Shown here: positions 1 through 50,395 of the stretch, in pieces
Numbering within the stretch: position 1 is the stretch's first letter
Layout of the letters: every line of letters starts with the position of its first letter
NCBI GenBank assembly: GCA_003223315.1
Contig: QHYR01000260.1
Location: 1-50,395 of the forward strand
Origin: Acidobacteriota bacterium
GTDB taxonomy: Bacteria > Acidobacteriota > Terriglobia > Acidiferrales > UBA7541
Direction: 5' to 3'
DNA length: 50,395 bases
Notes under the pieces: model-generated
Seen by the model: only the letters and a program-made list of their open reading frames with translations
Databases searched by the model: none
Told to the model about the DNA's origin: nothing
Program-made: the position numbers and the translations under genes

Positions 1-300
1 CCCCGTGTAGGTCCCACCACCCTGACTGAACGTCGGCGTGGCTACCTGTTGCTGCTGCTGAATCGTGTAGGTCGCACTGGCCACCCCGCTGTCAGTCATC
101 CCGCTGGACGCCGCCATGGCCTTCAGCGTGGTCGTCTGGTTGAAGGTCAGCGCACCGCCATAGACCGGTGACGACGTAGTCGGCGTGCTCCCGTCGGTCG
201 TGTAGTGGATCGCCGCACCGCTGGTGGCGTCACTGATGGTTACGGTCACCGACCCCGTGTAGGTCCCGCCACCCGGGCTGAAGCTGGGCGTGGCCACCTG
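1..300 (-). repeat. Tandem 252-bp (84-codon) coding repeats
   Basis: The segment beginning at 1 (ccccgtgtaggtccc) reappears at 253 almost unchanged, and the following 40 bases also match closely. The period of 252 bp equals 84 codons, one chitobiase-C-like domain plus linker. Further copies probably continue beyond the left edge. The linker between copies is a CAG/CAA run encoding consecutive glutamines, which is itself prone to slippage. Confidence 0.75.
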
Positions 301-1824
301 CTGCTGGATGGTTACCGTGAAGCTGTTCGCGCTGGCAGCCGTGCCCCCTGGCGTGGTCACGCTCAGTGGTCCCGTAGTGGCCCCCGCCGGCACCGTCGCC
401 TGAATCGCCGTGGCCGAGTTCACAATGAAGCTCGCGCTCACCCCGTTGAACGTCACTGCCGTGGCCCCAGTGAAGTTCGTGCCGCTGATCGCCACGTTGG
501 TCCCTACCGTCCCGCTGGTGGGCGTGAAACTCGTGATCGTCGGTGCGCCAGTCCCGCCAGCGATATCCCCACCCTCCCACCCCGAGAAAGTAAACGCAGG
601 GGTATAGGCTTCGATGCCGACGTCGCCTGTGGGATAGGAACCGTCAGTTGTATACTTGAACTGGGACACACCATTCTGGAACACTTCGAGAGTGTTCCCA
701 TTGGCCGTCAGCCGCCACTTATCTCCGGAGATGATGGTAGGAGTGAAGAGTTGGACTGCAGTGAAGCCGCCGTCGGGGGTCATTTTGTAGATCCCCGAGG
801 AACTCGGGCTGCCCGCGTAGAGAAACAGCAGCCATCCCGTCTGTCCGGGGTTGTTGCGGTCGATTCGGACGATCGGCCCGCCGCCCCCGCCGGCCACCGC
901 GCCTAACGTGACTTCGGAATATTGCGTCGCGGGCGGTGCGATGCTCCATACACCCTCGGCGTTGTGCCCCGACTGCAAGCCCATAGCCTGACCGCTTACC
1001 TTTTTGAATCCGAGATAACCCGGTAGGGAATACCAGCGGTCTCCTTCATCCAAGGGATTCTCAGTCCCAGGAAAGGTCGAGGAGGCCCAGGCCCCAGTTG
1101 AGACCGGCGCGGCGCCGGTCGACCACGAGGCAATGACGGCGTTCGTCACCGCAGCGTCCGCATAGGCGAATATGCCTGTCGTGCCTGTGGAATATTTGGT
1201 AGGGTTGGTGCCGGTGTTATAGATGAAATCGCGCACGCCATTCTTGACTCCGTAGATCACCTGGCCACGCGCGATGAGTCGGAGTCGGTCTCCGTCGACG
1301 ACGGGCGAAGTTGTGAGGAGGGCCGTCGCGGTGTACGTGGTTCCACGAGTATTGTCCGGGACATTTGCGTCCAGACGATAGAGGTAGTTGCCTCCGCCGA
1401 CGAGACTCGCCCACCAGAGATAGTTGCTCTGGGCCGCCGCCCCGTCCGTCTGCACGCGAACAAGCGCCCCCACATTGTTACTGCAGTTAGTACAACTTCC
1501 GATGTGCCCGACGACGATTTCGGAGTAATGGTCGGCCGGGACGACGGCAGTCGTGCGGGAACCCGCATGATTCAGCGGGCTGAGTCGGTCGGGGTAGGCT
1601 CCGTTGTTCTTTTGGAACACCGTACCGTAGGGGGAATAGGCCGTGAGCGACACCCACGTCCCATTCTCGGAGAGTGGGTTCTCCGCACCGACGAAGCTGG
1701 AGGAGGCGATAGGTCCATCGCCGACCGCCATGATCGACATGAGCATGACAGCGAGCAGAGCGACCGGGAGTCGGCCCAGCGCACGGAGGGGGCGCAGCGC
1801 GCGTCGCAGTTCACCAAGGTTCAT
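1..1824 (-). CDS. Large secreted Ig-like protein (IPT/TIG plus chitobiase-C repeats), 3' end beyond window
   Basis: Open for 608 codons from ATG at 1824 to the left edge with no stop, so the C-terminus is missing. GGAGG at 1832-1836 lies 7 nt before the ATG and fixes the start. Residues about 18-36 are a hydrophobic export signal. Two related LamG-like, jelly-roll-type domains follow (about 41-235 and 248-415), each opening with a similar ENPL motif. An IPT/TIG Ig-like fold lies at about 426-500 (APTITSFTPTSGTVG). A chitobiase/beta-hexosaminidase C-terminal-type repeat lies at about 508-588 (IHYTTDGSTPT), and a second copy starts at the edge after a glutamine-rich linker. These are adhesive or carbohydrate-binding modules of surface proteins; no catalytic residues are visible. 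It lies downstream of, and on the same strand as, the EPS genes but is 660 bp away, so it may be its own unit. Domain calls are by eye; the exact function is unknown. Confidence 0.8.
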   Translation of the reverse strand, partial: MNLGELRRALRPLRALGRLPVALLAVMLMSIMAVGDGPIASSSFVGAENPLSENGTWVSLTAYSPYGTVFQKNNGAYPDRLSPLNHAGSRTTAVVPADHYSEIVVGHIGSCTNCSNNVGALVRVQTDGAAAQSNYLWWASLVGGGNYLYRLDANVPDNTRGTTYTATALLTTSPVVDGDRLRLIARGQVIYGVKNGVRDFIYNTGTNPTKYSTGTTGIFAYADAAVTNAVIASWSTGAAPVSTGAWASSTFPGTENPLDEGDRWYSLPGYLGFKKVSGQAMGLQSGHNAEGVWSIAPPATQYSEVTLGAVAGGGGGPIVRIDRNNPGQTGWLLFLYAGSPSSSGIYKMTPDGGFTAVQLFTPTIISGDKWRLTANGNTLEVFQNGVSQFKYTTDGSYPTGDVGIEAYTPAFTFSGWEGGDIAGGTGAPTITSFTPTSGTVGTNVAISGTNFTGATAVTFNGVSASFIVNSATAIQATVPAGATTGPLSVTTPGGTAASANSFTVTIQQQVATPSFSPGGGTYTGSVTVTISDATSGAAIHYTTDGSTPTTSSPVYGGALTFNQTTTLKAMAASSGMTDSGVASATYTIQQQQQVATPTFSQGGGTYTG

Positions 1825-2036
1825 GGGGGAGCCTCCTCAGGAAGCATGGCTTCATAGGGATGTCGTTTCGAGGGCGCAACTCAAGTCACATCTCCAAACC
1901 AATCGTCTGGCCGTGGGAGCACCAAGCGAGCACTCTGCTCCAGTCCGCTTAACTAGCAATCAGGTAGATTCCTTAAAAGGAGTTGCGGTTGAATACTGAA
2001 GTAAAGCTTTGCATCAGGCGACGCAGGAAAGGGTAT

Positions 2037-2074
2037 TTATGAAACTGCCGCTCTACCAACTGAGCTAACTCGGC
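2037..2074 (-). pseudogene. 5' half of a tRNA gene (CAT anticodon loop), truncated
   Basis: Read on the minus strand from 2074, the sequence gives a 7-nt acceptor strand, T8-A9, and a perfect D-arm (GCTC, loop AGTTGGTA, GAGC). Then come a 5-nt anticodon 5' strand and a loop TTCATAA carrying CAT at 2041-2039. The 3' side of the anticodon stem does not pair, and no T-arm (GTTCGA-type) or matching acceptor 3' strand follows. It therefore looks like a tRNA-Met or tRNA-Ile2-like gene cut at the anticodon, a common integrase target. The 3' half was not found in the window. Confidence 0.6.
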
Positions 2075-2282
2075 CTGTCGGTGAGAATTACTATTTACGG
2101 TCCGTGTTCCGTCGCCGCCTTAACTATCCTGATCTTAAGCATGCGGTTCAATAGCAGGCACGCCAACATCGATCCGACATACTTTTACTCGAAGATAAGG
2201 CATCCGGTACGCCGTTGATCCAACATCTACAACCTATCCGGGTGCAGGTGTGGCGCATGGACTGATTTCGTGTAGGTATAGA

Positions 2283-2288
2283 ATTATA
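2283..2288 (-). promoter_or_regulatory. Candidate -10 box
   Basis: A perfect TATAAT on the minus strand, in a gap and pointing toward the tRNA remnant and the secreted Ig-like protein. No good -35 hexamer lies 16-18 bp upstream (GCAGGT at 17 bp), so this is weak evidence. Confidence 0.25.
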
Positions 2289-2328
2289 GAGCGTGCGTAA
2301 CATCCACCTGCATCAACGTCCTCATGGT

Positions 2329-2347
2329 TATGAACGTAGCGTTCATA
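2329..2347. promoter_or_regulatory. Perfect inverted repeat, possible operator
   Basis: TATGAACG, a 3-nt spacer (TAG), then CGTTCATA: a perfect 8-bp dyad. An additional half site CGTTCAT lies at 2353-2359. It sits about 40 bp upstream of the minus-strand TATAAT at 2283-2288, a plausible position for a dimeric regulator. No regulator is assigned. Confidence 0.35.
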
Positions 2348-2484
2348 GAGTGCGTTCATGCGTCCGGTGCCACAGAGGATCAGGGAACTTCGTGTCTTAC
2401 GTAGCAATCGCAATCTCTTCTGTCATGTGCTGCTTGCGTACGCGTGCCGATTGTCCGGTCCACACCTGGCGCTGCTGACCTGGG

Positions 2485-3975
2485 TCAATGATCAGGATAA
2501 TCGGGATCGTTCTGACGACGCACTGAGACAGCTAAGGACGCACCACCAGCAAAGCTGACTAGTGGAATCATCCACAAATTAAATGAAGGTAGAGCAGACG
2601 CCGTAGCGGGGAGGAGGAACAAACCAGCCGCAAAGCTGGGGAAAAGATAGAGTAGCGAACCGGCTGATGGCCAGAGGCCGACGCATGCGAATGCAACCAG
2701 CATACCCAACGTTGCAGCCACAGCTGGAACTTTCTCGTCCCCGCCTTCGGAAAACACCGCGCATTGGGAGCACTGTTCTGTCGAGTGCCCTACGCTGCGG
2801 CGGCTGTTGACGCTGCTTCCTTCGACACGATGAGCCGCCACACGATCAATGACTTCTCCCCGCATAACCGCAGCGATCTCGGTGTCCGTCAGAGCGAACG
2901 AGTAGATCCGCACGTCGTGAATGAAGCCAGCGAACTGGTAACCCTCCAAATCACTCCGCTTGCCGACGTAGACAGCCGAACGAGAACTATGCTGCGTACC
3001 TGTTACCGGACCAACCAAGAAGCCATTGTCCAGTTTCCCGTTCAAGTAAACGTCCAGCGTCCGCTCCTCAGCATTATAGACCCCGGCCACATGGTACCAG
3101 GAATGGACGACGAGAGGAGTGACTCCGTAGCGTGCCATGAGACCTCCGCACGCGTTGGTGAGTTTGAAACCGATTGTGCGCGGCCCTTGGTCGACCGTCG
3201 TATCTAACTGATAACCAAAGTCGCCGTGAAGTTGAGAGACGATCGCTGCGTCATCAACAGGGAAGGAGGAGGGCTTGATCCACGCGCCGATTGTCATGCT
3301 GCCGACGAGCCGGAGCGCCTTTGAGCGGCCAAAGTCGATGTAATCCTTCGCCCCGTCGAGCGCGACGGAACGGCCCATCACATCGACAACACGCTTCGGT
3401 TCCGTGCTGAACGTACCGTTCAGGCCATCCCCAGAAGAATCAAATGCCACTCGACCGCCGGTTTCGTCGAGTTTCCAATAGGCCTCGAGGTTCCCAGGGG
3501 ATGTCACTCCCCGCATACTGGGCGTAGGGCCCACAGTAGCCCATACCAGAAGAATGAGCGCGAACGCCACCGTGGCCGCGAACAGCGTGTTCCATTTGTT
3601 GATCCTGAAGCTAGGTGAGCGAATTCGCCAGTGAGCACTGATGCTGGCCCCAAGGAAGGCTCCGATCACATTCGAAGCGAGATCGATCGCCGAGCTGGTG
3701 CGGTGCAGCATCACGAGTTGGCTGGACTCGGCAAACGCGGACATCACGGCTGCCGCGGTAACCGCCCGCAGCAGTCCTAACTCGCCGAGCACAATCCCCA
3801 CCGGCGCATACCCCATAACGTTCGCCACGACGTCGGAGGCGTAGATGCCGAAGTCCACAGTAGGGTGGCCCAGTGGCCGTAACTCCACCGGAACCGCAGT
3901 AGCGGCGAGAACCATCAGTATGACCGGAGCTCGCAACCTGATCCGATCTGCCCGGCGATTGCTGTTCGAAACCAT
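2485..3975 (-). CDS. VanZ-like / LamG-domain membrane protein
   Basis: 496 residues. The N-terminal ~125 residues resemble the VanZ family: several hydrophobic helices and the helix ending in SAIDLASNVIGAFLG. A transmembrane helix follows at about 129-148. A LamG/concanavalin-like domain spans about 165-365 (YWKLDETGG at its start, WYHVAGVYN and VYLNGKLDNG inside, HDVRIYSFALTDTEI at its end). Two to three more hydrophobic helices lie at about 420-490. VanZ-LamG fusions occur in EPS clusters; the LamG part is expected outside the membrane and may bind glycan. ATG at 3975 has only a weak Shine-Dalgarno site. It is the last membrane gene of the cluster before a gap. Catalytic activity is unknown. 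Confidence 0.75.
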   Translation of the reverse strand: MVSNSNRRADRIRLRAPVILMVLAATAVPVELRPLGHPTVDFGIYASDVVANVMGYAPVGIVLGELGLLRAVTAAAVMSAFAESSQLVMLHRTSSAIDLASNVIGAFLGASISAHWRIRSPSFRINKWNTLFAATVAFALILLVWATVGPTPSMRGVTSPGNLEAYWKLDETGGRVAFDSSGDGLNGTFSTEPKRVVDVMGRSVALDGAKDYIDFGRSKALRLVGSMTIGAWIKPSSFPVDDAAIVSQLHGDFGYQLDTTVDQGPRTIGFKLTNACGGLMARYGVTPLVVHSWYHVAGVYNAEERTLDVYLNGKLDNGFLVGPVTGTQHSSRSAVYVGKRSDLEGYQFAGFIHDVRIYSFALTDTEIAAVMRGEVIDRVAAHRVEGSSVNSRRSVGHSTEQCSQCAVFSEGGDEKVPAVAATLGMLVAFACVGLWPSAGSLLYLFPSFAAGLFLLPATASALPSFNLWMIPLVSFAGGASLAVSVRRQNDPDYPDH

Positions 3976-4276
3976 GAGACTTCAACCTGCATTCGGGATT
4001 TTAAGTAGCACAAACGTCTATGTGGGTGGCCAACTCGCCTTTACGGTGTTCGGGCTTCTTCCAAATTAGCGAACCCAACGGATAGTCTGGTGAGAAGTTC
4101 GGACGGAGACTAGATTTATACGTTAGGATGCTCTCCAAATTACTTTTGTTTTTATCGAAAAGGAGTACTGAGGCAGCGGACGTGTGTTGGGCCTGCCGAT
4201 CGGGAGTACCGGAATGCTTCGAGCTAGCTCTTATCGGTAGCAATCAGTAAGAGTCGGGGCAGGGCCGAACGTGAAT
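3976..4276. other. 301-bp gap between LmbE and VanZ-LamG genes
   Basis: No recognisable gene. A 10-bp palindrome GAGCTAGCTC lies near 4220-4229. Short reading frames here have no recognisable content. The gap probably holds the 5' leader of the VanZ-LamG gene. Confidence 0.5.
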
Positions 4277-4927
4277 TCACAATACTAGCTTGCGGGAATA
4301 GAAGGCTTCGGCATAACCGCTCGGAGCATTACATTCCATACCCCGCAAACGCATGAGAGCAAGAAAGGTTTCTTTTTCGAACCAGCGCTTTCCGCGCTGG
4401 GTTTCGAAGGCTTCCATCAGGTAAGAGATCTTTTTTTCATAAATTGCGTGGTCTAGGGGCACGAAAAAGTTTGGCTGACCGAGGTCTCCATCGTACTTCG
4501 GAATTTCATACTCGAGAATCAAATGATTTCGAAACGTGTTCCACGTCAGGTCTGCCAGGAGCCGGTGATCTTGATGCGCATCTTTGCGATTGTGGGTAAA
4601 GATCAAATCAGGAGAAACTCGTTTAAGACCCTCAACAATATCCTTGATTTTTGCGCCATCAAAGGGAAAGAAGCCATCGCGAAAGTCCTTGACGATAATC
4701 TCCCTTCGGCCGGCTTGCTGCAGAAAAAGCTCTGAACTATCGCGCGCTTCCCGCTCGCGTTCGCCGTTAGAACTGAACACAACCCAAGTGACGTCGAGCC
4801 GCTGATCACCGGAAAGCAGCCGGAGAAGGCTCCCTCCGCAACCAATCTCAATGTCATCCGAGTGCGATCCCAGACAAAGGATTTTAAGCGGGCCGCTGCC
4901 GTTTTTCCCGAACTGTAATGCCATCAT
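4277..4927 (-). CDS. PIG-L / LmbE family sugar N-deacetylase
   Basis: 216 residues. The N-terminal motif SHSDDIEIGCGG (about 21-32) corresponds to the family's AHPDD zinc-binding signature, and KDAHQDH near residue 113 provides the second histidine group. Family members hydrolyse N-acetyl groups from GlcNAc-type sugars on lipids, glycosides or nucleotide sugars. It directly follows RfbF (gap 27 bp) and is likely co-transcribed with the CDP-sugar-like module, so its substrate may be an N-acetylated or acylated sugar made there. The start has two adjacent ATG codons (4927 and 4924). The first position of the classical motif is changed (S for A and S for P), but the H-x-D-D residues are kept. 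Confidence 0.85.
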   Translation of the reverse strand: MMALQFGKNGSGPLKILCLGSHSDDIEIGCGGSLLRLLSGDQRLDVTWVVFSSNGEREREARDSSELFLQQAGRREIIVKDFRDGFFPFDGAKIKDIVEGLKRVSPDLIFTHNRKDAHQDHRLLADLTWNTFRNHLILEYEIPKYDGDLGQPNFFVPLDHAIYEKKISYLMEAFETQRGKRWFEKETFLALMRLRGMECNAPSGYAEAFYSRKLVL

Positions 4928-4954
4928 GACACTGCGCCAGAGCTTGAGCCGGCC

Positions 4955-5755
4955 TCAATGGGTGCCATTTTTCCCATTACTCTTCCACACTTCCCAAGGC
5001 GCAGTACCGCCCGTACACAAACCTTCCAGCTGCTGCTTATCTTTGAAGGTATCCATGCTCGCCCAAAAGCCATCGTAGGGATAGCCGATCAATTGCTTCT
5101 CCGCCAACAGTCTGTGAAAGGGCTCGATTACCAATTCTTCCTTCTCCCGGACATATTCGAAGATCTTCTTCTTGAAGATAAAAAATCCGCCGTTAATTCG
5201 CACGTTGCCGTTGTTGATGGCATGAATATCTGAAACGAGGCTGCCATTACCCTCTTCCAGCGAAACCAAGTGATAGCTGAGGTTCGGCCGGACGCAGAGA
5301 AAGCTGGCGATTTTGCCCTGCTCGTGAAAGTGGTCGAGTTGCTGAGGAAGGGGCATATCGGTCAACCCATCGCTATAATTCGCCAGGAACTCGTCTTCCC
5401 CTTCGAGATATTTTTCTACTGCTTTCAGGCGCTGGCCAATATTGGAAGTGATTCCCGTATCCGCAAACGTAATGCGCCAGTCATGGATATCGCTATTCAA
5501 CAAATCGAGCTTTTTGCCCCCACCGGAGAGCACAAAATCGTTTGAAGTGCACTCGTTGTAGTTGATAAAATAGTTCTTAACCGTTTCGGATCGGTGCCCC
5601 AGGCACAGGATGAAATCTTTGTGCCCAAAGTGAGCGTAGTATTTCATCACATGCCACAAGATAGGGCGCTGGCCTATGTGAACCATAGGTTTGGGAATGT
5701 CTTCGGAATCCCGAATCCGCAACCCCAGACCGCCGCAAAAGAGAACCACTTTCAT
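4955..5755 (-). CDS. rfbF: Glucose-1-phosphate cytidylyltransferase-like nucleotidyltransferase
   Basis: 266 residues, close to the usual ~257. The N-terminal nucleotide-binding loop CGGLGLRI and KPMVHIGQRPILWH (about 8-37) are the RfbF/sugar nucleotidyltransferase signature, and DGFWASMDTFKDK near the C-terminus is also typical. The expected reaction is CTP plus glucose-1-phosphate to CDP-glucose. GGAG lies 7 nt before ATG 5755. It follows the SAF oxidoreductase by 27 bp and precedes LmbE. No CDP-glucose 4,6-dehydratase (RfbG) is recognisable next to it, so the product may feed an unusual branched or oxidised sugar. The threonine normally following GGLG is leucine here. Confidence 0.85.
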   Translation of the reverse strand: MKVVLFCGGLGLRIRDSEDIPKPMVHIGQRPILWHVMKYYAHFGHKDFILCLGHRSETVKNYFINYNECTSNDFVLSGGGKKLDLLNSDIHDWRITFADTGITSNIGQRLKAVEKYLEGEDEFLANYSDGLTDMPLPQQLDHFHEQGKIASFLCVRPNLSYHLVSLEEGNGSLVSDIHAINNGNVRINGGFFIFKKKIFEYVREKEELVIEPFHRLLAEKQLIGYPYDGFWASMDTFKDKQQLEGLCTGGTAPWEVWKSNGKNGTH

Positions 5756-5782
5756 ATCGCATCTCCTACGTCAAATCGAACG

Positions 5783-7108
5783 TCATGCCTTCACTCCGAT
5801 GAGTTCCTCGAGCCACGTCTCTCCCCGAAAACGACGATACTGTTCGGCCCGAAGTTGGTCGGCTAACCTGTCCACGGGGAGACTGACGTCTTCGTAAGTA
5901 ATGACAGAATCCTTGGGGATGTCCCGCGTCAATACACAGCCTTCGACCAACCCTTCGGGGAGATAGTGGTGGCGGCACATCTCATCGGCGTTTACGGCCT
6001 CGCCATAAGTCATATACATGCCGTAATCGTCGAGAACCTCTCCCGCCTTCAGGTCACGCTTGGCGACGGCGCATACCTCGACGACGGGCCCGCCGAGGGG
6101 TTTCGCGACAGAGTCGCGGAATAAAACGACGCGCGCAATCGCGTTTGGAACTTCAAAATGAACCAAGTGATAGGGCAGAAAGAATGAATACAGCGGACCC
6201 TCTCCCATCTTGTACAGATTGAGATAATGCTGCTGCTTGGGGTCGGGGTGTTCGGCAAGAACGTACAGCTTCGTTAAAGGCGTGCCGACCACATAATCCA
6301 CGATGCCGCCCAATTTGCGGATCTCTTCGACATCGTAAATTTTCCCGATCTTCATGATGTCGTCTTTGTATTCCAGACCTCTTGACATTCCTCGCGAGCG
6401 CACCACGAAACCTGTGGCATTGGCGACGATCGCCTGCTCAAAACTGATCTTTGAGCCGTCAGCGAAACTCGTCACCATGGCTGCGTTCTGGCCCCATTTC
6501 TCAGCGAACCCTTTTTGAGTGGTGGGATTGCGATACGGATCTTGAAGGCCCTTCACATTGCCAATCACTCGAGGTGTGAGCCCCAGCCCCTGAACCCAGC
6601 GATAGAGGTTAATTTGCAGCCCCGGCTCGTCTCCGTCGCAAGCAGAGAAAATAACGCCGTGCTTCTCAGCATAGACCTGCAGGATCGGTCCGATTGTGGC
6701 GTCGAGCTCCGCGTTTAATAACACAACATCCTTTTTTTGGCGGAATGCGTCGAAAGCGACGCGCGCGCCGAACTCGACTGAACCCGTCACATCAACCAGA
6801 ACGTCAATTTTCGTGGAGCGCGCCAGCAGAAAGGCATTATCTGTGGCTACCACCTTGCCTTCCCGAATCGCAAGATCGGCTTCCTCCTGTTTGGATGGAG
6901 CAACGACATCGCTGATCCCGGCGTATTGACAAAGATCGAATGCACGCTGCACGCGGCGGTTGAAAACGGCCACCAGCCGCATTCCCGTCTTGGTATGTAC
7001 GATATGGTTGGCAAGACCTTGGGACATGAAGCCGGCACCAATAAGGCCGACGCGGATCGGCCGGCCTTCCGCCTCTCGCGCCTTCAGAGCGGTATCAACA
7101 ATGATCAT
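5783..7108 (-). CDS. NAD(P)-dependent oxidoreductase with C-terminal SAF domain
   Basis: 441 residues. A Rossmann fold opens at VGLIGAGFMSQGLANHI (about 20-36) and resembles the homoserine-dehydrogenase/Gfo-type NAD-binding domain. The C-terminal part (about 330-430; KRDLKAGEVLDDYG, then LTRDIPKDSVITYEDV) has the SAF/antifreeze-like fold. Similar proteins sit next to rfbF and rfbC in polysaccharide clusters, but I know of no firm substrate. The start ATG 7108 lies inside the rfbC 3' end (14-bp overlap), indicating translational coupling. It probably reduces or rearranges the keto-sugar made by this module; that is inference. Confidence 0.75.
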   Translation of the reverse strand: MIIVDTALKAREAEGRPIRVGLIGAGFMSQGLANHIVHTKTGMRLVAVFNRRVQRAFDLCQYAGISDVVAPSKQEEADLAIREGKVVATDNAFLLARSTKIDVLVDVTGSVEFGARVAFDAFRQKKDVVLLNAELDATIGPILQVYAEKHGVIFSACDGDEPGLQINLYRWVQGLGLTPRVIGNVKGLQDPYRNPTTQKGFAEKWGQNAAMVTSFADGSKISFEQAIVANATGFVVRSRGMSRGLEYKDDIMKIGKIYDVEEIRKLGGIVDYVVGTPLTKLYVLAEHPDPKQQHYLNLYKMGEGPLYSFFLPYHLVHFEVPNAIARVVLFRDSVAKPLGGPVVEVCAVAKRDLKAGEVLDDYGMYMTYGEAVNADEMCRHHYLPEGLVEGCVLTRDIPKDSVITYEDVSLPVDRLADQLRAEQYRRFRGETWLEELIGVKA

Positions 7109-7625
7109 ATTTCCAAATCCGGTCCTTGTCGGAAATCACGGTGAGCGGCAAGGGCCATTCCAACCCCAGCCTGGGATCGTTGTGCTGAAGACCGCCCTCG
7201 CAGCCGGGCGTATAGAACTCACCAACTTGATAACTGGTATCCGTGGAGTCCTTCAGTACCTGGTATCCGTGAGCAAAACGTTCGGGCACGTACAGCGCGC
7301 GATAATTATCCTCATTTAGTTCAACCGCTATGTGGTCGAGAAAAGTCGGGCTCTCCGGGCGAAGGTCGACGATGATATCGAGGATTGCACCTCGCGTGCA
7401 GCGTACGAGCTTGGTCTCTGCCGCAAGCGGAAACTGGAAATGCATGCCGCGTATGGTGCCTTTGGCACGATTAAAAGCGATGTTAGCTTGAGCGATAATG
7501 GGTTTCAAACCATGCGCTTCGAACTCATGCTGGCAAAAGCCGCGCGCGAAGAATCCTCGGGCATCCTCTCGGCGCTCGATGTCAATCAGGAAGGCGCCCT
7601 TCAACTTAGTCTCGGTAAAGATCAT
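7095..7625 (-). CDS. rfbC: dTDP-4-dehydrorhamnose 3,5-epimerase family protein
   Basis: 176 residues, full length for RmlC/RfbC. The catalytic base region RGMHFQFP has His62, and YVPERFAHGYQ near residue 115 is the conserved C-terminal family motif. The enzyme epimerises C3/C5 of a 4-keto-6-deoxy sugar nucleotide in a cupin fold. AAGGAG lies just before ATG 7625. No RmlA, RmlB or RmlD gene is present in the window, and the neighbours are RfbF and the SAF oxidoreductase, so the substrate is more likely a CDP-linked keto sugar than dTDP-rhamnose precursor. That substrate idea is inference. Confidence 0.88.
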   Translation of the reverse strand: MIFTETKLKGAFLIDIERREDARGFFARGFCQHEFEAHGLKPIIAQANIAFNRAKGTIRGMHFQFPLAAETKLVRCTRGAILDIIVDLRPESPTFLDHIAVELNEDNYRALYVPERFAHGYQVLKDSTDTSYQVGEFYTPGCEGGLQHNDPRLGLEWPLPLTVISDKDRIWKYDHC

Positions 7626-7648
7626 GGGTCTCCTTATTTCCCAGGCGG

Positions 7649-8713
7649 TTAGTTCGCTCCGCTGGGAATGGCCGCGCGCTCAACGGGCGTAGCAGCCCAG
7701 TGCAGGGAAGCATCCAACTGTCCGGCCTTCTGCAAATACTGAATTCGTCTGAGCCGGAAATAGCGATTGGTGCGCATATCTTCGGCACTCAGCCCAGCCG
7801 TCTGATAGGCCTCATAAAGTTCTTTAGCGCCTTTCTGTGCAGTCCATTGCGGCCGGAAGGCTGGCAACGTCTGGCGAACTTTCGCACAGGTGACCCGATA
7901 ACAGCGCTTATCCGGCCCGCCACCCGGGGCATATTCAATGTGGCAGCCAGGCACTATCGCAAGGACGATTTCGGCCAGTTCGCTGATGCGATAATTCTCT
8001 TCGGTCTGGCCGACGTTGAAGGTCGCATTGTGAATTGCGCTCTTCGGGGCCTCGAGGACAGATAGCATCGCGGCAATGATGTCGCGAATGTGCACGATCG
8101 GGCGCCAGGGCGTTCCGTCGCTCTTGATATAAATGCGGCCGGTGGTGAATGCCGCCGCGACAAAATCGTTCAACACCAGATCCAGACGAAGCCGCGGAGA
8201 AGCACCGTATGCCGTCGCATTTCTCATGTATGTCGGGCTGAAGTTTTCGTCCGCTAAAGGCGCTATATCATGCTCGACCTTTACTTTTGAATCGCCATAG
8301 GGCGTTACGGGGTTAAGCGCAGCCATCTCGTCGAGAAATCCATCGCCCGCCGAACCATATGTGCTGCACGAGGAAGAGAAGACGAATCGTTTCACGCCCG
8401 CCTGCTTAGCTAGAGTGGCGAGACGCACGGATGCTTTATGGTTGATGTCGTAGGTCAGGGCGGGGTCGAGGTCGCTTAGAGGATCGTTCGATAACGCTGC
8501 CAAATGCACCACGGCATCGAACCCTTGTAGATCCGCCTTTATGACGTCACGAACATCTTTACGAATTTCAGGGATCTGGGGCCTAAGCTCACCAAAGTCG
8601 CAGCCCTCATAGTAGTCGGTGTCGAGGCCGACTACCTCATGGCTCGCAGCGCGGAGGATCGGTCCCGCAACAGCCCCGATGTATCCTTTGTGACCCGTCA
8701 GCAGAATTCTCAT
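7649..8713 (-). CDS. NAD-dependent epimerase/dehydratase (extended SDR)
   Basis: 354 residues from ATG 8713; a longer frame extends to 8764, but family proteins begin at [13 protein letters not shown] and GGAG lies 9 nt before this ATG. The Rossmann motif GHKGYIG (about 7-13), SSSCSTYG, and the catalytic YGDSK (Y-x-x-x-K) are present. Extended SDRs of this type dehydrate or epimerise nucleotide sugars. It is the first gene of the compact five-gene run SDR, rfbC, SAF oxidoreductase, rfbF, lmbE (gaps under 30 bp or overlaps). It may supply the dehydratase step in place of RfbG, but this cannot be settled by eye. Confidence 0.85.
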
Positions 8714-8810
8714 CCGTAATAACTCCGTTGGCAGAATCAAGCGAAGTAATGCACTTGGGCCCACAGACTACGCCAGCTCACAAATTTGCGAGGCAACGAC
8801 CGCGTACCGA

Positions 8811-9180
8811 TTAGCCCATGTGTCTGTATAGCATTCTGGAAGTCATCGCTAAGAACCCATTGGGCAAACTGCAAAATAACCTGCGGAGCCGATTCGATTC
8901 CCACCGCACCATCCGCGGTCTTTGCTTCGCATTCGTGTACCGATAGCACGTGAGCAACCTCTTTCGGGTTCCGGGCCGGTCCTTGAAAATGATCAATATG
9001 TCCTAGTCTACGTCGGAACGGCCCAGGTCGATTTTTTTCAGACTGGAGGCTCGGCTTTCTTCAATCAGTCGCCAGAACAGAAAGGGCACGCCGCCGAGGT
9101 GATGGGTACGCTGCGTTAGAGCTTCCGTACTTGTAAACCACTGAGTTGACAAATACCGACTTCCTGGTCGTCGGAACACA
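8811..9180 (-). pseudogene. Decayed FemAB/GNAT-type aminoacyl/acyltransferase gene
   Basis: Reading the minus strand from about 9178 gives VVYKYGSSNAAY, then a +1 frameshift near 9074-9075. Next come HHLGGVPFLFWRLIEESR and KKIDLGRSDVD, an in-frame TAG at 9006-9004, then ILIIFKDRPGTRKRLL and a C-terminus SRMLYRHMG with stop at 8811-8813. The order LVYKYG, HHLGG, LLWR.I.E, GRSD, FKDR.G is characteristic of FemAB-related GNAT proteins of exosortase-type EPS clusters. The 5' half is missing. It fills most of the gap between the epimerase and pyruvyl-transferase genes. A full-length relative is intact at 29174-30070. The disrupting stop and shift make it non-functional unless they are assembly errors. 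Confidence 0.7.
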
Positions 9181-9191
9181 ATTCTCGGTGC

Positions 9192-10463
9192 TTAATTGTC
9201 GTTCGTTGCGCTGGTTAAGCCGCGAGGGCAATTCAGCCAAACCGGATTGTTAAAGATGCGATCATACTGCTCGTCCAATGCCAGGCGACAGGCGTCTGCC
9301 TTTTGCTGGAGTCGTGGCCCCAAATAATTGGCATTCTCTTCGAGAGTGCCAAATTGGTGGACCATCTTTTCTAGATCAATAGATTCAATGTCCTGGCGGA
9401 ATTCCTGCAATCCCGCGTCCGCCATCAAGCCATCCACCTTTTGGTGATAGGAAATTGCCAGAACCGGCTTACACAGCATCAAAGCTAAGAGCACATTGTG
9501 AAACCTGCTCGCGACCACAAGATCCGTGGCTGCGAGTTGCGATAAGACATCGTCCACCGAAGCGGCGGGCTCATCGATGATGGCTTCCTTCTCATAACTG
9601 ACGCCGCGTCCTTCCAGGAATGTTCTCAAGTCGTACCTGGCGCGCTGGTCGTACATTACATCGCCGGTGAGCAATCGCACGGTATATTTTCGTTCAAGCA
9701 ACCAGCTCACGAAACTGCCGAGTTTCGCGATGTAGCAGCGGTAGATCGTTTCATCACCGTCCGCAACGGAGCGCCTGTTAAAGTAGGTCATCAGGCCAAC
9801 TCCGATCACTGGTTTAGGGTGGTTATGATTGAGGTTAGGGACCGCGCCGCGCGGAAAGCTATATGCCAAGTCCGGGTACACCTCGTCATTTTCACTGTCG
9901 AAGGCAATGCCCTTCAGGTAGTCCTTGGAGAAGCGATCGCGATACGACCGGTAATCAGCAACAGCCAGCGCGCCCTTAACGAAAGCCTTGCTCAAGGGAT
10001 GATGGATCGGACCCACTCCGACGCTAACAAAGAGTACTTTGCACCGGCAAAGTTTGGCGATGATGGACCACTTCAGAATTTCATAGTGGAGGTCGAGCGG
10101 AAGAATGCCGAAGTCCCCTAGCATTCCCGTGCCCGTCATAACGAGCATGTCCACATCTTTTAACCTGCCGATCGCCTTGAACCACCGAAACACCTCCATG
10201 GGAATTCCAACGAAAATCCGCCTTAGTAATCTCAGTGTTGGGCGGTTCATTGGCGATAGGGGCATTTCTTTTATCAGCGAGGCAGGAATGTTGTACGCGA
10301 ATTGCGTCTCTTCAGGATCCGAACATATGCAGCTAACTTCCGCGTTCGGAACATACCTTTGAATATTGTATAATAGGGCCTGCAGCGTGCATTCGTTGCC
10401 TAGATTCCCTACTCCAAACACACCGAAGAGGACGATCTTCCGTCGTTTTGTTCCGGTCTTCAT
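9192..10463 (-). CDS. Polysaccharide pyruvyl transferase family protein
   Basis: 423 residues. The N-terminus GVFGVGNLGNECTLQALL is the polysaccharide pyruvyl-transferase (PF04230, WcaK/CsaB-like) opening, and LVVASRFHNVLLALMLCKPVLAISYHQK (quoted only for its R-F-H and S-Y elements at about 315-345) is the conserved C-terminal binding region. The family transfers pyruvate from phosphoenolpyruvate to form ketals on polysaccharide sugars, adding negative charge. ATG 10463; 90 bp separate it from the methyltransferase upstream. It is a good candidate EPS-decorating enzyme in the cytoplasm. The acceptor sugar is unknown. Confidence 0.85.
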   Translation of the reverse strand: MKTGTKRRKIVLFGVFGVGNLGNECTLQALLYNIQRYVPNAEVSCICSDPEETQFAYNIPASLIKEMPLSPMNRPTLRLLRRIFVGIPMEVFRWFKAIGRLKDVDMLVMTGTGMLGDFGILPLDLHYEILKWSIIAKLCRCKVLFVSVGVGPIHHPLSKAFVKGALAVADYRSYRDRFSKDYLKGIAFDSENDEVYPDLAYSFPRGAVPNLNHNHPKPVIGVGLMTYFNRRSVADGDETIYRCYIAKLGSFVSWLLERKYTVRLLTGDVMYDQRARYDLRTFLEGRGVSYEKEAIIDEPAASVDDVLSQLAATDLVVASRFHNVLLALMLCKPVLAISYHQKVDGLMADAGLQEFRQDIESIDLEKMVHQFGTLEENANYLGPRLQQKADACRLALDEQYDRIFNNPVWLNCPRGLTSATNDN

Positions 10464-10553
10464 GTGTATCGACCTGCAGGGAGCAACCTTTGCCGTGCGT
10501 TCATCGTTGCCGATCGTCTGATTTCAGTTCCTTTGTGTTCAGCCTGCGGTGGA

Positions 10554-11210
10554 CTATGTACGCGGCCGAGAACAGATGAAGAAGTATTCAACGGCTAACA
10601 ACGGACTAAGGATCGGAATATTCATATTGATGTGCATTTGAATGTGCTTCATGAATTTGCGATTCGGCTCATGATGATGCCAATGATGAGAGGTTGGGAA
10701 AAAGCGGTCTATATGAAAGAACCGCTCCAAGCTCCGTCGGAAATTGTCAAAACTTTGAACGTTATTGTAAATGCGGTAGACATCGCGATGAAGATGATTG
10801 AAATTTACATAGGATAGGATGAATATTCCGTTCTTCTTCAGAAGTTGCTGGATCTCAGAGAATTTGTCGGACTGATGCTCGCCAATGTATTCGAAGACGC
10901 CTTGGGCGATAATAATGTCGAACTGCTTGTCGCCAAAGCGGATGGTGGTCTCTACAAAATCCGTTTGCAGCAGGTAGGGTGCCGGATTGTGTATCGCTAT
11001 ATCCACTCCATGATAATTTATATTTTCGCCGATGAGGTGCTTTAGAGTTGCTGGCCCGCAACCAACGTCAAGCAGATCGGCCTGCCTGCCTTGGGCAATC
11101 GCGTTTACAATCCGCGCTGCTTTTTGCAGTCTAAAATGCGGTTTAACGTAGTTTAAGTTCTCTTGGATCCAGAAATCCCTCTTGTAATACTGCTCACTCA
11201 CTTGTTCCAT
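10554..11210 (-). CDS. Class I SAM-dependent methyltransferase
   Basis: 218 residues from ATG 11210, preceded by AGGAAAGGGACAGG; an in-frame ATG at 11243 has no Shine-Dalgarno site. SAM motif I is LDVGCGPA (about 50-57), followed by the acidic residue in HGVDIA; a later DIIIAQGVFEYIGEH is motif II. This is a methyltransferase-11/23-type fold that methylates a small molecule or sugar. Position between the flippase and the pyruvyl transferase suggests methylation of a glycan residue (O- or C-methyl). It has no membrane segment and acts in the cytoplasm. The acceptor is not predictable. Confidence 0.8.
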   Translation of the reverse strand: MEQVSEQYYKRDFWIQENLNYVKPHFRLQKAARIVNAIAQGRQADLLDVGCGPATLKHLIGENINYHGVDIAIHNPAPYLLQTDFVETTIRFGDKQFDIIIAQGVFEYIGEHQSDKFSEIQQLLKKNGIFILSYVNFNHLHRDVYRIYNNVQSFDNFRRSLERFFHIDRFFPTSHHWHHHEPNRKFMKHIQMHINMNIPILSPLLAVEYFFICSRPRT

Positions 11211-11249
11211 CCTGTCCCTTTCCTTTGGCTCGGCGGCAGACATGGCTCG

Positions 11250-12728
11250 CTAAGCCGATACGGCATCTGTCGATTCGGCAGATGGGCTTCTCCTTAATCC
11301 TCGAAGTAGATCCAAGTAAAATCCCTTTTGTCCCATGACATACAGAAGGATTCCAGCATATGTGGCGAGAAGAACGGTTCCTTCTAATAGCAGGCGCGGA
11401 AAAGGAGACAACAGAGGACCGAAGAAGAACGGTATTGCGAGAGCGAGGATCGCGGCCGTAATGCCCGAGGTTATTGGCCGAACGAGCCCCCCGAGTACAT
11501 CCCGGAGTGAAATTACCGTGCCCTGTACGCCCCAGGCGATATGCGGTATAGCCCATAATGCCATTGTCGCCGAAAGACCGAGCGCAACACCTTTGGCCCC
11601 GTAGGGTAAGCCTAGGATATATCCCGCAGTAACTAGCGGACCGAGGACGCAAGCCACCTTCAAAGATCGCTCCACCATTCCCAACGAATACAGCAGCCAT
11701 CCGACCGGGTTAATGAGCGCGAAAATAAGGATCGTCGGAGCCAGCAATCGAAGGATGTCAGCCGCCCCATTCCACTTCGCGCCAAGAACAACTGCAATCA
11801 GATCATGAGGAAAGAAGGCAATGATCAATGTCAGGGGAACGGTTAATGATAGAACCAGTGAATGCCCTTTGAGGAAGTAATTCCTCAGCCGAATAGGATC
11901 GCCCTGAATTCGCGATAGCGCCGCGAAAGCCACCTCACCAACGGCTGAATTCAGATTGTCTGTGGGCAAATTTATAATCTGATACGACCGCCCGTAGATT
12001 CCCAGTACCTCGGCACCCCAAAATCTGCCCAAGAGAACTTTATCGAGATTGTAGGCAATATATACGATGAGGCCCACCAATGTGATGGCGCCGCCGAACC
12101 GCATCATGGAACGAATTCCAGCTCGTCGACGGGGCATCCCGGGGATCCATGCAGTGGCAAGCCAAAAGCAAACAGAGGAAACCAGCGGAAGAGTAACCGT
12201 CATTATGACGAGAGCCCAATACCCAAAACCTGCGAGTGCCGCGCCTATTCCTAGTACAGTGCTGACTACCAATGAAATGATTTGTATGATCGCCAAAGCG
12301 GTGAACCGCATCTCTCTCTGCAGTAGCGCTGAGTGCTGGACGCCGGCTGCATTCAACAAAAATCCGCTCGCCAAAGCAATCGTCACCCAGAAAAGGCGGC
12401 TCTCATGATAAAAAGCGGCGACGAGCGGCGCCACAACGATCAATCCAATCGTAAGGATTGCGCCGACGAGGATGTTTATCCAAAACAAGGTCGACACCTG
12501 TTCCTCGGTCACATCGACACTTTGAACAGTGGCTGTGGACAGGCCGAAATCTCGGAATAAGGTCAGTACCCCTGTGAAAGCCGTAACCATCCCGACCAAC
12601 CCGAAATCTTTGGGATCCAGCAGTCTCGCCAGCACCATGAGTGCGCCGACACGGAGAGCGAAATACACGATTTGCGAAGAAACCCGAGCGACGCTACCGC
12701 GGATCGCTCTTTCCTTCAGGTCTTTCAT
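11250..12728 (-). CDS. wzxC: WzxC-type lipopolysaccharide/EPS flippase (MOP superfamily)
   Basis: 492 residues from ATG 12728 (MKDLKERAIRGS, the usual opening of WzxC/PST proteins); a frame 10 codons longer exists. About 12-14 hydrophobic helices are visible, with the typical ARLLDPKDFGLVGM region near residue 35 and GIYGRSYQIINLP near residue 240. The protein flips undecaprenyl-diphosphate-linked repeat units across the inner membrane. It is the only flippase seen in the window and pairs functionally with the Wzy-type protein at 25882-27303. It lies 205 bp after gmhB. Shine-Dalgarno evidence is weak for either start. Confidence 0.88.
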   Translation of the reverse strand: MKDLKERAIRGSVARVSSQIVYFALRVGALMVLARLLDPKDFGLVGMVTAFTGVLTLFRDFGLSTATVQSVDVTEEQVSTLFWINILVGAILTIGLIVVAPLVAAFYHESRLFWVTIALASGFLLNAAGVQHSALLQREMRFTALAIIQIISLVVSTVLGIGAALAGFGYWALVIMTVTLPLVSSVCFWLATAWIPGMPRRRAGIRSMMRFGGAITLVGLIVYIAYNLDKVLLGRFWGAEVLGIYGRSYQIINLPTDNLNSAVGEVAFAALSRIQGDPIRLRNYFLKGHSLVLSLTVPLTLIIAFFPHDLIAVVLGAKWNGAADILRLLAPTILIFALINPVGWLLYSLGMVERSLKVACVLGPLVTAGYILGLPYGAKGVALGLSATMALWAIPHIAWGVQGTVISLRDVLGGLVRPITSGITAAILALAIPFFFGPLLSPFPRLLLEGTVLLATYAGILLYVMGQKGFYLDLLRGLRRSPSAESTDAVSA

Positions 12729-12933
12729 AAGCCCGTTGTGATGAATCCAAAACCGCAAAGGACAGGCCTATACGCACTAGGCGGCACCATGAGGTGGTTA
12801 CTCCGCAAGCAGTGTGCCACACGGTCAGCGACGGCCACGGGATGGAGCACGAACACTGGCCTATTTCTCCTTGAAAACAGACTCGTTGGAAAGCGTTTAG
12901 GGGAACTAAAGCAAGAGCGGTTCGCCCAATATC

Positions 12934-13467
12934 TTATCGATGGGCCAGCAGGATCTGGCGAGTGACCTCCAGCAGTGATTGCGCGAAGACATTAGCGGTC
13001 ACGCTCGAGAGCTCGCTAGGATTCAAGATTCGAGCTGTCCTACAGCCGGCGCTCCTGCCGGCTTCAACATCTCTGTCGGAATCGCCGATCATCCATGACG
13101 CGGTTAGATCGATGTGGTGTTCGCGCGCAGCTCTCAAGAGCATCCCTGGAGCTGGTTTACGGCAGCTGCAAGCTGGCCGTTCTTCGTGCGGGCAGTAATA
13201 AACGCTTGTGATGACTGCTCCTGACGACGCTAGCTCCTGGCACATCCAGTTGTGTAACAACTCTAATTCATCGATGGTTAACAGCCCCTTGGCTACGCCC
13301 CTTTGATTACTCACAACCATGACGCAGAAACCCGCCTGTACCATCAACCTGATCGCTTCGGCTACGCCCGGAAGAAACTGCATCTCCTCCCAACGGGTCA
13401 CATACTGCCCCTCCGGCGGCTTTCGGTTTATGACGCCATCACGATCGAGAAATATGACGCGCTTCAT
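12934..13467 (-). CDS. gmhB: D-glycero-manno-heptose 1,7-bisphosphate 7-phosphatase (HAD-IIIA)
   Basis: 177 residues from ATG 13467 (MKRVIFLDRDGVIN); a longer frame to 13545 only adds sequence antisense to no known domain. HAD motif I DRDGVIN (about 8-14), motif II SNQRG, and the zinc cluster CPH...CSC before RKP (about 90-105) are diagnostic for GmhB. It removes the 7-phosphate from heptose 1,7-bisphosphate. The start overlaps the gmhA 3' end by 29 bp, so it is coupled. Motif IV IGDSDRDVEAG is intact. Together with GmhA, HddA and HddC it completes GDP-heptose synthesis. Confidence 0.9.
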   Translation of the reverse strand: MKRVIFLDRDGVINRKPPEGQYVTRWEEMQFLPGVAEAIRLMVQAGFCVMVVSNQRGVAKGLLTIDELELLHNWMCQELASSGAVITSVYYCPHEERPACSCRKPAPGMLLRAAREHHIDLTASWMIGDSDRDVEAGRSAGCRTARILNPSELSSVTANVFAQSLLEVTRQILLAHR

Positions 13468-14056
13468 TAAATATTTTCCGCTCCACGAGTTCCGAAATGA
13501 TATGGCCGATGAGAATGTGGCATTCCTGAATCCGCGGTGTCTCATCCGACGGCACGCAGATACAATAATCCACGACGTTCTTCAATTCCCCGCCGGTACG
13601 GCCAGCCAGTGCAACCGTGCGCAGGCCCATTTTCTTCGCCACGAGCAGGCCATTGAGGACGTTTGCTGAATTACCGCTCGTCGAAATGCCGATCGCAGTG
13701 TCGCCCGCATGACCCAAAGCTTCGATCTGCCTTGAGAAAATTTGATCAAAACCGTAATCATTTCCGATAGCTGTCACGCAGGAGCTGTTCACGGACAACG
13801 CCAGCGCAGGCAAAGGCGGGCGATCAAAGGCAAACCGCCCCACGAGTTCCGCCGCTATATGCTGAGCATCCGCTGCACTGCCGCCATTGCCAAACAGCAG
13901 AGCTTTCTTTCCCTCTTCGAGCCCATCGATTAAGATATGGCTCACCTCCGCGACCGTCGAGATGACCGCAGTACTCCTCAGTAAGGATTGTTTCGCGGCG
14001 ATCGACTCCTCGATTAACTCGCTCACGCGATGCTCGAAGTTGTTCCTTTCGCTCAT
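13439..14056 (-). CDS. gmhA: Sedoheptulose-7-phosphate isomerase (SIS domain)
   Basis: 205 residues from ATG 14056 (MSERNNFEHRV), with GGAGG just upstream; the frame extends to 14161 without support. The SIS-domain signature GNGGSAADAQH (about 57-67), TAIGNDYGFDQIF, and GISTSGNSANV (about 120-130) match GmhA well. The enzyme converts sedoheptulose 7-phosphate to D-glycero-D-manno-heptose 7-phosphate, the first step of heptose synthesis. A 58-bp gap separates it from hddC upstream, and gmhB overlaps its 3' end. Length is slightly above the ~190 of E. coli GmhA. Confidence 0.92.
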   Translation of the reverse strand: MSERNNFEHRVSELIEESIAAKQSLLRSTAVISTVAEVSHILIDGLEEGKKALLFGNGGSAADAQHIAAELVGRFAFDRPPLPALALSVNSSCVTAIGNDYGFDQIFSRQIEALGHAGDTAIGISTSGNSANVLNGLLVAKKMGLRTVALAGRTGGELKNVVDYCICVPSDETPRIQECHILIGHIISELVERKIFNEARHISRS

Positions 14057-14114
14057 CCAACCTCCGCGGTGCTCATCCGTTTGATTAACTGCGCCTCGGG
14101 ACCCGTTTGCGATA

Positions 14115-14882
14115 TCACTTCCGAGTTGTTTCGCAAAACCGACTACAAATGTCCTGAGCACGGGCGTAATCTTCCGGCGTGCCTATATCGATGAAAACTC
14201 CTCGCTGCTCAAGCGCATAGATTCCCTGATCGAGTAGTTTAGGGAAGACATCTCGTTCGAGGCTGGCTGGTCCCTCTGGAAGGTGTTCAAAAATTCTCTG
14301 ATTGAACACGTAAATCCCAGCGCTCACAAAGCCATTGGCGCTCGCGGCGGCCTTCTCCGTAAAGCTGGTGACGCGACCTTCACCACTGACCTGCGCGGTT
14401 CCGTAACGCATTTCATTTTGCATCCGAAGCACAGCCATGCTTGCAATGCCGCCGGAAGTGCAGTGAAATTGGATTAGCTGCCGGAAATCAATCTCCAGAA
14501 TAGAATCGCCATTCATAACCAGAAAGTTAGCAGCATTGTCGAGGAAGGGCTCGGCGAGCTTGATGGCGCCTGCCGTCCCCATAGGAGAAGTCTCTTTCGA
14601 ATATTCAATGGCCACCTCCCATTTCCTGCCATCGCCGAATTGGTTCTCAATGTCCTCAGCGCGATACCCTGTGCACAATATTAATTGACGAATCCGCTGA
14701 TAGCTCAGCTGTTGGACGAGCAATTCTAGAAATGGGCGGCCACAAACGGAGGCGAGAGGTTTTGGCGGCGAAGGCACAACTGGCCGCAAGCGTGTCCCTA
14801 GGCCACCGACGAGAAGAACCGCCTTCATTCGTTCATTACTGCAATCCACATGCGATTTGTCAGTTGCTGAGGGCACTCTCAT
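14115..14882 (-). CDS. hddC: D-glycero-D-manno-heptose 1-phosphate guanylyltransferase-like nucleotidyltransferase
   Basis: 255 residues from ATG 14882, which overlaps the stop of the Rmd-like gene as ATGA; an alternative ATG at 14828 (MKAVLLVGGLGTRLRP) matches the usual family N-terminus but has no Shine-Dalgarno site. The signature GGLGTRLRPVVPSPPKPLA, MGTAGAIKLA, and MNGDSI (metal-binding Asp) mark a sugar-1-phosphate nucleotidyltransferase. The neighbours GmhA, GmhB and HddA point to GDP-heptose synthesis (HddC) rather than glucose or mannose activation. IDIGTPEDYARAQ ends the catalytic domain. Choice of GTP as donor is inferred from context. Confidence 0.85.
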   Translation of the reverse strand: MRVPSATDKSHVDCSNERMKAVLLVGGLGTRLRPVVPSPPKPLASVCGRPFLELLVQQLSYQRIRQLILCTGYRAEDIENQFGDGRKWEVAIEYSKETSPMGTAGAIKLAEPFLDNAANFLVMNGDSILEIDFRQLIQFHCTSGGIASMAVLRMQNEMRYGTAQVSGEGRVTSFTEKAAASANGFVSAGIYVFNQRIFEHLPEGPASLERDVFPKLLDQGIYALEQRGVFIDIGTPEDYARAQDICSRFCETTRK

Positions 14883-15898
14883 GCACGCTGCCCTTCTCTA
14901 GACGCCAGCCCTAAACTGTCGCTCAGTGTGGCATCGCCGCTCTTGCCCGCAGTCGTTACCCTGGAATCCCAATAATCTAACATCGATTGTAGCGTCTGCT
15001 CGATGGACCTTACTGGTTTCCAGCCGGTTTGTTTACGGAATTTTTCGGTCCTGCCGAAGATGATCTTCTCATCAGAAGGGCGCATCAAGTGAGAAGCGCC
15101 CCGTACTTCGATTTTAACAGCCGAGAGGCGTATCGCGAAGTCCAGCAGCTCACTGATACGGTAAGTTCTGTTTGCGCATAGGTTGTAGGCTTCGCCATGC
15201 TTGCCCCTGAGTGCGGCCACATAAAATCCCCGAACTGTGTCGCTCACGTCCAAGAAGGCGCGACGCGGTCTCAAGTTGCCGACTTCGAGTATCGGCGGCT
15301 GCAAACCATGTCTTATTTTTACTAATTGGCGGACAAAGTCCGAAGGCGCGTCGTTCGTCTTTCCCGGCCCCGTGGTGTTAAATAGGCGCAGGTTGACGGC
15401 TGGAACCCCGTAGTCGAGGAAGTATTCCCGCGCAAGGAGATCCAGGCACACTTTGCTGATGCCATACGGATGCAACGGAAGAAGTGGCTGTTCTTCGCTT
15501 ACAGGCATTGCGGAGGCGGGAACATGACCATATTCAGCACTCGAGCAAGCAGACACAATAACGGGCCTGCGTTTCATGTGGCGCACAGCCTCGAATAAAT
15601 ATAACGAACCCATGATATTCGACTCGAAGGTCCCAACAGGATCCTGCCACGATACCGTGGGGAGACTCTGTGCAGCGAGGTGAAACACGTAGTCCGGCCG
15701 GCATTCGAAGAGAACCTGAGCCACGCGCTGGCCGTTGCGCAGGTCACATTGCACGAAGCGACAGTTGCGGCTTCCGGCAAGCCCTTCTGCTCGATGGGGT
15801 AGGAAGGTGCCGACTACGCGCCAGGCTTTCGCCACAAGAAACTCAGCTAAATGTGATCCTACGAACCCGTCTGCGCCGGTGATCAGGGCAGTCTTCAT
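14879..15898 (-). CDS. GDP-6-deoxy-4-keto-sugar reductase / dehydratase-like SDR (Rmd-like)
   Basis: 339 residues, ATG 15898. GADGFVGSHL (about 8-17) is the NAD(P) loop, the catalytic triad region is SACSSAEYG then YGISK, and FNTTGPGK plus NLRPRRAFLDV near residue 210 are typical of Rmd/Gmd-family reductases. In mannose chemistry Rmd makes GDP-D-rhamnose from GDP-4-keto-6-deoxymannose. Here the stop overlaps the hddC start by four bases, so the substrate may be GDP-heptose, giving a 6-deoxy-heptose as in Yersinia DmhA/DmhB. That is inference from neighbours. Only one such SDR is present, so dehydratase and reductase cannot both be assigned. Confidence 0.82.
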   Translation of the reverse strand: MKTALITGADGFVGSHLAEFLVAKAWRVVGTFLPHRAEGLAGSRNCRFVQCDLRNGQRVAQVLFECRPDYVFHLAAQSLPTVSWQDPVGTFESNIMGSLYLFEAVRHMKRRPVIVSACSSAEYGHVPASAMPVSEEQPLLPLHPYGISKVCLDLLAREYFLDYGVPAVNLRLFNTTGPGKTNDAPSDFVRQLVKIRHGLQPPILEVGNLRPRRAFLDVSDTVRGFYVAALRGKHGEAYNLCANRTYRISELLDFAIRLSAVKIEVRGASHLMRPSDEKIIFGRTEKFRKQTGWKPVRSIEQTLQSMLDYWDSRVTTAGKSGDATLSDSLGLASREGQRA

Positions 15899-16008
15899 TC
15901 AATTCGAACCAGCAGTTGAGCTGAACGCCCAAGGGACGCGTGCATTCACGCCAGGCATTCCTTGCCCTCACACGTCGAATCCAGCGCTCGATGCGAAATG
16001 GTGAGAAG

Positions 16009-16025
16009 AAAAACCAACTGGTTGG
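16009..16025 (-). terminator. Weak candidate intrinsic terminator
   Basis: The minus strand reads CCAACCAGTTGGTTTTT: a short dyad (16014-16025) followed by five T residues, about 95 bp after the stop of the beta-helix protein. The stem is short, so strength is doubtful. Confidence 0.25.
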
Positions 16026-16117
16026 AATCGACTCCCAATCCGGGCCGCGCATTAGGATTTTAAGGCTAGTGCAGGTTGATTTGCGCTCAATTATGCCTGC
16101 GCGGGCTGCTTTTGCCC

Positions 16118-18130
16118 CTACTGAACGACAACCTGGAGGTTTGTCGGAGGAGCGACTGACGAACTTCCAATGGAGCCATAGCAATTGCCTGCATTGAAGC
16201 TCAAAACGTTGCCGGTGCCGTCCGAAGGCCCGCCCATCGTATTCAAATAGCAGTCCTCGGCAGGGATCGTATAGGCATGGCCACCGACGCTGGGAATGTT
16301 GCCTCCAGTGACGTCTGGGCCGATTGGGGGCCACGGCTTGGTTGAAGGCCACCAGGAAGGCATAGAGGACCGATAAAACGAAGCGGGCATCGCACTCTGG
16401 CCCGCCCCCACGTCCCCCAGGGTAGGTACAGGGTTAGCAAAATTCGATAATCCTATAGGCACTTCCGAGATGCTGCCACACGTATTGAGCCAGCCAGTAT
16501 TTAACGGACTGCCACACCAACGAATGCCCAGGGTGACCGCGTCGTAATTACCCCACCGCATAAGGGTGCTCCCGGTCTTTAAATCGTCAACGACAAAACT
16601 TGCTCCCGTCCCAATGAGATAAATCGACGTATCTGGACTGGGGGAGTTGTTGGCGATATCCTGATAGTTGTTGTGATAACCAGCTGTTCCAAGGACGTTT
16701 CCGATCACGTTCATATATCGGGACAGCGGGTACAGGATTAGGGGATTGGTATGAGAAGTCGTGCTCGTGGTACCGTTCTTCTCCTGCCCGTCAAGGCGAT
16801 TACGAAACAGCGTCGCGAAATGCGACGTGCCGTGGAACCTATCGCTGTAGAGACCGCTGCCAACCAATCCTTCTAGAAGTACGAATTGCACGGACGAGTG
16901 AAAATTAGTGCTCTGCTGAAGCCAATTGGTCGAGGCCGTATACAGATCATTAATTGAGAAGTTGTATGCTGCGACGCAGCCTTCGCAGTCGGAATTGAAC
17001 ATCTGAGGAGCGGCCACTTGCTGAAAGATGTTGTTTTCTTGCAATACATCCGAGGCTCCGAAGGTTTCCACTCCATAGCTCTGCGACACTCCGTTCGCTG
17101 TCTGAAACAAATAGCTGTCTCTAATTGTGACGTGCGCATCCGTCCAGAGCGAAACGTGACTTCTATCTGGTTTAACACTACGAACTCCGGTTACCCAGCA
17201 GTTAGAGCAATTTGAGATCAAGATGATGTTGAGATTGCCCGTGGCATGTTGGATCGAGAGATTCTCGACTCCGTCGCCAGAGACCGGATTTGAGTCCCAC
17301 CAAGCACCTGGCGATTGGCTTGCCCTCCAATTAGGCATGTAAAGGCCGGGGGTGAAGGTTACGGTCGTTCCGTTGATCGCTGTTACCCTGACGATCTGCT
17401 GCTGCCCACGCGGACTTGTGCCACCCGATCCTCTCTGTGCTCCTGAGTCGCCGCCTGTGCCACTGTTATCCTCATTGCAATTGGGGCTTTGGCCGGGACG
17501 CACCGTGGGGGACGTTTCGCACACGTAAATCCAATTGCTATTTGTATCGGTCAGATCATCAATCTGATCGAGGATCATAATGCTCCCGACCTTTAGGTTC
17601 GTTACGCTGGAGAGCGTGATCTGCGTAGTAGCCGCTGGCCAGGGACCACTGCCGCTGAACGCAGCTGAATTGTCGGCGCCGCCATACCAATTGTTATCTG
17701 CCGTTCTAATACAAAAGTCGGCCCCCTGGCCATTGCATCCACCGCTGGCAGACATCACCCACAGTGTCTGATCAGCGCCTGCACCGCGAACGACAAGGTT
17801 ATTGATCTGATTGACGACGATTCCTGCGTTCAGGTTATAAGTTCCAGCATTCAGGAAAACGACTTTGGGATTCGAGGCCGTTCCGCCCTGACATCCGGCA
17901 GACGTGATAGCGGTGTTGATTTGCGCCGCCGTCACGCTTTGCACGAATGAAGGAGGTTGCCCCGCAGTGCCTAAGGTTGTACAGATCGTGCTAGTAGCGG
18001 GAATCCTAGCCCCTACATTAGACCAGTCGATCGCGCGACCGGGCGAAAGTATGCCTGACCAGACTTGTGCCCGCGCCGGCACTGCGGCGGCAGCTAACAG
18101 CAGGAAAACAAACAACCTTGCGCTTCTCAT
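16118..18130 (-). CDS. Secreted right-handed beta-helix protein (pectate-lyase-like)
   Basis: 670 residues from ATG 18130, preceded by GAGGGG; the same frame extends further upstream but that part is Arg-rich and not a signal peptide. Residues 1-22 form a clear signal peptide ending ARAQ. The body has repeated short beta-strand turns typical of a parallel beta-helix (NLVVRGAGADQTLW, NLNIILISNCSNCWVTGVRS, HVTIRDSYL), many Asn/Ser/Gly, and paired cysteines. Such folds include polysaccharide lyases and hydrolases, and an EPS lyase or editing enzyme in the periplasm or outside is plausible; catalytic residues were not identified. The C-terminus stops at the first strand of what looks like an FN3 domain (APPTNLQVVVQ). 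It interrupts the heptose genes between hddA and the Rmd-like gene. Confidence 0.7.
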   Translation of the reverse strand: MRSARLFVFLLLAAAAVPARAQVWSGILSPGRAIDWSNVGARIPATSTICTTLGTAGQPPSFVQSVTAAQINTAITSAGCQGGTASNPKVVFLNAGTYNLNAGIVVNQINNLVVRGAGADQTLWVMSASGGCNGQGADFCIRTADNNWYGGADNSAAFSGSGPWPAATTQITLSSVTNLKVGSIMILDQIDDLTDTNSNWIYVCETSPTVRPGQSPNCNEDNSGTGGDSGAQRGSGGTSPRGQQQIVRVTAINGTTVTFTPGLYMPNWRASQSPGAWWDSNPVSGDGVENLSIQHATGNLNIILISNCSNCWVTGVRSVKPDRSHVSLWTDAHVTIRDSYLFQTANGVSQSYGVETFGASDVLQENNIFQQVAAPQMFNSDCEGCVAAYNFSINDLYTASTNWLQQSTNFHSSVQFVLLEGLVGSGLYSDRFHGTSHFATLFRNRLDGQEKNGTTSTTSHTNPLILYPLSRYMNVIGNVLGTAGYHNNYQDIANNSPSPDTSIYLIGTGASFVVDDLKTGSTLMRWGNYDAVTLGIRWCGSPLNTGWLNTCGSISEVPIGLSNFANPVPTLGDVGAGQSAMPASFYRSSMPSWWPSTKPWPPIGPDVTGGNIPSVGGHAYTIPAEDCYLNTMGGPSDGTGNVLSFNAGNCYGSIGSSSVAPPTNLQVVVQ

Positions 18131-18386
18131 GATTCCCCTCAAATCCGCTAAACGGCGCGATACACGAGCGATACTCCATAACGTTTTACGTGCGCGGCGA
18201 GTCTCTTTCCTACTGGTCTTAGGAGCAGACGAAGTACAGCTGTGCATGCCCGTTCTAGGGATGCGAGATACATTCGCCGAGGCTCGTCCCCTTAAACTCA
18301 AGCGCAGATGAAGCTTGAGCAGGCGAATCACGGAATCAGGGAAACGGTTCAAGATACCTAGGGAAACAATTTAGCGGGAGGGGGAA

Positions 18387-19427
18387 TCACTGGGCATAGA
18401 CCTCGCGGCGTTCTTGAGATAGATTCTCATCGTAAACGTCTTCCGGCTCGTAAACGACTACATGACTTCCCCGATTGGAAAAAGCGAATGGAACGCACAA
18501 GAGCTTCTTTAGCCGAATCCTCAGCAACTCACGCCGCTCAGGCGGTACAAAGAACAGCATAAAACCGCCCCCGCCCGCTCCCAAGAGCTTCCCTCCCAAT
18601 GCGCCGGCGGTGAGGCCTGCTTCGTAAATATCGTCAATATTTTTATTGCTGATGTTGTTGGTCAGCGATTTCTTCAACTTCCAGCTCTCATGCAACAGCA
18701 GGCCAAATTCGTTCAGCGAGCGGTTCGGGTTGGTCACGATGCCCTCGGCCTCATCCACCATTTGGTACATGAGCTCCAATTCATTCGTTTTCTTCGGCGT
18801 TGCCCGTATTTGCTCTTTGGCAATTTCGGAAGCAATACGCGAAAAGCCCGTAAAGTACATCGCGAGGTGGTCCTGCAATTCCGCCAGGCGGCTCTTGTGA
18901 GTCAGCACCTGCTTGACCTCGAACGTGTCGTCGGGAAGGAAGTTGATGCGATTAAAACCGCCATACGCCGCACTGATTTGATCCTGCGCGCCGACAGCTT
19001 CATGGAGCAACTTCTGCTCCACGTGGATGGCATCCCGGGCCAGCGCTTGCTTATTTCGCATTTGGTTTTTGAGCGCGTATAAGCCCAACAACAGCCCGAC
19101 CGTAAACGCCGAACTCGTGCCCAGTCCCGTTCGCGCGGGCAAATCAGCTATGTGATGGATCTCCACGCCTTCCTGCATTTCCAAAAATTGCAGGCAGGCG
19201 CGCACGGATGGATGTTCAATCGCCCTGTTCTCAACCACATTCTCGACTTTCGAATAAGATACACGGCTGTGATACTCAAAGAAGGGCGGCAGATTCCGGC
19301 ACGTAATAAAGCACGATTTATCGATCGTGGTGGATAATACCGCTCCACCGTGTTCGCGGTACCATACGGGATAATCAGTGCCACCTCCGAAAAACGATAT
19401 GCGCATCGGAGTGCGAGTGATAATCAT
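18387..19427 (-). CDS. hddA: D-glycero-D-manno-heptose 7-phosphate kinase (GHMP family)
   Basis: 346 residues from ATG 19427 (MIITRTPMRISFFGGGTDYP), 9 nt after GGAGAGG; ATG 19436 and a TTG 19445 are alternative starts but too close to that site. The GHMP signature PARTGLGTSSAFTVG (about 100-114) and the C-terminal GAGGGGFMLFF are present; this N-terminus is diagnostic of HddA-like kinases. It phosphorylates heptose 7-phosphate at C1 to give the 1,7-bisphosphate used by GmhB. It is separated from gmhA/gmhB/hddC by the beta-helix and Rmd-like genes. Confidence 0.9.
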   Translation of the reverse strand: MIITRTPMRISFFGGGTDYPVWYREHGGAVLSTTIDKSCFITCRNLPPFFEYHSRVSYSKVENVVENRAIEHPSVRACLQFLEMQEGVEIHHIADLPARTGLGTSSAFTVGLLLGLYALKNQMRNKQALARDAIHVEQKLLHEAVGAQDQISAAYGGFNRINFLPDDTFEVKQVLTHKSRLAELQDHLAMYFTGFSRIASEIAKEQIRATPKKTNELELMYQMVDEAEGIVTNPNRSLNEFGLLLHESWKLKKSLTNNISNKNIDDIYEAGLTAGALGGKLLGAGGGGFMLFFVPPERRELLRIRLKKLLCVPFAFSNRGSHVVVYEPEDVYDENLSQERREVYAQ

Positions 19428-19527
19428 CGAGCTCATCCTCTCCAAGAGTAAAAAATCGGAAATAGTTTGATCTAGAGGTAGGCCGAAGGGCTGTTATGAG
19501 ATATCGACAGGCAGGGCTGCCATCGTT

Positions 19528-20697
19528 TTAATTTCCACTGAGGGCCATGTCAGCTAATTCCTTCAGCTGGCGCTCACGTTCGAGCATTGGTGGGGTTGGC
19601 TCAAGTCCAGCAACCCTAAACACCTGCTTCCACCGGTAAATCCAGTCGTGGCGCAGCAAAGCCTCACCGGCATTTCGGCGGCTGGTGGCGCACAGCCGTT
19701 CGGGCTGCGTACTCAGATTCATGAGAACTTTTAGGACATCCGAGCCATCCGGCTGTATGGGAATAACAGCATCAGGCCAGCCGAACATACTTCTAAATTC
19801 CTCGGAATTCGGTGCTTGCCCGATCATTACTGCACCTGCCGCGGCTCCTTCATAGTAGCGAAAGCCGGTTACAACTTGACCCTTAGTCTCCTCGGAGTCG
19901 ATCTTCCCTGGTGCAACCACGAAATATTGGCTTCGCTTTGCCATATTTGCATAAAAGTTCCGATGCTCTCGATGATCATAAACCTCGGTATCGATACTCG
20001 GCGACGTGTCATAAGCGTAGAATATCTCTCTGCGCGCGGCTGCGGCCCGTAGGGCAGAGTGAATACCTTCCCACCTTCGGCCAATGCTGTAAACGTTTAC
20101 GACTCGCTGCGGAGGGTCGGGATACGGAGAGAACCGCGACGTATCTACCGCCCCAGGAAGCCAGTGACAAGGCCGCCCCAGAATCGCGTAGAGCGCAGTA
20201 GCGGTGCCACTATAGCCCAGAAATATGTGGTCGAATTGCAAGAGCGCGTGAAGCCAGTACTTGTACAGCGGAAGCGCAGAAACGAACAGTTCGTCAATCC
20301 AGCACACGCTGGTTTTGCACTTGTCCTTCCATCCCTCGATCGCATTTACATAGAGCAGGTCCCAATACGTTTGGCAGTGAGCGACAAAAAGATCGTATTC
20401 GCCGGTAAGTCGGACCTTGCGCAGGCCGGGATTTGTGTAAATCAGCTTTCTGGAGATATCTCGATACAAAAGCCTTCTCTGCCAGCGCTCCTTAAATCGA
20501 AATCCTGGTCCTGGCTCAAGAGCGATCAAATCAACGTCAGCAATCTCCTGAAGAATGTCTTGTGCTTCGTAAAATCCGCACTGGAAGAGCCGCCTCGTGA
20601 AGCTCCGGGCCGTCGGAATGCAAATGCGTGGTAGCGCGGCCCTTGCTGAAGATTTCACAGCATTCATTGCTTTTGGATTTTGCACAGCGGTCGGCAT
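19528..20697 (-). CDS. Glycosyltransferase, group 1-like with CgeB-type C-terminus
   Basis: 389 residues, ATG 20697. The N-terminal part lacks an obvious donor loop, but the C-terminal half contains YYEGAAAGAVMIGQAPNSEEF (from about 292), which resembles the acceptor/donor region of family-1 and CgeB-like transferases (E-G-x-A-x-G), followed by a DWIYRWKQVF tail. No membrane segment, so cytoplasmic or membrane-associated. It is 27 bp downstream of the GT4 gene and is likely co-transcribed. Donor and acceptor are unknown. It is more divergent than its neighbours. Confidence 0.7.
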   Translation of the reverse strand: MPTAVQNPKAMNAVKSSARAALPRICIPTARSFTRRLFQCGFYEAQDILQEIADVDLIALEPGPGFRFKERWQRRLLYRDISRKLIYTNPGLRKVRLTGEYDLFVAHCQTYWDLLYVNAIEGWKDKCKTSVCWIDELFVSALPLYKYWLHALLQFDHIFLGYSGTATALYAILGRPCHWLPGAVDTSRFSPYPDPPQRVVNVYSIGRRWEGIHSALRAAAARREIFYAYDTSPSIDTEVYDHREHRNFYANMAKRSQYFVVAPGKIDSEETKGQVVTGFRYYEGAAAGAVMIGQAPNSEEFRSMFGWPDAVIPIQPDGSDVLKVLMNLSTQPERLCATSRRNAGEALLRHDWIYRWKQVFRVAGLEPTPPMLERERQLKELADMALSGN

Positions 20698-20724
20698 TTC
20701 TGCTGCCTCTATCTGCAGAACTCT

Positions 20725-21942
20725 TCACGTGGACTGCGCCCAGGAAGCGCGTGTTGCCCGTTTTTGGAAGACCCGGTCGTAAGCCGCGAGAAGACTAGCG
20801 ACGGAAAATTCCCACGCTAATTGCTCCTCAACCCTTTTGCGTCCAAACTCACCCATCCTCTTCCTTTCCTCGGAATTTTCCAACAGCCAGAGAATTTTGG
20901 CCGCGAAATCAGGTACTTGATTAGCATTGTCACTGTACAAGGACGCTTCCCCCGCGCTGAACCGGCCTTCTTTCAAATCGAACTGAACGATGGGCTTCCC
21001 CAGCGCCATGTATTCCATAATCTTGATCATCGTGGAAATATCGTTCATCTCGCACGGTTTGTCCGGGTTCACGCAGACATCGGTTGTGGAAAGAATTTCG
21101 AGCACACGTTCGTCCGACACTCTTCCAGTGAAATCCATCATTTCGTCTAGGCCCTTGTCGGTCACCATCTTCCGGAGTCCCGCCAACCCTGGGCCGCCAC
21201 CGACGCACGTGAAATGAAGATCGTCGCGTCCCAAATTCTTGATGTACAGCGCCACATCAATGAGGATATCGAGCCCTTCTTGGATACTCATGGTTCCGAC
21301 ATAACCGACGAGATAGGCCTTGCCATACTTCAGCGCGGGATCGGGCGGAACCGGCCTGAAGGTCTTAGGATCAGGCCCGTTTCGCACCACGAAGACATCG
21401 TCGGAATCCAGACCACCTCGAGTTATTGCCAGACTTTTGTAACTGCTATTCGTGGATATGACCACGTCGCTGAATGTGTAAGTCAGCTTTTCGAACCACG
21501 CTTGTATTCGGTAGAACAGGTCTTTCCTTTCAAATTTCGAAAAATACAGCTCCGGATTGGCGTCGTGATGATCAAAGATGTACTTGACGCCCAACAGCTT
21601 GAATGGCAGAGCGACGAGAAAAATATTGTCGGGAGGGTTGCATCCCTGAATGACATCGAAACCCCGGAAGAAATAAATCCACCATGTGTACACAAACTCC
21701 CAAAATAGGGCGCAGCCGTACTCATAAACATAGCCAAAGGTGCTGTTTGCCTCTTTCGGCATGGGATGGCGATAGATGTGAATTCCCTGAAGGAGTTCAT
21801 GCCGTTTGATGTAGCCCTTCCCTCTTGGGCATAGCACCGTCATCTCGTACCCTTGCTCTTTGAGTGAACATGCCTCCTTCCACACGCGCGAGTCGAAGGG
21901 GACCGGCAGATTTTCCACAATAATGAGGACTCTTTTGTTCAT
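20725..21942 (-). CDS. Glycosyltransferase family 4
   Basis: 405 residues, ATG 21942. The opening IVENLPVPFDSRVWKEA (about 7-23) and GYVGTMSIQEGLDIL near residue 210 are GT4 hallmarks; the C-terminal EYMALGKPIVQFDLKEGR (about 305-322) is the E-x7-E-type donor-binding region. GT-B fold, retaining transfer from a nucleotide sugar to the lipid-linked glycan at the inner membrane face. A 19-bp gap follows the alpha/alpha-barrel gene. WbuB/WcaI-type proteins are the closest-looking class, but specificity cannot be read. Confidence 0.87.
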   Translation of the reverse strand: MNKRVLIIVENLPVPFDSRVWKEACSLKEQGYEMTVLCPRGKGYIKRHELLQGIHIYRHPMPKEANSTFGYVYEYGCALFWEFVYTWWIYFFRGFDVIQGCNPPDNIFLVALPFKLLGVKYIFDHHDANPELYFSKFERKDLFYRIQAWFEKLTYTFSDVVISTNSSYKSLAITRGGLDSDDVFVVRNGPDPKTFRPVPPDPALKYGKAYLVGYVGTMSIQEGLDILIDVALYIKNLGRDDLHFTCVGGGPGLAGLRKMVTDKGLDEMMDFTGRVSDERVLEILSTTDVCVNPDKPCEMNDISTMIKIMEYMALGKPIVQFDLKEGRFSAGEASLYSDNANQVPDFAAKILWLLENSEERKRMGEFGRKRVEEQLAWEFSVASLLAAYDRVFQKRATRASWAQST

Positions 21943-21961
21943 GGTCTAGATCGGTGCTCTT

Positions 21962-23191
21962 CTAGAGCGATTGGTAGAGCCCCGCGAGCGCGCAGAGCAT
22001 TGTTGCCTGGCCCCAATGCAGCGTCGGAGTTTTATTTACGAGCGACCGTGAATAGCGCCGGTAGTAGAAGTAGCCGCTGCGATCCTGCATGTGCTCGATG
22101 GTCCATTTGGCAACCTTTATCGCCAGGAGCAGGCTACCGGGATCGCTGTCGGAAAAGCCAACAAGCGTGTCAACTGCTTGTGAGCAGCACTGGATGTCGA
22201 TTGGAAGCGTTTTGTGGTCATAGTATTTAGGAGTTCCGTCCGAAAGGAAAAACGTATTCCTCCAATAGTTATAGCCTCTCGTTAGATTCTCCCGGAAACG
22301 ATCATCTCCGGTAGCTTCCGAGTAGGTTTTGAAACAATCCAGTACATATGCAGTGTGGAAGTTGTCGATCCAGTGCAGATTGGCTGCCTCGCCATAATAC
22401 CAGGACCCTTCGGGCCTCTGATATTTGGCGGTGTAGTGCATCGCCCTTTCGGCCAACGCTCGATAGGATTGGTTTCGCGTATAGGAATAGGTTCGGGCCA
22501 GTAGGCTGGCGGCGAGAGTATTGGCGTTATGCACCTGTTTATTCTTGGCTGGTATTCGCGCCGGGATATAGCCGATACAGAGACTCTCCCCGTCGGGAAA
22601 TCTCTCGAGATCATAAAGAATGTGCTCGCAAGAACTGACGGCTACCTCGAGAAAAGCGTCCCGTTGGAAATAGTCGTACGCGTCAAGAAAGGCATGGCCT
22701 ATGAGTGAGGTCCAAACTGCGGTCGGCGCGTTCTTGGGCAGATAAAAACTTCTCGACTGATAGTCAAAATGATTCCCCCAGCAGGCCCCGGAATAACCTG
22801 GAGATTGGTTTTCCGTGAGCCATCGCAACGCAAAGTCCGCTTTATCCCGCCAACTAGCGTCACCCTTGGAGTGCGCAAGACGCATGAAACCTCGAGCCAG
22901 GTAGCCCTGCCCTTTCGTGGAACGGCTCTTGGCGATTCCCAAAAAGGGGCGGAGATTAATAGGAAAGCGGCGAACTCCCTGCTGCAGCACGGTTCGGAGA
23001 AAATTGCTTTCGAACGTCAACGGACGCAAAAATCGTGCGTTCAGCCCGTCGAATGTATCGTAGGCTCGACACTCGTTCTTCTCGAGCCACACAGAGAGCC
23101 TGCCTATCGACTCGTAGATATCGTTCTTCAGGACCCTGCTGCCGCCGAGAGCGGCCACCGGGTTACCAGCAGATACCATCATACTTGCCAT
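21962..23191 (-). CDS. Alpha/alpha-barrel (six-hairpin glycosidase-like) polysaccharide protein
   Basis: 409 residues from ATG 23191; ATG 23182 is 9 nt after GGAG and is a good alternative. Repeated helix-hairpin segments with conserved aromatic turns (GQGYLARGFMRLA, WTSLIGHAFLDAYDYF, NANTLAASLLARTYSYT, GSWYYGEAANLHWIDNFHTAY) fit an (alpha/alpha)6 or (alpha/alpha)7 toroid such as GH88/105 or AGE-type enzymes. Similar proteins in EPS operons are annotated VpsJ-like. No signal peptide is seen, so it is probably cytoplasmic. The start lies inside the 3' end of the GDP-mannose dehydrogenase gene (29-bp overlap). Role could be epimerase, lyase or structural; unresolved. Confidence 0.65.
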   Translation of the reverse strand: MASMMVSAGNPVAALGGSRVLKNDIYESIGRLSVWLEKNECRAYDTFDGLNARFLRPLTFESNFLRTVLQQGVRRFPINLRPFLGIAKSRSTKGQGYLARGFMRLAHSKGDASWRDKADFALRWLTENQSPGYSGACWGNHFDYQSRSFYLPKNAPTAVWTSLIGHAFLDAYDYFQRDAFLEVAVSSCEHILYDLERFPDGESLCIGYIPARIPAKNKQVHNANTLAASLLARTYSYTRNQSYRALAERAMHYTAKYQRPEGSWYYGEAANLHWIDNFHTAYVLDCFKTYSEATGDDRFRENLTRGYNYWRNTFFLSDGTPKYYDHKTLPIDIQCCSQAVDTLVGFSDSDPGSLLLAIKVAKWTIEHMQDRSGYFYYRRYSRSLVNKTPTLHWGQATMLCALAGLYQSL

Positions 23192-24482
23192 CTCCGCTCT
23201 TGCGATTCGTTATGCGCGCAAAATCCACCAGCCGCTGCTCTTTGCGCAAGCGATCCGGGACGGTTCGGAAATCCGGGTCTTGATTGCCAACGACCACCGT
23301 TTGCGCATGGTCCAAGACTGCATCAATGTCTTCCACCATCAGCTTCGATATATGCGGAATGTGATTGAGAATAAAATCGCGATTGGCGCCCAGCAGGCTG
23401 GCGATCTTCACGTTTTTGTCATAGACGCGCACGTCGCATCCCTTCCCAATGAGGCGTTCGATCACTTCAATGACCGGGCTTTCCCGCAAATCATCAGTCC
23501 CAGCTTTGAAGCTGAAGCCCAGAACGCCGATTTTTCTGTGCCCATTTTGCATGATGAGCCCCAGTCCTCGGGCGACCTGCATCTCATTGCTCGGCAGAAT
23601 CGCGTTCATTATCGGCAAGACCAAATCGTTCAATTTTGCTTTGTAGGCCAGGGCGCGCAGATCTTTCGGCAAACACGAGCCGCCGAACGCAAATCCGGGT
23701 AAAAGGTACGCAGGGGAAATGTTGAGCTTCTGGTCTTTGCAGAAGATCTTCATGACTTCATGTGCATCGAGCCCGAGAGACTTGCAGATGTTGCCTATTT
23801 CGTTAGCGAAGCCGATCTTCAGCGCGTGCCAGCTATTGTCTACGTACTTGACCATCTCAGCGATTTCCAAATCCGTTCGGATCAGCGGTGCCTCGATTTT
23901 TTCATAGAGGGTTGCGAGCCTCGCTCCGTCGGCTCGATTTAGCTCCCCAATAATTGTCTTCGGAGGGCAGCGGAAATCCTTGACTGCCGAACCCTCGCGC
24001 AAAAATTCCGGATTATGACAGACGCCGAAATCGACCCCCGCTTTCTTGCCCGAGCTTTCTTCCAGAATCGGTACGACGATCTCGCGCATGGTCCCAGGCA
24101 GGATCGTGCTGCGAATCACCACGGTGTGCTTGGCTGTCGCTGTCCTATGCTTGAGGGCTCCGCCGATTTGCTCACAGATGCGCCGAATGTATCGGAGGTC
24201 CAAATTGCCATTGGCCTGGCTTGGGGTGCCGACGCATACGAAAGACAATTCCGTTTCTCGAATGGCTTCGGCGTGGTCGTCCGTGGCCCGCAACCGGCCA
24301 GCCTGGACCATGGCCGCAACGATGGCATCGATCTCTCCCTCGATAATCGGCGAATGCCCACTATTGATCAGGTCTACTTTTGTACCGACCGGGTCGACAC
24401 CGATCACCTCGTGTCCATCTTGGGCGAAACATCCCGCCGACACGGTGCCAACGTAACCCAATCCGAAGACGCTTATTTTCAA
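23163..24482 (-). CDS. algD: GDP-mannose 6-dehydrogenase (AlgD-like UDP/GDP-sugar dehydrogenase)
   Basis: 439 residues, matching AlgD (436). Start is TTG 24482 with GGGAG 4 nt upstream; it gives MKISVFGLGYVG, the canonical N-terminus. Catalytic Cys lies in FAFGGSCLPKD near residue 270. NSWHALKIGFANEIGNI and CKDQKLNISP around it are characteristic of GDP-mannose rather than UDP-glucose dehydrogenases. The reaction is GDP-mannose plus 2 NAD+ to GDP-mannuronate. It implies a mannuronic-acid-type residue in the polymer, with GDP-mannose supplied by genes outside the window. It overlaps the next gene by 29 bp. Confidence 0.88.
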   Translation of the reverse strand: MKISVFGLGYVGTVSAGCFAQDGHEVIGVDPVGTKVDLINSGHSPIIEGEIDAIVAAMVQAGRLRATDDHAEAIRETELSFVCVGTPSQANGNLDLRYIRRICEQIGGALKHRTATAKHTVVIRSTILPGTMREIVVPILEESSGKKAGVDFGVCHNPEFLREGSAVKDFRCPPKTIIGELNRADGARLATLYEKIEAPLIRTDLEIAEMVKYVDNSWHALKIGFANEIGNICKSLGLDAHEVMKIFCKDQKLNISPAYLLPGFAFGGSCLPKDLRALAYKAKLNDLVLPIMNAILPSNEMQVARGLGLIMQNGHRKIGVLGFSFKAGTDDLRESPVIEVIERLIGKGCDVRVYDKNVKIASLLGANRDFILNHIPHISKLMVEDIDAVLDHAQTVVVGNQDPDFRTVPDRLRKEQRLVDFARITNRKSGDGKYDGICW

Positions 24483-24544
24483 GACGCTCCCTTGGCTCTA
24501 AAACGCCACAGACAACAACAGCAATCCGCACATGAGTGAGCCGC

Positions 24545-25852
24545 TTAACTTCCGCTCAAAAGCCTTGCATAAACGTCGCAGGTCGAGGTGCCAACGACCT
24601 CCCATGAATTCCGGGCTCTTGCAAACTCTCGAATCGCGTGCCTTCGCGCGTTCAGATTTCTGAATAGGTCGCTGTCAAAGTACCTCTCGATAGCCGCGGC
24701 TAGATCCCCAGCCTCGCAGGAACGCGCTAGGAAGCCCGTCGTTCCTTCCACGATATCGTCCCGGAACGATCCCACATCCGTGGCAACCACGGGCAAGCCA
24801 AAGTTGTAGGACAAGAAAAGAACGCCACTCTGGAAGATCTGCTTGTAAGGCAATACGAGAACGTCAGCCGCCTTGAAATAAACTTCTGTTCCTTCGTCAG
24901 GAATAAACTCCATCCGTTGTATGATATGCGCACGACTCGGGTCCGTTTCGATTGTCTTGTTGATGTCGCAAAGATACTGCTCATCGCCTTTTTTAGGTTC
25001 CGCGGCTACAATCAGCCGGTAGCCCTTATGTGCGGCGGAAATTCGCTGAAACGCAGCCACCAGGCATTCGAGACCTTTATACGGTCGGAGAGCACCGAAG
25101 AAGAGGATCGTCTTTTCCATATTCTTGATTCCTAGGCGCCGCTTCGCTTCCTCCGGCGTTAGATCGGTGCTGGGAACGGAGTTGTTAATGCCAAACGGAA
25201 TGACTGTCACCTTTTCCTCTCGAATGGCGAACTCCTCGGACAGTGCAGCTTTCATTTGGTCCGTGTGAACGAATATGTGATCGACCAGCCGGTACTGGAT
25301 TTTCAATGTGAGACGATTAAGTGGCGAATCGTTAAGATCTCTCCGGCCAGCGTTCACATTGTGCGCCGTTAAGACAAGTTTCTTCCCTAGCAGTTTGTAG
25401 TAGAGCATCAGAAGAGTTCGATCGAAGACCTGTAATCTATTGTTCCAGAGGATGTGAAAGATCCTTGGCGTGGCTGTTTTGGCATATCGAATAAGTCGGA
25501 GATAGAAGGTCAGCTCTCTCCAGATCCTATTTGCGAGGCTAGCCTCGCGTCTGCTCCCATGCAGATTTAGAAACTTTACTTTCGGAGTAGTATGCATCTC
25601 TGGGCTATCGATTTCATCGCTGCCAATCACATCCAAGCCCAGACCCTTTGAACTCAGCGCCATGGCCAAACCATAAGCGTATGGCCTATCGAATCCACCA
25701 GTGAGCAGAGCGATTTCCGTGCCGGCCCACAACGACGAATTTATTCGGCGATGAACACTTTGAGCACCGCTATCCCAGTGGTTCGGACTTGTGCTAGTAC
25801 GGGCATGCGTCAAAGGGTAGTTTCTCCTTGTGGTCAAAAGTCGGCGAGGCAC
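24545..25852 (-). CDS. Glycosyltransferase family 4
   Basis: 435 residues from GTG 25852 (AAGGG 11 nt upstream); no ATG lies early in the frame, and conservation seems to start near EIALLTGGFDRPYAYG (about 46). A mid-protein LFFGALRPYKGLECLVAAF (about 270-288) and late FGLPVVATDVGSFRDDI and GTTGFLA (about 370-395) are the GT4 donor site. GT-B fold, cytoplasmic, membrane-associated. It lies between the Wzy-type gene (29-bp gap) and algD (62-bp gap), so it may use GDP-linked sugars, an inference only. The N-terminal 40 residues may be non-coding if a later start is used. Confidence 0.85.
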   Translation of the reverse strand: MPRRLLTTRRNYPLTHARTSTSPNHWDSGAQSVHRRINSSLWAGTEIALLTGGFDRPYAYGLAMALSSKGLGLDVIGSDEIDSPEMHTTPKVKFLNLHGSRREASLANRIWRELTFYLRLIRYAKTATPRIFHILWNNRLQVFDRTLLMLYYKLLGKKLVLTAHNVNAGRRDLNDSPLNRLTLKIQYRLVDHIFVHTDQMKAALSEEFAIREEKVTVIPFGINNSVPSTDLTPEEAKRRLGIKNMEKTILFFGALRPYKGLECLVAAFQRISAAHKGYRLIVAAEPKKGDEQYLCDINKTIETDPSRAHIIQRMEFIPDEGTEVYFKAADVLVLPYKQIFQSGVLFLSYNFGLPVVATDVGSFRDDIVEGTTGFLARSCEAGDLAAAIERYFDSDLFRNLNARRHAIREFARARNSWEVVGTSTCDVYARLLSGS

Positions 25853-25881
25853 AGGCGTTGAACCCTTAGAGGCTGAAATGG

Positions 25882-27303
25882 TTATCGGGCCCCAATTACT
25901 ACGGGCCGTGATGTTGTACGGACCACGCCACTAGACGACTCGGAGGTGCCGTAGAAAGCGTCACTCTCGTCGAATTCCTGCTCTCGGGCTGACGCAGGCT
26001 GGGGAATTAGGGATATCGCCAGCATAAAGGCGATCCAGACCAGGCCCGTGGGTCTCATGGCTGCCTCAGTGAAGTTATAAACGACGCCTACGAAAAAATA
26101 GCCAAGGCAGAGCCGCGCTACCCCTGGGTCTTGCCTCAGAAGGCGGATCACACGTCGGTAGCCGCTTACTAAGATCATTGCCAGTAATCCAACTCCAATC
26201 CATCCTAGATTCAAATACACTTCGAGATAGCCGTCGTGAGATTCATTGGGATGCCACCAATAGATACTCCAGAGCTTCTCCAGTCGTTTGCCGAGCCAGA
26301 AACTTTCGAATCCTGTCCCCAGAACAGGGTTCGCAGTCAAATTAAGCACCTGTGCCCAAAGCTCCGTTCGACCGGTGAGCGTTGGATCCCTTCCCAAACT
26401 CTCCACAACGCCCGAGCCTAAATTGAGAAACAGGGCGGATACGGAGACAGCTATCATTGTCACCACCAGAAAATGTACAAGCCAAGTCTTTCGAGCAAGC
26501 CGCCGATGGCTCGTCGCCAAGATCAACGTGCTCGCCATAAGAAAGCATGAAAGCGAAGTCATTGAATTTGCAGTCCAAAAAAGCCATATCACCATGCCAA
26601 GAACGGCTACGTGAGCGATGAGCGGACCAATCCTGCGAGTGCGTTTGTCTTTCAGGAGCTCCTGCAGAGCACACCATAGGGATCCGAGTCCAAAAACCAA
26701 ACAAGTCATCCCCAGCATGTTCTTGTCGGAAGCCACGCCTACGTAATAGGCCGTCCCCTCCCAATGCGCGGCGTAGACCCGGCCTAGGTTGGGGTGATAT
26801 TTGATGAATAAAACGGAAAGCGGCAAGAGCATAAAACCCACTCGTGCCAGAACTCGTTTCACTGCGCTTAAGGGGTTCAAATCCGTTAGGACAATGAGGA
26901 CCATCGCGTAATCGCCGATAGCCTTGATCCACCGCTTGGAAGACACATCGGGGTAATCAGACCAAGTTATGCTCGCAGCGCAGTAACCCAGAAATAGCAG
27001 GAAGATCCAATTTGCTCGCAGCAATCCTAAAACTTTCCTTTGCCTCCCAAGCAGTACCAATATTCCGGCACTCAGAAGTCCAAGATAGACGGACCTGTCG
27101 AGAGGACTCCCATCCAGATACACATCTGGAGAACTCGGTGGTCCCATCTGCAGCCACACAGATACTGGCCGTGAAGCAGAGATCGCCAGCCACATTACCG
27201 GCAACCACAGTGCTTTGGAGGTTCGGGCCTGGGGATCCCGATTTAGCAGAAAGAGTCCTGCGATAAGAAATACAAACGCGAAAGATGCCACGAACGGGGG
27301 CAT
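25882..27303 (-). CDS. O-antigen ligase / polymerase family membrane protein (Wzy/WaaL type)
   Basis: 473 residues, ATG 27303 with GAGG 5 nt upstream, starting 9 bp after the asparagine-synthase-like stop. About 10-12 transmembrane helices. The Wzy_C region is clear: LTGRTELWAQV, NPVLGTGFESFW, then ESHDGYLEVYLNLGW (about 300-370), with the large periplasmic loop between late helices. This family polymerises repeat units or ligates glycan to a lipid. As the only Wzy-type gene seen in the cluster it is the likely EPS polymerase. The C-terminal 40 residues are soluble and acidic (EQEFDESDAF). Confidence 0.87.
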   Translation of the reverse strand: MPPFVASFAFVFLIAGLFLLNRDPQARTSKALWLPVMWLAISASRPVSVWLQMGPPSSPDVYLDGSPLDRSVYLGLLSAGILVLLGRQRKVLGLLRANWIFLLFLGYCAASITWSDYPDVSSKRWIKAIGDYAMVLIVLTDLNPLSAVKRVLARVGFMLLPLSVLFIKYHPNLGRVYAAHWEGTAYYVGVASDKNMLGMTCLVFGLGSLWCALQELLKDKRTRRIGPLIAHVAVLGMVIWLFWTANSMTSLSCFLMASTLILATSHRRLARKTWLVHFLVVTMIAVSVSALFLNLGSGVVESLGRDPTLTGRTELWAQVLNLTANPVLGTGFESFWLGKRLEKLWSIYWWHPNESHDGYLEVYLNLGWIGVGLLAMILVSGYRRVIRLLRQDPGVARLCLGYFFVGVVYNFTEAAMRPTGLVWIAFMLAISLIPQPASAREQEFDESDAFYGTSESSSGVVRTTSRPVVIGAR

Positions 27304-27311
27304 TCAGACCT

Positions 27312-29162
27312 CTAGGGTCCCGGCCTTATCGTGAGGACTTGTTGCGAATCGAAAAAAAGACGATGCAGCAGCTCGAGCGTCAACAGCTTGTGGATCTCCG
27401 TCGTGTAGTTCCGATTTCCGCTGAGGTGTCCTTGCACCAGAGCAGTGACAGAATCTGCCCTCAAGTACGGCCGCGAGAGCGTTCGCGGATCGAGCAGGAT
27501 CCCACGAACATAATCGGAAAGTGAATCGCGATACCATAGGCGGTAGTGCACTAGTTTGTGCCGGCCGAGGAAAAGGCGTTCGAAATGAAAAGCTGAGAAC
27601 ATATCGTCCACGCGGGCAAGCCACTGAGGCATGCCGTAGTCGTATGCATACTCAGCCTTGAATGAAAACTCCAGAATAGCGTGAACGAGTGCAGCTATCG
27701 GCTTCGTGTAGTCTCCGCCGAGCCCGCGATCGGTCCGAATCCGCCCCAGCTCCGGAGAACCGTCGTGGATCAATCGCAGCCGCACATCGCCGTTGCTGTT
27801 TGCCGAGCCCGGTGCGCGATATACGGTCCGGACGAAGTCATTATCGAGATAGGGCGAACGCACCGTTAATTGACTCTGCTCGATCGCCAGAACTCCGTGG
27901 TGATACCAAGGAGACTGGCGAAAAGCTGCGAACGTGACGGGGTGTACTCGACGCAATGCCGTATACGTGTCCTTTGCTTGGTGAACGAAGGAGAAAAACT
28001 CAGGATCAAATAAGTCCGATGGCGGAATCATCGGTTTGAACATGACCGCCTGACAAACGATTTCACTGCCGTATGTTCCCACGATCTTCGCCGGCGCGAT
28101 CTGCCGGGCCTTTTCGCTGACGAAGAGATCAGAAGAGCGATATACGTCTACGCCTCCTTCAGTCAGATAGACACACTGCTGGGCATAGCGCGGAAAGCTC
28201 TTGAGAAACTCTTCTCCCACCTCGATCACCTGGTGCGGCTGTTGGCAGAGATTCGCGATTTGCCTTGCAATGATCACGTCCTGCGAATCGCGATACATCC
28301 CGCCAAAGGTGTAGCACGGCAGTGTTTGAGGAGCGGACTTCCTCCATCCCATGATCACTCGGGTATCCAGCCCTCCCGTAAGGGCAATACCTATCCGCTC
28401 GTCACCGTCGAAGTATCGTGGGAGATTTCGTGAAAAGACATCCCGCAATTCTTCATAGTAGGAGGCCTGTTCCAGCGGCGCTTGTTGCTCCCATTCGCTA
28501 GGCTGGAAGTAAGAACCCTTTTGCTCCACCGTGCCGTTGCGCAAAACCCAATCCGAGGCAGGCGGCAGCACGTGAATGTCTTTGAATATTGTCCTGTTTT
28601 CCAAGACACAGCTGCAGGCCACGAACTCACCTAGGCCGCGAGGATCCGGCTTCCGCAGTTCAGGACGCGCCGCTAGGATCGCCTTAGCCTCTGCGGCGAA
28701 GTAAAAGGCGTCATCGGATTGGTGGTAACAGATCCGATGCATTCCGATGCGGTCGTTGAACAGCCGTATCGTACCGCGACTCTTGTCAATCAAGAGGCCA
28801 TGAAACATTCCGTTCAGGCTCTCGACAAACCCCCGGTTTTCCTCGTAGAGGTGTACAAGATGAGACGATCGCTTCCCGTTAATTGAATGCCCACGTTCTC
28901 TAAGGCGGCGGGCAGTTTCGCGCTCCGGATATTCCTCGCCGGAAAAAAAGAGGCAGACGCTCCCCGTCTCGTTACGAAGCGGCATTCCGTCTGAGAAGGA
29001 ATGCGGGCGAGCGATCCATCCCACGTAGACACCAAGGGACTCATCAATCCACGTGCCGCTCTCATAGAACGCTTCATGCCGAAGCGCTGCAACCATTCGG
29101 TCCAGCTCTGCTTCGGCCCGCTGGGGCGGCATCTTTGTGATCAAACCCACAATTCCGGGCAT
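27312..29162 (-). CDS. Asparagine-synthase-like amidotransferase, catalytic Cys2 replaced by Pro
   Basis: 616 residues, ATG 29162. The N-terminal half has the class II glutamine amidotransferase fold (FNDRIGMHRICYHQ near 133-146), and the C-terminal half has the ATP pyrophosphatase loop ALTGGLDTR near residue 264, so the overall layout is AsnB-like. The second residue is proline (MPGIVGLI), not the nucleophilic cysteine, so glutamine hydrolysis should be lost and ammonia or another amine would have to be used. Such proteins recur in exosortase-type EPS clusters, with unknown glycan amidation or activation roles. It is 11 bp from the FemAB gene upstream. The codons for M-P-G were checked directly. 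Confidence 0.82.
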   Translation of the reverse strand: MPGIVGLITKMPPQRAEAELDRMVAALRHEAFYESGTWIDESLGVYVGWIARPHSFSDGMPLRNETGSVCLFFSGEEYPERETARRLRERGHSINGKRSSHLVHLYEENRGFVESLNGMFHGLLIDKSRGTIRLFNDRIGMHRICYHQSDDAFYFAAEAKAILAARPELRKPDPRGLGEFVACSCVLENRTIFKDIHVLPPASDWVLRNGTVEQKGSYFQPSEWEQQAPLEQASYYEELRDVFSRNLPRYFDGDERIGIALTGGLDTRVIMGWRKSAPQTLPCYTFGGMYRDSQDVIIARQIANLCQQPHQVIEVGEEFLKSFPRYAQQCVYLTEGGVDVYRSSDLFVSEKARQIAPAKIVGTYGSEIVCQAVMFKPMIPPSDLFDPEFFSFVHQAKDTYTALRRVHPVTFAAFRQSPWYHHGVLAIEQSQLTVRSPYLDNDFVRTVYRAPGSANSNGDVRLRLIHDGSPELGRIRTDRGLGGDYTKPIAALVHAILEFSFKAEYAYDYGMPQWLARVDDMFSAFHFERLFLGRHKLVHYRLWYRDSLSDYVRGILLDPRTLSRPYLRADSVTALVQGHLSGNRNYTTEIHKLLTLELLHRLFFDSQQVLTIRPGP

Positions 29163-29173
29163 AGATCTTTATT

Positions 29174-30070
29174 TCAGGTTTCCTTCGCCAACTGGAATTT
29201 CCGGCTGTACCAAGCCGTACGAAAGTCTCGAAGCTTGGCTGTTATAGAGTCGGGCAGATATTCGACTAACTTATGGTGCAAGCCCATGTGGAACGCGGCC
29301 CACCCGATGCGAGTCAACGGGACATAGTAACGAGGCAGATCCAGGCGCCGGAACCCATTGGCTTCTTTGAAACGGCTGAGACTGTCTCCCTGCTTCTTGC
29401 CATAGGAAAAGTTCTCATACACGAGATAGGAAATCCCTCGGTCGGTACAAGACCGGAGCGCCTGCGCAAGGAGCGCGTTCGTCGGCGCCTTGCCCTTGTG
29501 CTGAACCATCGATAGGATATGCACCAGGCATGCCTGTGTCTGCGTTTCATCCATTACCAACTTAACGAATCCGATCATCTCGTTGCCAAGAAACGCCCCA
29601 ATATAAATGGTACGATCAAGAAACGTCCCAGCGTACTCACGTACCCTGTCGAGGCTCATTCCGTAGTGAGGAAAGCGCTTTCCCTGGCGGATTGGGCATT
29701 CGTTGTTTATCTCCCAAATTCCCCGAACGAGCGTGTCCCCAAAAGCCAATTCGCGGGTCACTACACCGTTCTTCTGTGCCTTCCGGACCATGTTTCGGGT
29801 TTTGTTGTCGATCTGGTTCGTCCACCAGCCGTCGAAGCTAGACACCGATAGGACCGCCAAGTTGTCCCATTCCATCGGATAATGATATTCTGGGGATGTT
29901 TTAGATAGTCTCGGCAGGAAGGTAAAGAGGTCGATCCGGGTTCCGCACTTTCGCAAGCCGTTAACGAGCGCCTGTGGATCCTCCGGGAAATTATATTTGT
30001 CACCATCGAGGCGCGCGATCCGAACCAACCGTCCCTCAGCTTTGACGTCTTTGCCACATAGTTTAATCAA
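29174..30070 (-). CDS. FemAB/GNAT-type acyl or aminoacyl transferase
   Basis: 298 residues from TTG 30070 immediately after the preceding gene stop (30073); no early ATG exists. The middle shows NKTRNMVRKAQKNGVV (about 88-103) and the later GNEMIGFVKLVMDETQTQAC strand, then APTNALLAQALRSCTDRGISYLVYENFSYG (quoted only to show the acceptor-helix region around 190-220), matching FemAB-related GNAT proteins. The family transfers acyl or aminoacyl groups to glycans or peptides. A decayed relative lies at 8811-9180. It is likely co-transcribed with the asparagine-synthase-like gene downstream. Substrate unknown. Confidence 0.75.
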   Translation of the reverse strand: MIKLCGKDVKAEGRLVRIARLDGDKYNFPEDPQALVNGLRKCGTRIDLFTFLPRLSKTSPEYHYPMEWDNLAVLSVSSFDGWWTNQIDNKTRNMVRKAQKNGVVTRELAFGDTLVRGIWEINNECPIRQGKRFPHYGMSLDRVREYAGTFLDRTIYIGAFLGNEMIGFVKLVMDETQTQACLVHILSMVQHKGKAPTNALLAQALRSCTDRGISYLVYENFSYGKKQGDSLSRFKEANGFRRLDLPRYYVPLTRIGWAAFHMGLHHKLVEYLPDSITAKLRDFRTAWYSRKFQLAKET

Positions 30071-30072
30071 TG

Positions 30073-31215
30073 CTAATCACCAGCCAATACTCGCTTCGCC
30101 AAAGGGACATGCTGGCGCAGCTCCACTTTGTGTTGTGGCCGTTGCTCATCGAGTTGGGCAAATATCGCGTCCATGATTCGTGCCGTTAGAATGATTTCCC
30201 GGTAAGGAATGGGCGGCGGAGCATCTTCGCGAATAGAATGGTAGAATGACTCGATCAGGAATTTCATGCCAGACTTCATGTGAAAATCACGATTCAGAAA
30301 GGTTCGCATATTCGCCGTCACGTTCTCGAGGTATTGATTAGCAAGCATAACTGGGGAAGCAAACTTTTCCAGGTAACTCGGAAGCCGGGTCCCGCGAAGC
30401 CTAATCAGCGTCTCCTGATCCTGATCCATCACTAGGCCGTTTTTAGAACCGTAGATTCGAAATTGATGGAGAGATGGACGCATTTGCGACGAAAACGTGA
30501 AATAGGCAGTGCGCCTCTCCTCTTCACTGATAATGACTCTCAGTTCGTCTATGATCTCGGTTTCACCCACACTCTTAAGAGTCGGACTCGTATAGCCATA
30601 TGCGATGACCTGCGGTGCTCCCGTGGTCAGAAGCTCAGCGATCCGCGCAATACCGTGGCTGATAATATTCTGAAGCAATTTCCCAGGAAGCCGACGAACC
30701 CAGTGTCTTTTATCGGCAAGCATTGCTCCGGAATATCCGCCTTTGCCGATCTCGTAGCCGTAGTAACTCTCCATATGCAGAGGGCCGCCACCCAAAAAGC
30801 CGTTCTGGACTAAAGCTCGCATACGCCTTGCGGCGTGACAAAATTGATCGTCGTGCCCGGCGGTTATCTTGAGCTGCTTGTCTTCTGACAGTGCCACCAG
30901 CCGCCGGGCATCTTCCTCATTTAGAGTGAACGGTTTTTCTACATACACGTGACAGCCGGATTCTAGACACTGCTTCGCAATATCGAAGTGGCTTTGTGGG
31001 GGCGTCGTTATGTGAACCACGTCCGGGCGGGCCGTACTTAGCAATTCCGTCAGGTTGCCAAAATACTGTTTGACCCCGAACCGCTCGGATAGCTGCCGTG
31101 CCATCAGGGGCTCATGGTCACAGACGGCTACGATCTCACATCCCTTGATCCGTTGGATCTCAGAGGCATGTGAATCTGCAATTTTCCCGCAGCCGACTAT
31201 GGCAACCTTAAGCAT
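30073..31215 (-). CDS. Gfo/Idh/MocA family oxidoreductase
   Basis: 380 residues, ATG 31215. The NAD(P) loop VAIVGCGKIADSHA (about 4-17), the conserved EKPFTLNEEDA (about 95-105) and a C-terminal alpha/beta domain define the family. It oxidises or reduces sugars or sugar nucleotides. It begins 2 bp after the upstream epimerase stop and is 3 bp from the FemAB gene, so the three are one translational run. It differs clearly from the WbpB-like protein at 39992. Substrate cannot be inferred beyond an EPS sugar. Confidence 0.85.
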   Translation of the reverse strand: MLKVAIVGCGKIADSHASEIQRIKGCEIVAVCDHEPLMARQLSERFGVKQYFGNLTELLSTARPDVVHITTPPQSHFDIAKQCLESGCHVYVEKPFTLNEEDARRLVALSEDKQLKITAGHDDQFCHAARRMRALVQNGFLGGGPLHMESYYGYEIGKGGYSGAMLADKRHWVRRLPGKLLQNIISHGIARIAELLTTGAPQVIAYGYTSPTLKSVGETEIIDELRVIISEEERRTAYFTFSSQMRPSLHQFRIYGSKNGLVMDQDQETLIRLRGTRLPSYLEKFASPVMLANQYLENVTANMRTFLNRDFHMKSGMKFLIESFYHSIREDAPPPIPYREIILTARIMDAIFAQLDEQRPQHKVELRQHVPLAKRVLAGD

Positions 31216-31216
31216 G

Positions 31217-32332
31217 TTAATTCCGGTTCCGGCAAGCTTCGAAGTAGCGATCGAGCCCCACGGCCATCGTAACTTTCGGCGTCCAGCCCATCCGCTCTTT
31301 TAATTTCTTGTTGCTATAAGTAGTCTTCCTCCAATATGAATGCCATCTCCTTCGATTGAAGACTGGAGGCAGTTGTCCCTTTGACCAGCTCGAACATCGC
31401 TCCCACAAATAGCAAAGGATGTAACTGAGGGCGTGAGGCACATAAAATGATCTGAAGTCCTTAACTTCCCGTTTGTACTTGCCGAGGAATTTGCGGCTGG
31501 AAAGCAGATCGTCGTCAACGACGTTGAATACTTCGCCTTCAATTCCCTTGGTCACGCCCGCCAGCGCGATTGCCTCGGCGCAGTTGTCGACGTACGTGAA
31601 CGGTATCGGGTTTCCGCCCCCGAGATGAAGGAATACGCCAAACGTGTCGATCCCCACTCGGCCGCTAATGGCTAAGTTACCTGGCCCATACACGTATCCA
31701 GGCCGGATGATCACGTACGGGATTCTGAAGCGTTCGCAATACTCCTTGACGATTTCGTCTTGCTTGACTTTTGCGTAACAGTAGGCTTCCCCTCGCAGTT
31801 CGGGGCGCGTTTCAACAGGGCAAGACTCGTCCAACATGCTCCCGCGGGATCTTTCTGCACTGGCATATACGGTGAAGGAGCTGACGTTAACGAATCGCCG
31901 CACACATCGATGACGCGCGCTTTCTTCTAGAAGATTCCGTGTCGTAACAACTGAGTTCATAAATGCGTCGGGGAAGGACTTCTCGCCTCTGCCTGCGGCG
32001 AGGTGAAAAATAAGTTTGACATCCCTCGTAGCCAAGGCACAATCCTCGCGTGACAAAAGGTTGCCTCGTGCAACTTCAATTTGTACACGGTTGCCGTTGC
32101 GGATGCTGAATCTCCGAATCGCCACGACATCACTAGCTGGCCTGACAAAACAGCGCAAATGACCAAATCCAAGGTTTAACAAACTCTCTACTAGTCTGGT
32201 ACCAATGAAACCGCTCGCCCCTGTTATTAGGATGAGATCGTTTGACCTGATCGTGTCGGGCTCTGGTTCCGTGGGATTGGCGTCCCCACTGACACCGTTG
32301 ACCTTAGGCCCATGCTCTAGGTTCATGTTCAT
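31217..32332 (-). CDS. NAD-dependent epimerase/dehydratase (extended SDR)
   Basis: 371 residues; ATG 32332 or 32326. About 30 hydrophilic residues precede the Rossmann motif LITGASGFIGTRL (about 35-47). The catalytic pair is YCYAKVKQD (Y-x-x-x-K, about 165-175), preceded by VNVSSFTVYA. C-terminal GWTPKVTMAVGLDRYFEA is typical. It probably modifies a nucleotide sugar together with the neighbouring Gfo/Idh oxidoreductase. The N-terminal extension (EHGPKVNGVSGDANP) is unusual for the family. Confidence 0.83.
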   Translation of the reverse strand: MNMNLEHGPKVNGVSGDANPTEPEPDTIRSNDLILITGASGFIGTRLVESLLNLGFGHLRCFVRPASDVVAIRRFSIRNGNRVQIEVARGNLLSREDCALATRDVKLIFHLAAGRGEKSFPDAFMNSVVTTRNLLEESARHRCVRRFVNVSSFTVYASAERSRGSMLDESCPVETRPELRGEAYCYAKVKQDEIVKEYCERFRIPYVIIRPGYVYGPGNLAISGRVGIDTFGVFLHLGGGNPIPFTYVDNCAEAIALAGVTKGIEGEVFNVVDDDLLSSRKFLGKYKREVKDFRSFYVPHALSYILCYLWERCSSWSKGQLPPVFNRRRWHSYWRKTTYSNKKLKERMGWTPKVTMAVGLDRYFEACRNRN

Positions 32333-32376
32333 ACCAGGGAGTGGAGTAATTTAGAAACTCGAGATGTCGGTTTGGC

Positions 32377-33177
32377 TCAAGACAAATCAAACTTGCGGGC
32401 GATCTGAAGAGTTCCAATCTGAGTGACTTCCTCTCTCGTAAGGAAGAGATACTCTTCAGGCTCAACCGGATGAGTTTCCACCTCAACCACAAAGTCGCGA
32501 CTCAATGAGAAGATCCGTTGAACCCGAGCTAAAGGTTCAACTGGAGCTAGAGTGAAGAAGAAGTCTACGACCCGGTGACGGCGAGCCAAGAATTGGTCTA
32601 CGGTTCGCCGATAGGACCGGTTAATTAGACTCTTCTCTCGTCGTAGGAAAGAAGGGTTCCGGCGGACGATCGTTCTGGGCGGCAACAGATTTCCTAACAG
32701 CACGTTCGCGCAAAGATGCATATGATGATGGCCATCGATGCGAGCCGGGGCGGTTCGGTAAATCCGGCTGAATTCGTCCAACTGCGCTGCGACAACATAC
32801 TTGAATGAATTCCTCAGCCCAGGGTGAAAAATAACCTGGGCAAGCCGGTGCCGCCGCAAGTATGCAGCAAGCTCGTGCTGGCGCTCCACGAGGCGCGCAG
32901 GGCAGCCCGGCGCCGAGAATGGCGTGGTGAGGTTAAGGTGGAGACCGGCGTCCACTCCGTTTTCTAACGCCTTCGCTGCGGCGCGCTCGGAATCCTCCAT
33001 AAAGACCATGGCGCTGGCCGAAGAAACGGTTCCCCGGCGAACACAATCAAAAATTCGCTCCGTCGTTTCGAAGCTTTGTCCCCAATCATCGGCATTCACA
33101 ATGAGACGACCGGGCCCCTGTGGTTCACCGGCCACATTCACAGCGCTCCATCCACCCACAGCTGCAGGCATATTCAT
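32377..33177 (-). CDS. ChbG/HpnK (YdjC-like) carbohydrate deacetylase
   Basis: 266 residues. The family signature is complete: VNADDWG (about 27-33), DAGLHLNLT (about 75-83), and DGHHHMH (about 140-146), giving a metal-binding Asp/His set. Members deacetylate chito-oligosaccharides or sugar lipids. The ATG start 33177 overlaps the GT2 stop as ATGA, so transfer and deacetylation are translationally coupled, suggesting the GT2 product is its substrate (inference). No signal peptide, so cytoplasmic. It is one of two deacetylases in the cluster (the other is LmbE-type at 4277). Confidence 0.87.
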   Translation of the reverse strand: MNMPAAVGGWSAVNVAGEPQGPGRLIVNADDWGQSFETTERIFDCVRRGTVSSASAMVFMEDSERAAAKALENGVDAGLHLNLTTPFSAPGCPARLVERQHELAAYLRRHRLAQVIFHPGLRNSFKYVVAAQLDEFSRIYRTAPARIDGHHHMHLCANVLLGNLLPPRTIVRRNPSFLRREKSLINRSYRRTVDQFLARRHRVVDFFFTLAPVEPLARVQRIFSLSRDFVVEVETHPVEPEEYLFLTREEVTQIGTLQIARKFDLS

Positions 33178-34133
33178 TTGTGTTCGTCTGCCTGGCTGAC
33201 CATTACAGGATTAGCGCTCAGGGAACAAGAACTTTCACTCGCATTAGGCTTTTTGCGAGCAAACGGTGAGCCCGCAAAAAGCTTCCCTAATCGCTTCATT
33301 TGTTCGGCTCGAACGAACCTCACCATGTCACCGGACACAGGTCGTTCCGCTCCCTTGAAAAACGCCGAAGCGTATCCGCAGAGCAAGGCCAAGCCGCCGA
33401 TGGCCGTGGGTCGGCGTGTCATTTGATAAGCTGTGCGGAATAATTCCCAGACAGGGTGGTTCCCGAACGAGTAGTCCTTCGCGCCTTGTCTGAAGATAGC
33501 TTTCAGAGGACCGTTCTGGGCTCTCCCCATTTCTCGATGGTGGACACAAACCTTTTCCGTGAAGGTCCTGGTTTTCCAACCCTTCATTCTTGCCTTGATC
33601 ACCGCCATCAGGTCGATCCCGCCGGCCTTTACAGGCACGTAGCCACCAATCTCCTCAAAGCACTGACGCCGAAACACCTGGCAGGCGCCCGAGACATGCT
33701 CAATATTTGTAAAGCGATAGTCGTAGGTCCGTCCCGATTCGATGAAAGGCGTGCCCACAAGTCCTAAGCCGGGATCTTCGGCGAACTTTTGAAGCAGAAA
33801 AGAGAAATATTCCACGTCGAAGGAAATGTCACCGTCGAGGCTTGCAATATATTCATACCGGAGGTCACTCAACCGCGAGTAACCGGCGCCAAATGACTCA
33901 ACTTTGCCGGCAAAGTGCCGTTCGCGACGCTCAGGCATGCGAATAAGCTCTATCCATGAATGCTTTGCTGCATATCCGCTTACGATCTCGTCCGTTCCAT
34001 CGGTCGAATCATCGCTGACGATGACCCACTTCAGGGGGCGGACGGTCTGCGCCACCACGGACTTGAGAGTCAGCTCTATGAACCGAGACTCATTCCGAGC
34101 CGGGGTAATAAGGACGTAAGTAGCGGAGCTCAA
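33174..34133 (-). CDS. Glycosyltransferase family 2
   Basis: 319 residues from TTG 34133, giving MSSATYVLITPARNES. GT-A features: VLITPARNES (about 7-16), SDDSTDGTDEIV (about 40-51), ASLDGDISF (the metal-binding D-x-D, about 96-104), and a FRRQCFEEIGGYV acceptor region. It transfers a sugar to the lipid-linked glycan at the inner membrane. It has a hydrophobic segment at about 247-258 that may anchor it. Shine-Dalgarno is weak. It is the first EPS gene after the regulatory island. Confidence 0.87.
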   Translation of the reverse strand: MSSATYVLITPARNESRFIELTLKSVVAQTVRPLKWVIVSDDSTDGTDEIVSGYAAKHSWIELIRMPERRERHFAGKVESFGAGYSRLSDLRYEYIASLDGDISFDVEYFSFLLQKFAEDPGLGLVGTPFIESGRTYDYRFTNIEHVSGACQVFRRQCFEEIGGYVPVKAGGIDLMAVIKARMKGWKTRTFTEKVCVHHREMGRAQNGPLKAIFRQGAKDYSFGNHPVWELFRTAYQMTRRPTAIGGLALLCGYASAFFKGAERPVSGDMVRFVRAEQMKRLGKLFAGSPFARKKPNASESSCSLSANPVMVSQADEHK

Positions 34134-34225
34134 ATTAGCTGAGCCAAGAGGGTTGCAGCGGATTTTTCACAGCGCTGGAGAACGCAGGCTAGGCGACGGA
34201 TCGTATCTCGCGACCCGCGGCCGCC

Positions 34226-34425
34226 GTTCAACAGATCGATCTACGGGCGATGGATAGCTTGGGGGCCAGGCCTATCCCAGGCACACAAGGAGCCTTCAGC
34301 CCATTCTTCTCCCCCGCTGGCCGATGTCTGTTTTTCGCACGCGGAAAGCTGAGGAAGGCTTCGGTGAGCGGCGGAGCGGTACTGACCCTGGCCGATGCTG
34401 CGCTGCCTCACGGTGTGGCTTGGTA
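34226..34425 (+). pseudogene. Fragment of a PD40 (WD40-like beta-propeller) protein, probably a Ser/Thr kinase gene
   Basis: The plus strand reads VQQIDLRAMDSLGARPIPGT, then AFSPFFSPAGRCLFFARGK and LRKASVSGGAVLTLADA (each checked codon by codon). This is the repeat pattern of PD40 propeller domains at the C-terminus of acidobacterial Ser/Thr kinases or TolB-like proteins (G-T-x-G-A, F-S-P-x-G-R, K-x-S-G-G). Only about 65 codons remain, with no start or end of the parent protein. It lies antisense to, and overlaps, the last 61 codons of dsbA. Confidence 0.65.
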
Positions 34426-35431
34426 CCGAAGCCGCCAGTTGCTGTTCGACAACCTCGCGCAAGGTGCTGTAGCTGACAGCGCCACCCAAAAAGTGACCAT
34501 TGACGAAAAAGGCGGGCGTACCGGTTAGTCCAAGACGCTGTGCCTGGGCGAAATCCTTCCGCACGGCCGCGGCTTGCTCGCCTGCATCCAAGCACTGGTC
34601 GAAGCTTGCGGCGTCGAGCTTGAGCGTACGCGCGTGCTCTTTCAGCTGCGCCAACTCCATTTGGTGGTCGTCGAAAAGCGCGTCATGAAATTCCCAGAAC
34701 TTTCCCTGTTCGGCTGCGCAGCGAGCGGCTTCGGCGGCCTTCTCCGCGCGCGGGTGCATCGGCAGCGGGAAGTCCTTATAGGCCAGAGCCACTTTGCCGG
34801 CGAATTCCTCTTCGAGTTTATTGAGCTCTGGATGGATTTGCTGGCAGTAGGGGCATTCGTAATCCGCGAACTCGACGATCAGAACCGGGGCATCCTGTGG
34901 GCCCCGCCTCGGAGCGTTGTCGACCGCTACCTCAGCCTGCGGCGGAGCAAGATCAATGCGCACGTCAGCGGCGTCACGCAGTGTCTGGAGATAAGCGGCG
35001 CCAGCTTTGGCTAGACGCAGTTGGCGAAGCGTAGCCACGATCTTCTCGCGTACCACCGCGAACGGCTCTTTGGTCTGCAAGCCCTCATAGAAGACCTGGA
35101 GCTGATCCTCGGTCGGGTCTTTGATCTGGCTGGTCACGTCACGCTCGAGCAACTGCTCCACGGTGAGATGCTCGCGGCTGGCTCTCATTTCCAACAATTG
35201 GTCTTCGATGAGTCGGTTGACCGCTTCACGTTCGGTCAGATAGTACTGGTAGCGGGCCTCGAGCAATTTCGCTGCCTGCTTTTGCTCCAGGTCCGCGCGG
35301 GTCAGTTTGTGCCCGCTGACTTCAGCCACCGCCGCGCTATTCGCCTCACCACCAGCCGGGTTTGCGAACGCGTTCAGCGTCATGCCCAGGGCCAATCCAA
35401 TCAGGGTGCTCAGGGTGCGCGAAATAAACAT
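34241..35431 (-). CDS. DsbA-family thioredoxin-like oxidoreductase with SurA-like N-terminus
   Basis: 396 residues from ATG 35431, with AGGAGG 6 nt upstream; a longer frame to 35602 is not supported. Residues 1-23 form a signal peptide ending AFA. Residues 30-150 resemble the SurA/PpiC N-terminal chaperone module. The thioredoxin domain carries YECPYCQQIH (Cys193/Cys196) and the cis-proline in GLTGTPAFFVNG (about 301-312). This is periplasmic disulfide exchange. Homology seems to end at about residue 335 (VVEQQLAAS); the last ~61 residues run antisense through a kinase-propeller fragment and look foreign. It may assist folding of the Cys-rich secreted protein upstream. Confidence 0.85.
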   Translation of the reverse strand: MFISRTLSTLIGLALGMTLNAFANPAGGEANSAAVAEVSGHKLTRADLEQKQAAKLLEARYQYYLTEREAVNRLIEDQLLEMRASREHLTVEQLLERDVTSQIKDPTEDQLQVFYEGLQTKEPFAVVREKIVATLRQLRLAKAGAAYLQTLRDAADVRIDLAPPQAEVAVDNAPRRGPQDAPVLIVEFADYECPYCQQIHPELNKLEEEFAGKVALAYKDFPLPMHPRAEKAAEAARCAAEQGKFWEFHDALFDDHQMELAQLKEHARTLKLDAASFDQCLDAGEQAAAVRKDFAQAQRLGLTGTPAFFVNGHFLGGAVSYSTLREVVEQQLAASVPSHTVRQRSIGQGQYRSAAHRSLPQLSACEKQTSASGGEEWAEGSLCAWDRPGPQAIHRP

Positions 35432-35561
35432 CGTAGTCCTCCTTTGCGAACTTGGGGTCCCGCATGAAGTTGCACCAGGCGCCGACTCGCGGCGCCTGGC
35501 TTGTGTGTGACCTCGCAGCTGCCTGAGCCTCGCAGGGCCAGAAAACTCGAGGTCGGAGCAA

Positions 35562-36293
35562 TCAACGTTGAGTACTCGGCGTTGAACTGGCGTTCGAAGC
35601 ACTCAACTTTGGGGTACTCAAGCTTGGAGCGGTCGAAGCCGGAGCGCTAACCCTCGGGAGACTGACGGGTGTAGGGCTCACGACTGGGGCCGCTGGGAGC
35701 GGCGGGGGATCAAGGGCAGCCTTCATCTCTCCCGGGCACTGGCAGCGGCCATGGCCGCTCCCATTTACCTGGACATCCGTGGTTCCAAACGTCCCTGAAC
35801 CCGTATCCTGGATATGCGTGCCCTCCACAGCCAAGGCTGCCCCGGGTGCAAGCGTGGGTATGTCAGGGAAGAAACCCGGGTCGCACGTTGGGCTTGAGCC
35901 GGGCCGGGACGTTCCGCCCGGCACGTTCGGCAGCGACTCAACGACCTTGATGACGCCCGACGCGGTCGGCCCGAGCGGACTGAGCACATTGGTATTTAAG
36001 TTGTTGTTCACGGAGAGTGTGAGCAGCCCGTTGGGGGTCACCAAACAGCCACAACACGCCTCGAGCTGCTGATCGGGCGCGAACACGTAGATCATCGCGC
36101 AGATATCTCCGGGAGGACTTAGAGGAAAGACCGCCCCGGAATTGATAATCCGCACCTTGGCATCGGGCGCGCCAGAAGTGTGCGAGTTGTCGTAGTAGTT
36201 TACGTGCCAAGTAAACGTCTGGGCCCGGGCGACGCTGGGGAGCGCGAGAGCGGTCGCCAGAATCGCGATCATTGTTAGTTTGGTTCGAAGCAT
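35562..36293 (-). CDS. Secreted Cys-containing protein with Ser/Pro/Ala-rich tail, unknown function
   Basis: 243 residues from ATG 36293 with AAGGAGG 8 nt upstream. Residues 1-24 are a signal peptide ending ARAQ. The middle contains several cysteines (EACCGCLVTP near 77-86, PTCDPGF, RCQCPGE), which could form disulfides with help from the neighbouring DsbA. The final ~50 residues are almost only Ser, Pro, Ala, Thr and Val (TPVSLPRVSAPAST), a low-complexity stalk-like tail. No known domain was recognised. It lies 131 bp upstream of dsbA in the same orientation. Confidence 0.6.
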   Translation of the reverse strand: MLRTKLTMIAILATALALPSVARAQTFTWHVNYYDNSHTSGAPDAKVRIINSGAVFPLSPPGDICAMIYVFAPDQQLEACCGCLVTPNGLLTLSVNNNLNTNVLSPLGPTASGVIKVVESLPNVPGGTSRPGSSPTCDPGFFPDIPTLAPGAALAVEGTHIQDTGSGTFGTTDVQVNGSGHGRCQCPGEMKAALDPPPLPAAPVVSPTPVSLPRVSAPASTAPSLSTPKLSASNASSTPSTQR

Positions 36294-36708
36294 CGAAAAA
36301 TCCTCCTTAGATCTTTCTTCTATCTTTGTCTCCATCAAGGGCCGAAAGCTGGGTTCAGCACCGCGCAGCGCTTGTCTAACCACGTGCTCTAAACACCCAG
36401 CTAAGGGATTGCCGACGTGCCGATTCGACGGTTAACAACGGAAGCAGGAATGAGAGCGAGGACACTCTCCTGCAAATCCACTTCTCGTGGGTTCCTTCTT
36501 CCGCAAACTGACCGGCGTGTCTGCTAAGCACCAGGCAACCTCCGTGATTGCCATCTTTCAGGAGCAAATGAATTTTGTCTATTCTCTAGATGGGTTCGTC
36601 CAGAGGCTTAGCTTCCGGATTAGCCCGCTGGATTAGTCTCTAGGACTAGGCCACCTGCGGTGGAGCATCGAACTGATCTCCTGGTTCCTGTGACAAGAGG
36701 CCCGGCGC
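36294..36708. other. 415-bp gap between PilZ and secreted-protein genes
   Basis: No convincing gene on either strand. It contains the Shine-Dalgarno site of the secreted protein (36302-36307 on the minus strand) and an AT-richer stretch near 36567-36595 that could hold a promoter; no clear -35/-10 pair was seen. Confidence 0.5.
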
Positions 36709-37023
36709 TCATATCAGAAATTTCAGGCCGATTTTGCAGCCGTTCCCGGTGGAGATTTCCTGAATCCAGCGGACCTGCATCAGTGTGGGGATACCCACGG
36801 CAGTATCGGAGACGACGATCTCACAGCGAACGAGAGCAAACACGGTCATCGGCTCATCACCCACGAAGCAAATGCCACCCGTACCAATATCCTGAATCCA
36901 GCCTCGGCTGGTAGGTTTGCGCTCTTGCGAAAATTCCAGCAAGGGAAGCTCCTCCCCGCGCATTTCCATCCTGTGAGAAAAGCGCGGATGAAGTCTTCTT
37001 TCCCGACTTGTTCCTCGAATCAC
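36709..37023 (-). CDS. PilZ domain protein (candidate c-di-GMP receptor)
   Basis: About 104 residues from GTG 37023 (AAAGGA 10 nt upstream); TTG 37065 would add 14 residues. The motif RRLHPR supplies R-x-x-x-R, and DIGTGGICF supplies the D-x-x-x-x-G half of the PilZ c-di-GMP site, with Gly in place of the usual Ser. The C-terminal strands IPTLMQVRWIQ and GLKFLI close the six-stranded barrel. PilZ proteins read c-di-GMP to control EPS or motility. It follows the LuxR regulator by 75 bp in the middle of the EPS cluster, so regulation of export or synthesis is plausible. Confidence 0.75.
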   Translation of the reverse strand: MIRGTSRERRLHPRFSHRMEMRGEELPLLEFSQERKPTSRGWIQDIGTGGICFVGDEPMTVFALVRCEIVVSDTAVGIPTLMQVRWIQEISTGNGCKIGLKFLI

Positions 37024-37098
37024 GCGAGGAAGATCCTTTATGCAACCGGACCATCTCGATGGCAAGGATCTGCGACGGCAAGGGAATTCGAGTCACAA

Positions 37099-37812
37099 TC
37101 AGAGTCTGGCCGCCACGGTTTTCCCCAAGATTGCGCACCGGGTGGACACTCCCATTTTGATCATGACCAACCGCAGAAAGGCCTTAACGGTGTTGGGGCT
37201 AATACTCATTCTATTTGCGATCTCTTTACTGGTAAGACCTTGCAACAAAAACGCTAATGCCTCCCTTTCCCGGCATGTGAGGTTAAACTGCTCGGACACT
37301 TGAGATACCTGGACCGAACCTGAAGGTCCTCTTTCAAGCAAGAGGGCCATGATTGGATGGGAGGGACCCTTGGAATGGTAATCCAGGGAAAAAGCCCGGC
37401 AGTGATAGCGCCTCCTTCCCGAACTAAACTCGGTCACAAAGGCAATTTCACCGGACACTTGGTGGCTAATCAAGCCAGATCGAATCCTTTCGGCTAAGAG
37501 AACGCCCAGATGCCTTCCATTCCTGGGAATATTTGGGTAAGTCGGATAAGAGAGGATCTGGACGGCCTCGGGATTAAATGAGAGGGGAAGCAGAGAGGAG
37601 TTCATCACGACCAACCCAACCCCTGGCGCGACTCCAGGCACATTCTTCTCTGCCGGCGGCTGGTCTGCTTCGCGACCCGAATCTCCATTCGGCCTTACGG
37701 TATGGAGAAGGGTCCGCAAGTCTGCTTTCTGCATGGCGTTCGGCCGTGGATCTGCGTTGAGGTGCGGGCGTTGCGCAACCGATGTGAACGAACGGTCAAC
37801 GTGCATCGTCAT
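37099..37812 (-). CDS. LuxR-type transcriptional regulator with PAS-like sensor
   Basis: 237 residues, ATG 37812 or 37806, with a GGGGG stretch upstream. The C-terminal ~62 residues are a LuxR/GerE helix-turn-helix (NLTCREREALAFLLQG, LTSKEIANRMSISPNTVKA). The N-terminal part (GLVVMNSSLLPLSFNPEA, about 65-82) has a PAS-like character and no response-regulator receiver or autoinducer domain. It is probably a one-component regulator of the EPS or island genes. Its first 17 bp overlap the FN3 lipoprotein gene. Confidence 0.8.
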   Translation of the reverse strand: MTMHVDRSFTSVAQRPHLNADPRPNAMQKADLRTLLHTVRPNGDSGREADQPPAEKNVPGVAPGVGLVVMNSSLLPLSFNPEAVQILSYPTYPNIPRNGRHLGVLLAERIRSGLISHQVSGEIAFVTEFSSGRRRYHCRAFSLDYHSKGPSHPIMALLLERGPSGSVQVSQVSEQFNLTCREREALAFLLQGLTSKEIANRMSISPNTVKAFLRLVMIKMGVSTRCAILGKTVAARL

Positions 37813-38296
37813 ACCCCCGCTGCAGCTTTTTTAGGCCCCATTTTCCGACCACTCCCAAACTGCCAAGAAACGTGTTTGCAGGAACCGCTGCGGAAACTTC
37901 CCCCGAGGGCACGCTCTGGACGTTTTTCGAATTCACTGCTTTCACTATATAGAAATAGGTTTGCCCCGGTTGGACTGTGCTATCAGTGTACCTGGTTACA
38001 GCTACCGGAGAAGAATTCAGTTTCGTGTACGGTCCGCCGGACTGCGTGCCCCGGTAGACATTGTAGCCAACCACGGCGGACGGACTGGGATCCCAAGACA
38101 AGTTAGCCATGTGGGCCGTGTTGGCAGAATTACAGCCGACCAAGCCTGTGATTATCGCCGCCGCAAGAATAATGGAGGTCTGGCCACAAAGGACTCGCCG
38201 TGAGCGGTGCTGAGGAACAGGCTCGCCCACGCAGTCCCAACGGGAATTGCCACGTGAGGCTAAGACAAGGATGCCGGATGGAGACCCGCATGCCAT
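37796..38296 (-). CDS. Small fibronectin type III lipoprotein
   Basis: 166 residues from ATG 38296, which overlaps the aminotransferase gene by 37 bp; a start at GTG 38230 gives a more normal signal peptide. The hydrophobic stretch IILAAAIITGLVGC contains a lipobox (LVGC), so the mature protein should start at that Cys and be lipid-anchored. An FN3 domain follows (ANLSWDPSPSAVVGYNVYRG, then YFYIVKAVNSKNVQS). It has no enzyme motif and may mediate surface binding. Its stop lies inside the LuxR gene start. Confidence 0.72.
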   Translation of the reverse strand: MACGSPSGILVLASRGNSRWDCVGEPVPQHRSRRVLCGQTSIILAAAIITGLVGCNSANTAHMANLSWDPSPSAVVGYNVYRGTQSGGPYTKLNSSPVAVTRYTDSTVQPGQTYFYIVKAVNSKNVQSVPSGEVSAAVPANTFLGSLGVVGKWGLKKLQRGYDDAR

Positions 38297-39501
38297 CGAC
38301 TTATATCCTGGATGGAAAATAGCTCCGACACCTTCTCGACAATTCGTTCTTGCTCATGAAGTTCGAGGTTAGGATACATTGGCAACGAAAGAATTTCCGA
38401 TGCAGCTTTTTCTGATACGGGGAAACTCCCTTGCTTATAGCCGAGACCCACATAGGCTTTCTGCAGATGGATTGGCGTGGGGTAATGAATTTGGCTCGCG
38501 ATATTGGCTTGAGCGAGATGCGCTTGGAGCTGATCGCGGTTTTGAACTCGGATCACATATAGGTGATACACACCCCTCGCCCAGGAAGGCTCGTACGGCA
38601 CAGTGACAACATCGGCTTGCGAACTGAGCAGTTCCTTATAGTGGCGCGCCTTCTCGCGGCGCTTTCGGTTCCAATCCGGCAGGTGATGGAGCTTGGTCCG
38701 CAAAATTGCGGCTTGGATCGCGTCGAGCCGGCCGTTGTAGCCCTCGAGCTCATGATGATATTTCTGGCGCTGCCCGTGATCACGCAGCATCCTGATTTTG
38801 TCAGTCGATGCCTCATCGTTTGTGGTGACGGCACCAGCCTCACCGCACGCGCCTAGATTCTTCCCAGGGTAAAAGCTGAACGCGGCGGCCCGCCCCATGG
38901 AGCCGGCTTTGCGCCACCGGTTTTCAACCGATGAGAAATACTCCGCGCCGTGCGCCTGACACGCATCTTCGATCACGATCAGGTTGTAACGCGCCGCCAG
39001 CTCCAAGATGGGGTCCATGTCCGCGGTCTGACCGTAGAGATGGACCGGTATCACTGCTGTGACCGGACGGCGATGAACCCGCTGAATGGTTCGTCCTGAC
39101 TTTTCGTCGAAGACGCACGCCGTCTCCAAATACTGCCGTAGTTTTTCAGGGTCCATCGTATAGGTCTGCGCGTCAATATCGACGAAATCCGGACGGCCGC
39201 CCGCTTGAGAGATGGCCTCCGCAGTAGCAATAAACGTGAGCGGCACGGTCAAGACGATGTCACCTGCTTGAACACCGGAGGCGATTAAAGCAAAGCGCAA
39301 GGCATCGGTTCCGCTGCCGACTCCGATGCAATATTTTGTATCGCAAAACTGAGCGTATTCGCGCTCGAATTCATCCACCATGGGGCCGCCCACGAAGCAG
39401 CCAGTTTCAAGCGCGCTCTTGAAAACCGCGACGAGCTCCGACTCGAGCTCCCGATGGGGCGTCCGCAAATCAACAAAGAGGATCCTACCGTTCTGTGTCA
39501 T
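38260..39501 (-). CDS. wbpE: DegT/DnrJ/EryC1/StrS aminotransferase (WbpE-like)
   Basis: 413 residues. The PLP lysine lies in SFYPGKNLGACGEAG (about 210-224), preceded by VIEDACQAHGA (Asp of the PLP site). The start ATG 39501 overlaps the acetyltransferase stop as ATGA. In the WbpB/WbpE/WbpD pathway this enzyme aminates a 3-keto-UDP-GlcNAcA to the 3-amino sugar. The gene order oxidoreductase, acetyltransferase, aminotransferase with tight overlaps supports that role, though the aminotransferase could act on another keto sugar. Full length for the family. Confidence 0.85.
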   Translation of the reverse strand: MTQNGRILFVDLRTPHRELESELVAVFKSALETGCFVGGPMVDEFEREYAQFCDTKYCIGVGSGTDALRFALIASGVQAGDIVLTVPLTFIATAEAISQAGGRPDFVDIDAQTYTMDPEKLRQYLETACVFDEKSGRTIQRVHRRPVTAVIPVHLYGQTADMDPILELAARYNLIVIEDACQAHGAEYFSSVENRWRKAGSMGRAAAFSFYPGKNLGACGEAGAVTTNDEASTDKIRMLRDHGQRQKYHHELEGYNGRLDAIQAAILRTKLHHLPDWNRKRREKARHYKELLSSQADVVTVPYEPSWARGVYHLYVIRVQNRDQLQAHLAQANIASQIHYPTPIHLQKAYVGLGYKQGSFPVSEKAASEILSLPMYPNLELHEQERIVEKVSELFSIQDISRWHAGLHPASLS

Positions 39502-39995
39502 CGGGCTAATTCCGCCTCGAGTCTAATTTCCCGAAGAAGCTTTGCCGGGTTACCGGCGACGATAACGTTCGGGGGAACATCCCGGGTCACCACGCTACCC
39601 GCTCCCACAATCGCCCCTTCGCCAATTGTGACATTCGACAAAATCGTCGTTCCCGAACCGATCGAGGCCCCTTTCTTTATTAGGGTGTGTTCTAGCTGCC
39701 AGTCCTTTTCCGTTTGCAACTGCCCATCGGAAGTTGTGGCCCGAGGATAAGAGTCATTAATGAAGGTGACAGAGTGACCGATGAAAACGTTATCTTCGAT
39801 TGTTACGCCCTCGCAAATAAAGGTATGGCTTGAGATCTTGCAGTTTTTGCCGATCTTGGCGTTTTTCTGAATTTCCACGAAGGCGCCGATCTTGGTCTTC
39901 TCGCCGATCTCGCACCCATAAAGGTTGATGAACTTGGAAAGTCGGACGCCGTCTCCAAGCTTTACCTCAGGCGCGATGCATTGATATTCCGTCAT
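39498..39995 (-). CDS. wbpD: Hexapeptide-repeat N-acetyltransferase (WbpD/WlbB-like)
   Basis: 165 residues of left-handed beta-helix hexapeptide repeats (KIGKNCKISSHTFICEGVTI is one run), with the family motif VFIGHSVTFINDSYPRA (about 80-96) supplying the catalytic His region. It N-acetylates the 3-amino group to give UDP-2,3-diacetamido-2,3-dideoxy-glucuronate. Both ends overlap neighbours by four bases (ATGA), so stoichiometric translation with the oxidoreductase and aminotransferase is likely. A trimeric cytoplasmic enzyme in known relatives. Confidence 0.88.
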   Translation of the reverse strand: MTEYQCIAPEVKLGDGVRLSKFINLYGCEIGEKTKIGAFVEIQKNAKIGKNCKISSHTFICEGVTIEDNVFIGHSVTFINDSYPRATTSDGQLQTEKDWQLEHTLIKKGASIGSGTTILSNVTIGEGAIVGAGSVVTRDVPPNVIVAGNPAKLLREIRLEAELAR

Positions 39996-41053
39996 AGCCG
40001 GATGATCTTGCCTTTCTGTTCGAGCGAACGGTCAGCAGCTTCCAGCATGCGCACGACATGCAATCCCGCAACTCCGTCGTTGAACGGTTTTTTGTCATTT
40101 AGGATACAGTCGATAAAATAAGCGGCTTCGATCTTCAGCGCCTCCGTTTGCTCGACTCTCGGCGCCCACATATCGCCCGAGCGATAGCTCACGAGCAACT
40201 TGTAGACGTCGCCGCTCTTCTCCACGCCCTTGTCGTAGATCTTGATCTTCTCGTCCGCTTCGAGATCATTCCATACCAGCATTTTCTTTTCTCCACCGAT
40301 CAGCGTCGTGCGCACCTTCACGGGCGAGAGCCAATTGACATTGATGTGGCCGATCATGTTGTTGGGATAGTAGAGCGTTAGAAAAGCGACGTCGGCCACT
40401 CCGTTCAAGTGCCGCTCGCCCGTAGCCACTACAGCCTCCGGCTTCTCCTTGATCAAGTAGTCCATGATCGAGAGGTCGTGCGGGGCAAGGTCCCAGATCA
40501 CGTTCACGTCGTGCTGAAACAGACCGAGGTTCACGCGCGTCGAGTCGTAGTAATAGAGCTCGCCGAGAGTGCCATCGCCGATGAGTTGTCGAATGCGGCG
40601 GACCGCTCCAGTAAATAAGAACGTGTGATCCACCATGATTTTTAGGTGCTTCCGTTCGGCCAGCTCGATCAGCTCTTCGGCCTGAGCCGTTGTGCGGGTA
40701 AACGGCTTCTCCACAAACACGTGCTTACCATTCTCCAGCGCCGCCTTCGCCAACTCGTAGTGAGTCCAGACAGGCGTGACGATCGCTGCAACATCAATAT
40801 CGGCCGCTTCGAGCAGATCAGCCCAATTTTCAGTTACGGGCACGTCCGGATGCGCCTGGCGGGCTCGCTGAAGGGATTTGACACTCTTGTCGCAGACCGC
40901 AACCACCCGAGATCGCTCCTGCGTGTGGAAATTCCGAACAATGTTTGGTCCCCAATAGCCATAACCGATCACGCCCACCCGGACAAAGTCTTCCCCTTGA
41001 CTATTCTCAGGAGCAGCGCCCGCAAAAGAATCAATCCGTAGACCTGTGGCCAT
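39992..41053 (-). CDS. wbpB: Gfo/Idh/MocA oxidoreductase (WbpB/WlbA-like)
   Basis: 353 residues from ATG 41053 (AAGG 8 nt upstream); GTG 41068 is an alternative. NAD loop VGVIGYGYWGPNIVRNF (about 25-41), EKPFTRTTAQAEELI (about 108-122), and the catalytic Lys in that EKP motif. In the diacetamido-uronate pathway this step oxidises C3 of UDP-GlcNAcA. The stop overlaps the acetyltransferase start (ATGA). The required UDP-GlcNAc 6-dehydrogenase (WbpA) was not found in the window; the only nucleotide-sugar 6-dehydrogenase is AlgD-like. Confidence 0.82.
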   Translation of the reverse strand: MATGLRIDSFAGAAPENSQGEDFVRVGVIGYGYWGPNIVRNFHTQERSRVVAVCDKSVKSLQRARQAHPDVPVTENWADLLEAADIDVAAIVTPVWTHYELAKAALENGKHVFVEKPFTRTTAQAEELIELAERKHLKIMVDHTFLFTGAVRRIRQLIGDGTLGELYYYDSTRVNLGLFQHDVNVIWDLAPHDLSIMDYLIKEKPEAVVATGERHLNGVADVAFLTLYYPNNMIGHINVNWLSPVKVRTTLIGGEKKMLVWNDLEADEKIKIYDKGVEKSGDVYKLLVSYRSGDMWAPRVEQTEALKIEAAYFIDCILNDKKPFNDGVAGLHVVRMLEAADRSLEQKGKIIRL

Positions 41054-41154
41054 CCTCTCCACCTTCACTTTTGGGGTCTGACAACGGGGACGAAATCGCG
41101 AGCGATCGCCAGCCGATTATTTCGTGCCTATATCTCCGTGCGCCTGAGTGCCGG

Positions 41155-42324
41155 TCAAGCGCAGTCGCCGCTAAACATGGCCCACGGGGTCGCCAAGAGG
41201 ATCTTGAGGTCCAGCCAGAGCGACCATTTTTGAGAGTAGCGCAAATCCAGGCGAACCATCTCGTCAAATCGTGTGCGGTTACGCCCGCTCACTTGCCACA
41301 GACCCGTAACACCGGGTTTCAATTCCAGAACTCTTCTTCTATGCCAAACGTCATAGACCTCAAACTCGTAGGGGACCGGGGGACGAGGGCCGACGAGAGA
41401 CATCTCCCCGCGAAGGACGTTCCAAAACTGCGGAAATTCGTCGAGGCTGGTCTTGCGCAAGATGCGTCCAATCGGGGTAACGCGCGGATCGCCCGTGATT
41501 TTGTAAAGGGCCTTTTGGGAATCGCCTGCATGAGCCGACTGAGCATTTCCGGCGATGAATTGCTGGACATACTCACGGTGAATTTTAGCGTCACAGTCCG
41601 TGTACATGGTGCGAAATTTCAGGCATTTGAAGCGCGCACCGAACTGCCCTAGCCGCTCCTGCTCATAGAGAACTGGCCCTTTCGAAGTGAGCTTTACGAG
41701 AAGAGCAATCGCCGCCAGGAAGGGGAGAGCGAGGAACAACAGCGCGGTGCTCCCGGCAACATCGATGACGCGCTTGAGCGCCAAATGAACGCGCTTCTTT
41801 GCCAACCGAGGCTGCAACTCCGGGTAAAGTTTGGAATCGCCAATCCAGCCCGCATTATCTCGATCCCAATCTTCCGGGAAGATATGTCCAGTGATAGCAA
41901 GTTTCGAAATACCGTCCCTCCCGACGGTTTCGAGTAAAGCCGACACAACTTTTTTACGCAGGCTTTGAGCGACTGCCACCTTTTCAGTTTGGTTAATTTC
42001 CGTAAAAATAATGCCCAACGTTACGGACTCTCGATACCACCCAATTAGGTCAGATTCCCGCGTGTTTGACACTAAAGTCGAAACGGCCCGCTGGAGAACG
42101 CGCCGGTCCGGATCGCTTTGAGTATTCGAATGAACGAGCACCAGCACGAAGGGCCGGCGAGACCGTTCTGCACGGTGCCGTTCGACCAGCAGGACATTCT
42201 GAAAGACCTCTTCCCCAAAAATCCCAGGCCGGCTGACAAGTCCATTCGCTACGGCAGAAGCTCTGCTCGAATTTGCCAGGCGAGGCTTGAAACCAATCAA
42301 AGAAGCAATTGTGTAGTCCGCCAT
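41155..42324 (-). CDS. Undecaprenyl-phosphate sugar phosphotransferase with GGDEF-like N-terminal domain
   Basis: 389 residues. The C-terminal ~200 residues are a bacterial sugar transferase: a membrane helix in [19 protein letters not shown] (about 184-202), [22 protein letters not shown], then the Asp-Glu catalytic dyad in [20 protein letters not shown] (about 298-317). It moves a sugar-1-phosphate from a nucleotide sugar to undecaprenyl phosphate, starting the repeat unit. Unlike WcaJ/WbaP there is no multi-helix N-terminus; residues about 38-140 look like a degenerate nucleotide-cyclase/GGDEF fold without the GGDEF motif. ATG 42324 lies 100 bp after the NusG remnant. It is the only such transferase in the window. 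Confidence 0.87.
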
Positions 42325-42424
42325 TCGCTATGATCCAGTTTGACTTAGGCCGACTCTGAACCCGCAGGGAACATGTAGAGGTGCGTGCGCCTGTAGCTAT
42401 GCGCAATTAACTTGCAAAAAATAA

Positions 42425-42679
42425 CTAGCTGTCGCGGAAAGGTGCTTTACCAGCGAGATCAAGTAGGAGGGTACGCCACTTATGAGTGTTCAACTGCCGC
42501 TTTACCGGCTCTCCTTTGTAGAAAATCAGTCCGAGGACACGTTCATAGCCCTTACCACGCAGCATCGCTGCAACGAAATGCTCATACCTGGACCTGGTTT
42601 GAAGCGCGAACCACGGGTAGTTATCGGCTACTGCTTTCATTTCGGCTCCAGAGGTAGTCAGTCGATTTGCTTGTCTCAT
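42425..42679 (-). pseudogene. Decayed NusG/RfaH-like antiterminator gene
   Basis: The first ~40 residues match the intact NusG-like protein at 48526-49254 (PWFALQTRSRYEHFVAAMLR versus PWLAVQTRSRYENFAASHLR), the conserved start of the NusG N-terminal domain. After GKGYE the reading diverges (ERVLGLIFYKGEPVK) and stops at 84 residues, so the rest of the NGN domain and the KOW domain are missing. An ops-like element precedes it at 42690-42712, as for the intact paralogue. It is best read as a duplicated and broken copy in the middle of the export operon. Confidence 0.78.
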
Positions 42680-42689
42680 TCCTGACTGG

Positions 42690-42712
42690 GCAAGCTACCG
42701 CCATGAGAGTCC
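42690..42712 (-). promoter_or_regulatory. ops-like antitermination element, copy 2
   Basis: Minus strand: core GGCGGTAGCTTGC (42702-42690) preceded by GGACTCTCAT. The core matches the enterobacterial RfaH ops consensus GGCGGTAG-C/T-n-T. The 23-bp block differs from the copy at 49288-49310 at two positions. It lies 11 bp before the first ATG of the NusG remnant and in front of the sugar phosphotransferase operon segment. Confidence 0.65.
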
Positions 42713-42853
42713 CCAATTTCGAGTCCTAGACCGCTGAACGACCTAGCAAACCAAATAACTCGGCCCGTTAAATAAGGGAATCTGGGCGCTGGAAAAATAT
42801 AGGCAGGCGCGAACCAAGCGTGCCTTGCGATGACGAAACGGACGGACTGGCCA

Positions 42854-43676
42854 TCATTTCTTGTCCATCCCGTTTCCACCGTAATAGGGATAAGCGCCGT
42901 AGGTCGCCTCTTTTTCTTCGGCGCGGTTCAAAACTACGCCCAGGATTTTTTTCCCCCGAAGCTCCTGCAAAGCTGTGCTAACCACGTCGTATCCCGTCGA
43001 ACCGGCACGGACCACTACGATGACTCCATCGCACCGCCCTGCCAATACGATCGCGTCGGATACGGGCAGGACAGGTGGCGCGTCAATGATGACCCAGTCG
43101 AATAACGCGGCCATTTGCCGCAAGAAACATTCCAAGCGCTCAGTGGACAGCAATTCCGTCGGGTTGCTGACTGCGCTACCCGCGGAGATGAAAAAAAGCT
43201 TACCCTCTGTGTCCGTTTGGATAATTGATGATGCATCGGCCGCCCCTTGGAGGAACTCCGTCAGTCCCGGCGCTCCCGGAACCCCCAGGCATGTGGCGAG
43301 CTTCGGCGCGCGCAGGTCTCCATCCACCAACAACACGTATCGATTGTGCTGCCGCATCATCGCTAAGGCGAGGTTCAACGATACAAAGCTTTTCCCCTCG
43401 GCGGGTAGGCTACTTGTTACCAGCAGCGTGTGGAGAGGCTCATTGTCTCGAAATTCGTACAGCCGTGTACGTAATTTGCTGAACTGCTCGGCACACGAGG
43501 TGAAAGATTTGCTGTTGGAGAACGCACTGTAGGTGGGATCCAGCGTCCAGCCGGGCTTTCTGCAGCGCTGCCACAAATCATTGAGCCCGAGAATGGTTTG
43601 GTTTCGCCTCCCCTGGAAATAGGGCCGGCTCCCGACCGTGCGCAGCTTGCTTCAAAGCCTCATGGATGCGGCTCAT
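42854..43676 (-). CDS. CapB/CpsD-type bacterial tyrosine kinase, frameshifted near its N-terminus
   Basis: ATG 43676 overlaps the stop of the ExeA-like gene (ATGA) and reads MSRIHEALKQAAHG, the usual opening of CpsD/CapB kinases, but meets TGA at 43580-43578 after 32 codons. The rest (WQRCRKPGW onward) is in the next frame, open from a TTG at 43576, down to 42854. That part has Walker A PAEGKSFVSLN, Walker A' VLLVDGDLRAP, Walker B WVIIDAPP, and a C-terminal tyrosine cluster YGAYPYY. BY-kinases phosphorylate their own Tyr tail and partner with GumC/Wzz to control chain length. Either the gene is shifted in this strain, uses stop-restart (TGA then TTG), or one base is wrong. Confidence 0.8.
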
Positions 43677-44626
43677 TGTTCGCTTTCTCCACCGCGGGCC
43701 GGTACCGAGGTGGGCGAGGAACTCAGACCAGTATCACCGAGCATCCCCCGATTTGCGTCCCAGTCTCCGGGATTCCTCTGGTACTTGCGGCTGCTCGGCG
43801 AAGTGTCCGATGCGGCCCTGTCGAGGTCAAAATCCTTTGCCACTGCGGCGACGTGGGCCGCCGAGACGGAGCGCGTTTGATCTGCAAAAGCATGGATGAG
43901 AGCATGCTCACAGAGGATGTTGATCACACGCGGAATTCCTTGCGAGTAGGTGTACACGCTCTCCATGGCTTCGGGAGAAAAGATGGGCTGGCCCTCTGCT
44001 CCCGCAATGAAAAGGCGCTTTACGATATAGCCTTGAGTCTCCTCAGCAGAAAGCGCAGCCGTCTGGCAGCGTATCGTGATTCGCTGTCGAAGCTGTCGAA
44101 GCTGGGTACATTTGAGTTTTTCTTCGAGCTCCGGTTGGCCGGACAAAACAATTTGTAGCAATTTCTCGGTCGACGTCTCGAGGTTGGTGAGGAGACGGAT
44201 TTCTTCCAGTACCGCAACTGAAAGATTTTGCGCCTCGTCCACGATGAGCACCGCCGTCTGTCCAGCGCGAAACCGGTCCAAAAGCCAGTGATTCAGGCGT
44301 GACACTTTCTCGCTCTTCGTGTTCGACTCGCAGGCGATCCCGAAATCAGTCATCAAACAGTCGAACAACCCACCGACACTGAGCCGTGTGTTAAAGATGA
44401 AGGCAGTAACCGCTCGGGCTTGGCGAAGGCCGTCCAGCAACGCGTGGAGCAATGTGGTCTTGCCTGTTCCCACCTCACCCGTCATCAGAATGATCCCGTA
44501 CCGGTTATGGATTCCATACGCTAGACTAGCAAGCGCTTCCTGAGTACTCGGAGTCAGATATAAATACCGAGGGTCTGGATTGACTCGGAATGGGTCTTCT
44601 CGCAGCCCGAAGAACTGTTGATACAT
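43673..44626 (-). CDS. ExeA/GspA-like AAA ATPase of EPS clusters
   Basis: 317 residues from ATG 44626 (MYQQFFGLREDPFRV), 8 nt after GAGG; GTG 44632 is alternative. Walker A GEVGTGKTT (about 50-58) and Walker B VLIVDEAQNL (about 122-131) define the AAA_22/ExeA fold; the N-terminal FFGLREDPF is the class signature. In exosortase/XrtA-type EPS clusters such ATPases sit next to the tyrosine kinase, as here. The role may be export regulation or peptidoglycan-linked assembly. The last ~50 residues are Ser/Pro-rich. The stop overlaps the kinase ATG. Confidence 0.85.
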   Translation of the reverse strand: MYQQFFGLREDPFRVNPDPRYLYLTPSTQEALASLAYGIHNRYGIILMTGEVGTGKTTLLHALLDGLRQARAVTAFIFNTRLSVGGLFDCLMTDFGIACESNTKSEKVSRLNHWLLDRFRAGQTAVLIVDEAQNLSVAVLEEIRLLTNLETSTEKLLQIVLSGQPELEEKLKCTQLRQLRQRITIRCQTAALSAEETQGYIVKRLFIAGAEGQPIFSPEAMESVYTYSQGIPRVINILCEHALIHAFADQTRSVSAAHVAAVAKDFDLDRAASDTSPSSRKYQRNPGDWDANRGMLGDTGLSSSPTSVPARGGESEQ

Positions 44627-44631
44627 TCCCA

Positions 44632-46404
44632 CTACCTCACAGATGCCCTGCGGGCACCGAGAGCGGGAAGTTCGGAGCGAGACACCAAGGGCGCCACGAT
44701 GTCCCTTTGCCCGCCCGATTCCATGGAAGGAATGACTGCAAGAGTTGGCACGCCGAGGTAAACCTCAACATCCCGAAGCTTTCGAAGCGATTTATCGCGT
44801 GACTCTACCAGGTAAGCCAAACCTGCTCCCAGTCCAAGTCCGACCGCTAGACCGCCGAGGGCAAAAGGACCCCGATTGGGAAAAGAAGGCTGCTCCGGGA
44901 AGCTCGGCGGGTCCAGCATACGGAAGTTCTCACCCTGCTGGCGGCGTTCCAGTTCGGTGGCCATTTGGGCTTCGTCCCGTTTCTTGAGAAGTTCATTGTA
45001 AAAGTTGAGTGCGGTCTGATAATCGCGCGTCAGGGCCTTAAATTCCTGTTGGACCATCGGGCTCAGCTGGATTCGGGCCTGAAGAGTTTTGATTTGCTGC
45101 TGAAGCTGCTTTTGCTCTTCCTTCTTCTGGCTGACCGTTAGGTCGGCTTGGTGAAGCTGCGCCCGCAGTTGCTGGATCTGGAGTGGCTCGACAAGTGGCG
45201 CCTTTACTTCTTGCTTGACCGACTGGCCCTGATCTTGGGAAGGCACATCTTGAACTTCCTTTTGGAGCTGGGCAATTTCCTCTTTGAGTTTCAACACAGC
45301 AGGATGCTTGTCGGTATAACGAGCCTGCAGTGACGGGAGCTGGTTCTCCAGGTCACTCAGCTGCTGTTGCAAGGTTTGAGGACTACGGCCATCCGCGGAT
45401 GATTTCCAAGCTGCTAGCTGCTGGGTGAGCATCGATTCTGCGAACGCCTTGGTCTGCTGGGCTTGGTTGAGACCTTGAGTGACAGCCTCGAGTTGCGGCG
45501 TCAGTCCCGCCAGCAGGGTGAGGTTTGTCTGTTCGTCTCCTGGCTGCGCTCCCACATAATGGCTTTGAAATGCCGCCAGTTTGGTGTCCTGCTCATCGAG
45601 CTTTGCCTTAGCATCGTCTAGTTGCTTGGCCAGGAATTGGGTAGTGTCTTCGGCCTGCTGTTCGCGTAGGTGCAAATTCTGTTCCATGAATAAGGAGGTG
45701 ATCTCCGTGCACACTTGCTGCGATAGCTTGGCTTGTCCGAGCGTCACATCAATGTTAAAGCCGAGCAGTGCCGGAGATAGTGTCCCCGGCGTTGGGGCCA
45801 GTGGGGTTACCTCAATTGACTTCTGCAGCCGGTCGACGAGTACTTCCATTGGGGCCTGGTTAACATCCTTCGTATATAGGCCGGATTGCGCCACGGGGTG
45901 TTGCAGGCGCGTGCGACTGAGCAGCCGATCAACGAGTACCTCCATCGGGGCCCGGTTCACATCCTTGTATAGGCCAAATTGCTCCACGAGGTGTTGCAGC
46001 CGCGTGCGACTGAGGATCTCTCCTTGCATGCTGGCAAGACGCCGGTTCAGGTCATCGCTCACCACTGGTTTGACATAACTATCCGGTACGATTGGTGCTT
46101 CGACCAGAACCCGCGTATGTGAGGTATACCGTTTCGGCAAAACAAGGGAGAGAAGAAAACCAGCTACAGCGCATAGAATCGCCGGAATGAGCAACCACCA
46201 AAACCTCCGTCGAAGAATCGCCAGCCAATCTTCAACACTTAATTCTCGTTGAACGACCATTTCCCCTCGGTCACTTTTCAGAAAAGTCTTCGGCATTTCA
46301 GGCCAACCGCCCTGCGAGTCTCGCTCGGAGTTCGCTTGGCCAGATAGCAAGTTACAGAAGCGTGTGTTTCCCGCCAATCCGGTACAGTTCCCAAACGTTG
46401 GCAT
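44632..46404 (-). CDS. GumC/Wzz-type polysaccharide co-polymerase
   Basis: 590 residues from ATG 46404 (GAGG 5 nt upstream); ATG 46296 or 46260 gives the more usual N-terminus (VQRELSVEDWLAILRRR). TM1 lies at about 68-90 (WWLLIPAILCAVAGFLL) and TM2 near 530-548 (FALGGLAVGLGLGAGLAYL) after the Pro-rich PPSFPEQPSFPNRGP. A long coiled-coil periplasmic part (about 240-490) is rich in Gln, Leu and Lys. These proteins set glycan chain length and couple to the BY-kinase and OPX exporter. Residues about 131-193 contain a tandem duplication of 31-32 residues. A Tyr-kinase domain is absent, as expected with a separate CapB gene. Confidence 0.87.
   Translation of the reverse strand: MPTFGNCTGLAGNTRFCNLLSGQANSERDSQGGWPEMPKTFLKSDRGEMVVQRELSVEDWLAILRRRFWWLLIPAILCAVAGFLLSLVLPKRYTSHTRVLVEAPIVPDSYVKPVVSDDLNRRLASMQGEILSRTRLQHLVEQFGLYKDVNRAPMEVLVDRLLSRTRLQHPVAQSGLYTKDVNQAPMEVLVDRLQKSIEVTPLAPTPGTLSPALLGFNIDVTLGQAKLSQQVCTEITSLFMEQNLHLREQQAEDTTQFLAKQLDDAKAKLDEQDTKLAAFQSHYVGAQPGDEQTNLTLLAGLTPQLEAVTQGLNQAQQTKAFAESMLTQQLAAWKSSADGRSPQTLQQQLSDLENQLPSLQARYTDKHPAVLKLKEEIAQLQKEVQDVPSQDQGQSVKQEVKAPLVEPLQIQQLRAQLHQADLTVSQKKEEQKQLQQQIKTLQARIQLSPMVQQEFKALTRDYQTALNFYNELLKKRDEAQMATELERRQQGENFRMLDPPSFPEQPSFPNRGPFALGGLAVGLGLGAGLAYLVESRDKSLRKLRDVEVYLGVPTLAVIPSMESGGQRDIVAPLVSRSELPALGARRASVR
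45826..46014 (-). repeat. In-frame tandem duplication within the co-polymerase gene
   Basis: Two direct copies, 45922-46014 (93 bp) and 45826-45921 (96 bp), encode LSRTRLQHLVEQFGLYKD and LSRTRLQHPVAQSGLYTKD, each ending APMEVLVDRL. The copies differ at about a dozen bases plus one inserted codon, so the duplication is fairly recent and under coding constraint. Confidence 0.88.
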
Positions 46405-46437
46405 GGAAACCTCGCAAAGAAACAGCAGGGATTCCCC

Positions 46438-47802
46438 CTAATCGGATTGGGGGGATGTAGGTCGGCCCGTTAACTTGTGGCCTCTAATTCGATACAAAAT
46501 GCCGACAGTGTATCGATTGTCGTCGACGTCTGCGGCGAAGGGGGCATGTTGGTTTGCGCGTTGCCGAAAAAAGTCGTACTCGAAATGCATGTTCAGGTTT
46601 TCAAAAAGCGAATGTTCGAGAGCCACATCCCCGGACTGTGTGTCCAGAGCTCCTCTTCCGAGAACCTCCTGGAGCGGAACAGACCGCGCATTGCTGGCCG
46701 CCAATACCAAATCCCAGCCGTATGCAAGACGGTGGCGTAGTTCTGCACCCTCATAGGTGTTCACGACCGTGGTCAGCAGTCCTCCGCCGTCAGCTATTAG
46801 CCTCTGCACAGTCAAACGCCAGACCGTCTGATCGGATCGCAACGTAAGCGACCCGCCAGCGCCTGGGCTCCACTTCCTAGCCGCGCCAGTAGCTAAAATG
46901 TTCCCCGATGCACTAGCGTTCGCCAATAGAATCGTCAGTGGCTGACCCGTTATCGAAAACGACGGCCCCCCGAAGATGCTCAAAAATACATGTGGCCCCA
47001 TCTGCCACAAGGTGGTCAGGAACATGTCATGCGTGTTGTCGCGACCAGGCAAGCCATAGTGGAAGGTCTGAAATGAATATTGAAAACCAAGAGTGAAGTA
47101 TCGTTTCAGGCGGTACTGATAGCCGAAGCGGCCCGTGCCATTCTGAGTGGTAAAGAGCTCCGGAGCAGAGCTCGTCGCACCAGGGAACTTCAGGAACGCA
47201 TAACTGCCTGACACCTCGAACAGGCTGCGACGGCTGATGTCATAAATAACGTCTAACTCGGATTGGTTAGCCAGCTGTCGTATAAGTGGCGTGATGAGTG
47301 TGGAATTGAGAGTACCGGGAGACGGACCGGTCGGGAGAGAAAAATGTTCGTTTGGAGCCGATTCCAAACCTCCCGTGGTGTAATGGACCGATTCGTTCCA
47401 TCGAAACTTCAAGTTAGGCCGAACGCGGTAATTGCCATCCACTGTGAAACCTTGGTCTAGTGCATTGAAAGCGGTTGCTGTTTGGTAAAGCAAAATCGTT
47501 GGTTGGTATTTCAGTTCCACGTTCCAGCCTGGTCGGGCCTTCCAAACGTTCAGAAAAGCACCTTCTTGAAATATGTAGTTACTTTGTCGGTTCGCATCGT
47601 TGTGGAGAATATTATCGTCGTGAGTTGCGTTGCTCTGCAGGTCTAAGGCGAACCCGCTGCTGGTTTGCACCTCAGGGGTATAGCGGGAATCATCTTGTGC
47701 TTGCTGGGGCGGCAACGACTCCTCGGTTTGGGCAACAACGGAAGCGCATATTCCTAGAATTACAAGGACATGAAGAGCTATCGGCAGTCTTCTAAACCGC
47801 AT
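46438..47802 (-). CDS. Outer-membrane beta-barrel EPS export partner
   Basis: 454 residues, ATG 47802. Residues 1-24 are a signal peptide ending VVAQ. The rest alternates hydrophobic and polar residues in many amphipathic strands with aromatic belts (NVELKYQPTILLYQT, FGYQYRLKRYFTLGFQYSF, HFEYDFFRQRANQ), and the C-terminal strand is YTVGILYRIRGHKL. It lies between the OPX gene and GumC, the position held by Wzp-type barrels that complete short OPX exporters in Myxococcus-like systems. That pairing is inference; the number of strands was not determined. Confidence 0.78.
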   Translation of the reverse strand: MRFRRLPIALHVLVILGICASVVAQTEESLPPQQAQDDSRYTPEVQTSSGFALDLQSNATHDDNILHNDANRQSNYIFQEGAFLNVWKARPGWNVELKYQPTILLYQTATAFNALDQGFTVDGNYRVRPNLKFRWNESVHYTTGGLESAPNEHFSLPTGPSPGTLNSTLITPLIRQLANQSELDVIYDISRRSLFEVSGSYAFLKFPGATSSAPELFTTQNGTGRFGYQYRLKRYFTLGFQYSFQTFHYGLPGRDNTHDMFLTTLWQMGPHVFLSIFGGPSFSITGQPLTILLANASASGNILATGAARKWSPGAGGSLTLRSDQTVWRLTVQRLIADGGGLLTTVVNTYEGAELRHRLAYGWDLVLAASNARSVPLQEVLGRGALDTQSGDVALEHSLFENLNMHFEYDFFRQRANQHAPFAADVDDNRYTVGILYRIRGHKLTGRPTSPQSD

Positions 47803-47814
47803 GCATTTAGGCCC

Positions 47815-48489
47815 TTAAGGCACTATAACTGTATCGCCCGCTTGCAGCTCGACGTCATCTTGGACGTCTTGGCCCTGTGTGATCCGCTTATAGTTGAATG
47901 GAAGCTTCACGGCCCCTCCGGCTGAAGTCTTTCGTAGCACATAGATTTTCTTGACCTTGGCGAAGTCTCGAAATCCTCCCGCCTGAGCCAAAGCATCAAG
48001 CACACTCGTGGGCCGAATCAGAGAAAACGAGCCAGGATGCTGGACCTCGCCTAAGACGTTGAATTTACGGCTGTTCATCTCTTCCACCGCAACTGTTACA
48101 GCTGGGTCTCTGACAAATTCGTTAAGCTTTTTCGAAATGCTGACCTGCAATAAGTCAGGGGTCAACCCACTGGCCTGAATTTCGCCCACGAGCGGTAGGG
48201 TAATCTTGCCGTCCATGCGAACGGGAACTTTGCCCGTAACTCCCGGTTCGTTCCACACGTTGATCGCGAGGAGGTCGCCGGGGCCAATAACATATGCCGT
48301 CTCAACTTTCAGGGGATTTGAGGATGCGGTTGCGCGGGAAACCTCAGTAGTCGCCCGGGCCACTTTGGCTTCGCTAGTGGAACGCGAACTGCTTTCTTGG
48401 TTCTGAGCCCGAGCGGTGCTAATTATCAGAGCGGCTGCGGCGACAACAATTAGCCTTTGCTTCCATGTGAGCGAGAATTCACACCTCAT
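47815..48489 (-). CDS. Polysaccharide export protein (OPX / Wza family), short form
   Basis: 224 residues, ATG 48489 with GGAGG 4 nt upstream. Signal peptide 1-28 ends ARAQ and has no lipobox Cys, unlike E. coli Wza. The polysaccharide-export domain begins YVIGPGDLLAINVWNEPGVT (about 66-85), with PLVGEIQASGLT, and one SLBB-like segment (VLGEVQHPGSFSL, SVLDALAQAGGF). The protein stops soon after, so it lacks the C-terminal outer-membrane helix of Wza. Export probably needs the barrel encoded 12 bp downstream. Periplasmic or outer-membrane associated. Confidence 0.88.
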   Translation of the reverse strand: MRCEFSLTWKQRLIVVAAAALIISTARAQNQESSSRSTSEAKVARATTEVSRATASSNPLKVETAYVIGPGDLLAINVWNEPGVTGKVPVRMDGKITLPLVGEIQASGLTPDLLQVSISKKLNEFVRDPAVTVAVEEMNSRKFNVLGEVQHPGSFSLIRPTSVLDALAQAGGFRDFAKVKKIYVLRKTSAGGAVKLPFNYKRITQGQDVQDDVELQAGDTVIVP

Positions 48490-48525
48490 GTTTCCTCCTT
48501 TCTTCTCATTTATCGGGGCGCTCTG

Positions 48526-49254
48526 TTAAGTTGTGGATTCTCCCTGATCGAATTTCGCTTGGGCGCGGGTTCCCGTCATTTGCGCTTCGTCTTGTTGTTT
48601 GCCTCTGTACGAGACTTGTACAACGTTAGCCACTCGGTGATAAGGCTGTGACAGGTGTGGCCAGAGGCTGCGGCTTGAGTTCGGGCCTGCCGCCACCGCC
48701 GCCGATAGTGCAGTGGCTGGCGAACCAGAGGGCATCACCTTGACCCACGCGCCGTCCACTTCAACAGCTACGGAGCGCTGCAGGAGCGTTACGGACAGCA
48801 CGAGGCGTTGACGCCCTCGAAAGCCTGTTAGGATCCCTTCGACACCGGTAAGCGGCCCTCGCTCGACTCTCACTCGTTGCCCGACGTGCGAGAACGCCCA
48901 CGGACGTCCCGGCAACCCAGAGCGCACGAGAGTCTGGATAGCGGTGATCTCGCTGTCGTCGACCGGCACCGGTTTCTTGCCGATTCCAACCACCTGAATG
49001 ACGCCTGGTGTTGTCAGAATTGGGAGCCGATTAGACGGGTTGAATCGGCAGAACAGATAGCCAGGAAACAGGGGCAAGTCGGATTCCTTGACGCGGTCGG
49101 ACCAATGGCGCCGGCACTTGTAAGTCGGCAAGAAGACTTGGTAACCGATGCCGCGCAAGTGGCTCGCCGCAAAGTTTTCATATCTGCTTCTAGTTTGCAC
49201 GGCAAGCCACGGAAAACCATTCGTTCCGGGTATGGTGTCAATTCCAGAGGTCAT
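48526..49254 (-). CDS. NusG-family specialised antiterminator (RfaH/UpxY-like)
   Basis: 242 residues, ATG 49254. The NGN domain starts PWLAVQTRSRYENFAASHLR (about 15-34) and includes PLFPGYLFCRF (about 61-71); a KOW domain follows (VGQRVRVERGPLTGVEGILTG, about 124-144). It is longer than NusG, with a ~70-residue tail. Such paralogues bind RNA polymerase and prevent early termination in long EPS operons. It is the first gene of the export operon and is preceded by an ops-like element at 49288-49310. A decayed copy lies at 42425-42679. Housekeeping NusG is not expected here. Confidence 0.88.
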   Translation of the reverse strand: MTSGIDTIPGTNGFPWLAVQTRSRYENFAASHLRGIGYQVFLPTYKCRRHWSDRVKESDLPLFPGYLFCRFNPSNRLPILTTPGVIQVVGIGKKPVPVDDSEITAIQTLVRSGLPGRPWAFSHVGQRVRVERGPLTGVEGILTGFRGRQRLVLSVTLLQRSVAVEVDGAWVKVMPSGSPATALSAAVAAGPNSSRSLWPHLSQPYHRVANVVQVSYRGKQQDEAQMTGTRAQAKFDQGESTT

Positions 49255-49287
49255 TTACGCGCCCTCTTTCCACACACTTCATTTTTT

Positions 49288-49310
49288 GCAAGCCACCGCC
49301 ATAAGAGTCC
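49288..49310 (-). promoter_or_regulatory. ops-like antitermination element, copy 1
   Basis: Minus strand: GGACTCTTAT then core GGCGGTGGCTTGC (49300-49288), 34 bp before the NusG-like ATG. Compared with copy 2 (42690-42712) only two of 23 bases differ. The core GGCGGT-R-GC-n-T resembles the ops site recognised by RfaH, so the protein encoded downstream may bind it during transcription of its own leader. Confidence 0.65.
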
Positions 49311-49445
49311 TCGGGTCTCGGGAACTCAAATTCCAAAACGCGCTAGCGAAGCGTATGCAAGAACTCCGCGAGTCCGAAAGGGGTTCTGCCCGCTGGGGTA
49401 CAGCGCGCCCCTCACAGCCGTTTTCGACTGCCGCCATAGATTCGT

Positions 49446-49474
49446 ATAGATAGTTCACTCGGATAAGGCCAACA
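49446..49474 (-). promoter_or_regulatory. Weak promoter candidate for the EPS operon
   Basis: Minus strand TTGTTG (49474-49469), 17 bp, TATCTA (49451-49446), about 135 bp upstream of the ops-like element. Both hexamers are poor matches; listed only because spacing is right and it is upstream of the leader. Confidence 0.2.
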
Positions 49475-49916
49475 AGCCGGCAAATTCGGTAATTCGATGA
49501 CGGGGAGACTACCGATTAGCCCATCAGGTGTTTCCGAGTCTTTTCGGCCAAGCGAGGAGGGAACCTTCGCACGTCTGACCCTCAACGCTGCAGTGGGTTG
49601 CGGGATAAGGCTAGGTCGGGGCCGACCCAATAGGTAAATTGCCGCCAGAGGGTTAATCCAGCGTTGAACTACACCTTCAGAACAGCGCTAGTCGCTTTGA
49701 AGTTGGTCGAAGAAGCGGCGCGAGATTTTGATCTGTAAGTCGTTGGCCAAGAGCCCAATACAGCCGATGGCGGTGGGCACCCCGTCCTGGTGGATCATCT
49801 TTCACCCAAGAATGTGAAGCCATCTTCCTTGTCCTGGACAAAAGCCGCAGGCGGAAAGAAGAGTTTGTTCAGACCACAGCCCGGCTCAGGCGAAACCTTT
49901 TAGAATGAAGTATTTA

Positions 49917-50096
49917 CTAAAGCTTTATGGTTACCCCGTAATTCAGCGCACGCAGGATAGAGAATTCGCCTCGATCATATTCCTTCAGATGGACACTGCC
50001 CTTTCCCGGCAGGCCAGTCCCCAATGCTCGCTCGAACAGACCTAAATGCCTGTCCTTCGACCATTCGCCCGACCAGTAGAGGGGGATCGTGTGCGC
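49917..50096 (-). pseudogene. C-terminal remnant of an unrecognised protein
   Basis: A 60-codon open segment after a TAA, with no credible start, ends at TAG 49919-49917. It reads TIPLYWSGEWSKDRHLGLFE, then GLPGKGSVHLKEYDRGEFSI and a C-terminus RALNYGVTIKL. Its composition is like a folded protein and its end like a final beta-strand, but I do not recognise the family. It may be the tail of a gene lost by rearrangement, or chance. Confidence 0.3.
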
Positions 50097-50115
50097 TCTT
50101 TAGACTCCCCGGGTT

Positions 50116-50395
50116 ATGCTTGCGCACTCGACAAATTCGCGCTCACGTTACCTTTCTATCCATTCACGCGCGCTTTCCATCCCCCGCGCATTAGTGCTGT
50201 TTCTAACATGCACGCTTTTCGTATCAGCCTTGATCTCCTCCGGCTGCTCAGGCATCACCAGCGCCAAGGGCAGTTCCACGACTACGAATACCGCCTCGCT
50301 GAGCATCAACACACCGGCCCTGCCCAACGCGATTACGCAGACGGCCTATACCGGAGCACTCTCGGCCACCGGGGGAATCACGCCTTATACCTGGA
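50116..50395 (+). CDS. Putative Ig-domain lipoprotein, 3' end beyond window
   Basis: Open from ATG 50116 to the right edge (93 codons) with an in-frame TAG just upstream. Residues about 24-44 form a hydrophobic signal ending ISSGCSG, a lipobox, so Cys44 is the expected lipidated residue. After a Thr/Ser linker comes LSINTPALPNAITQTAYTGA then LSATGGITPYTW, the start of a putative-Ig (He_PIG) domain common in acidobacterial surface proteins. Shine-Dalgarno is weak. It is divergent from the EPS operon and may be unrelated to it. Confidence 0.75.
   Translation, partial: MLAHSTNSRSRYLSIHSRALSIPRALVLFLTCTLFVSALISSGCSGITSAKGSSTTTNTASLSINTPALPNAITQTAYTGALSATGGITPYTW

Follow-up and report, generated by a model that had tools for sequence, protein, structure and literature searches.

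The 23-bp block that lies in front of a NusG-like gene in this acidobacterial genome is very likely the 3′ half of an ops-type loading signal, in which, as read from sequence comparison, an RNA polymerase pause and a hairpin on the non-template DNA strand would together load the NusG paralogue in cis and in trans. The block belongs to a large family of leader signals in Acidobacteria that is apparently undescribed; full-text searches of openly available papers turned up neither ops elements in Acidobacteria nor GNA-type variants. Very probably, the exposed DNA strand of these acidobacterial leader signals forms minute hairpins that bring specialised NusG-type factors to RNA polymerase on long slime-polysaccharide operons, in the way that ops serves RfaH in E. 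coli. The window referred to throughout is the whole 50,395-nt stretch of DNA that was analysed; its features are collected in Table 1.

Table 1. Coordinates of the elements and associated genes in the window.
Feature	Position	Strand	Sequence or remark
ops-type element, intact paralogue	49289..49312	-	GAGGACTCTTATGGCGGTGGCTTG; family consensus TGGGACTCnnnnGGCGGTAGCnTG (consensus from 71 leaders)
Predicted non-template DNA mini-hairpin GC-GGTG-GC (positions 2-9)	49292..49299	-	E. coli ops hairpin: PMC5995543
Predicted pause dinucleotide T11-G12	49289..49290	-	Register shared by the loop types; for the part played by TG in ops, see PMC5995543
Specialised NusG paralogue (UpxY/RfaH-like), 242 aa	48526..49254	-	
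XrtA/PEP-CTERM-type polysaccharide export protein; first of the EPS genes that follow the paralogue	47815..48489	-	
EPS chain-length determinant, XrtA-associated ATPase, tyrosine autokinase	44632-46404, 43673-44632, 42854-43576	-	Presumed target operon
Second element, canonical	42691..42713	-	GGGACTCTCATGGCGGTAGCTTG
Remnant of second NusG paralogue (first ~41 residues recognisable)	42533..42655	-	51% identity over 41 aa
Priming sugar transferase (Bac_transf), following the second element	41155..42324	-	Candidate trans target

On the minus strand, positions 49288-49300 read GGCGGTGGCTTGC, 34 nt 5′ of the ATG (49254) of the 242-aa NusG-like open reading frame, and positions 42690-42702 read GGCGGTAGCTTGC, upstream of the truncated NusG remnant. 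The first-pass annotation had described near-identical 23-bp blocks before these two genes, and comparison of the two leaders bears this out: 21 of 23 positions are identical over the block, the upstream flanks are 21% and the downstream flanks 28% identical, and the best 23-mer match in 20 shuffled leader pairs is 13-16. Chance and simple duplication, considered as the origin of the window blocks, were both ruled out by this flank comparison together with the relatives described below. The block is real, but its proposed extent was too short; the conserved unit begins ~12 nt further 5′, with the GGGACTC part. The 11-nt core GGCGGTRGCNT with one mismatch allowed occurs 8 times in the window, where 6.6 are expected, and is not significant by itself; since the short core alone is no rarer there than chance, the significance of the case lies with the longer block and its relatives.

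The core had also been matched to the enterobacterial ops site. On the non-template strand, the 42690 copy carries the ops core GGCGGTAGCnTG exactly, but the 49288 copy departs from it by one change, A7G. The element of the intact gene has the loop GGTG for GGTA and AGG for GGG, and its loop is the only GNNG among ~70 GNNA-class elements; it is the canonical element that adjoins the truncated gene and the less canonical one that precedes the intact gene. The 49288 copy may be weakened, as A7T abolishes RfaH recruitment in E. coli (PMC5995543); it may have co-evolved with its diverged protein, or it may reflect a sequencing error. Having been kept despite the loss of its own gene, and lying before a sugar transferase, the canonical 42691 element is most readily understood as a trans target.

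The intact paralogue heads an XrtA/PEP-CTERM-type EPS cluster, and the second element is followed by the sugar transferase and more polysaccharide genes. The EPS genes between 41155 and 48489 resemble the XrtA/PEP-CTERM exopolysaccharide set (TIGR03027, TIGR03007, TIGR03015, TIGR03018), several of them falling just under the family cut-offs. Judged by contigs in common, the closest named relatives are 'gp2' Acidobacteria metagenome bins. The same genome as the window has a third paralogue copy (C155) with a canonical element, as well as an ordinary housekeeping nusG; a search of this genome with the GNA pattern returned only two-mismatch matches, which are chance-like.

Relatives of the paralogue were found by protein search in 81 of the 89 genomes of the source organism's family, and their leaders carry (T)GGGACTCnnnnGGCGGTAGCnTG ~40-110 nt before the conserved protein start. 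A regular expression covering all variants, fitted on this family leader set, recognises the ~24-nt element (TGGGACTCnnnnGGCGGTAGCnTG) in 80 of 110 paralogue leaders; the same expression is expected 0.65 times in dinucleotide-model shuffles and matches 3 times on the reverse strand and in 13 of 2736 equally long windows elsewhere. The first-pass annotation had suggested looking upstream of orthologous NusG-like genes and at random sites: the element is present at the former and far less frequent at the latter. It also occurs in 13 of 25 leaders of the class. In a held-out test, which drew 20 new paralogue leaders from families of the class other than this one, nine match strictly and four more by eye, and none of 20 housekeeping nusG leaders carries the element. 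Related paralogue subfamilies have element variants with the same layout; no element can be recognised at about a quarter of the family paralogues, and beyond the class few paralogues carry any form of it.

Across 84,980 species genomes, the exact sequence GGGACTCnnnnGGCGGTAGCnTG (18 specified bases) was found on 19 contigs, of which 18 are labelled as Acidobacteria groups and one, of 4.5 kb, as Verrucomicrobia. A NusG paralogue follows 16 of the 19 exact copies, and a polysaccharide operon follows the other three (L078 and L080, which overlap L181 and L180, and L086). The Verrucomicrobia-labelled contig (L085) carries the element and a paralogue resembling that of the gp2 acidobacterial locus L072, and is possibly misbinned or the product of a recent transfer. 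The extended motif was considered as a phylum-wide trait and rejected as such, being rare beyond the family: among 396 genomes of the phylum an exact match occurs only in the source organism's own genome, and the near matches are chance-like except for two or three. Sporadic elements are seen in other acidobacterial classes (GGGACTGACGGGGCGGTAGC, GGGACAGAAAGGGGCGAAGC and GGGGACGAAGGGGGCGAAGC at L241, L243 and L248). Sporadic hairpins aside, the element was not found in 15 sampled UpxY/RfaH leaders on plasmids of Bacteroidota and Alphaproteobacteria.

The 89 family genomes hold 50 matches with at most one mismatch: 40 precede a paralogue gene, nine (the 42691 element of the window included) precede polysaccharide genes without an intact paralogue, and one is chance-like. 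The genes downstream comprise priming sugar transferases, a UDP-sugar dehydrogenase, a Wzm/Wzt-type ABC exporter, DegT aminotransferases, asparagine synthase with glycosyltransferases, Polysacc_synt_2 with a PseC-like aminotransferase, and Poly_export with a chain-length determinant. The layout is the same as that of RfaH/JUMPstart signals ahead of polysaccharide genes. The autoregulation suggested at first is likely, and so is action in trans, since the element also precedes EPS operons that have no NusG gene.

A loop-agnostic search, specifying the upstream half and a GC...GC stem and admitting any loop of 2-6 nt, returned 109 elements. GNA or GNNA loops make up 104 of these, compared with 12 of 219 control matches: 54 are GNNA (46 GGTA; also GTTA, GTAA, GATA, GTGA and GAGA), 50 are GNA (30 GGA, 20 GAA), and five have other loops. 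Loops of these two classes, when at least two GC pairs close them, form the two known families of exceptionally stable DNA mini-hairpins (PMC4686876). The stem, equivalent to C3:G8 of ops, is conserved. With generic DNA folding parameters, the GGTA hairpin reaches no more than -0.7 kcal/mol, a weak fold, and the GNA hairpins do not fold; by our assumption, such parameters probably lack the special-loop bonus.

The two loop classes keep a common register. Of 71 GNNA elements, 86% have a T at +2 from the end of the stem, and of 55 GNA elements, 84% have it at +3 (Fisher test of +2 versus +3, p ~5e-21, uncorrected for relatedness, which inflates it); counted from the base before the stem, both classes have T at 11 and mostly a purine at 12. 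One base lost from the loop is one gained after the stem, so that the distance from T11-R12 to the upstream G's is kept. We interpret this pattern, a fixed distance between the G's and T-R with freedom between them, as what a polymerase-bound bubble would predict. On the paralogue protein tree, loop class changes 7 times, compared with at least 36 times in label shuffles, and both classes are present in 16 of 54 family genomes. Tracking of the protein tree fits loops that are specific to their proteins, and it also fits simple co-inheritance of gene and leader. Tentatively, and with less conviction than we attach to the loading signal itself, we suggest a loop code, in which each paralogue subfamily would read its own GNA or GNNA hairpin at constant register, several ops-type circuits would coexist in one genome, and the factors would be non-autoinhibited and operon-encoded.

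The window protein contains the NusG NGN domain (Pfam). Its best family match is UpxY (NF033644; 92.2 bits, cut-off 100), where many relatives exceed the cut-off and reach up to 142 bits; it scores 77.7 bits against the RfaH equivalog (NCBIfam), below the cut-off of 144.5, and 49.8 bits against LoaP (NF033641; cut-off 125), and NusG is also a weaker match than UpxY. A C-terminal extension of ~50 aa, modelled with low confidence, is absent from 15 aligned relatives. At the residues with which RfaH reads ops, the window protein has R for K10, H for H20, G for R23, I for Q24 and P for R73. Compared with E. coli RfaH, the paralogues generally have a basic residue at K10, H, Q or L at H20, G or N at R23, P at R73 and usually K or R at Q24. 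The RfaH autoinhibition residues E48 and F130 are not kept, both being L in the window protein. AlphaFold2 predicts a confident NGN domain and, at low confidence (pLDDT ~50-72), a KOW domain of the beta type, not an alpha hairpin, and the NGN model superposes on ops-bound RfaH (8pen) with a TM score of 0.84 and 1.7 Å over 96 residues. The window protein is not an RfaH orthologue; it resembles an ops reader in the anatomy of its target, with no sign of the RfaH fold switch. That the block is an ops-like cis element recognised by this antiterminator, as first proposed, holds as far as the association with paralogue leaders (80 of 110) goes, but recruitment is presumed, and most of the residues by which RfaH contacts ops are missing.

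The sequences themselves show the element, its strand and position, its link to EPS operons and paralogues, the constancy of its register and the GNA/GNNA rule for its loops; from these we infer a mechanism of pausing, hairpin extrusion, recruitment and antitermination. We envision that, in the EPS leader, RNA polymerase would pause when T11 occupies the active site and R12 is about to follow. Within the exposed non-template strand, the stretch from the upstream G's to the pause dinucleotide would extrude the mini-hairpin GC-GN(N)A-GC, and the NGN domain of the paralogue would read the base or bases in the middle of its loop. The loaded factor would then stay on the polymerase through the long EPS operon. 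As the product of the first gene, it would autoregulate its own operon, and unlinked EPS operons that carry this element could load it in trans too.

Recognition could instead take place at the RNA level, with structure in the nascent leader RNA being read as for LoaP or the JUMPstart RNA stem-loop, although we regard this as unlikely. GNA-type elements do have a conserved stem (CCTGT...ACRGG) directly 5′ of the hairpin and ending at it, with 90.9% of cells paired and 62% for the best slid version, and the E. coli JUMPstart stem is found in that place too; in the GNA class this upstream stem may be a pause hairpin. The stem is missing, however, from the GNNA types, that of the window included (best 4-pair stem in 24%), and its covariation in the GNA types is not above shuffles. 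No conserved RNA hairpin that could serve as a LoaP-like target was found in the GNNA class, and GNNA loops dominated by GGTA are not the GNRA loop of RNA. The fixed distance to T11-R12 across loop lengths, moreover, fits a polymerase-bound bubble. It is less probable still that the block is an operator or promoter element for a regulator of initiation at EPS operons. Its location upstream of operons would suit such a role, and a search of the leader for an intrinsic terminator or a sigma-70 promoter found neither; yet the element is strongly biased in strand (80 versus 3) and lacks an operator-sized dyad, and neither the loop-length compensation that keeps the T11-R12 register nor a loop class that follows the NusG tree is expected of a duplex operator.

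A pure polymerase pause, or a Rho/NusG attenuation site, that the neighbouring paralogue does not read is just as improbable as an operator. The G1G2...T11-G12 arrangement fits the consensus pause (PMC5995543), but that consensus leaves the centre variable, whereas here no part is more constrained than the centre (GNA/GNNA in 104 of 109), and the element is missing before housekeeping nusG. The least credible of the alternatives makes the block a coding start, a short leader peptide or a duplicate of the gene start that has been inherited. The block does allow, in the window and in L070, an open reading frame starting MAVAC (ATG GCG GTA GCT TG), but its ATG lacks conservation, the bases at -3 to -1 from the stem being variable, the spacing to the gene ranges from about -42 to -190, and the flanks of the two window copies are unrelated. 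Our preferred reading remains that of an ops-type loading signal read on DNA by the paralogue.

The way in which operon-encoded paralogues, UpxY and TaA among them, are led to their targets has been called unknown (PMC7593976); here a whole class of Acidobacteria offers a candidate answer, and one that comes with variation of its own. Its loop variants, together with the compensation of the register, are many experiments done by nature to tell the structural bases of ops from those that are read, and provide directly testable pairs of protein and loop; the elements also predict EPS regulons in hard-to-grow soil bacteria. Recognition of ops has been portrayed as a late innovation, bound up with the autoinhibition of RfaH in Proteobacteria (PMC7593976); if the loop code were true, ops-type reading of DNA hairpins would either predate RfaH and extend beyond it or have converged with it. 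A 2026 preprint holds that beta-type factors act locally and without ops (PMC13015549), a view that would need revision if the present reading holds.

Several known systems share parts of this arrangement. The DNA mini-hairpins of the d(GCGAAGC) kind have exactly the stem and the GNA and GNNA loop classes of the acidobacterial elements, but were studied as oligonucleotides; besides E. coli ops, we know of no report of GNA/GNNA mini-hairpins as natural targets of NusG paralogues. The JUMPstart RNA (RF01707) is a composite polysaccharide leader that ends in ops, and the acidobacterial GNA-type elements likewise have a stem directly 5′ of ops. The RF01707 model found E. coli at 1.1e-11 as a control and had no match in the window up to E=10 or in six acidobacterial loci up to E=5. 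The E. coli rfb JUMPstart (L175:4638-4676, TGTAAAGCCAGGGGCGGTAGCGTG) shares TGTAA and its spacing with acidobacterial GNA-type elements (TGTAAGTCACAGGGCGGAGCTATG), and L205, L207, L209 and other GNA-type leaders have a stem CTGT...ACAG directly 5′ of the mini-hairpin, placed like the E. coli rfb JUMPstart stem. UpxY of Bacteroides capsule operons, which acts within its 5′ leader according to reviews, is the first gene of a polysaccharide operon, as is the window paralogue; the sampled UpxY leaders of Bacteroides and Spirosoma contain no such element. RfaH has in common with the acidobacterial paralogue the NGN fold, the basic residue equivalent to K10, an ops-type target and targets in trans. 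In E. coli ops, the loop G4-A7 is GGTA and the stem C3:G8, T6 is flipped into RfaH, G5 and T6 are read directly, and T11-G12 is needed for pausing (PMC5995543). E. coli ops (GGCGGTAGCGTG) and the acidobacterial element agree in the common core, the strand relative to the operon, the GC stem with a GNNA loop, T11-G12 and the location in the leader of a polysaccharide operon. Unlike E. coli ops, the acidobacterial element belongs to a different phylum, is paired with paralogues encoded in the target operon, has an extra conserved 5′ part (TGGGACTC), uses GNA and other GNNA loops as well, and usually has T or C, not G, at position 10.
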